Below are positions 1 through 36,662 of a stretch of 36,662 bases of DNA, one piece after another; positions within the stretch are counted from its first letter, which is position 1; each line of letters begins with the position of its first letter. Location of the stretch: contig JAJXVH010000019.1 of assembly GCA_021782205.1 (NCBI GenBank), positions 1 to 36,662 on the forward strand. Direction: 5' to 3'. The DNA comes from a bacterium (GTDB lineage: Bacteria; Elusimicrobiota; Elusimicrobia; UBA1565; UBA9628). The notes beneath the pieces are model-generated. The model saw only the letters and a program-made list of their open reading frames with translations. It was not told the origin of the DNA and ran no database searches. The position numbers and the translations under genes were made by a program.

Positions 1-1209
1 CGGGCGCTGGCGCGCTACGCCGCGCCGCCGCGGGTGGCCGCGGTGCTGGAAGCGGCGCGCGCGCTGGGACCGGACGCCTACGAACGCGCCTGCGCGATGG
101 CCGCCGCCTTCGAGTCCGTGGGCGACCGACGGACGGAGGCTCCCGCCGATCTGAACGATCGGGCAGAGGAGTTGCTTCGCGGCGGCCGCGGCGAGAATTC
201 CCGTGAAACGTTGGAGATTTTCCGTCAGTTCCAGCGTTTGGAAAACGGACAAGGGCACGAGGCACCGCCGATCGCGGTGTCCGCGGACGATCTGCCCCGA
301 ATATGGCTGGAGGCGTTTTCCGACCGCCTGGCCGCGCGCGAGGGCGAGGGCGGCTTCTACCGTCTCGGCGACGGTCGCGGCGCGACCTTGACCGGAGTCA
401 GCGATCCCCCGCCGCTGCTGCTGGCGCTGTCCGCGCGGGAGCGGACCGATCCGGGCGGAGCGCGGCGCGCGGCCGTGGAACTCTACCTGGCCTACAGCGT
501 CGAGCAGGTGGCCCGGATGTTTCCCGGCCAGTGCGCGTGGGCGTCGGCGGCCGGCTTCGACGCGCGCAAGGAGCGCGTCGTGCGCGAGGAGCGGCTGATG
601 TTTCGCGGCTTAGCCATCGCGCGGCGCGAGGTCCATTTCGACGCGGGCGACCGACGCGCGGCCGCCGACATCTGGGCGGATAAGTTCGCCCGCGGAGAAC
701 TGCGGCACCCCGGCCTGGACGAAGCCGTGGCGCAGTTCGTCACGCGCGTGCGCCTGGCGCGCGAATTCTACCCGGACCTGGGCTACCCGGAGTTGAACGA
801 AGACGATTGGCGGCTGATCTACGGCGAGGCCTTCCACGGCCGGAACACGCTCAAGGACGTGGAGCGCGCGGCCCTCCTGCCCCAGGTCGAAAGCTACCTG
901 GGCGTCGCACTGAAGGCGCACCTGGATCACGTCCTGCCCGCGCGGCGCGCCCTCCCCTCCGGACGCACCGGACGCTTTCTCTACTTTTCTCCCGCACGCG
1001 CGGAGCTGAGCGCGCGGCTGGGCGACTTCGCGGGCATGAGCGGCACCCTGAACCTCTGCGAGGGACGCCTGCCGGTCGCCTTCGACATCCTCGCGCCGAA
1101 CCGCCGCACCGTGCAGAAGACCGGCGACCTGGGCTCCTTCTGGCGCAACGCCTATCCCGCGATCAAAAAGGAGCTTCAGCGCCGCTATCCGAAGCACCCT
1201 TGGCCCTGA
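1..1209 (+). CDS. hrpB: ATP-dependent helicase HrpB, C-terminal half (5' truncated by window edge)
   Basis: The frame is open from base 1, so the gene begins outside the window; 402 codons remain of a family that is usually about 800 residues. The helicase motor lies upstream. What is present is the helicase-associated region and the HrpB-specific C-terminal domain. The strongest signal is the last 45 residues (GRLPVAFDILAPNRR, then DLGSFWRNAYP, KKELQRRYPKHPWP), which match the closing signature of HrpB proteins, where the end reads RYPKHPWP. A middle stretch (FDARKERVVREERL) also fits the HrpB pattern. HrpB is a DExH-box RNA helicase-like protein whose cellular role is poorly defined. The last 47 bp overlap the 3' end of the convergent GH1 gene. 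A GTG at 34 is only an internal codon. Identity is fairly secure; HrpA-like helicases lack this C-terminal signature. Confidence 0.85.
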   Translation, partial: RALARYAAPPRVAAVLEAARALGPDAYERACAMAAAFESVGDRRTEAPADLNDRAEELLRGGRGENSRETLEIFRQFQRLENGQGHEAPPIAVSADDLPRIWLEAFSDRLAAREGEGGFYRLGDGRGATLTGVSDPPPLLLALSARERTDPGGARRAAVELYLAYSVEQVARMFPGQCAWASAAGFDARKERVVREERLMFRGLAIARREVHFDAGDRRAAADIWADKFARGELRHPGLDEAVAQFVTRVRLAREFYPDLGYPELNEDDWRLIYGEAFHGRNTLKDVERAALLPQVESYLGVALKAHLDHVLPARRALPSGRTGRFLYFSPARAELSARLGDFAGMSGTLNLCEGRLPVAFDILAPNRRTVQKTGDLGSFWRNAYPAIKKELQRRYPKHPWP

Positions 1210-2647
1210 GCGGCGGCAGGCGCCAGTCCTTCGAGGAAAAGAGACGCATGACGGGCGCGTCCAGGCCGGTCACGGCGTCCGGGGCACGGCAGAAGGGACG
1301 TGGCCTGCCGGCGTGCGCGACGACGGCGGCCCAAGCGTCACGGCGCATTTTTTCCGTGATCTCCCTCGATTCGACGATTTTCTGGAACAGGAAGTAGCTG
1401 GCGCGCGGCACGCGCCGCAGGCCGTGCGCGCGATCGACGGAAAGCAGGCCGAACTTGGGGCAGTAGCCGTCGGCCCATTCCAAGTTGTCGGACAGCGTCC
1501 ACAGAATGTAGCCCGCGACCGGCACGCCCCGCGCGCGGGCGCGGGCGACGGCGGCCAGATGCTCGATCAGGTAAGCCGGACGCAGGACGTCGGTCGAGTC
1601 CGCGACGCCGTTTTCGGTCACGATGATGGGCAGGCCGGGAAAACGGCGGGCGACCTCGGTCAGCGTCGCGAGCAGGCCCGCGGGGTCGACCGCGCGCCCC
1701 GCCTCGGAATATTCCTCGCCCGGGTCGATGTCGAGGCGGCCGTTCTTGATCCACTCCGCGCCGTAGTAGTTCATGCCAAAGAAGTCCATGCGGCCGCGCA
1801 GGCGCTCGGGAAAACGCCAGTTTAGCAGGGCGTCGGGGTAGCGCGCCTCCAGGCGGCCGAGCGCGGTCTTGCCCGTGTAGTGCGCCATGTTGTGCGCCAC
1901 GCCCATTTGAATGCCCGGGTAGTTCGCGTGCGCCCAATCGTAGAGCGCGTCGTGAGCCTCGGCCATGCGGTCCATCGCACGCACCGTCTCGCCGCGCAAC
2001 GGACCCAGCGCCGCCAAGGAATACCACGGATGCCGCCCGCCCGGCGGCCACAGCCCGTAGGAATAGGCCAGCGGCGCGAACACGTCGGCCTCGTTGAACG
2101 TGATCCAGTACGCCACGTCCCCATGATACTCGACGATCATGCGTCGGGAAAATTCCAGGAAATCTTCCTGCGCGCCTGGACGCAGCCAGCCGCCGCGCGC
2201 CTGCTCCCACTTGGGCACGGAATGGTGCATTAAGGTCAGCATGACCTTCATATGGCGCGCGCGGACCATGCGCAGGACCGCGCGGTAGCGTGCGATCGCC
2301 GCCGCGTCGAAGCGGTGCGGCGCGGGCTCCACCCGCCCCCAGTCCACGCCCAGGCGGTAGACCTGGATGCCGGTCTTCGCCGCCCAGTCGAGCTCGACTT
2401 CCGGCTTGCTCCAAAACTCCAGTCGTTTTTCCGGAACCGCCTGGTTTCGGTAGGCCGCGACGTGGCCGCCGTCGGCCCAGTCCTTCCAGATGTCGTCGAG
2501 CGCGTCCTCCGCCTGCCCCGGCGCGCTCGCGATCCCGAAGAAGAACGGCGGCTCGAATCTCGACTCCGCCCGGGAGCTCTCCGCAAAAAATAATAATGCC
2601 GTCACGAGAGCAAGCCTGACGCCAAAAATCCGCTCGCAATGTTTCAT
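1163..2647 (-). CDS. Exported GH1-family glycosidase/transglycosidase resembling plant SFR2
   Basis: Protein of 494 residues with a signal peptide (about 1-28, hydrophobic LALVTALLFFAESSRA) followed by one GH1 TIM barrel. Visible GH1 marks are the acid/base site TFNEADVF (E186), the nucleophile site VTENGVAD (E345) and the late motif LSDNLEWADGY (385-395). The acid/base motif is NEA, where GH1 enzymes normally have NEP. Several stretches match my memory of SENSITIVE TO FREEZING 2, the chloroplast-envelope galactolipid galactosyltransferase: RLEFWSKPEVELDWA, MKVMLTLMHHSVPKW, EEYSEAGRAVDPAGLL, DGYCPKFGLLSVDRAHGL, and a tail with RPFCR and DWR that ordinary beta-glucosidases lack. The function is probably acting on a beta-glycoside, possibly a glycolipid, outside the cytoplasm; this is inference. 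It is divergent from the methyltransferase gene (55 bp apart) and convergent with hrpB. A plain beta-glucosidase or beta-galactosidase is the alternative. Confidence 0.85.
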   Translation of the reverse strand: MKHCERIFGVRLALVTALLFFAESSRAESRFEPPFFFGIASAPGQAEDALDDIWKDWADGGHVAAYRNQAVPEKRLEFWSKPEVELDWAAKTGIQVYRLGVDWGRVEPAPHRFDAAAIARYRAVLRMVRARHMKVMLTLMHHSVPKWEQARGGWLRPGAQEDFLEFSRRMIVEYHGDVAYWITFNEADVFAPLAYSYGLWPPGGRHPWYSLAALGPLRGETVRAMDRMAEAHDALYDWAHANYPGIQMGVAHNMAHYTGKTALGRLEARYPDALLNWRFPERLRGRMDFFGMNYYGAEWIKNGRLDIDPGEEYSEAGRAVDPAGLLATLTEVARRFPGLPIIVTENGVADSTDVLRPAYLIEHLAAVARARARGVPVAGYILWTLSDNLEWADGYCPKFGLLSVDRAHGLRRVPRASYFLFQKIVESREITEKMRRDAWAAVVAHAGRPRPFCRAPDAVTGLDAPVMRLFSSKDWRLPPLRAKGASDSGAEAPF

Positions 2648-2686
2648 CTCGTATGTTCCGCGTCCATCTTATCAACATAAGTTCGC

Positions 2687-2692
2687 TAAAAT
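2687..2692 (+). promoter_or_regulatory. Putative -10 box of the methyltransferase gene
   Basis: TAAAAT lies 10 nt before the ATG at 2703 in the short divergent gap shared with the GH1 gene. No Shine-Dalgarno sequence is visible before that ATG and no clear -35 match is seen, so this rests on the box and its spacing alone. Confidence 0.35.
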
Positions 2693-2702
2693 TCCTTACG
2701 GC

Positions 2703-3545
2703 ATGAGCAACACCATCTACCGGCGCAAATCCGCCCTGGACCGCTTCTACACGCATCCCGACGTCGCGCGCGAGTGTTGGGCGAGAACCGTCTCCCTGTT
2801 CGACACGAAAAGTTTTGATCTGTTTCTGGAGCCATCGGCCGGAAACGGGTCTTTTTTCCGACTCCTGCCCCACGACGCCCGCCGCGGCATCGATCTCGAT
2901 CCGCGCGACGCAGGCATTGAACGCGGAGATTTTCTGGCCATATTCGGTCCCTCCGAGGAACGCGTTCTCACCATCGGCAATCCTCCTTTCGGCCGCGTGG
3001 CCGCGACCGCCGTCCGTTTTTTCAACCGAGCCGCGTCTTTTTCTACGGTGATCGCCTTCATCCTGCCGCGCACGTTCAGAAAAATCTCCGTGCAGAACAA
3101 GCTGGACGCGCGGTTCCATCTTAAGGCGGAATGGGACCTGCCCAAGAATGCGTTCCTATTGGACGGCTCTCCCTATGACGTGCCGTGCTGCTTTCAAATA
3201 TGGGAAAAGCGAGCGTCACCGCGCGCCAGGCCGACAGAGCGAATCGACAATCACGTTTTTGAATTCGCCTCAAAGGACCGCGCTGATTTTGCCGTGCGCC
3301 GCGTCGGCGGCAAAGCCGGCAAGTGCAGCCGCGACCTGGCGACCGCGGCGGAAGTCTCGCATTATTTTTTAAAGCTCAAGGACCCGAAACTTGATCGTCG
3401 CGCGGTCATGGACTTCATCGACGGGCTCGATCTTTCGAAAATCGTCAATGCGACGGCGGGCGTGCGCAGCCTGTCAAAGCCGGAGTTCGTCGAATCTTTT
3501 TTCACGCATTGGCGCCAAACGCCGCCGGGCCAAACTCCGCGCTAA
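2703..3545 (+). CDS. Orphan N6-adenine-type DNA methyltransferase
   Basis: Protein of 280 residues with the two hallmarks of adenine-specific DNA methyltransferases: S-adenosylmethionine motif I, EPSAGNGSF (43-51), and the catalytic motif IV, NPPFG (93-97). An N-terminal RKSALDRFYTHPDVA segment is typical of small phage-like and orphan enzymes that start LDKFYT. I chose the ATG at 2703 because the frame further upstream runs antisense through the GH1 gene and has no domain. No restriction endonuclease gene is adjacent, so it would act as a solitary methylase or as a remnant of a mobile element. Its DNA is visibly less GC-rich than its flanks, with many TTT, AAA and ATT codons, which suggests a separate origin. 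The TAA stop overlaps the TAG stop of the convergent nfo gene by 2 nt. The target sequence cannot be read from the protein. Confidence 0.8.
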   Translation: MSNTIYRRKSALDRFYTHPDVARECWARTVSLFDTKSFDLFLEPSAGNGSFFRLLPHDARRGIDLDPRDAGIERGDFLAIFGPSEERVLTIGNPPFGRVAATAVRFFNRAASFSTVIAFILPRTFRKISVQNKLDARFHLKAEWDLPKNAFLLDGSPYDVPCCFQIWEKRASPRARPTERIDNHVFEFASKDRADFAVRRVGGKAGKCSRDLATAAEVSHYFLKLKDPKLDRRAVMDFIDGLDLSKIVNATAGVRSLSKPEFVESFFTHWRQTPPGQTPR

Positions 3546-4375
3546 GAAACGGCCAGTCCGCGCACGAGCGCCAGGTTGGCCGCGTCGGCGCCCGGTTCCT
3601 TCGGCGTCTCCAATATTCCCGGGATCTCGGAGAATTCCGAGCGCTGGAGCAGGACCTTCAGGCCTTCGAGGCCTAGGCGGCCTTGGCCCCAGTGCCAGTG
3701 GTGCTCGCGGTGCGAACCCAGCAGAGCGCGAGAATCATTGAGGTGGAACGCGCGCACGGCGTCGGCGCCCAGCAGGCGGTGGGCGCGCGCGACGAAACGC
3801 AGAGAGCCTTCGGCGCTGGACAAGTCGTAGCCCGCCGCCCAGGCGTGCGCGGTGTCCAAGCAAAAGCCCGTGATCGGGCCGCCGGGCGGCAACGCGTCGC
3901 GCAGCCGCGCCAGTTCCTCAAGAGTTCCGCCCAGGCGGCGTCCGCCGCCCGGGACGTTTTCCAAAAGAAGCGGGCCGGCGAAGCCCGCCGAGAGAGCCGC
4001 GCGGCGCACGGCGTCGGCGAACAGACGGACGCCGTCCTGAGGCGACGCGTCCGGCGAGTAGGCGCCGGCGTGCAGGACGTAGGCGTCGCCGCCCAGGCCC
4101 GCGCACAGGACGAGTTCGCGCGCCAGGTGCGCCACGGAGCGTTGACGACGCGGCTCGTCGGATGACGCCAGGCTGGGCACGAAGCGCGAATGCACGAGGA
4201 GCCGTCTCAGGCCCAGCGTCCTGCGCGCGGCGCGGAACGCCGTCAGTTCCTCGGCGCCGGGGGCGTGGCCGCGCGGATAGGGAAGTATCTGCAGGGCGTC
4301 GCAGTTCAGCGCGCGGGCCTCATCCAGTGAGGCCGTCAAACCGCGTCGGACGGACGCGTGCAGTCCCAGAATCAC
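3542..4375 (-). CDS. nfo: Deoxyribonuclease IV (AP endonuclease, Nfo family)
   Basis: Protein of 277 residues that cuts DNA at abasic sites in base-excision repair. The metal ligands of the endonuclease IV barrel are visible in order: H62 (VHSRFV), H102 (LHAGAY), E139 (LLENVPG), D174 and H177 (CLDTAHA), H211 (FHLND), the GSHREHHWHWGQG loop (220-232) and E256 (ILETP). In the loop, the Asp of the E. coli enzyme appears as Glu (E224), a conservative change. I chose the GTG at 4375 because it overlaps the TGA of the upstream aldehyde dehydrogenase gene (GTGA, 4 nt spanned) and begins directly at the barrel (ILGLHASV). The frame remains open upstream to 5497, but that part is antisense shadow. It is the last gene of a three-gene coupled operon. 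Confidence 0.92.
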   Translation of the reverse strand: MILGLHASVRRGLTASLDEARALNCDALQILPYPRGHAPGAEELTAFRAARRTLGLRRLLVHSRFVPSLASSDEPRRQRSVAHLARELVLCAGLGGDAYVLHAGAYSPDASPQDGVRLFADAVRRAALSAGFAGPLLLENVPGGGRRLGGTLEELARLRDALPPGGPITGFCLDTAHAWAAGYDLSSAEGSLRFVARAHRLLGADAVRAFHLNDSRALLGSHREHHWHWGQGRLGLEGLKVLLQRSEFSEIPGILETPKEPGADAANLALVRGLAVS

Positions 4376-5805
4376 GGCAGGCCGAGCAGCCGCGAAAGCA
4401 AAGACGTCTTGCGCGCCTCGTAAGGAAACCACCAGGGATCGGGCACGTCGAGCGGCCACTCGTGCACCAGCAAGGACTGCGCCTGGGTCAGCGCGAGGAG
4501 GCCCTCGTCGCCGTGGCGGCGCCACAGGCCGCTCTCCTTGGTGCCGCCGAAAGGCAGGGAACCGAAGCCGTAATGCGTGCCGGGCTCGTTGACGCCGGTC
4601 ATCCCGGCGTCGAGTGCTGCCGCCAGCCGCTCCGCCTTCTCCACGTCGCGCGACCAGACGCTCGCGGCCAGGCCGAAAGGCCCCGCGTTGCACAGCGCGA
4701 CGGCCTCCTGCGCGCGCGCGACCTTCATGACCGCCAGCACGGGACCGAACGTCTCCTCGCTCATCACCGCCATGTCCGGCCGCGCGTCCAGCACCAGCGC
4801 GGGCGCCATGCGCCGGCCCGGCCGGTCCAGCACCTCGCCGCCGAGCACGCGCGCGCCCTTGGCCCGCGCGTCGTCGAGTTGGGCTTGCACGCGGTCCAGC
4901 GCCGAGGGCAGAACAAAACGGCCGATCTCCGCTTCCGGCCCGGACAGCCGCAACGCGGACATGCGCGCGCGCGTTTTTTCGACGAACGCGTCGTGTATCT
5001 CGCCCTCGACGAACGCGCGCTCCACGCCGACGCAGACCTGACCCGCGTTTTGGAAGGCGCCCCAGACCGCCGCCGCCGACGCGCGCTCCAGCGGCGCGTC
5101 GGCCAGCACGATCATGGGATGCTTGCCGCCGAGCTCCAAGATGGCCGGCGCCAGCCTGGCCGCGGCGCGCGCCGCCACGGCGCGCCCCGCCGCCGCCGAA
5201 CCGGTGAACAAGACCAGGTCCGACGCGTCGGCCACGCGTTCGCCCGCCGCCGCGCCGCCGGGCACCACCGACAGCAGGCCCTCGGGCAGAAGGCCGGTCG
5301 CCGCGACCGCAGCTTCCAGCCATAACGCGGTGCGCGTGGCCCATTCGGAGGGCTTCAGCAGGACCGCGTTTCCGGCCAGCATCGCGCAGAACGCGTCGCC
5401 GAACGGGATCAGAAAGGGCATGTTCCACGGCGAGATCACCCCAATCAGTCCGCGCGGCCGCCTTCGCATCGCCGCGCGCTTGTTGGCGAAAATCCAAGGC
5501 ACGCGGACCGAACGTTCGTCGAGAAGACGCCGGGCGGACTTCGTGAAGTGGTCGACGAGCAAAGCCGCTGTACCGAACTCAAAAAGTTCGATCTCGGCCG
5601 CCGGCTTGCCGGTCTCTTCTGAGACCACGGCCGCGGCTTCCGCTCGCCGCCGCGCCAGTTCCTCCCAGACCCCGCGCAAGGCCGCGACTCTCTGAGAGAC
5701 GTCGGCGCGACTCCACGCCAGGAACGCCGCGCGTGCCGCCGCCGCTTTTTGCGCGGTCAACTCCGGGGGCGTCTCCGGGTGCGACCCGAGAATCTCCAGG
5801 CTCAT
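4372..5805 (-). CDS. NAD(P)-dependent aldehyde dehydrogenase family protein
   Basis: Protein of 477 residues, the usual length for this family, which oxidises aldehydes to carboxylates. Visible marks: the nucleotide-binding and active-site Asn motif SPWNMP (N127), KPSEWA (K151), the general base LELGGK (E224) and the catalytic cysteine GQVCVGVERAFV (C258); a late EETFGPV segment is also present. The GxVCxGxER style and MRRRPRGLIGVISPWN resemble succinate-semialdehyde and coniferyl-type aldehyde dehydrogenases, but the substrate cannot be fixed. The ATG at 5805 overlaps the TGA of the dipeptidase gene (ATGA), and its own TGA overlaps the GTG of nfo, so it is translationally coupled on both sides. 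The same frame is open to 6006, but that lies inside the dipeptidase gene. Confidence 0.9.
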   Translation of the reverse strand: MSLEILGSHPETPPELTAQKAAAARAAFLAWSRADVSQRVAALRGVWEELARRRAEAAAVVSEETGKPAAEIELFEFGTAALLVDHFTKSARRLLDERSVRVPWIFANKRAAMRRRPRGLIGVISPWNMPFLIPFGDAFCAMLAGNAVLLKPSEWATRTALWLEAAVAATGLLPEGLLSVVPGGAAAGERVADASDLVLFTGSAAAGRAVAARAAARLAPAILELGGKHPMIVLADAPLERASAAAVWGAFQNAGQVCVGVERAFVEGEIHDAFVEKTRARMSALRLSGPEAEIGRFVLPSALDRVQAQLDDARAKGARVLGGEVLDRPGRRMAPALVLDARPDMAVMSEETFGPVLAVMKVARAQEAVALCNAGPFGLAASVWSRDVEKAERLAAALDAGMTGVNEPGTHYGFGSLPFGGTKESGLWRRHGDEGLLALTQAQSLLVHEWPLDVPDPWWFPYEARKTSLLSRLLGLP

Positions 5806-6395
5806 GCGGCCAACGCCTCCAACGGCACGTCGAGCAAGGGCCAGGCGCGCGACGCGGGGTCCACGTAATGCCACCACTCCTCGGCCAGAGCCTCGAATCC
5901 GGCGGACTCCAGCGCGGCCTTCAGCGTCCGAACGCGCGCTGCGGCAGCGGACGGCGCGCCGGCCGCGCCGTGAGCGGACAGCGGCCCGAACTCGTCGAAA
6001 TCGCACGGCATGGCCAGCGCGTGTCCCTCCGCGTCCGCAAGCCCCGCGTCCACCGCGCCGCCGCGATTGTGCGCCGAGCCGTGCGCCGGGTCGGCGACGT
6101 AGCGCGGATCAGTGCGCGTTTCCCACAGGAGGCGTTGGATCGACCAAGGCCGGTAGGCGTCGTAGACAACCAGCCGCAGACCGCGCACACGTAGATCCGA
6201 GGCGGCGGCGGAAAGCTTACGCGCGGTCGAACGCCGCAGAAAAGCCGCAGCGCGCGAATAGACCGCGCGGCCCAGCATGTTGGCGGTCCCGGCATAGCGC
6301 ACGTCCAACACTGCCTCGGGCACGACAACACGCAGGTCCACCAGCGGGTCGGCGGCAAGAGCGGGCGCATCCGGCACGACGATGGCGTGCGTCAC
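5802..6395 (-). CDS. ddpX: D-alanyl-D-alanine dipeptidase (VanX/DdpX family, peptidase M15D)
   Basis: Protein of 197 residues that should hydrolyse free D-Ala-D-Ala. The zinc-peptidase signature is complete: the GSAHNRGGAVD block gives ligands H109 and D116, EEWWHY gives the catalytic Glu (E173) and third ligand H176, and YDAYRPW carries the conserved Arg (R82). There is no signal peptide, so a cytoplasmic location is expected. With no VanH or VanA partner here, a role in D-Ala-D-Ala turnover is more likely than vancomycin resistance. The start is GTG at 6395; the only nearby ATG is out of frame. A TAATAT box lies 6 nt upstream and there is no Shine-Dalgarno sequence, consistent with a leaderless message. 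It is the first gene of the operon with the aldehyde dehydrogenase and nfo. Confidence 0.87.
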   Translation of the reverse strand: MTHAIVVPDAPALAADPLVDLRVVVPEAVLDVRYAGTANMLGRAVYSRAAAFLRRSTARKLSAAASDLRVRGLRLVVYDAYRPWSIQRLLWETRTDPRYVADPAHGSAHNRGGAVDAGLADAEGHALAMPCDFDEFGPLSAHGAAGAPSAAAARVRTLKAALESAGFEALAEEWWHYVDPASRAWPLLDVPLEALAA

Positions 6396-6401
6396 GTGGG
6401 C

Positions 6402-6407
6402 ATATTA
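6402..6407 (-). promoter_or_regulatory. Putative -10 box of the dipeptidase operon
   Basis: TAATAT on the minus strand, 6 nt before the GTG at 6395. It follows the T-tract of the terminator of the preceding gene, so a new transcript would begin at or next to the start codon. No good -35 match is seen. Confidence 0.4.
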
Positions 6408-6408
6408 C

Positions 6409-6452
6409 AAAAAACCGCCCGGCGCGCAGGAACGGTTACGGCGTCCGGGCGG
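6409..6452 (-). terminator. Rho-independent terminator of the unknown gene at 6436-6897
   Basis: On the minus strand CCGCCCGG (6452-6445) pairs perfectly with CCGGGCGG (6422-6415) across a 22-nt loop and is followed at once by six T residues (6414-6409). The upstream arm lies in the last codons of the gene and the loop holds its TAA stop. Confidence 0.75.
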
Positions 6453-6897
6453 ACTGAGCCTCGGCGCGCGCGTCGGCGTCGACGTAATCCTGGAAGACTT
6501 CGCCCGCGCCCATGTATTGCGTCTCGATCTCGTGACGCACCTCGTCGATGCGCTGCTGGGTGACGAAGCGGCGCAGATCGGCCAGGCCGCGCAAGGCGGC
6601 GCGCAGGGATTCGGGCGTGTCGAGCTGGCGCTCGGAAGCGGCATCGTGGACCGCCTCGATGACCAGCACCGCTCCGCGCGCCAGGTTCATGTCGGCCAGC
6701 AGCAAAGCGGTCATCGCGCCCTGGACGGCGTCCTCAATCACGCGCTCGGGAGCGGTGCCCCCCGCCGGCACGCCGTTGAGCGCGATCGAAAGCGTTTTGC
6801 GCACCACGGTCGCTGCGGTCGCGCACGGGTCCGCGAGCTGGCGCAGTTCCTCTGCCACCATTTCCTTCGTCAACTGACCGATTCTTAACTCATCCAT
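6436..6897 (-). CDS. Conserved-looking helical protein of unknown function
   Basis: Protein of 153 residues that I do not recognise. It is rich in Ala, Leu, Arg and Glu, has no signal peptide or membrane segment, and looks almost wholly alpha-helical (for example KEMVAEELRQLA and the MTALLLADMNLARG region), with one cysteine near residue 25. The tail after about residue 138 is charged and probably disordered. I chose the ATG at 6897 because a GAGAGGG ribosome site sits about 7 nt before it; an in-frame start at 6978 would add 27 residues without apparent structure. It is a single-gene unit: an AT-rich promoter island lies upstream (about 6990-7030) and a strong terminator follows. A soluble helical, perhaps oligomeric, accessory protein is as far as the sequence goes. 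Confidence 0.65.
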   Translation of the reverse strand: MDELRIGQLTKEMVAEELRQLADPCATAATVVRKTLSIALNGVPAGGTAPERVIEDAVQGAMTALLLADMNLARGAVLVIEAVHDAASERQLDTPESLRAALRGLADLRRFVTQQRIDEVRHEIETQYMGAGEVFQDYVDADARAEAQSARTP

Positions 6898-6995
6898 GGC
6901 TCGCCCTCTCTTGCCACAAGCATAGCCGGAAAAATCCGTGCGCGCGACCAAACTTCTGGCGAACAGGACGCCCGACAAACTAACATCAAATAACT

Positions 6996-7024
6996 ATTAT
7001 AAAATAAGATGAAATTAATAAAAT
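6996..7024 (-). promoter_or_regulatory. AT-rich promoter island for the gene at 6436-6897
   Basis: A perfect TATAAT (7001-6996) sits in a 40-bp stretch of almost pure A/T (about 6991-7030) inside otherwise GC-rich DNA. The position 17 bp upstream reads ATTTTA, a poor -35, so the AT tract may act as an UP-like element. The predicted leader is about 90 nt. The rest of the 6898-7166 gap shows no gene. Confidence 0.5.
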
Positions 7025-7166
7025 AAATATCGACTGCCTTCTCCGGGATGACGTTTCAAAGCCCTCCGCCTGAGCCCGCGCCAGCCCCGCGCCCTGCGCG
7101 CGCGCCTGGGCCGGCGAGAGGCGCGCTGGCGACTGAAGACGTGCAAGGCGGCGCCGCGCGCCGAGC

Positions 7167-7886
7167 TTAACGCCCCAGCTGCGCGAGCAGTTTCGCGGCA
7201 TCGGCCGCGTCTTCGGGGTACTGCGCCGGGTCCTCGGGGTCTTTGACCGCCGCGACGGCTTTCAGCACGCGCACGGCGTCGTCCCGGCGGCCGAAGTGCA
7301 GATACGCCTCGGCGAGGACCTGGTAGTTGGCGGTATAGCGCGGATCGAGGCGGACGGCGGTCTCGTATTCGTCGAGCGCTTTCTTCTTGTCGCCGCCGGC
7401 AAAGCCGGGCACTTGCCAGAGAATCTCGCCCAGCACGCGATGCGCGCCGCCGTGATTCGGGTCCAGGGCCACCACCTCGCGCATCTCCCGACGGATCGGT
7501 TTAATGAGGAACAAGGAGTGCAGGATGCCCTGCGTCTCGCCGCGACGGCCCATCGCCACGCCGTACCAGAAATGCGCGTCGACGCTGGTCGCGTCCGCCT
7601 CGGACGCGCGCTTCAGCAAGTCCTCCGCCTGAAGGTAATCCGAAAGCTTCTCCGCTTTCGTTTTTTGCTCCTCGCCCAGGCGGATCAGCGCGCGGCCCTT
7701 GCGCCAGAGCAGGCCGGGGTCGTCGGGCGCGCCCGCCAGCAGGCCGTCGAGCGTCTTGACGCACAGCACCAGATTGCCGCCGTCGTAGCGGTGCCAGTAG
7801 AGACGGTCGGCCGCCGCGTAGTCGACGCCCGCCCAGGCCGCCGAGGCGGCCAGGAGAACCGTCAGCGCCGCGGCGGCCGCGCGCAT
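7167..7886 (-). CDS. Exported TPR-repeat protein, RMD-like
   Basis: Protein of 239 residues with a short signal peptide (1-19, ending AAWAG) and tetratricopeptide-like helices. The central part (AHFWYGVAMGRRGETQGI, then LIKPIRREMREVVALDPNH, VPGFAGGDKKKALDEYETAV) resembles the bacterial relatives of the regulator-of-microtubule-dynamics TPR family, which share the FWYG, LDPNHxGAH and GGDKKKA features. Such proteins are probably periplasmic scaffolds; no catalytic role is seen. The ATG at 7886 shares one base with the TAA of the glutamate dehydrogenase gene (TAATG), so translation is probably coupled. The frame is open far upstream, antisense or out of frame to the dehydrogenase, and that part is rejected. 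Confidence 0.8.
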   Translation of the reverse strand: MRAAAAALTVLLAASAAWAGVDYAAADRLYWHRYDGGNLVLCVKTLDGLLAGAPDDPGLLWRKGRALIRLGEEQKTKAEKLSDYLQAEDLLKRASEADATSVDAHFWYGVAMGRRGETQGILHSLFLIKPIRREMREVVALDPNHGGAHRVLGEILWQVPGFAGGDKKKALDEYETAVRLDPRYTANYQVLAEAYLHFGRRDDAVRVLKAVAAVKDPEDPAQYPEDAADAAKLLAQLGR

Positions 7887-9202
7887 TACGGGTACATGCC
7901 GCGAATCGAAGCGGCTTTGCCCAGGCGGCGCAGGCCGACCATGAACGCGGCCGTGCGCATGTCGACCTTCTCCTTCTCGTGCAGGTCGTAGACCTCGGTG
8001 AACGCGCCGACGATGACTTCCTGCAGGCGCGCGTTGATTTCCTTCTCGCTCCAGAACAAGGACTGCATGTCCTGCACCCACTCGAAGTAGGAGACGGTGA
8101 CGCCGCCGGCGTTGGCCAGGATGTCGGGCACCAGCAGGACGCCCTTGGCGTTGAGGATGCGGTCGGCGTCGTTGGAGGTCGGCCCGTTGGCGCCCTCGAT
8201 GATGTATTTGGCCTTGATCCGGTCGGCGTTGGCTTTCGTGATCGCGTTCTCCATCGCGGCCGGCACCAGGATGTCGCAGGGCAGCTCGAGGAACTTGTCG
8301 ATGGGCACGTGCTCGGCCTTGCCGTAGTCGGCGACCGACTCGTTCTTCTCGCGGTAGAGCATGATGTCGTGCAGGTCCAGGCCCTTGGGGTCGTAAAGCC
8401 CGCCGGTGACGTCGGAGATGCCCACGACCTTGCAGCCGTGCTCGGCGAAGATGTTCGCGGCGTTGGAGCCGACGTTGCCGAAGCCCTGGATGACGATGGG
8501 CGCCTTGCGCAGGTCGAAGCCGCGCCGCGCGGCCAGCTCGCGCGTCACGTAGAACACGCCGCGGCCGGTGGCTTCCTTGCGGCCCAGCGAACCGCCGATC
8601 TCGATGGGCTTGCCGGTGACCACGCCCGGGCACGCGTAGCCGAGAGTCATGGAGTAGGTGTCCATGATCCAGGCCATCACCTGCTCGTTGGTGTTCACGT
8701 CGGGCGCGGGAATGTCCTTGTCGGGTCCGATGATGATGGAAATCTCCGCGGTGTAGCGCCGCGTCATGCGCTCCAGCTCGCCTTTGGACATTTTCTTGGG
8801 GTCGCAGATGATGCCGCCCTTCGCGCCGCCGTAGGGCAGGTTGACGACCGCGCACTTCATCGTCATCCAGAAAGACAGCGCCTTGACCTCGTCGAGCGAA
8901 ACTTGCGGGTGGTAGCGGATGCCGCCCTTGGCCGGGCCGCGGTCCATGTTGTGCTGGATGCGGTAGCCCTCGAAGACCTTCACGCTGCCGTCGTCCATCT
9001 TGACCGGCACGGAGACGGTCAGGATGCGCTTGGGGTGGCGCAGGCGCTCCAGCGCGAACGGCTCCAGCTTCATCGCCTTGCCGGCGCGGTCCAACTGCTC
9101 CATGGCCTGATGCCAGGGATTCTCGTCTTGCGCCTCCGCGCGTTCGGCGGGCTTGGCCACGGCGGGTGCGGCGGACGGCTTAGAGGGAATTTTGGTGTCC
9201 AT
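7886..9202 (-). CDS. gdhA: Glutamate dehydrogenase (Glu/Leu/Phe/Val dehydrogenase family)
   Basis: Protein of 438 residues interconverting glutamate and 2-oxoglutarate plus ammonia. The substrate region shows GPAKGGIRYHP (K92), TMKCA (K116) and PYGGAKGG with catalytic K128, plus D168 in IPAPDVNTN. The Rossmann glycine motif is GFGNVG (240-245). The length fits hexameric bacterial and archaeal enzymes of about 420 residues. An N-terminal tail of about 28 residues rich in Ala, Pro and Lys precedes the conserved fold and is unusual. The ATG at 9202 lies 6 nt after a TAGAAT box without a Shine-Dalgarno sequence, so the mRNA is probably leaderless. NAD or NADP preference cannot be read with confidence. 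The downstream TPR gene overlaps by one base. The symbol is by family; gudB or gluD would be equally apt. Confidence 0.93.
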   Translation of the reverse strand: MDTKIPSKPSAAPAVAKPAERAEAQDENPWHQAMEQLDRAGKAMKLEPFALERLRHPKRILTVSVPVKMDDGSVKVFEGYRIQHNMDRGPAKGGIRYHPQVSLDEVKALSFWMTMKCAVVNLPYGGAKGGIICDPKKMSKGELERMTRRYTAEISIIIGPDKDIPAPDVNTNEQVMAWIMDTYSMTLGYACPGVVTGKPIEIGGSLGRKEATGRGVFYVTRELAARRGFDLRKAPIVIQGFGNVGSNAANIFAEHGCKVVGISDVTGGLYDPKGLDLHDIMLYREKNESVADYGKAEHVPIDKFLELPCDILVPAAMENAITKANADRIKAKYIIEGANGPTSNDADRILNAKGVLLVPDILANAGGVTVSYFEWVQDMQSLFWSEKEINARLQEVIVGAFTEVYDLHEKEKVDMRTAAFMVGLRRLGKAASIRGMYP

Positions 9203-9208
9203 GGCCGG

Positions 9209-9237
9209 ATTCTATCATGTCGCCCGGAAAACGTCCA
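9209..9237 (-). promoter_or_regulatory. Promoter of glutamate dehydrogenase, leaderless type
   Basis: TAGAAT (9214-9209) stands 6 nt before the ATG. With a 17-bp spacer the -35 position (9237-9232) reads TGGACG, which matches TTGACA at four of six bases. Initiation at the A of the start codon is predicted. Confidence 0.55.
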
Positions 9238-9269
9238 CAGCTTCGGCGTCCGGCCGGCGCGCTAAAAAA

Positions 9270-11105
9270 TCAGGGCGTCGGGACCCAGAAATAGCGGCCG
9301 GTCGTGTCGATGTAGCCGCGCGCGCCGTTGAGGAGCACCGGAGCCAGGCCCATCGCCGGGTCGAAATGCGGAATTTCGACCTGGCCCTTGTTGCGGCCGA
9401 TGAAGCCGTTGAGGACGCTCGGCAGAGGTCCGCTCGACGAGGACTCCGGATCACCCAGTTCCGGGGTCACGACCACGTTGCCGGACGTGTCCACGTAGCG
9501 GTAGTCGCCGCCGTCGAGAGCCAGAGCCAGACCGTCCGAGTAGGCGAACACGGCGTCGAAGCTGGGCGCGACGGCCTGCCTTCCGCGGAGATCGATGAAG
9601 CCCCACTTGTCTCCCTCCAGCACCGCGGCCAGTCCGTCGTGAAAGCTGAGCGCGCAGCCGAAGCCGGGAGTGATGGCCATGGCGCCGGTCTTGTCGATAT
9701 AGCCGAAGGAGCCGCCGTCGTTTTCCACGGCCGCGAGGCCCTGGGAGAATCCCAAGGTGTCGCGGTACTGCGCGGGCACCACGAAGGCTCCGGACGCGTC
9801 GACGTAGCCCCACAGCCCGTTCATGCGCACGGCGGCCAAGCCTTCGGTGAAGCCGAACGTCGCCTCGTAGCGAGGCGCGATCACGGTGGCCCCCGACTTG
9901 TCGATGAAGCCCCACTGTCCGTCCTGCTCCACGCCGGCGGTGCCGTCAGGAGAAAAGCCGGTCGTGTTGTCGTATTGCGGTTCGATGACCACGTCTCCCG
10001 ACGGGTCGATAAAGCCCCATTTCCCGTCCTGCTGAATGGGCGCAAGCCCCTGAGAGAACCCGTAAGCGGCCTCGAACTGCGGCGCGATCACGGTCTGGCC
10101 CGTGGCGTCGATGTAGCCCCACGCGCCGCCGGATTTCACCGCGCACAGCCCTTCCGAAAATCCCCACGCGGCGGAATACTCCGGGTCGATGGCGATCGCC
10201 CCCTCGCGGTTGATGAAGCCCCACTTGCCGCCGACGCGGACGGCCGCCAAGCCTTGACTGAAATCTCCCGCCTCCGCGAAATCCGGAGCGATGGTGGCCG
10301 CGCCCGACTTGTCGATGTAGCCGTAAAGGCCGCCGACGCGGATGGCCGCGAGGCCTTCGGAGAAGCCGCGCGCGAAGTCGAAGCGCGTCGACGCGCGGCG
10401 CCCGTCGGCGCGCACGAGGCGGCGCTGAGCCGGGTTCGCGGACGCGGGAGCGGCGGCCAGGGCATACACCGGAGGCAAGCGCCGTCCGTTTTTGTCGATA
10501 TAGAATGAAGACGCGCCCGCGCGCACATGGGCGCGTCCATTTTCAAAGCTGGAGGCGTGATCATAGCACGCGAGGACCGGCCAGCGCCCGCGGCGGTCGA
10601 TGTAGCCCCACGCCCCATGAACGCGGACGGCGGCGCGGTCCTCGGCGAACTCCCTGACTTTCTCGAAATCCGGCCGGATCACCCAGCGCCCGCGACGGTC
10701 GATGAAGCCCCAGCGCCCGCCGGTCGCGGCGGGCGCCAAGCCGCCGGAGAACGAGCCGGCGGACTCGAAGCGCGGTTGGATGACCCAATGGCCGAGGCGG
10801 TCGATGAAGCCGTAGCGCCCATGATAGGAGACGGCCGCCAGCCCCTCGCTAAATCGTCCCGCGTCGTCGAAGCGCTCCGGGATCACCAGCCGCTTCTTGC
10901 GGTCGACGTAGCCGCGCTTGCCGCCGACGACCACCGGCTCGGGATCGTCGCCTTGGACCCAGCCGAAACCGGACGGCAGCTGGGGATTGAGCACGAAGTT
11001 GCCGTTCTGATCGTGATAGCCCCAGGAGCCTCCGGACAGCTGGCCCGGGTCCGCGCCCGCCGGCGCGGCGGCCGCCAGCGCCGCGGCCAGCAGCGCCGCC
11101 TTCAT
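9270..11105 (-). CDS. Exported WG-repeat protein
   Basis: Protein of 611 residues with a signal peptide (1-18, AALAAAAPAGA) and about 17 copies of a WG (KWG) repeat: a core such as KWGFIDPSG followed by an xVIxPQF strand and a GFSxGLAAV segment. The Trp/aromatic-Gly pair recurs every 34 residues (for example 295, 329, 363, 398, 432, 467, 501), interrupted near 205-255 by an insertion with degenerate repeats. Such repeats form beta-rich ligand or protein-binding structures; no enzyme site is seen. The ATG at 11105 has a GGGAGGGG ribosome site and overlaps the TGA of the histidine kinase gene (ATGA). It is likely to be periplasmic or surface-exposed and made together with the kinase. A role as partner of the sensor domain is inference. 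Confidence 0.88.
   Translation of the reverse strand: MKAALLAAALAAAAPAGADPGQLSGGSWGYHDQNGNFVLNPQLPSGFGWVQGDDPEPVVVGGKRGYVDRKKRLVIPERFDDAGRFSEGLAAVSYHGRYGFIDRLGHWVIQPRFESAGSFSGGLAPAATGGRWGFIDRRGRWVIRPDFEKVREFAEDRAAVRVHGAWGYIDRRGRWPVLACYDHASSFENGRAHVRAGASSFYIDKNGRRLPPVYALAAAPASANPAQRRLVRADGRRASTRFDFARGFSEGLAAIRVGGLYGYIDKSGAATIAPDFAEAGDFSQGLAAVRVGGKWGFINREGAIAIDPEYSAAWGFSEGLCAVKSGGAWGYIDATGQTVIAPQFEAAYGFSQGLAPIQQDGKWGFIDPSGDVVIEPQYDNTTGFSPDGTAGVEQDGQWGFIDKSGATVIAPRYEATFGFTEGLAAVRMNGLWGYVDASGAFVVPAQYRDTLGFSQGLAAVENDGGSFGYIDKTGAMAITPGFGCALSFHDGLAAVLEGDKWGFIDLRGRQAVAPSFDAVFAYSDGLALALDGGDYRYVDTSGNVVVTPELGDPESSSSGPLPSVLNGFIGRNKGQVEIPHFDPAMGLAPVLLNGARGYIDTTGRYFWVPTP
9300..11025 (-). repeat. Coding tandem repeat, about 102-bp period (WG repeats)
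   Basis: About 17 diverged units of 34 codons inside the WG-repeat gene. The copies differ strongly at the DNA level, so this is an old protein repeat and not a recent expansion. Confidence 0.8.
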
Positions 11106-12598
11106 GCCGCCCCTCCCGTCCGCGCCGACTTGCGCGCCTCGACGCGCCCCCCGCCCCACTCGTCGAGCGAAAACGAAAACTCCGAGCCGACGCCCAGCCG
11201 GCTGTCGACCTCCAGCCGGCTGCCGTGCGCCTCCACGATGCGCCGCGTCAAGGAGAGGCCGATGCCGAAGCCCTTCGGCGTCATGCGCCGCCCTTGCTCG
11301 GTGCGGTAGTGGCCGCGCAGGATGCGCGTCTTGTCCTCCTCGGACAGGCCGATGCCCGTGTCGCGCACGAACAGCCGGTAGCTGCCGGGACGGCCTGGTT
11401 CCGCGCGCAGGCCGGCGGCGATGCTGCCCTTCTCCGGCGTGTATTTGATCGCGTTGCTGAACAAATTGCTGATGGCCAAGCTCAGGATCGCGGGGTCGGC
11501 GCGCAGCGCGGGGGCGGTCTCGGGCAGTTCCAAGGTCAGCCGAAGTTTTTTGCGCAGGCACAGCGGCCGCATGCGCCGCGCGGTGGTGCGCAGAAGCCCC
11601 TTGACGTCCGCGGCTTCCACCGCGGCGTCCAGCCGCCCGGCCTCCACGCGGCCGTGGCTGAGCACGTTGAGGACCTCGCCGCCGAGCACCTCGACGTTCG
11701 AGCGCACGATCTCGAACAAGGGCTCCGACTCCGCGCGCTGCGCGGGCGAAAGGCGCTCGGCCAGCAGGAACACCGCGTTGTTGATGATCGACAGCGCGTT
11801 GCCGAACTCGTGGCTGACGGCGGAGACCAGGCTGGTCTTGAACTCGTTGAGCTCCTTCTCGCGCTCGAACTGGGCGTTGAGCCGGCGCGCCATGTCGGAA
11901 AAGCGCGACGCCAGGCTGTCGAGCTCCGCGATCGCGGGCGACACGGACGCGGACCAGTCCTCGCCCAAGCGCCAGCGCCCGCCGGCCTCGTCGAGCGCGG
12001 CGATCGGCCGGAGAACGAAAACGTAGAGCAGGAAGACGCCGAGGACCGAGGCGGCCAGCTCCGTGAAAAGCCGCACGACATCGGCCTTCAGCGAGTCGCC
12101 GCGCGCGCGGGCCAGGCGCCATTCCAGCTCGTCGGAGGCCGCGTCGCCCAAAGCCGAGAGCGTCTCCAGGAGTTCGTCGCGACGGCCCCGCGCCTCGCCC
12201 GCCGCGGCCTTCCGGGACGACGCCGTCCGGTCCTCGGCAAAGAGGAACGCGGCCAGCGCGCGCTCCACGTCCGCGCAGCCCGTCGAGAGCGTCGCCTCGG
12301 CGCAGTAGGGCTTGAGTTCCGCCGCCCGGCGGCTCAGCAGGGCCGCCGCCGCGGCCCGCTTGGCCGTCCACTCGCCGCCGCCACGCGTCCGGCACAGTTC
12401 GGTCAGCAAGTCCACGCGGCGCACCCCGCCGCGCAGGCTCGGCAGGCTGCGCAGCACGGAGACGTCCTGCTCCAGCGCGTCCTCCAGGCGCTCGTTGCGG
12501 CGCTGGTCCCGCCAGAACGACAGCAACGCCGCGGGAATCAAGACTGCGACCAGCACGGCCAGGATCGCCAGATGCGAGCGCGGCGAGGCGCGGCTCAT
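11102..12598 (-). CDS. Membrane sensor histidine kinase
   Basis: Protein of 498 residues. A first membrane segment (about 9-27) and a second (about 181-198) enclose an extracytoplasmic domain of about 150 residues with three cysteines (C69, C99, C108). A HAMP-like linker follows, then the dimerisation and phosphoacceptor helix with AVSHEFGNAL (H263), and an ATPase domain with N-box NLFSNAIKYTP, G1 DTGIGL and G2 GFGIGLSL. The H-box is unusual: GN replaces the common RT or RN after HE-F/L. No response regulator gene is in the window. The gene follows the RND pump gene by 80 nt on the same strand and overlaps the WG-repeat gene by 4 nt, so it could report envelope or pump-related stress. The ligand is unknown. 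Confidence 0.9.
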   Translation of the reverse strand: MSRASPRSHLAILAVLVAVLIPAALLSFWRDQRRNERLEDALEQDVSVLRSLPSLRGGVRRVDLLTELCRTRGGGEWTAKRAAAAALLSRRAAELKPYCAEATLSTGCADVERALAAFLFAEDRTASSRKAAAGEARGRRDELLETLSALGDAASDELEWRLARARGDSLKADVVRLFTELAASVLGVFLLYVFVLRPIAALDEAGGRWRLGEDWSASVSPAIAELDSLASRFSDMARRLNAQFEREKELNEFKTSLVSAVSHEFGNALSIINNAVFLLAERLSPAQRAESEPLFEIVRSNVEVLGGEVLNVLSHGRVEAGRLDAAVEAADVKGLLRTTARRMRPLCLRKKLRLTLELPETAPALRADPAILSLAISNLFSNAIKYTPEKGSIAAGLRAEPGRPGSYRLFVRDTGIGLSEEDKTRILRGHYRTEQGRRMTPKGFGIGLSLTRRIVEAHGSRLEVDSRLGVGSEFSFSLDEWGGGRVEARKSARTGGAA

Positions 12599-12678
12599 GG
12601 CGCCCGCCGCGCGCGCATCAGGGAGGCGTCATCGGCGACGGCGCGGACCGTTTCGACCATGCGCCTCCAGGCGCCGTC

Positions 12679-15600
12679 TCACGCCTTCCTCTTCGCCAGC
12701 ACGTACAGCGCGGGCAGGAAGTTCAGCGTGAAGAACGTCGCCGCCAGAAGACCGCCGACCACCGCGCGCGCCAGCGGGGCGTTGACGCCCGACAGCGAGG
12801 AGGGCAGAAGCGCGATCACCGTGGAGATCGCGGTCATCAGGATCGGGCGCAGGCGCGTGACCCCGGCCTCGCGCATCGCCAGCTCCGCCGAGACGCCGGT
12901 GGCCATGCGCTCGTTGGCGAAGTCGGTCAGGATCACGCTGTTGGACACGATGATGCCGATCAGCATGATCACGCCCATCAAGCTCTGGATGTTGATGGTC
13001 GTGCCGGTCAAAAACAGCATCCAGATCACGCCGAAAAAACCCATCGGCACGGTGGCCAGAATCAGCAGGGGGTCCAGGAAGGACTTGAGCTGCGCCACGA
13101 TCAGCAGGAAGATCAGCACCAGCGACAGGATCATGCCCACGCCCAGGTCGCCGAAGGACGCGCGCATGGCCGCGATGGTGCCGCCCCAGACGGCCTTGTA
13201 GCCGGACGGCAGCGGATTTTTCTTCAGTACTTTTTCGATGTCGGAAGCCACCGAACCGATGTCCCGGCCGGTCACGTTGGCCATCACGTCGAAGGAGCGC
13301 TGGATCGCGTAGTGCGAGATCTCGACGGGAACCGTCATCATCTTGAGCGTCGCGACGTTGCGCAGCAGCGTGGGCGTCGCGCCCGACTCCATCGCGCGGG
13401 AGGACGGATTGATCGGGATGTTCTCGATGGTCTGGCGCGTGTCGATGTCGGCTTCCGGATACTGCGCGCCGATGAAGTAGTTGTTGCCGGTGACCGGGTC
13501 GTCCCAGAAGTTGAGCGCGAACAGCACGCTGGAGTTCAGCGCGGTGATCACGTTCTTCATCACGTCGTCGGAGGTCAGGCCCAGGTAGGCGGCCTTGGTC
13601 CGGTTGATGTTCATGTCGATGTCGGGATAGTCCAGCTCCTGCTCCACGAAGGAGTCGGTGATGCCGGGCACGCGCCGGACCTCGGCGAGCACCTTCTGCG
13701 CCGCGGCGTGGCCCTTCTCCAAATCGGGGCCGATGATGCGCAGATCCAGGGGCGACAGAGCGCCGTAGTTCAGCGCGGTGGAGACGGGGTCGAGCAAGGT
13801 GTAGGTGAAGTGCGTGCCGGGGTAGAGCTTGGTCAGCGCGGGACGCAGCTTCGCGATCGCGTCTCCCGCGCCCACGCCGCTCTTCTCGTTCATCTCGACT
13901 TCCAGAAGGGCGTCGTGCGGCGCGGAGTTCGGGCTGTAGGCCGCCGCCCAGCTGGGCAGGACTCCGATGTTGGAGAGCACGGCATCGACGCTGTCCTTGG
14001 GCAGGAGAGTCCGGAGGTTCTTCGAGATGTCGGCGACCAGGCGGCTGGTCAGCTCGATGCGCGTGCCGGTCTCGGTGCGCACGCGCATGGCGAACATGCC
14101 CGAGTCGTTGGCCGGAAAGAATTCGTTGCCCAGCAGCGGCGTCAAAAGAAAGGACAGCAGCAGCGCTCCGACCGACAGGGCGACGACCACCTCGGGGTTC
14201 CCGATCGACCAGTCCAGCATGGTCTGGTAGCGCACGCGGAATTTGTCCCACGCCGCGTCGAAGATCTGCACCGCCTTCGGCTTGGGGCCGTGGCCGTGCT
14301 CGCTCTTGGGCTTGAGCAGGCGCGCGGCCGCCAGAGGCACGATCGTCATCGCGGTGAAGTAGGACAGTAGGATCGAGATGCAGACGGTCAGCGCCAGCGG
14401 GATGAACAGGTATTTGCCCAGGCCCTGGAAGAACACGACGGGCAGGAACACGATCATCAGCGCGATGGTCGAGACCAGCACCGGCAGGGCCACCTCGTCG
14501 GCGCCCTGCTCGGCGGCGACCCGCGGCTCGCGGCCGTGCTCCAGCAGGCGTTCGATGTTTTCCAGCACGACGACCGCGTCGTCGATCAGACGGCCGGTGA
14601 CCAGCGCCAGGCCGCCCAAGGTCATCAGGTTCAGCGACTGCCCCATGAAGTAGAGGCCCACCATGCAGCCGATGATCGACAGCGGGATGGCCAGGCTCGC
14701 GATGAACGTGGGCTTGATGTCGCCCAGGAAGAAGTAGATCGTGATGGCGGCCAGGATGATGCCGACGACCAATTCGCGGATCACGTCATGGATCGCGTCG
14801 CCGATGCGCACGGATTGGTCGAAGAGCAGGCGGATCGTGCTGTTCGGGGCGATCGAGGCCAGGATGTCGGGAATGGACGACTTGATGGCGGCCACGACCG
14901 TCAGCGTGTTGGCGCCCAGGCTGCGGAAGATCGGGATGTAGGTCTGCTCCACGCCGTTGACCTGCACCACGTTGGTCTGGATGGCCGACGCGTCGCGGGT
15001 GTGGCCGATGTCCTTGACGAAGATCGGCGAATTCTTGATCACCCGGACCGGCAAGGTGTCGAAATCCGCGACGGTCGGGACCATGCCGTTGGAGCTGATG
15101 CTGTAGTCGTAGCGGCCCATCTTCGCGTCGCCGGTCGGGATCATCTCGTTGCCCTTCGACAGGGTCTCGACGACGTCCATCGGCGACAGGCCGTAGCCAG
15201 CCAGCTTGCGCCGGTCGAGGAAGGTCATGATCTCGCGCAGCTTGCCGCCGAAGACCACCGGCGCCACCGCGCCGGGCAGGGCGTTGAGCTCGTTGCGCAC
15301 GATGAAATTCGACTCGTCCCAGATGCGCGCCTGGCTGAGGTCCGGCGTATAGATGGTCGACACCGCCACCGGCAGGGCCGCCGTCGGGTCGTAGCCCATG
15401 ACGATGGGCGGCAAGGTGCCCGGCGGCAGATAGTGCAGGTCCGACATGACCAAGGTGCTGATCTGCGCCAACGCGTTGTTCGGGTCGAAGCCGGGCGTGA
15501 AGAAGCAGTTGAGGATGCTGACGCCGATCATCGAACGCGACTCGATGTGGTCCAGGCCCGACGCCTGCGCCAGCCAGCGCTCCAGGCGGTTGGTGATGTC

Positions 15601-15777
15601 CATCTCCATCGTCTCGGCGGGCATGCCGGTATAGGTGGTCACCACCATGACCGCGGGCAGGCGGAACGCGGGCAGGATGTCCATGGGCAGGCGCAGCATG
15701 CAGAACACGCCCAGAACCATGATCATCAGGGCGACGACGATGATCGTGTACGGCGCCTTGAAGGCGAACTTGACCAT
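12679..15777 (-). CDS. RND-family efflux pump, inner-membrane subunit (HAE1-like)
   Basis: Protein of 1032 residues, the full length for a hydrophobic/amphiphilic RND transporter. It begins with a first membrane helix (about 11-29), has the large first periplasmic loop, then the TM4 proton-relay pair in TGRLIDDAVVVLEN (D399, D400), and a second half with the same layout and closing helices near 910-1030. It exchanges protons for an exported substrate across the inner membrane as a trimer joined to the fusion protein and a TolC channel. Substrate is unknown; the GRLIDDAVV form of the motif occurs in a lineage of pumps separate from AcrB (GLLVDDAIV). The ATG at 15777 is 1 nt after the stop of the fusion-protein gene, with a GGAGG site 9 nt before it. 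Confidence 0.93.
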   Translation of the reverse strand: MVKFAFKAPYTIIVVALMIMVLGVFCMLRLPMDILPAFRLPAVMVVTTYTGMPAETMEMDITNRLERWLAQASGLDHIESRSMIGVSILNCFFTPGFDPNNALAQISTLVMSDLHYLPPGTLPPIVMGYDPTAALPVAVSTIYTPDLSQARIWDESNFIVRNELNALPGAVAPVVFGGKLREIMTFLDRRKLAGYGLSPMDVVETLSKGNEMIPTGDAKMGRYDYSISSNGMVPTVADFDTLPVRVIKNSPIFVKDIGHTRDASAIQTNVVQVNGVEQTYIPIFRSLGANTLTVVAAIKSSIPDILASIAPNSTIRLLFDQSVRIGDAIHDVIRELVVGIILAAITIYFFLGDIKPTFIASLAIPLSIIGCMVGLYFMGQSLNLMTLGGLALVTGRLIDDAVVVLENIERLLEHGREPRVAAEQGADEVALPVLVSTIALMIVFLPVVFFQGLGKYLFIPLALTVCISILLSYFTAMTIVPLAAARLLKPKSEHGHGPKPKAVQIFDAAWDKFRVRYQTMLDWSIGNPEVVVALSVGALLLSFLLTPLLGNEFFPANDSGMFAMRVRTETGTRIELTSRLVADISKNLRTLLPKDSVDAVLSNIGVLPSWAAAYSPNSAPHDALLEVEMNEKSGVGAGDAIAKLRPALTKLYPGTHFTYTLLDPVSTALNYGALSPLDLRIIGPDLEKGHAAAQKVLAEVRRVPGITDSFVEQELDYPDIDMNINRTKAAYLGLTSDDVMKNVITALNSSVLFALNFWDDPVTGNNYFIGAQYPEADIDTRQTIENIPINPSSRAMESGATPTLLRNVATLKMMTVPVEISHYAIQRSFDVMANVTGRDIGSVASDIEKVLKKNPLPSGYKAVWGGTIAAMRASFGDLGVGMILSLVLIFLLIVAQLKSFLDPLLILATVPMGFFGVIWMLFLTGTTINIQSLMGVIMLIGIIVSNSVILTDFANERMATGVSAELAMREAGVTRLRPILMTAISTVIALLPSSLSGVNAPLARAVVGGLLAATFFTLNFLPALYVLAKRKA

Positions 15778-15778
15778 G

Positions 15779-16960
15779 TTACTGGGCCTCCGCCTCGTCG
15801 GCCTTCTTGGCGGCGGCCGCCGCGGCCGGGGTCTGCACGTCGACCTTCATGCCGTCGGCCAGCGCGGAGCCGCCCTGCAAAATGACCTGATCGCCGCCCG
15901 ACACGCCCGAGGCGATCTCCACGTCGGTGATCGTGTTCAAGCCGACCTTGACCGGCGCGCGCTTGGCGACGCCGTCCTTGACCACGAACACGAATGGGTT
16001 GTCCTCCTCGCCGCGCAGGGCCTCGCGCGGCAGGACCAAGGCCTTGTCCTTGTGCTCGAGCACCAGGTCCGCGGTCGCGAACATGCCCGCGTGCAGCTTG
16101 CCCTCGGGGTTCTCGATGTCGACCAATACGCGGCGGGTTTTCGTGTCCTCCTTCATCAGGTCGTCGATGCGCGTCACGCGACCCATGAAGACCTTGTCCG
16201 GAAAGGAATCGACGCGGATGTTCGCGCGGGAGCCCAAGTGCACGTCGGCGACGTCGACCTGGGGCACGTCCAGGGAGACGCGCAGGAGGCTCTCGTCGAC
16301 GACGATGAAGATCGGCTTGGCGGACTGATTCTGGGTCGCCTTCGTGATCAAGTCGCCGGGATAGTTGAAGCGCCGCGCGACCTGCCCGTCAAACGGGGCG
16401 ACGATGTGGGTGTAGGCCATGTTCGCGGCCGCGTTCTGCAGCTGCGCGCGCGCCTCGGCGGCTTTGGCCACGATGTCGTCGTACTCCTGCTGGGAGATGA
16501 CCTGCCCTTTGACCAGCTGCTCGTAGCGCTGCTTGGTGGCCTGTTGGAAATCGTCGTCGGCCTTGGCGCGGTTATAGGCCTGGACGATGTCGGGCGCGTC
16601 GATGTCGGCCATCGGCTGGCCCGTCTTGACGGTGTCGCCTTCATCGACGTAGAGCTTCTTAAGATATCCGTCGATGTGCGCATACAGGCTGGCCTGGCGC
16701 AGGCCTTCCACGTCGGCCGGCAGCTTCAGCAGACGATCCATCGGCTGATAGCTCGGCTGGACGATGCTGACCATGGGCAGGTCCGTGGTCTTGCGGTCTA
16801 GCGCCAGCTTCGTGGTGATCACGCGCACGGCGACCAAGACCGCCATCACGGCGAGCGTCACCAGGCCCGCCTTGGAGCCGAGGATCGCAAGGGACTGCGT
16901 CTTCCAATTGGGCGCGACGTCCCGCGGGCTCATGTCTTCTTTCTGCGCTTCAGCGTTCAT
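15779..16960 (-). CDS. RND efflux periplasmic adaptor (membrane-fusion protein)
   Basis: Protein of 393 residues with an N-terminal membrane anchor (about 31-49) after a cytoplasmic tail of 30 residues, which is unlike the lipoprotein AcrA. The split lipoyl domain is visible as SLYAHIDGYLKKLYVDEGDTV (written here in part) near 91-111 and IVAPFDGQVARRFNYPGD near 186-203, separated by a short coiled-coil hairpin (KADDDFQQATKQRYEQL to AEARAQLQNAAANM). Beta-barrel and membrane-proximal domains follow, and an Ala/Lys-rich tail ends the protein. The ATG at 16960 overlaps the TGA of the tolC-like gene (ATGA) and has GGAG about 10 nt upstream. It bridges the RND pump and outer-membrane channel. Confidence 0.93.
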   Translation of the reverse strand: MNAEAQKEDMSPRDVAPNWKTQSLAILGSKAGLVTLAVMAVLVAVRVITTKLALDRKTTDLPMVSIVQPSYQPMDRLLKLPADVEGLRQASLYAHIDGYLKKLYVDEGDTVKTGQPMADIDAPDIVQAYNRAKADDDFQQATKQRYEQLVKGQVISQQEYDDIVAKAAEARAQLQNAAANMAYTHIVAPFDGQVARRFNYPGDLITKATQNQSAKPIFIVVDESLLRVSLDVPQVDVADVHLGSRANIRVDSFPDKVFMGRVTRIDDLMKEDTKTRRVLVDIENPEGKLHAGMFATADLVLEHKDKALVLPREALRGEEDNPFVFVVKDGVAKRAPVKVGLNTITDVEIASGVSGGDQVILQGGSALADGMKVDVQTPAAAAAAKKADEAEAQ

Positions 16961-18288
16961 TTCATGTTCTCCAACGGAAGATTGACCGCGGTCTCCAGCG
17001 CCTTGACCGAGGTCGACAGGCCGTAGACGGCCCGCAGTTCCTCGGCTTCGGCGTTGAACTCCGACGTCTCGGCGATCAGCAGCTCCAGGATGGTACCGAC
17101 CCCGGCCGCGTAGCGCTTCTGGCCCAGGTCCAGGTTTTCCTTGGCGAAAACGAGAGCCTCCTCGGCTACGTCGCGGTTCTGCTCCGCGCGTCCCAGATTC
17201 AGATAGGCGTTGGAGACGTCCTGCTCCACGGCCAGACGCTCCTTGTCAAGCTGCGCGGTCGCGGCGTCGCGCCGCGCGGACAGCTCCCGGATGCGAAACG
17301 GCGTATAAAGACCGTCGAAAAAGTTCCACGAGGCGGCCAACCCGATGCCCCACGCCCGAGACAAAGACTCGGGATAGTTCGGTTCAAAGCCTCCGGTCCA
17401 ACCCTGCGCCTGCAAAGTGGGCAGCAACGAAACTTCGCCGCTGGCCAAATTGCTGCGCGCCGCCTGCAGAGACGCGGCGTCGCGCCGGATTTCGGGGCGC
17501 AGATCCATGGCCTCGTCGACCAAGTGGTCCAGTGACATCTGGCCGGTCGTCACGCTCGGAGTCTGAGTCGAGTCGACCAGATCGAAATTCGCGCGCCCCC
17601 GCAGGCCCATGAGATTGAGCAAGGCAACCTTGGCCAGGTCGCGCGCATTTTCGGCCTTGATGAGCTCCAAGCGAGCGGACACCAGGTCGACGTTCGCCTC
17701 GGTCAGATCGAAAGGCGGGCGCACGCCGGTTTTGACGAGCAGTCCCGCGTCGCGCGTGGTCTCCTTAAAGCGGTCGACGCCGCGCTGGGCCACGCCCACC
17801 AGCTTGGTCGTCAGCGATACATCATAGAACGCCTTCTGCACGGCCAGCACCAAATCGTTGCGCAGGGCGGACAGCTGCTCCTCTTGCGCCCGGCGCGCGC
17901 CGCGCGCGGCCAGGATGTCCTCAAGCCCCTTGCCGAAATCGAACAGGGTCTGCTGGAAGGAGACCGTGCCCCACGTGTACGGCTCGGCTTGGCCCAAATA
18001 GGGGGTCAAACCCACGCTGGGCTGGGGCAAGGTCGTGCGCATGGTCTGAGCGTCCGCACTCAAGTGCGGGACGTAGACGCTGGCCGCCTCGCCGATCACC
18101 GCGCGCGCCGCCGCGACGTTGGCCAACGCGGTCTTCACGTCCGGGTTGTTCTCGATGGCCAGGCGCTCCACGTCCTCAATCGTCCAGACCGTGGTCGTGG
18201 ACGCCGCGGGCGCAGCGTCCTGGGCCGCCGCGCGCGCGGCGGCCGCCAGGAGAAGCGCGGCGACAAGAAGGTTCGACGTTCGTTTCAT
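16957..18288 (-). CDS. TolC-family outer-membrane efflux channel
   Basis: Protein of 443 residues from the ATG at 18288, beginning with a signal peptide (MKRTSNLLVAALLLAAAARA). The body shows the two tandem long-helix and strand modules of outer-membrane efflux proteins: TIEDVERLAIENNPDV near the start of the mature protein, FQQTLFDFGKG in the first beta-hairpin, LRPEIRRDAASLQAARSN at the start of the second repeat, and SWNFFDGL in the second hairpin. It forms the trimeric exit duct for the pump. An in-frame ATG at 18309 would add seven residues (MPSSDQS) before the signal peptide, and neither start has a clear ribosome site; the inner start gives the better signal peptide. It is the first certain gene of the pump operon. 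Confidence 0.92.
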   Translation of the reverse strand: MKRTSNLLVAALLLAAAARAAAQDAAPAASTTTVWTIEDVERLAIENNPDVKTALANVAAARAVIGEAASVYVPHLSADAQTMRTTLPQPSVGLTPYLGQAEPYTWGTVSFQQTLFDFGKGLEDILAARGARRAQEEQLSALRNDLVLAVQKAFYDVSLTTKLVGVAQRGVDRFKETTRDAGLLVKTGVRPPFDLTEANVDLVSARLELIKAENARDLAKVALLNLMGLRGRANFDLVDSTQTPSVTTGQMSLDHLVDEAMDLRPEIRRDAASLQAARSNLASGEVSLLPTLQAQGWTGGFEPNYPESLSRAWGIGLAASWNFFDGLYTPFRIRELSARRDAATAQLDKERLAVEQDVSNAYLNLGRAEQNRDVAEEALVFAKENLDLGQKRYAAGVGTILELLIAETSEFNAEAEELRAVYGLSTSVKALETAVNLPLENMK

Positions 18289-18378
18289 GCTTTGGTCCGA
18301 TGACGGCATAAGGTTTTAACGGAATCCGGAGGTCTCGCGGCAAGCGCGGACGCCCGCGGTGCGGCAAACAGCTCGCGA

Positions 18379-18708
18379 TTAGACGCGCGAAGGAGGGTAA
18401 TCGGGTCCGCAGGGAGGACGCGCCAATAGCCGCGAAGAAGCCGAGAGGCGCAACGAAGAGCAGTCCGGCGCCAAGATCGAAAGCTCGAAGGCCCCTGCCG
18501 CGACGGTCGAGCGGCGATGGTGCCGCCGCAGGAAGTGCGCTTTAAGATGGAATTTCCTGCGCGCGTCGCCACGTGCGGGGAGCACGACCGCACGGGCGGG
18601 CGCGCGCGGCGACGAAAGCGCGGCGTCCCGGCCCGCCCGCATACGAGAGCCGACCGCCGCCGCCGGGCGCAACGCCAGCCCATGCAGGGCTAGAAGAATC
18701 CCCAGCAT
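18379..18708 (-). CDS. Possible small exported protein at the head of the efflux operon
   Basis: Candidate of 109 residues starting at the ATG at 18708 with a hydrophobic leader (MLGILLALHGLALRPAAA) that looks like a signal peptide, then a basic, His/Arg-rich middle (KFHLKAHFLRRHHRR) and a Ser/Pro-rich end. I do not recognise it. Support is positional: a good minus-strand promoter (18787-18758) predicts transcription from about 18751, which would put this ATG some 43 nt into the message and leave 90 nt between its stop and the tolC-like start. Third-position GC is moderately high but weaker than in the neighbours, and no ribosome site is seen. If it is not a gene, 18289-18757 is a long untranslated leader; I see nothing else in that stretch. 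Confidence 0.3.
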   Translation of the reverse strand: MLGILLALHGLALRPAAAVGSRMRAGRDAALSSPRAPARAVVLPARGDARRKFHLKAHFLRRHHRRSTVAAGAFELSILAPDCSSLRLSASSRLLARPPCGPDYPPSRV

Positions 18709-18757
18709 GGCGCAACGTTTCGTCCGGCCTCGTGACGGCGACGGCAACATGGCAGGC

Positions 18758-18787
18758 ATTATACGTCATGCTTGAAAACAAGTTCAA
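18758..18787 (-). promoter_or_regulatory. Sigma-70-type promoter of the efflux operon
   Basis: TTGAAC (18787-18782), an 18-bp spacer and TATAAT (18763-18758) on the minus strand. It is one of the best consensus matches in the window and points toward the tolC-like gene. Confidence 0.6.
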
Positions 18788-18809
18788 TGCCGGCCGCCCG
18801 CGCGAATGT

Positions 18810-18815
18810 TAGAAT
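18810..18815 (+). promoter_or_regulatory. Putative -10 box of the CBM48 operon, leaderless type
   Basis: TAGAAT ends 6 nt before the GTG at 18822, with no Shine-Dalgarno sequence between them. A -35 match at normal distance is not evident. Confidence 0.5.
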
Positions 18816-18821
18816 GCCCGC

Positions 18822-19277
18822 GTGAACTGGCGCAACCGCTGGATGTTCTGGGGTCTCACGGCCGTGGTGCTCGCGCTGATCAGCGTCCCCTCGATCGAAT
18901 GGGTCGAGACTTTGCGCGACTACGCGCGCTTCGCCGAAGGCTGGGAGCCGGCGCCGCTGAAACCCACGCGCACGACCTTCACGCCCCGCGAGAGCCTGGG
19001 CGCGCCGGAAGAGGAGCCGGCGCTGGTCCCAGTCGAGTTCCGGCACAAGGCGGTGCGCGCGAAATCCGTCGAACTGGTCGGAGACTTCAACGCCTGGTCA
19101 CCCGGCCTCCTTAAAATGCGGCGAAACGCCCGCGGGACGTGGTCCATCGTCGTCCCCGTGCCGCCGGGGCCGTGCAAATATCTCTACCTGGTGGACGGGG
19201 AGCCCGAACTCGACACTGAGACGGGAACCGCGGATGGCCCGGAGCGCCGGCGGGTCTCGGAAAGGAACGTCAAATGA
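18822..19277 (+). CDS. Membrane-anchored CBM48 (glycogen-binding-like) protein
   Basis: Protein of 151 residues: a basic start, one membrane helix (about 8-23, MFWGLTAVVLALISV), a Pro/Thr-rich linker (about 40-66) and a C-terminal domain (about 69-131) of the isoamylase/AMPK-beta type carbohydrate module. The diagnostic parts are VELVGDFNAWSPG (83-95), GTWSIVVPVPPGPCKYLYLVDGE (in part, 105-126). Such modules bind alpha-1,4/1,6-glucans such as glycogen. The topology puts the module outside the cytoplasm if the anchor is an uncleaved signal. The GTG start is supported by the adjacent -10 box and the position of the membrane helix. Its TGA overlaps the ATG of the next gene (ATGA), so the pair is coupled. 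Confidence 0.78.
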   Translation: MNWRNRWMFWGLTAVVLALISVPSIEWVETLRDYARFAEGWEPAPLKPTRTTFTPRESLGAPEEEPALVPVEFRHKAVRAKSVELVGDFNAWSPGLLKMRRNARGTWSIVVPVPPGPCKYLYLVDGEPELDTETGTADGPERRRVSERNVK

Positions 19278-20968
19278 AACCCTGGATTGCCGCCGTCCTG
19301 CTCGCCGCAGCTCCCGTGCGCGCGCAGATTTTACCATCCGCTCTGGTCTGGCTTCCGGCGGAAAATTTTTCCGATTGGAGCAAGGTCGACGCCCTTCTGC
19401 GCCGCCGAGCCGATCTCAAGCTCACCGTCGCCCTGACTCCCGGCCTGGCGACTCCCGCCGCCAAGGACTCGCTCAGGCCCTGGGCCGCGGCCGGCCGAGT
19501 GGAATTCGCGGTCCGCATCGAAGGAGATCCGGTTCTCCCTCTCGTCGACGCCGATCCCGCCGCACCCCGCCCCGATGACGCCTTGGAGCGCGCCTCGCAG
19601 GCCAAACACGAAGTCGAGCAGCGCCTCGGCGTGACGGTACCGGGGTTGATCGTCGGCGGCGGCGCGCTCGACGCGTCCTTGGTCGGACCCGTCGCGGACG
19701 CGGGCTCATCCTGGGCTCTCGTCGGCCCATTTTCCACGGCCGGCTCCTCGCTGGCCGCGGCGGGAGGAACTCTGTTTATCCCCGCACGCGCCGCACCCCG
19801 CGGCGCACTCTTGTCCGTCGATCTGACGACTCCCGGCGCCTGGGTCTTCGACGAGAGCTCCGACGCGGGCTCCGCTTTTCTCGACGCCCTGTCCGCCCTC
19901 CCCGCCGCCGCCCGACCCGACGCGGGCTGGACCAACATTTCCGCCTTCGCCGCCGCTCTCCTGGGGCCGCGCGCCGACGCGGCCGCCGTGGCCGCGTGGC
20001 CGGGTTGGGACGGAGCGCCCGCCTCGGTCGACCCCGCCGCCCGACCGGCTCTGCGCGCCTATGCGGGAGCGGCCGCGGCCGTGATCCGCTACCAGAAATC
20101 CGGCGCGGCGAACCTGAAGGTGCTGGAAGACGCCGCCGCCCTCCTGCGCCGCGCCCAGGACGCCCGCTTCTTCCGCGCGCCCGCCCCCGGCGCTCCCGCG
20201 ATCGCGCCCGAGTTGCGCGCGCGCGTGCTGGCCGTGTATCGACGCCTGCATCGCTCCGCGCCGGACTCGCTGTACGCGGCGGACACGTCGACGTCCGCCG
20301 CCGAAGGAGACCAGCCCACCGGCGTGCGCTCCGCGTCGGGGCCAGGCTGGCTGAGTTTCGACAATCCCGCGGGCTCCTTGGCCCTCGCCCCGACCGCCGG
20401 AGGCAGTCCCGAGCCCTGGCGCCTTAAAAGCCTGCACGTCGAATGGGACGACCACCGAGTGTTGTTCCGCTTGATCGTCGGCCGCGTCGACGCCTCCGCG
20501 CCCGCGCCGCGGCCGGTCTTCGACGTCTACATCGACCTCAACCACATCGTCGGAGCCGGCTCGATCCGACTGCTGGACGGCCGCGGCGCGTTTTCCGCCG
20601 CGCGCGACGCCTGGGAGTACGCGCTGACCGTCGTCGGCACGGACGCTCGGCTGTGGCGGGCGTCGGCCGACGGCGCGCCGGAGGAGCTGTCGACGCTGAC
20701 GGCAACGGCAGATCCTGCGTCCGGAGAGATACAGGTGAGCGTGCCGCGAGACCTTCTACGCGGCAACCCGCCGCGCTGGGGCTACCTGGCGCTCGCTCTC
20801 GCTGAGGATCCGCGCCGGCCGGGGCTCAGCCCGGCCGCGACGCTGGCCGGTCCCGACGGCTCGGTGCTGCGCGGCCTGCTGGCGCCTCTGGAGGTCCAGC
20901 AGGCGGTTTTTTCCCGACCCGGCGTGCCGCAACGAGTTCCCGCCGCGCGCCTCGACGCCGCGCCCTGA
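19274..20968 (+). CDS. Exported GH57-like protein with glucodextranase-type C-terminal module
   Basis: Protein of 564 residues with a signal peptide (1-18, ending VRAQ). The C-terminal part (about 357-545) fits the glucodextranase C-terminal/DOMON-like module: WLSFDNPAGS, FDVYIDLNHIVGAGS, RLLDGRGAF, DAWEYALTV. The N-terminal part (about 20-335) resembles a GH57 alpha-glucan hydrolase in outline: LTVALTPGLATP, AAGRVEFAVRIEGDPVLPLV (family form E-A-HPILPLL) and VPGLIVGGGALDASLVGPVADAG (family form PxGlWxxE with the nucleophile Glu), then LLRRAQDARFF (family RAxxSDWFF). The catalytic Glu and the His residues appear replaced, so it may be a non-catalytic relative. GH57 assignment is inference; the C-terminal module is firmer. 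It is coupled to the CBM48 gene, with GGA a few bases before the ATG at 19274. Confidence 0.72.
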   Translation: MKPWIAAVLLAAAPVRAQILPSALVWLPAENFSDWSKVDALLRRRADLKLTVALTPGLATPAAKDSLRPWAAAGRVEFAVRIEGDPVLPLVDADPAAPRPDDALERASQAKHEVEQRLGVTVPGLIVGGGALDASLVGPVADAGSSWALVGPFSTAGSSLAAAGGTLFIPARAAPRGALLSVDLTTPGAWVFDESSDAGSAFLDALSALPAAARPDAGWTNISAFAAALLGPRADAAAVAAWPGWDGAPASVDPAARPALRAYAGAAAAVIRYQKSGAANLKVLEDAAALLRRAQDARFFRAPAPGAPAIAPELRARVLAVYRRLHRSAPDSLYAADTSTSAAEGDQPTGVRSASGPGWLSFDNPAGSLALAPTAGGSPEPWRLKSLHVEWDDHRVLFRLIVGRVDASAPAPRPVFDVYIDLNHIVGAGSIRLLDGRGAFSAARDAWEYALTVVGTDARLWRASADGAPEELSTLTATADPASGEIQVSVPRDLLRGNPPRWGYLALALAEDPRRPGLSPAATLAGPDGSVLRGLLAPLEVQQAVFSRPGVPQRVPAARLDAAP

Positions 20969-20975
20969 CGCGTTT

Positions 20976-23120
20976 TCAGGCCCGCTCGGGCGCGGGCTCG
21001 ACGATGCGCAGGCCGTCGCCGTCGGCGACCAGGCCTTTGGGAATCGAGAAGAAGAAGCGCGCGCCGTGGCCCAATTCGGACTCGACCCAAATCTTACCCA
21101 GGTGAGATTCGATGAAGAACCGCGTGATGGTCAGTCCCAGCCCTGTGCCCCCGCGGCGGCGGCCCTGGACCTGCTCGAACTTTTCGAACACGCGCGCAAG
21201 CGCCTCCGAGGGGATGCCCTCTCCGCTGTCTTCGACGCAGCAGCGAATCGCGGGGCCCTCGTCCATGATCGAGATCGTGATGGTGCCGCGCTCGGGGGTG
21301 TATTTGACCGCGTTGCCGAGCAGATTCATGAACACGCGCTCGATCATGTCCGCGTCGGCTTCCAGCGAGAACTCCTCGACGGCGACCAGATGCACGGAGA
21401 CGTTCTTGGCCTTGGCGAACTGCTCAAGCATCTCGATGGAGCGGCTGGCGATACCGGCCAGCGAGACGGTCTTGAGCTGGACGCGCATGCGCCCGGCTTC
21501 CATCTTCGCGATGTCGAGGATGTTGTTGATCATGCCCATCAGCCGCGCCGTCGAGCGCCGAACCGAGGACACGATCGCCATCTGATCGGGGTTCAGCACG
21601 CCCGCCGTCCCCTTCATCAGCACGTCGAGAAAGCCCGACGCCGAGCTCAGCGGATTGCGCAGATCGTGCGTGATGTAGTGGAGAAAATCCTCCTTCATCC
21701 GATCGAGCTCGCGCTCCAGAGTGACGTCGCGCAAGGCGAAGACCGCGCCCAGTTCGGCGTCGCGGCCGGGGCTGACGACGGGGCTTGAAACCGTGCGCAC
21801 GAAGCGGCGGTCTTGCTCGGTCGACAGATTCACTTCCTTGGGTTCGCCCGGCTTCTCCAAGGCGGCGAGCAGGGCCGTGCGCAACGGGCCTTCCGGGAAG
21901 GCCTCGACGATCGGCCGGCCCTCGTATTCGGCGTCGGAGGCCAACTCGAACATCTCGCGTCCGCGTCGGTTGACGAGTTGGACGCGGCCGTCGCGGTCGG
22001 TCAGGACGATGCCCTCGTCGATGGAAAACAGTACGGCCTCGGTGCGCCGCTGTTCGACGACCAGGCGGTCGACCTGCAGAAGCGAATACTGACGCAGGCG
22101 CTCCGCCATCGCGTTGAAGGTCTGAGCCAGATCCTGGAGTTCGTCGCCGGTGGTGATGTCGACGCGCGCCTCGAAGTCGCCCTGAGAAACGGCCTCCGCC
22201 GCGCGCGTCATCGCGAGCACCGGAGCGCTGAGCAGCCGCGCCAGAAGCGCCGAGACGAACAGCGCGCCGGTGATCACGATCAGGATCGCGAAGCCCGCCG
22301 CGCGGTGGGTCTCGTCGAGGGCCAGATACGCCTCCGCGCGCGGTTCGAGCACCAGCACCGCGCCGCCCAATGTCTTGACCGGCGCATAGGCACCGACAAA
22401 AGCCTGGCCGGAGCCGTCGATAAACTCGCTGGCGCCGACGTTCGCGCCGGGACGCATGGCCGCCCGCGTGATCGGCCAACCTTCCAGGCCCGCCAGATCG
22501 TGGCCCTCCGGCGCGATCAGCGGCCGCCCGGTCTCGTCGACAAGCACCGCAAATCCCGTCCAACCCACATTCGCCGCAAAGAGTCGCGCGACCGGTTTGA
22601 GCGGCAGGATCGCGCGCGCATAGATTCCACGGCCGAACGGGTAATAAAGCACCAGAAGCGGCCCGGAAGCCGCGCGCGCGACCATCACGCCGCGGCCCCC
22701 GTTGGCCAGAGCCCGGCGCAGCGCGACTTTCGCCAAGCCCGGCTGAACCACGCCTTCACCCTTGAGCGCCGGATTTTCGACGCTGAGCCGCGCAACCCCG
22801 TCTCGGTCCACCAGCGCGAAGGACGCCGTTCCGGAGTCTCCGGCGACAAAGCGCTTGAGCAGGGCGCGTCGCCCCGCCTCATCGAGCGCACCGAGCGCGA
22901 GCAACGCCGTGCGGTTGCGCCCATCAACCGCCTCGATCCAGTCCTCGATGCGCTCGGCTCCGCGCTCGGCCAGCTTACGGTGAAGTTGAAGAACCGCATC
23001 GCGGATGCCGCGCTCGCTGGCCGTCAGTACGCGCTGATAGAGTACCAGAACGGGCAGAAGCGCGATCGCGCCCATGACCACGGCGAAGCGCCGCGACAGA
23101 CTGGATTTCAGCCAGTTCAT
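20976..23120 (-). CDS. Sensor histidine kinase with extracellular Cache-like, HAMP and PAS domains
   Basis: Protein of 714 residues. Order: membrane helix 1 (about 12-30), a large extracytoplasmic sensor region (31-275) with the alpha/beta features of a double-Cache domain (FALVDRDGVARLS, GFAVLVDETGRPL), membrane helix 2 (276-296), HAMP (297-347, ending with FNAMAERL), a PAS domain (about 360-470, EAVLFSIDEGIVLTDRDG), HisKA with ITHDLRNPLSS (H485) and an ATPase domain with LLGNAVKYTPE, DSGEGI and GGTGLGLTI. It is a complete, apparently active kinase. No response regulator is adjacent. The ATG at 23120 lies 9 nt after the stop of the Ala/Pro-rich gene with GAGG upstream. It converges with the GH57-like gene, 7 nt apart. 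Confidence 0.93.
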   Translation of the reverse strand: MNWLKSSLSRRFAVVMGAIALLPVLVLYQRVLTASERGIRDAVLQLHRKLAERGAERIEDWIEAVDGRNRTALLALGALDEAGRRALLKRFVAGDSGTASFALVDRDGVARLSVENPALKGEGVVQPGLAKVALRRALANGGRGVMVARAASGPLLVLYYPFGRGIYARAILPLKPVARLFAANVGWTGFAVLVDETGRPLIAPEGHDLAGLEGWPITRAAMRPGANVGASEFIDGSGQAFVGAYAPVKTLGGAVLVLEPRAEAYLALDETHRAAGFAILIVITGALFVSALLARLLSAPVLAMTRAAEAVSQGDFEARVDITTGDELQDLAQTFNAMAERLRQYSLLQVDRLVVEQRRTEAVLFSIDEGIVLTDRDGRVQLVNRRGREMFELASDAEYEGRPIVEAFPEGPLRTALLAALEKPGEPKEVNLSTEQDRRFVRTVSSPVVSPGRDAELGAVFALRDVTLERELDRMKEDFLHYITHDLRNPLSSASGFLDVLMKGTAGVLNPDQMAIVSSVRRSTARLMGMINNILDIAKMEAGRMRVQLKTVSLAGIASRSIEMLEQFAKAKNVSVHLVAVEEFSLEADADMIERVFMNLLGNAVKYTPERGTITISIMDEGPAIRCCVEDSGEGIPSEALARVFEKFEQVQGRRRGGTGLGLTITRFFIESHLGKIWVESELGHGARFFFSIPKGLVADGDGLRIVEPAPERA

Positions 23121-23129
23121 CGGCCCGCG

Positions 23130-24410
23130 CTACCTCAGCGCGTCACGCAGCAACGCGAGCGTCGCCGGCAGAAACGCCAGCGCCCACAGCGCCAGCGGAG
23201 CGCTGGAGCTGGCGCGCAAAGGAACGGCGCGCACCGACACGGGCCGTGACCCGGCCGCCGCGGAGTCAACAAACGCTCGCGCGCGCCCGAGACCTTCCCC
23301 CGAGACCGGCACGGCCGTCCGGTCTGCTTCGGCGGCCGCTTCAGCGCCCGGTATCGCCGCGGTCTCCAGCATGCCCCGGCGTTCCAGCCAGCGCGTGGAC
23401 GTCAAAGGCGCCGTCGTGCGCCGCGCGCGGCGCGCCGAAGTCACCGCTTCGGCGCCTCGGCCCGCCAGCCGGAGAGCGCTCGCGGCCAGCCGATCGGCGA
23501 CGGAGCGCACCTGGACGACCAGATCGGCGCCCAAACTCAACGTCAACCGCTCCAGGCGCCGCGGCGCGGACAGCGACGGCGCGGCGGAGCGGGCCGGAGC
23601 GTCCGCGGCGCCGAACGAATACGACCGTCCCGACGCGGAGGCCGCGAATCTCGCCGCGGCCGACGGTGCCGCCGCCGGAAAGGCCGCGGCGACCGCGTCG
23701 TGCAATTCACCGTCGCCCGCCGAGGCGGAGACCGACGGCAAGACCGCCCCCGCAACCGCGGCGGTCGGCGCGACGAATGCCGGTGCGCCGCGGTCGGCCG
23801 GGGCCTCCAGAACCGACGCATCCAAGCGCGGTCTCGCGACGGCCTGATCCCAAAACGCCCGGGACGAGGACGCGGTGTCCTCCGCCGATGCACGCGCGTC
23901 CGGGGCGTGCGGCGCGGGCAGAGCCGGGCGTCCCGCCTCTGATTTCACATCCGCCTCGGCCGCGTCGTTTCCGACCGCCGCCGCGGCGGCCGCCGTGCCG
24001 TGCGCGGCGGACGCGGACGCGGGCGGCGGGACCGAGGGAGCGGAGGGCGTCGCCCCGGTCGCGGCGACGGCCGTCGTCGCCTTCGCCATGGGCGTCGGCG
24101 CGGCGGAGACGGGCGCGGCCGACGCGGGCGCGGCGGTTGCGGCGGCCGGAGAAGCCGCGACCGCAGGAGGCGCCAGACGCATCTGTCCCGCTCCCGGAGC
24201 AAGACCGAACGTCGCGCCGAGCGACGCCGGCAGAAACCCCGCCGAAGGCGCTAGCGACGGAGCCAGGAGCGAAGCCGCGGGAACCGCGGACAACGTCGCC
24301 GCCCCCAGCGACGCCGAGCCAGACGCGCCGGACGCCGCCTCCGGAGCGGTCTCCACGACCGCCGCCGACGCGCGCGCGCATATAAGGACAGCCAGCGCCC
24401 AAACCTTCAT
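23130..24410 (-). CDS. Ala/Pro-rich low-complexity exported protein with C-terminal membrane helix
   Basis: Protein of 426 residues that I do not recognise by family. It has a signal peptide (1-16, VWALAVLICARASA), a long region dominated by Ala, Pro, Ser and Gly (about 20-270) with no visible fold, a more basic segment with helices (about 285-340, RRLERLTLSLGADLVVQVRSVADRL) and a C-terminal hydrophobic helix (about 404-420) followed by RDALR. Hydrophobic end plus basic tail resembles an anchor or sorting signal. Proteins of this texture are common, in my recollection, at the start of exported Elusimicrobiota proteins. The ATG at 24410 lies 7 nt after a TAGACT box. Directly downstream is the PAS/HAMP kinase, so the two are probably co-transcribed. 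Reality of the gene is supported by signal peptide, anchor and spacing; long antisense frames here reflect composition. Confidence 0.7.
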   Translation of the reverse strand: MKVWALAVLICARASAAVVETAPEAASGASGSASLGAATLSAVPAASLLAPSLAPSAGFLPASLGATFGLAPGAGQMRLAPPAVAASPAAATAAPASAAPVSAAPTPMAKATTAVAATGATPSAPSVPPPASASAAHGTAAAAAAVGNDAAEADVKSEAGRPALPAPHAPDARASAEDTASSSRAFWDQAVARPRLDASVLEAPADRGAPAFVAPTAAVAGAVLPSVSASAGDGELHDAVAAAFPAAAPSAAARFAASASGRSYSFGAADAPARSAAPSLSAPRRLERLTLSLGADLVVQVRSVADRLAASALRLAGRGAEAVTSARRARRTTAPLTSTRWLERRGMLETAAIPGAEAAAEADRTAVPVSGEGLGRARAFVDSAAAGSRPVSVRAVPLRASSSAPLALWALAFLPATLALLRDALR

Positions 24411-24417
24411 TGTCCGC

Positions 24418-24423
24418 AGTCTA
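24418..24423 (-). promoter_or_regulatory. Putative -10 box of the Ala/Pro-rich protein/kinase operon
   Basis: TAGACT lies 7 nt before the ATG at 24410. A TTGACG (24448-24443) stands 19 bp upstream, a usable but long spacing, and overlaps the end of purB. No Shine-Dalgarno sequence is present. Confidence 0.45.
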
Positions 24424-24444
24424 GCACAATCCGCACGTCTCGCG

Positions 24445-25755
24445 TCAAAGACAGCCTCCCCGCTTGAGAATCTCGCGCGCGGACGCCGCGTAAGGCTCCA
24501 GGGAGAAGCAGGCGTCCAGCTCGCGCGCGGACAGGCGCTTGGTCACCTCACCGTCGGCTCCCAGGGTTTGGCGCAGGGAGCCCTCGCCTTTCCAAGTCTT
24601 CATCGCGCAGCGCTGGACCAGGTCGTAGGCCTCCAGGCGTCCCAGGCCGGCGTCGATCAGGCGCAGGAGCACGGTTTGGGAGAACACCAGGCCGTGGGAG
24701 CTTTCCAGGTTCTTCTTCATGCGCTCCGGATTGACCTGCAGGCCGTCGAGAACCTTCACGAAGCGGTCGAGCATGAAATCCAAGACGATGTGCGCGTCCG
24801 GGAGAATGACGCGCTCGTTGGACGAGTGCGAGATGTCGCGCTCATGCCACAGCGCGCAGTTCTCCGTGACCGTCGACTCGTAGCCGCGGATGAGGCGGGC
24901 CAGGCCGCACAGGTTCTCGCAGAGCACCGGATTGCGCTTGTGGGGCATGGCCGAGGAGCCCTTTTGTCCGTCGGAGAACGGCTCTTCGAGCTCCAAGACC
25001 TCGGTTTTCTGAAGGTGGCGGATTTCCAGAGCCACGCGCTCGACGGCGCACGCGGTCAGCACCAGCGCGTGGAAGTAGTCGGCGTAGCGGTCGCGCGGGA
25101 TCACCTGGGTGGAGACGGGCTCCGGGCGCAGGCCCAGCGCGTCCAGAATATCCGCCTCCACGTCCGGCGACAGTTGGGTGAACGCGCCGACGGCGCCGGA
25201 GATTTGGCCGTAGGCGATGGTCTCGCGCGCGGCGCGCAGGCGCTTGAGGCCGCGGACGGCCTCGGCGTGCCAGCCGGCGACCTTGATGCCGAAGGTGATG
25301 GGCTCGGCGTGGACGCCGTGGGTGCGGCCGACCATCCAGGTGCGTTCGTGCTTCTTGGCCAACGTCTTCAAGCGTCCGGCGACGCGTTCCTGGCCCGCGA
25401 TCAGCAGGTCGGCGGCGTCGCGCAGCTGGAGCGCCATCGACGTGTCCAGCACGTCCGAGGAGGTCAGGCCGTAGTGCAGGTAGCGGTCCACCTTCGGCGC
25501 CTGCTTCTTGAGCTCCCCGGCCACGGCCGAGATCATGCCGATGACCTCGTGTCCGGCCATCGACTCCTTGCGGCGCGACGCGTCCAGCAGAGACTTTTCC
25601 ATCAGGCGGTTGAGCGCCTGCAGTTCGCGCGCGGGAATGCCTTTCTTCGGCGCGAGGACCTTGAGCAGTTCCACCTCGACGCGCAGCATCGCGCGCAGAC
25701 GGTGGTCGTCCGACCAGATGCGGCCCATCTCCGGACGCGTGTAACGTTCGATCAT
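24445..25755 (-). CDS. purB: Adenylosuccinate lyase
   Basis: Protein of 436 residues that catalyses two fumarate-releasing steps: SAICAR to AICAR, and adenylosuccinate to AMP, in purine synthesis. The fumarase/aspartase superfamily signature GSSAMPHKRNP (266-276) carries the active-site serine loop. Further marks are HYGLTSSDVLDT (94-105) and RTHGVHAEPITFG (144-156, with H146 as likely general acid). Length and start (MIERYTRPEMGRIWSDD) are typical of the Bacillus/Thermotoga-type enzyme. The ATG at 25755 lies 1 nt after the pyrE stop and has GGGGAG upstream. It is the last gene of an AsmA-like/pyrE/purB operon, which joins purine and pyrimidine synthesis in one transcript. Confidence 0.96.
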   Translation of the reverse strand: MIERYTRPEMGRIWSDDHRLRAMLRVEVELLKVLAPKKGIPARELQALNRLMEKSLLDASRRKESMAGHEVIGMISAVAGELKKQAPKVDRYLHYGLTSSDVLDTSMALQLRDAADLLIAGQERVAGRLKTLAKKHERTWMVGRTHGVHAEPITFGIKVAGWHAEAVRGLKRLRAARETIAYGQISGAVGAFTQLSPDVEADILDALGLRPEPVSTQVIPRDRYADYFHALVLTACAVERVALEIRHLQKTEVLELEEPFSDGQKGSSAMPHKRNPVLCENLCGLARLIRGYESTVTENCALWHERDISHSSNERVILPDAHIVLDFMLDRFVKVLDGLQVNPERMKKNLESSHGLVFSQTVLLRLIDAGLGRLEAYDLVQRCAMKTWKGEGSLRQTLGADGEVTKRLSARELDACFSLEPYAASAREILKRGGCL

Positions 25756-25756
25756 G

Positions 25757-26353
25757 TCACTCCCCGTCCGAGCCGGCGTCCTGCCCGCGGCGCGCCGTCG
25801 ACAGCGGCACCCCGGCCTGGCACTGCGCGCAGGAGTCCGGAGGCGCGGCCTGCAGCGGGTAGGAGACCAGGCCGCGCGTGGGCACGCCCAGGCACAGCGG
25901 CGCCGAGGAGCGATCCACCATCGCGCCGACGCCGATCACGCGCGCGCCGTAGGCCTGGGCGAGGGCCACGACCTCGCCGTTGGAGCGGCCCGTGGTCAGC
26001 ACGTCGACGATGACGAGCGCGCGCTCGCCGCGGGCCAAGGTGAAGTCGCGCCGGAACGCCATCGCGCCGCTGACGCGCTCGGTGAAGATCGCGCGCGCCT
26101 TCTTGGCCCGCGCGACCTCCTGGCCGAGGACGACCGAGCTCAGGCCCGTGGAAATCACCACGTCGACGGGCGACGAGAAGCGCGCGGCCAGCGCCTTGGC
26201 CACCTTCTGCGTCACGTGCGGATACTGCAGGACCAGCGCGGGCTGCAGATACACCGAGGTGTGCAGGCCCGAGGCCAATCGGAAGTGGCCGCTGGCCACC
26301 GCGCCGTGCTCCTGCAGCAGGCCCAGCACGTCCGTCTTGTTGCTTTCTCTCAT
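25757..26353 (-). CDS. pyrE: Orotate phosphoribosyltransferase
   Basis: Protein of 198 residues that joins orotate to PRPP to make OMP in pyrimidine synthesis. It has the type I phosphoribosyltransferase fold with the PRPP loop VIVDVLTTGRSN (114-125). Typical PyrE proteins have V-E-D or I-E-D before the TTG; here the position of the first acid is Val while D117 remains. FRLASGLHTSVYLQPALVL (24-42) is the orotate-side N-terminal motif. A CAQC pair (175-178) lies in a C-terminal extension, as in the short Thermus-type proteins. The ATG at 26353 has the strongest ribosome site in the window, GAGGAGG, 5 nt away. It sits between the AsmA-like gene and purB, with gaps of 14 and 1 nt. Another purine/pyrimidine PRTase is possible but less likely. 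Confidence 0.88.
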   Translation of the reverse strand: MRESNKTDVLGLLQEHGAVASGHFRLASGLHTSVYLQPALVLQYPHVTQKVAKALAARFSSPVDVVISTGLSSVVLGQEVARAKKARAIFTERVSGAMAFRRDFTLARGERALVIVDVLTTGRSNGEVVALAQAYGARVIGVGAMVDRSSAPLCLGVPTRGLVSYPLQAAPPDSCAQCQAGVPLSTARRGQDAGSDGE

Positions 26354-26358
26354 GTCGT

Positions 26359-26365
26359 CCTCCTC
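26359..26365 (-). promoter_or_regulatory. Strong ribosome-binding site of pyrE
   Basis: GAGGAGG, complementary to the 16S rRNA 3' end, 5 nt before the ATG at 26353 and inside the 14-nt gap after the AsmA-like gene. It fixes the pyrE start. Confidence 0.75.
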
Positions 26366-26367
26366 AT

Positions 26368-28635
26368 TTAGAAATTCAAACGTCTGACGAGCGCCAAAAA
26401 GCGCTTCTTGGCGCCCGCGCGGCCGGCGGCCACGTCCTGCTCGATCTCCTTGTCACCGATCTTGCGAAAGCGCGGCTCCAAGTCCGGATGATTGATGTCG
26501 CCTTTGACGCGAAAGCCGATGGCGGGGCGGCCCGCCTCGTCGACCCACCACTCCGGCAGGGCGCTGCGAAAGCTGGTCAGCCGCGTCAGGATGTTCATGT
26601 CCACGAGCTCCCGCCCGCCGTCGGCGGTGCCCTGCGCGTAGGCCACGAACTGCGGTCCGCTCACGGAGAAGTAGCGGATGGTCGCCACGCCCCGGGTCGC
26701 GCCGTATTCGCCGTCGATCTTGTCGAAGTCGAACGACTTCGGATAGGCGGTCGCGCCGCTGAACACCGAAAGGTTGTTCATCTTGTACATGAACACGAAG
26801 GGCAGAAAGACGACGCGCAGGAAGGTGTTGGCCTCCTGGGCGGTGGCCAGGTCCTTGACGTGGCCGGGGCCGAAGCTCAGGTAGGTCTCGCCGTCCAATT
26901 TATTGAGCTCGGGCGTGATGCCGCGCAGCGACCAGAGCAGTTCAACGTTGCGGCAGGTGAAGTTCGGGTGCACGACCTCGCCGACCTTGACGGAGCCCGA
27001 CGTGTTGGGAAATCCGCGCGGGATGGAATACTTGAACGTTCTCAGCCACGGCCGGTCCTCCTCGGCCGCCGCCGCGGCGGTGCGCGTGGAGATGGCCGCG
27101 CGCACGTCCTCGACCAGCTTCGCCGCCTTCTCCCAGTCGATCTTGTCGACGCTGCCCGACAGCACCACCTCCTTGGGCGCGGAAACGCGCGCGCCGCCTC
27201 TCGGATCGAAGAAGCGGTCCACGCGCGCGCGCAGCTTCACGCGCGAACCCTCCAAGGTGAACGCCAGCGCGTCGACGGTCAGGCGCCGCCCGTCGATCTT
27301 CACCGCGCCGGACACGTCGTCAAAGACGCGGTCCAGCGCCTTCACGCGGCCGCGCGCGACCGTCGCCTGCACGCGGGAGAACTCGTCGGTCGCCGACGCG
27401 TCGATGTCGGCGGCCTCGACGGCTCGCCCATCGCGCGTAACGCCGAAGCCGCGCAAGCTCAGTTCCGCCTCGCGCGCCTGCAGGCGCCCCGGCCAGCCGG
27501 TCGCGTCGACGCGCAGGGACGCCGTGCCGGCCAGCCCCAGCTTCGACCACGGCGTCCAGCGCTGAGCCGCGCGCGCCAGCGGCACGTCGGCAAACGCGGC
27601 CTCGACGCTGAGCGTCGGCGTGTCCGCGGCGAAGTCGAAGACGCCGCTGGCCGTCACGGAGCCTTCCGCGGTCTCGCCGCGCAGGCGCTGCACGTCGAGC
27701 AAGCCGGAAGCCGGCAGGCCGCCCTTGAAGCTCCAGCGGCTGGCCGGGACGCTCAGCGGCAAGTCGCGCGCGAACAAAGCCTTGAGCTGGGCGGCGTCCA
27801 GAGCCGGGACGTCGGCGCGCCCCTCCGCGCGCGGGTTCAAGAAGCTGCGCAAATCCAGGGATCCCGACAGCGGCACGCCCGCCAGCCGCCCGGAGAAGCG
27901 CTCCACGCGCGCCGACGCGCTCGACAAGTGGAAGTCCGCGAGATTCACCGAGCCTTCCGCCGTCACGTCCGCCGGAACGTCGCGGCCGGCCAGAAGCACG
28001 CGCGTGGAGAAATTCGTCTTCGCCGGAAACGGCCGGTTCGCCGAGAAGCGCTCGAAATCCAGCGACAGCTTCTCGAGCGAGAACTTATGGCGTCGCGCGC
28101 GATCTTCGACGCTCAGCAGGCCGTCCGACACGGAGACCTTCGCGGTCGACAGCGCCTGATAAACCAGCGCCGACGAAGATCCGCGCGCGGTACCCGACGA
28201 CGTGAACAGGTCGGTCACGTCCCAGCGTCCTGTCGCGTCGCGGATCAAGGAGATGCGCGGAGATTCCAGGCGCACGGTCTCGATCTCCACGCGCTTGTCG
28301 AGCAGGGGCTTAAGCCGCACCGTCACCAAGGCCGAGCCGCAGGACAAGATGTCTGGCTGGGCGCCGCCCCGGCGCACGCGCAGTCCCAGGACCTTGAGGC
28401 CGGACGGGCTCAGCACGATGCGGTCGACGGACACCTCGCGCTTGAGCAGCGCGCTCAACTGTTCCTGCGCCAGACGGCGCGCGTCGTCGGGGCTGAAGCG
28501 CCGGTAGGCGTAGACGCCCAGGCCGCCGAGCGCCAGCACCGTCAGCACGAACAGCCAGCCGGCCACGCGAAGCGTCAGGTGCAGGACGCGTCCGAAGGCG
28601 CGCACCGTCTTGCGCGCCGCGTCCAGGGGCCTCAT
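26368..28635 (-). CDS. AsmA-like envelope protein
   Basis: Protein of 755 residues with a cytoplasmic N-terminus, one membrane helix (about 24-43, VAGWLFVLTVLALGGLGVYA) and a very long periplasmic, beta-strand-rich region. Features of the AsmA/TamB group are the conserved opening after the anchor (LAQEQLSALLKREVSVDRIVL, in part, 55-75), the alternating strands with LESPRISLIRDATGRWDVTDLF (in part, near 123-144) and a C-terminal zone with INHPDLEPRF. Members form hydrophobic grooves thought to carry phospholipids between the inner and outer membranes. A helix-containing insertion (about 505-530) is Ala/Glu-rich. The ATG at 28635 lies 10 nt after a TAGAAT box without a Shine-Dalgarno sequence. 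It heads the pyrE/purB operon and is divergent from hemH. Confidence 0.82.
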   Translation of the reverse strand: MRPLDAARKTVRAFGRVLHLTLRVAGWLFVLTVLALGGLGVYAYRRFSPDDARRLAQEQLSALLKREVSVDRIVLSPSGLKVLGLRVRRGGAQPDILSCGSALVTVRLKPLLDKRVEIETVRLESPRISLIRDATGRWDVTDLFTSSGTARGSSSALVYQALSTAKVSVSDGLLSVEDRARRHKFSLEKLSLDFERFSANRPFPAKTNFSTRVLLAGRDVPADVTAEGSVNLADFHLSSASARVERFSGRLAGVPLSGSLDLRSFLNPRAEGRADVPALDAAQLKALFARDLPLSVPASRWSFKGGLPASGLLDVQRLRGETAEGSVTASGVFDFAADTPTLSVEAAFADVPLARAAQRWTPWSKLGLAGTASLRVDATGWPGRLQAREAELSLRGFGVTRDGRAVEAADIDASATDEFSRVQATVARGRVKALDRVFDDVSGAVKIDGRRLTVDALAFTLEGSRVKLRARVDRFFDPRGGARVSAPKEVVLSGSVDKIDWEKAAKLVEDVRAAISTRTAAAAAEEDRPWLRTFKYSIPRGFPNTSGSVKVGEVVHPNFTCRNVELLWSLRGITPELNKLDGETYLSFGPGHVKDLATAQEANTFLRVVFLPFVFMYKMNNLSVFSGATAYPKSFDFDKIDGEYGATRGVATIRYFSVSGPQFVAYAQGTADGGRELVDMNILTRLTSFRSALPEWWVDEAGRPAIGFRVKGDINHPDLEPRFRKIGDKEIEQDVAAGRAGAKKRFLALVRRLNF

Positions 28636-28645
28636 ATCGCCGGAG

Positions 28646-28651
28646 ATTCTA
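28646..28651 (-). promoter_or_regulatory. Putative -10 box of the AsmA-like/pyrE/purB operon
   Basis: TAGAAT on the minus strand, 10 nt before the ATG at 28635, predicting a leader of only about 3 nt. No matching -35 is seen in the divergent gap shared with hemH. Confidence 0.45.
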
Positions 28652-28671
28652 CTTCATTCGGACGGCGGACC

Positions 28672-28700
28672 TTTTCATTCGCGCGCGCACGCGCTATGAT
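28672..28700 (+). promoter_or_regulatory. Putative promoter of hemH
   Basis: TTTTCA (28672-28677), exactly 17 bp, then TATGAT (28695-28700). The predicted start near 28707 would leave a very short leader before the ATG at 28717, shorter than the visible GGAAAGG site at 28704-28710 would need, so initiation may be slightly upstream or the box may not be used. Confidence 0.4.
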
Positions 28701-28716
28701 GTTGGAAAGGAAAATC

Positions 28717-29790
28717 ATGAACGGTCCAGCGCCCGTGCTTTTTTTGTCCTTCGGCGGCCCCGAAACCCCCGAGGAGATCATGCCGTTTCTGGAGCACGTC
28801 ACGCGCGGCCGCGGCATCCCACGGGAGCGCCTGGAAGGCGTGGCGGAGCACTACCGGCACATCGGAGGACGCTCGCCGATCAACGAGATCACCCGCCGCC
28901 AGGCCGAGGCCTTGCGCCGAAAGTTCCTCGCCGCGGGCGCGCCGCGCGCCGTCTATCTGGGCCAGCGCCACAGCGCGCCGTTCATCGAGGAGACCCTTCG
29001 GCGGATGGTCCAGGACGGCGTGAGCAGCGCCGTGGGCTTCTGCACCGCCGCCTACCGCAGCGAGGCCAGCCTGGAGCGCTACGTCGCCGCTGTGGAAGAC
29101 GCGCGCGCACGCCTCGGCCCCGCGGCCCCGCGGGTCGATTTCGTCGGCCCTTGGTTCGACCACCCCCTGTTCATCGCGGCGATCGCCGCCCGCATCCGGG
29201 AGCGGGCCGCGCCCGCGGGTTGCCCAACGGTATTCACCGCGCACTCCATCCCATGCGCGATGGCGAAAGAATCCACGTACGTAGAAGAACTGCGCGCGAC
29301 GTGCGCGCTCGTCGCCGCGGCCTGCGGCCTGCGCGACTGGACCTTGGCCTTCACTAGCCGCAGCGGACGTCCGTCCGACCCATGGCTGGAACCGGATGTT
29401 TCTCAGGTGATCCGCAAGCGGGCGGAGGAGGGCGTCAAGGTCTTGAGCCTCGTCCCCCTCGGCTTCGTCGCCGACCATGTGGAGGTGCTCTACGACCTGG
29501 ACGTGGAGGCTCGGGACTGCGCCGCCGGCGCCGGCGTGACTCTGCACCGCGCCGCGACCGTCGGCGACCACCCGCACTTCATCGACATGATCGCCGATGT
29601 GATCGCCGCGGGCACGCCGAGCGACCCGGCTCTCGGGCGCAGTTCCGCCGCCACCGTTTTCCGCGACGGCCGCCGCGCCGCGAAAGTCGGCGCGGCCGCG
29701 CGCGCCTGCTTCTGCTTTTCCGAAGACCCAAGCGCCCCATGCCTGCGCCCGGCCCACCGCCCCGAGCCGGCCGCATCGCGACGACGCTGA
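28717..29790 (+). CDS. hemH: Ferrochelatase (protoporphyrin or coproporphyrin type)
   Basis: Protein of 357 residues that inserts ferrous iron into the porphyrin near the end of heme synthesis. Visible marks: LFLSFGGPETPEE at the N-terminus, RSPINEITRRQA, the metal-site His in TAHSIP (H176), SRSGRPSDPWLEPDV (214-228) and the second active-site stretch PLGFVADHVEVLYDLD with E256. Whether it uses protoporphyrin IX or coproporphyrin III cannot be told from these motifs. A C-terminal extension of about 30 residues contains C331, C333 and C342. I chose the ATG at 28717 because of GGAAAGG 6 nt upstream and the family start; an in-frame ATG at 28699 is the alternative. No other heme gene is near. 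It converges with the CoA-transferase fusion, 14 nt apart. Confidence 0.93.
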   Translation: MNGPAPVLFLSFGGPETPEEIMPFLEHVTRGRGIPRERLEGVAEHYRHIGGRSPINEITRRQAEALRRKFLAAGAPRAVYLGQRHSAPFIEETLRRMVQDGVSSAVGFCTAAYRSEASLERYVAAVEDARARLGPAAPRVDFVGPWFDHPLFIAAIAARIRERAAPAGCPTVFTAHSIPCAMAKESTYVEELRATCALVAAACGLRDWTLAFTSRSGRPSDPWLEPDVSQVIRKRAEEGVKVLSLVPLGFVADHVEVLYDLDVEARDCAAGAGVTLHRAATVGDHPHFIDMIADVIAAGTPSDPALGRSSAATVFRDGRRAAKVGAAARACFCFSEDPSAPCLRPAHRPEPAASRRR

Positions 29791-29804
29791 CGTCGGGCGG
29801 CGCC

Positions 29805-31640
<1,836 letters not shown>

Positions 31641-31714
31641 AACGCTCTCTTACCGCAACGTTTCGACCCTCGCCGCGCGTGTGCGCGGGTCTTTCATTTT
31701 TTCGGCCGGAGAGC

Positions 31715-31720
31715 TATGCT
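31715..31720 (+). promoter_or_regulatory. Putative -10 box of the small membrane protein gene
   Basis: TATGCT, 6 nt before the ATG at 31727 and with no Shine-Dalgarno sequence. CTTTCA (31691-31696) lies 18 bp upstream and is a weak -35 candidate. Confidence 0.4.
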
Positions 31721-31726
31721 GGCGCG

Positions 31727-32356
31727 ATGGGGAAATACACCCTTGAGAAAGTCGATCCCGAGGCGCACCGCGCGAAGCGGACAGCACGGGGCGTGCTGCG
31801 CAAAGCCGCGCGTTTCGGCATGGGCGGTGCGGCGGTGGCTCTGGTGTCGTCGGCTTTCGGCACATTCCTTTCCCTCTCGGGCTTCACGGTGCTGGGGGGC
31901 GTGGCGGAGGAGTTCTTTGTTTTCGGACTTCTGGGCCAAGCGTGGGGCCGCCCGCCCGAAGAGTTCTGGGTCGTCGGCGCCTTTGCCGGGGCCGCCGCCG
32001 GGTTTTTTCGCGGCGTGGCCAGCGATGGGGCCAACACTCTGTTCGCGGCGACGTTCCCTGGAAAAATCGGCCTGCTGGCCGATGCCGCGATCTATATCAC
32101 TTGGGCGATCGTCCTGGCGCTGGGTTTGCGAAGCGCGCAATATAAACGGGGGTTGGGTGCCGCCGTCGCTCTGATCGCCTGGGTGATCGGCGGTCAAGTC
32201 GCCGCATCGCTGACGGAATTCCTCAGAACCCAATCCTCCTTTTTTCAACTGGCCGCCTTGCCCCTGGGCACCGCCGCGCAGGCCGGCGTGTCTGGGCTAA
32301 TACTGGCGCTGACCATCGCACTTCTCTGCGAGGAGCCGCCGGCAAAAAGCCGGTAG
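31727..32356 (+). CDS. Polytopic membrane protein of unknown function
   Basis: Protein of 209 residues with a basic cytoplasmic N-terminus (KVDPEAHRAKRTARGVLRKA, 8-27) and about five or six membrane helices near 32-51, 53-71, 80-97, 117-136, 143-162 and 174-200. Gly and Ala are abundant in the helices, and an acidic EEFF at 61-64 and EEF at 78-80 flank the second helix. I recognise no transporter motif. The ATG at 31727 is preferred to the longer frame from 31679 because a -10 box lies just upstream and the longer frame has no added domain. The gene ends in TAG and is followed 64 bp later by prfC on the same strand, which has its own promoter box. Topology is clear; function is not. Confidence 0.72.
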   Translation: MGKYTLEKVDPEAHRAKRTARGVLRKAARFGMGGAAVALVSSAFGTFLSLSGFTVLGGVAEEFFVFGLLGQAWGRPPEEFWVVGAFAGAAAGFFRGVASDGANTLFAATFPGKIGLLADAAIYITWAIVLALGLRSAQYKRGLGAAVALIAWVIGGQVAASLTEFLRTQSSFFQLAALPLGTAAQAGVSGLILALTIALLCEEPPAKSR

Positions 32357-32407
32357 GCGCCGCCCACCGTCAGCGCGGCAGCCTGCGGCGTCTGCCGTCG
32401 GATTTCG

Positions 32408-32413
32408 TAGAAT
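32408..32413 (+). promoter_or_regulatory. Putative -10 box of prfC, leaderless type
   Basis: TAGAAT ends 7 nt before the ATG at 32421, and no Shine-Dalgarno sequence separates them. No clear -35 is seen at 17-18 bp. Confidence 0.5.
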
Positions 32414-32420
32414 AGGGCTC

Positions 32421-34037
32421 ATGGCGGACATCCGCGCGGAGGTCGCCCGTCGGCGCACCTTCGCGATCATCTCTCACCCCGACGCGGGCAAGACCACGCT
32501 GACCGAAAAGCTCCTGCTTTACGGCGGCGCGATCCAGCTCGCCGGCTCCGTCACCGCGCGCAAGAACCAGAGTTCCTCGGCCTCCGACTGGATGGAGCTG
32601 GAGCGCAAGCGCGGAATTTCCGTCAGCTCCACGGTCCTGCAGTTCGACTACGAGAACTACCGGATCAACCTGCTGGACACGCCCGGCCACAAGGACTTCT
32701 CCGAGGACACCTACCGCGTGCTCACCGCCGTGGACGCGGCGGTCATGGTCATCGACGCGGGCAAGGGCATCGAGAGCCAGACGCGCAAGCTCTTCGAGGT
32801 CTGCCGCCTGCGCGGCATCCCGATTCTGACGTTCATGAACAAGCTGGACCGCCCCACGCGCGACCTGCTGGAGCTCATGGACGACATCGAGAGCACGCTG
32901 CAGATCCACGCCTACCCCATCAACTGGCCCATGGGCACCGGCGAGCGCTTCAAGGGCGTCTACGACCGGATGTCGAAAGAGGCGCACCTGTTCGAGCGCA
33001 CCGCGCGCGGCGCCTACCGCGCGCCGGTGCAGGTCGCCGGCATCGGAGACCCGGCGGTCAAGGACGCGATCGACGCGGACTCGTATCACCATTTCGTCGA
33101 ACAGCTGGACCTGCTGGCGCACGCGGGCCCGGCGTTCGACCGCGCCGACGCCGCGAAAGGCGGCACCACCCCGGTGTTCTTCGGCTCCGCGGTCAACAAC
33201 TTCGGAGTCGAGCTCCTGCTCAAGGCCCTGCTCGAGCACGCGCCCGCGCCCGCGCCGCGCGCGACGAAAGCGGGCGCCGTGATCGCGCCGGACGACGAGA
33301 AATTCTCCGCGTTCGTCTTCAAGATCCAAGGCAACATGGACCCCAAGCACCGCGACCGCGTGTCCTTCATACGCGTGGTCTCCGGCCGTTTCTCGCGCGA
33401 CCTGCCCGTGGTGCACGCGCGCACCGGCAAGACCTACCGCCTGGCCAACGCGCACAAGATCTTCGGCCGCGACCGCGAGATCGTGGAGGAGGCCTACGCG
33501 GGAGACGTCGTGGGCCTGGTCGGCTACTCCGACTTCGGCATCGGCGACACGTTGGCGCAGGACCCATCGGTCGCCTTCGACGAGATTCCCACCTTCTCGC
33601 CGGAATGCTTCGCCCAGCTCTACAACCCGAACCCGTCGAAGTACAAGCCGTTCGCCAAAGGCCTGGAGCAGATGATCCGAGAGGGCGTGGTGCGCTCTCT
33701 GCGCCTAAAAGAGATGGGCGACTCCAAGTCCACCCTGCTCGCCGCCGTCGGTCCGCTGCAGTTCGAGGTCGCGCAGTTCCGCATGCAGTCCGAGTATGGA
33801 GTGGAATCCAAGCTTGAGCCCACGTCCTGGACGCTGGCGCGCTGGATCGGCCCGAAGACTCCGGCGGGCGCGGTGGAGGCCGTGGGCCTGCCCGTCAAAT
33901 GCGCCCGCGCGCAGGACGAGGACGGCCGGGAAATGATCCTGTTTCCCACCGAGTGGTCGCTCCAATACCTGGCCGAGCGCCACCCGGAGATCGAACTCCT
34001 GCGCCTGCCGCCGAAAGCCTCCTCCGCGAAAGCCTGA
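32421..34037 (+). CDS. prfC: Peptide chain release factor 3
   Basis: Protein of 538 residues, the normal length. This GTPase removes RF1 or RF2 from the ribosome after termination. G-domain motifs: P-loop SHPDAGKTT (18-26), the switch region with RGISVSST (64-71), DTPGH (86-90) and NKLD (140-143), with the RF3-typical QSSSASDWMELERKRGIS region (50-67). The later domains show the RF3 form RDLPVVHARTGK and FFPTEWSLQYLAERHPEIEL-like ending (here LFPTEWSLQYLAERHPE). EF-G is excluded by the short length and absence of its domain IV. The gene stands alone, with its own -10 box and a convergent glpK 19 nt after the stop. Confidence 0.97.
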   Translation: MADIRAEVARRRTFAIISHPDAGKTTLTEKLLLYGGAIQLAGSVTARKNQSSSASDWMELERKRGISVSSTVLQFDYENYRINLLDTPGHKDFSEDTYRVLTAVDAAVMVIDAGKGIESQTRKLFEVCRLRGIPILTFMNKLDRPTRDLLELMDDIESTLQIHAYPINWPMGTGERFKGVYDRMSKEAHLFERTARGAYRAPVQVAGIGDPAVKDAIDADSYHHFVEQLDLLAHAGPAFDRADAAKGGTTPVFFGSAVNNFGVELLLKALLEHAPAPAPRATKAGAVIAPDDEKFSAFVFKIQGNMDPKHRDRVSFIRVVSGRFSRDLPVVHARTGKTYRLANAHKIFGRDREIVEEAYAGDVVGLVGYSDFGIGDTLAQDPSVAFDEIPTFSPECFAQLYNPNPSKYKPFAKGLEQMIREGVVRSLRLKEMGDSKSTLLAAVGPLQFEVAQFRMQSEYGVESKLEPTSWTLARWIGPKTPAGAVEAVGLPVKCARAQDEDGREMILFPTEWSLQYLAERHPEIELLRLPPKASSAKA

Positions 34038-34056
34038 CGCACGCGGTCTGCGGCCT

Positions 34057-35571
34057 TCAGTCCGCGCCGACGGCCCCGGTCCAGTCCAGAGAGCGCGCCA
34101 CCGCCGCGTTCCAGCCGCGCAGAAGCTCCGCGCGGCGCGCGGCCTTCATCCGCGGCGTCCAGGAACGGAACGTCGACCGGCGCGCGCGCAACTGCGCGAC
34201 GCCGGAGTAGTAGCCGACGGCCAGGCCCGCCGCGCACGCCGCGCCGAGCGCGGTGGTTTCCAGCGCGGCCGGACGCGCGACGGCGCGGTTGAGCACGTCG
34301 GCCTGGAACTGCATCAGCAGTTCATTGGCGGCCATGCCGCCGTCGACTCGCAGAGCCTTCAGCCGCCGACCGGAGTCCTTCTCCATCGCGGCGGCGACGT
34401 CGCGCGTCTGGAAGGCGACGGCCTCCAGCGCCGCGCGCGCGACGTGGCCCGCGCGCGCGTAGCGGGTGAGCCCTCCCACCAAGCCGCGCGCGCCTGCGTT
34501 CCAATGCGGGGCATACAGCCCGGAGAACGCGGGCACGAAGTAGACGCCGCCGTTGTCGGGCACGGTTTTCGCCAGCGTCTCCACTTCGGCGCTGGTCCGG
34601 ATCAGCCCCAGGTTGTCGCGCAGCCACTGCACCAGCGCGCCGCCGACGGCCACGCTGCCTTCAAGCGCGTACTGCGCCGGAGCCCGGCCCAAGCGCGCCG
34701 CGACCGTCGTCAACAAGCCGTGCCGCGAGAACACCGGCGTCGTCCCGGTGTTCATCAGAAGGAAGCAGCCGGTGCCGTAGGTGCTCTTGGCCTCGCCGGG
34801 GCTAAAGCAGGCCTGGCCGAACAGGGCGGCCTGCTGGTCGCCGAGGATGCCGGCGATGGGAACGCCGCGCAGCGCAGCGAAGTCCGCGCGGCCATAGACC
34901 TCGCTGCTGGAGTGGATCTGCGGGAGCATGCGCGCCGGAATCTGGAAAAGGTCCAGAAGCTCGCTCTCCCAGGCCAGCGAGCGCAGACCCATCAGCTGGG
35001 TGCGGCTGGCGTTGGTGACGTCGGTGACGTGCACGCCGCCGCGCGGGCCGCCGGTCAGGTTCCAGAGCAGATACGAATCCACGGTGCCGAACAGCGCGTC
35101 GCCCGCGCGCGCCTTGGCGCGCAGTCCCGGCACGTTCCTGAGAAGCCACTGGAGCTTCAGCGCGCTGAAATACGTGGACGGCGGCAGGCCGGTCCGCCGC
35201 CGCAGGCGCGCGCCATGACCGGCGCGTTCCAGCGCGGCGGCCTCGGCCTCCACGCGCATGTCCTGCCAGACCAGCGCGGGCGCCAGCGCCCGCCCGGTGC
35301 GCCGATCCCAGACGACCGCCGTCTCACGCTGGTTGGTCAGGCCCACGGCGGCCAGGTCGCCTGCGCGCAGTCCGCCGCGCTTCAAAGCCGCCGCGATGAC
35401 CGCGCGCGTGTTGCGCAGGATTTCCGCCGCGTCATGCTCCACCCACCCCGGACGGGGAAAAATCTGCGCGTGCTCCTTCTGCGCGGACGCCACGGCGCGC
35501 CCCGCGCGGTCGAAGACGATGAAGCGGGTGCTGGTGGTGCCCTGATCGATCGCGCCCAGGTAGCGGGACAT
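34057..35571 (-). CDS. glpK: Glycerol kinase (FGGY family)
   Basis: Protein of 504 residues, the usual length, phosphorylating glycerol to sn-glycerol 3-phosphate. Marks: [17 protein letters not shown] (5-21) for ATP phosphates, [10 protein letters not shown] (42-51), [15 protein letters not shown] (with the glycerol-binding Arg-Glu pair), [27 protein letters not shown] with the catalytic Asp, [12 protein letters not shown], and the late ADP-site stretch [18 protein letters not shown]. No glycerol facilitator or GlpD is in the window. The ATG at 35571 lies only 7 nt after the autotransporter stop, without a clear ribosome site, so it may depend on a transcript that comes through the autotransporter gene. 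Other FGGY sugar kinases are unlikely given these motifs. Confidence 0.96.
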
Positions 35572-35578
35572 GGCGCGT

Positions 35579-36403
35579 TTAGAACATCACGCGCAAAGTC
35601 GCGTTGAACACGTTCTCCATGAAGCCCGGCCGCACGTCGGCGGTGTAGTCCAGGTTCAGGTTCTTGTCTTGGTCCAGGTTGACCACCACGCCCACGCCGG
35701 CCAAGGCTCCGTCGCGCGGCAGGTCGGCGGTCTGCACGGTGAACACGCTGCCCGCGCCCGAAGCCAATTGGGCGTCGATGGGCCGGCTCTGGCTCATGAA
35801 CTCGTGCACCCAGCCCAGGCTCAGATGGGATTCCAGGCCCAGGCCCTCGGAGACGGTCTTGAAGGATTCACGCAGGCCCAGGCTTGAGCGCAGGGATTGG
35901 TCGGACTGGTTGCCCACGTTCAGGTTCCTGGCGCCGGCTCCGCTTTCGTTAAAGGAGTGAATGGCCAGCCGGTCGTTGTTGAGGCCCGCGAACGGCGAGA
36001 GCACGCCCCAGTTCGTCGTGGTCACGTCGTAGCTGACGTCGCCGTTGCCGTTGAATTCGCGCCCCGTCGGGCTGCCCACGGCCGACGCGGAAGTTCCGTT
36101 GACGAGGATGCCGCGGCTGGTGGTGAAGAAATCGAGCGCCCCTCCCGCGTAGAGGTCCGCGCGCCAAGGCCCGCGGCGCCCGGTCGCGTAGACTCCGGCG
36201 CGGGCGCTGTCGTCGTCGATAAAGCTGGAGGCGTCTGTGTAGACGTTGGCATGACCGTGCAAGTAACCGGCGCTCAAGCCCACGGCCAAGCCGTCGGCGA
36301 TTTTATAGTCGCCGCCCAACACCACGCCGCCGTTCATGTAGTCGTAGCCCGGCTGTGCGCCCGCCGCGCCGTTCATGCTGGACAGGTGACCCGTCGTGCC
36401 CAA
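35579..36403 (-). CDS. Autotransporter beta-barrel domain, downstream part after an in-frame TAG
   Basis: 274 codons from a TTG at 36403, ending in a terminal Phe (ATLRVMF), the usual outer-membrane barrel end. The opening [10 protein letters not shown] and [16 protein letters not shown] match the first strands of autotransporter barrels, followed by [43 protein letters not shown] and [10 protein letters not shown], then a late strand pair. The barrel would be embedded in the outer membrane and export the part encoded upstream. The frame is continuous with the preceding piece (36407-36662) except for a TAG at 36409-36407. TTG at 36403 is a formal start only: there is no signal peptide, so this piece alone could not reach the outer membrane. 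It is either a decayed gene, a readthrough product or a sequence error. Confidence 0.7.
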
Positions 36404-36406
36404 GCC

Positions 36407-36662
36407 CTAGACGAAGAATCCCCACGGCTCGTCGGCGGCGCTGGCCGGCTCCAGGCGCAGGCTGAACGGGTCCGCGTCGCCCACGCCGCCCTCCGCGACC
36501 AGCGAGCCGGGCACCCCCGAAGCCCCGTTGACCGAGCCCAGCGAGACGCCGCCGGTGTCCGCGCCGCTGTCGAGCGCCGTCATGCGCCGCCCCAGCGCCT
36601 CGGCCTCCACGCTTGAGCCCGCCAGGCCCAGCGACGTCATCGGCGCCAGCGCGATGGGTCCG
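36407..36662 (-). pseudogene. Upstream part of the same autotransporter, ending at an in-frame TAG (runs off the window)
   Basis: The minus-strand frame is open from the window edge and shows a passenger/linker region (SVEAEALGRRMTALDSG, then Gly/Ser-rich), then DEPWGFFV, directly before TAG (36409-36407), Gly-Leu-Gly and the barrel. In autotransporter barrels this spot usually reads W-x-x-x-x-Q-G-x-G, so the amber codon sits where CAG (Gln) is expected, a single C-to-T change. UAG appears to be a normal stop elsewhere here (nfo, the membrane protein at 31727), so general recoding is unlikely. The gene's start and signal peptide lie outside the window. Confidence 0.6.

Follow-up and report, generated by a model that had tools for sequence, protein, structure and literature searches.

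A GH1 protein with a predicted signal peptide from an Elusimicrobia genus groups with the plant galactolipid galactosyltransferase SFR2

The window analysed here, a stretch of 36,662 nucleotides of bacterial DNA, encodes a 494-residue protein that, judged by its sequence and its place in phylogenetic trees, is a member of the SFR2 clade of GH1, beyond what generic GH1 similarity or chance would give. SFR2 (AT3G06510), a galactolipid:galactolipid galactosyltransferase, is a highly divergent GH1 of plants that rebuilds chloroplast-envelope lipids during freezing. Clade membership, the catalytic residues E186 and E345, a complete GH1 fold and an SFR2-type tail can all be read from the bacterial sequence, and the assignment of the protein as a retaining beta-glycosidase is well supported. 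Most of the bacteria found to carry the SFR2 branch are related to predators of the Bdellovibrio type. As to activity, we consider it roughly an even call that the protein is an exported, catalytically intact retaining GH1 beta-glycosidase of the SFR2 clade that would hydrolyse, rather than transfer sugar from, a beta-galactoside or beta-glucoside of an amphiphilic or lipid-linked kind.

The protein and its match to plant SFR2

The open reading frame begins with ATG and contains no internal stops. Pfam Glyco_hydro_1 (PF00232) matches the protein at 172.4 bits (curated cut-off 22.6), GH1 is its sole placement by Pfam and NCBIfam, and it is the only GH1 in the window's genome; the same protein is present in L003 and in G195, a genome of the same genus. 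The features discussed below are as follows.

1163..2647, minus strand: SFR2-clade GH1 gene, 494 residues (open reading frame, Pfam GH1, SFR2 match, clade, AlphaFold2 model)
2567..2647, minus strand: predicted N-terminal signal peptide, residues 1-27, MKHCERIFGVRLALVTALLFFAESSRA, probable cut between SRA and ES (sequence; hydrophobic core)
2486..2545, minus strand: SFR2-type N-terminal block FFFGIASAPGQAEDALDDIW, residues 35-54, including Gln45 (alignment and segment test)
2459..2485, minus strand: site of Loop A of plant SFR2, 9 residues here versus 58 in SFR2 (alignment; Loop A as defined in PMC11155703 and PMC11525325)
2087..2095, minus strand: acid/base motif N185-E186-A187, NEA (E186 invariant in 49 of 49, following residue variable)
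1607..1618, minus strand: nucleophile motif T344-E345-N346-G347 (invariant wherever sequence is present)
1448..1480, minus strand: EWADGYCPKFG block, residues 390-400, with Cys396 (nearly invariant; EWADGYGPKFG in SFR2)
1220..1363, minus strand: SFR2-type C-terminal tail, residues 429-476, RPFC to KDWR, folded beyond the barrel (alignment, segment test, model)
1289-1291, minus strand: Cys453, within the tail (alignment)

The Arabidopsis SFR2 sequence used as query, which we take to be 622 residues long with catalytic landmarks at E267 and E429, was a reconstruction rather than a database copy and was checked against published landmarks. Residues S90, K136, A550 and L580, named in PMC11155703, were all correct, and DGYGPKF, encoded by a cotton SFR2 primer in the same paper, is present in it. 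Against this query the window protein scored 317 bits (38% identity, E 7e-106), compared with at most 155 bits for solved GH1 structures, 162 for plasmid records and 194 for the rest of the panel. With SFR2 as query, the window protein reached 312 bits and SFR2's closest bacterial relatives up to 411, while no solved GH1, plant ones included, exceeded 168. A profile built on 22 bacterial relatives gave SFR2 559.7 bits, within the range of near-complete family members (485-743), and gave the best other GH1 299.

The likeness extends along the chain. The catalytic residues, the FFFG.A.AP..ED.LDD.W block, KxFWSxP, HHSxP, YSExGR, EWADGYxPKFG and a tail with RPFxR and DWR are common to both proteins, and the segments named in the sequence-only reading are all present and all align with SFR2: FFFGIASAPGQAEDALDDIW, RLEFWSKPEVEL, MLTLMHHSVPKW, EEYSEAGRAVDPAGLL, EWADGYCPKFGLLSVDRA, RPFCR and KDWR. 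Searched on its own, the N-terminal block of SFR2 found the window protein at E 2e-15 (other GH1s 0.055 or worse), and the tail, a match proposed earlier and borne out here, did so at E 1e-6 (other GH1s 0.27 or worse). An AlphaFold2 model built with the 22 relatives as input had a mean pLDDT of 90.9 and an ordered tail at residues 429-477. The best Foldseek matches of the model were ordinary GH1 beta-glycosidases (TM 0.72, about 25% identity). Archaeal and bacterial enzymes of this kind (1vff from Pyrococcus horikoshii, 4ha3 from Acidilobus, 6z1h) have the barrel and active site in common with the window protein (at most 155 bits) but neither the N-terminal block nor the tail of SFR2 type, and in the tree 1vff and the panel members are not part of the clade.

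The two proteins also differ. Bacterial members have 9-12 residues where SFR2 has the 58 of Loop A, and the loop is absent from every bacterial member aligned. The window protein lacks a 55-residue C-terminal extension past DWR; the first part of the SFR2 segment A550-L580 aligns up to DWR and the rest is missing. It carries a signal peptide where SFR2 has an envelope anchor, and Gln45 and a Cys396/Cys453 pair where SFR2 has His and no pair. As a side observation, two bacterial members (L010 and L120) continue for about 165 residues past the DWR tail.

Active site, cysteine pair and export

E186 and E345, together with H141, N185, N293, Y295, W383, E390 and W391, are invariant wherever sequence is present. 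The sequence-only reading had singled out the NEA motif as a departure from a nearly invariant NEP. The motif is indeed there, but it is neither special nor rare in this family: the acid/base Glu never changes, while the residue that follows N-E (position 187) is Pro in 29, Ala in 10, Gly in 6, Ser in 2 and Val in 2 of the 49 family sequences. NEA is therefore one of several family states rather than a mark of altered catalysis, and we rejected the view that it is catalytically special. At position 45, where GH1 enzymes have the Gln that binds sugar in the -1 site, 27 sequences have Gln and 22 His; SFR2 has His, and the Gln/His switch is common to the bacterial family and SFR2.

The earlier proposal of a signal peptide holds by inspection: residues 1-27 combine a positive start, a hydrophobic core of 2.3 KD (most of the family is alike) and a probable cut between SRA and ES, and would act as a Sec signal peptide through which the protein is probably exported. 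Cys396 (in DGYC) and Cys453 (in RPFC) are the only cysteines of the mature window protein, and wherever a bacterial row is complete at these sites and has one of the two, it has the other as well (41 rows). L064, L109, L110, L112 and L113 have neither cysteine nor a signal peptide, and the incomplete L111 agrees in the part that it covers. Both cysteines are also missing from SFR2, a protein reported from the chloroplast outer envelope; these sequences without the pair form three separate groups on the tree. Of the few rows with both cysteines that were clipped at the N-terminus in the alignment, L128 among them, the four followed up in full length (L015, L017, L021 and L023) show signal sequences. 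Because the pair goes with export signals and is missing from non-exported members and SFR2, the simplest reading is that a Cys396-Cys453 disulfide in exported members would hold the SFR2-type tail in place next to the loop that binds sugar.

L064, L109-L111 and L112-L113 make up two bacterial sub-branches with neither signal peptide nor cysteine pair, and genome G344 holds one exported and one non-exported copy (L064/L149), which are natural paralogues. In L015, L017 and L021, of Oligoflexia type, a possible lipoprotein signal (LAAC, LMSC) precedes the SFR2-like domain, consistent with possible membrane anchoring.

Distribution and the origin of SFR2

The bacterial family comprises 49 distinct sequences. 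A pattern scan of about 85,000 species genomes, which required an exact short peptide and can therefore miss members, returned 24 loci labelled Elusimicrobia, Bacteriovoracaceae, Bdellovibrio, Silvanigrella, Oligoflexaceae or, vaguely, 'Proteobacteria'. Whole-genome searches found the family in 30 of 369 genomes of the phylum Bdellovibrionota, in 14 of 58 genomes of an Oligoflexia-type phylum (that of an Oligoflexaceae MAG, and including a so-called Betaproteobacteria MAG), and in 5 of 341 genomes of the window's phylum, where scores drop from 718 to 152 bits. All five of these carriers belong to the window's Elusimicrobia genus (5 of its 19 genomes). No family member was found in plasmid records (best match 162 bits), in phages, whose matches were ordinary GH1s, or in the viral contigs searched. 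Gene neighbourhoods compared across lineages showed no conserved partner, flanks being common only to close relatives; this is a solitary gene, set in different surroundings and patchy in occurrence. An APH-family kinase gene adjoins the SFR2-like gene in L010-L012.

We built three trees, of 81, 67 and 66 rows. In the 81- and 66-row trees every bacterial member and SFR2 form one clade (100/100), so the window protein groups with SFR2 rather than with ordinary bacterial beta-glucosidases, and the family bears, as had been suggested, on where SFR2 came from. Neither outcome that the sequence-only reading had named as refuting it, a tree with SFR2 far away or a missing match in the C-terminal tail, was observed. 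Within this clade the five Elusimicrobia-genus sequences are a 100/100 group inside a Bacteriovoracia group (100/98 or better). Because these copies nest among Bacteriovoracia, lateral transfer from a bacterium of that kind is the most likely way in which the genus acquired the gene.

The position of the plant protein is less firm. SFR2 falls among Oligoflexia-type sequences at 97/88 in the 81-row tree, a placement that is not starred in the 67-row tree and is unresolved in the 66-row tree. A bacteria-only clade excluding plants was 15-19 log units less likely, with AU p values of 0.214 (81-row), 0.072 (67-row) and 0.039 (66-row), the last of which rests on adding a second reconstructed plant sequence (rice) that is less well checked; these values do not settle the matter, and nesting of plants inside bacteria cannot be taken as proven. 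The bacterial distribution of the branch suggests, short of proof, that plants obtained the SFR2 gene from bacteria. We propose tentatively, at somewhat less than an even chance, that streptophyte SFR2 derives from an Oligoflexia/Bdellovibrionota-type bacterium, and that an exported, disulfide-stapled glycosidase would have become an envelope galactolipid transferase once it had shed its cysteines and export signal and acquired Loop A. In the literature searched, outside which key subscription papers lie, we found neither bacterial SFR2-clade members nor a lateral origin of SFR2. With a 49-sequence bacterial family, and SFR2 beside or inside it in trees, that origin is now testable.

Hydrolysis, transfer and the likely substrate

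The sequence-only reading had proposed that the enzyme remodels membrane glycolipids, which is not established: Loop A is absent, no neighbour is conserved, and the MGDG_synth family (PF06925) occurs in none of the 30 Bdellovibrionota carriers. Instead, we regard it as more likely that the enzyme hydrolyses an amphiphilic beta-glycoside somewhere outside the cytoplasm than that it transfers galactose within the cell's own membrane. Hydrolysis is preferred to SFR2-like transfer because the loop needed for transfer is missing, and also because nothing in the genomes ties the gene to glycolipid synthesis and the gene stands alone. The protein would be exported through its Sec signal peptide and would catalyse a double displacement with E186 as acid/base and E345 as nucleophile. 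Cys396, which adjoins the sugar-binding E390-W391, may bond to Cys453 and so pin the tail beside the active site. Its substrate, a beta-galactoside or beta-glucoside of amphiphilic or lipid-linked nature, may be present at the cell envelope or in the debris of prey or algae; analogy with SFR2 and conservation of the tail make a link to lipid plausible. The residues of a hydrophobic patch near the SFR2 active site were reportedly given by Roston et al. in 2014.

The strongest alternative, which we consider possible but with a chance well short of even, is an exported scavenging beta-glycosidase whose substrates would be soluble beta-glucosides or beta-galactosides, such as oligosaccharides or glycosides from algae or plants. 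Kinship with SFR2 would then reflect fold and ancestry alone, lipid specificity having arisen in the plant line. GH1s are typically broad beta-glycosidases, and the stand-alone, patchily distributed gene, the absence of any association with glycolipid genes and the missing Loop A would all fit. Against this, the N-terminal block and tail, missing from ordinary GH1s, are kept in both the bacterial family and SFR2, which implies some common constraint beyond the barrel.

That the protein is instead a true bacterial GGGT, a transgalactosidase moving sugar between glycolipids and remodelling the cell's own envelope, appears improbable to us, even though it belongs to the same clade as SFR2 and has an intact active site. 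Loop A and a C-terminal segment have been reported as necessary for SFR2 transfer (PMC11155703); the bacterial proteins lack the former, and the window protein has the 550-580 segment only in part. A comparison, by description only, with the Marchantia clade II paralogue MpGGGT2 points the same way: this SFR2-like plant protein of the same family, from a clade with a significantly shorter Loop A, is weakly cytoplasmic, and its synthesis of TGDG was not detected (PMC11525325). The window's genome does encode an MGDG_synth-family protein (PF06925, 72 bits), a point in favour both of the preferred reading and of glycolipid transfer. Yet this family is nearly genus-wide, in 5 of 5 carriers of the SFR2-like gene and 12 of 14 non-carriers, and in Bdellovibrionota it is found in 0 of 30 carriers versus 24 of 339 non-carriers (Fisher p 0.24). 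Since PF06925, the family tested, occurs in the genus whether or not the SFR2-like gene is there, and is absent from the 30 Bdellovibrionota carriers, it provides no genomic link to glycolipid synthesis, and we rejected its co-occurrence as a substrate clue. An ordinary bacterial GH1 with SFR2-like motifs arising by chance or generically is hardly credible: Pfam and NCBIfam assign only GH1, but the bit-score gap, the segment tests and the 100/100 clade speak against it, and the tree refutes it unless the reconstructed SFR2 sequence is badly wrong.

Should these enzymes prove to act on lipids, a plant-type envelope enzyme would be in use by predatory bacteria. As natural variants without Loop A but with the core and tail, they would separate the needs of lipid recognition from those of transfer.

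Elsewhere in the window, a gene divergent from the GH1 gene (2703-3545, plus strand) encodes a 280-residue DNA methyltransferase-like protein (PADLOC type II MTase, E 1.7e-42; no Pfam match), and its G+C of 0.59 versus 0.68 for the window marks it as possibly a recent arrival. The 651-residue frame at 3542-5497 (minus strand) has an endonuclease IV domain (Nfo, TIGR00587) in residues 376-646 only; its N-terminal half is without matches, and its TTG start may lie too far upstream. A 1041-residue protein at 9270-12395 (minus strand) contains at least 11 WG beta repeats, and a 611-residue frame at 29805-31640 (minus strand) fuses an acetyl-CoA hydrolase/transferase to a GNAT acetyltransferase domain.
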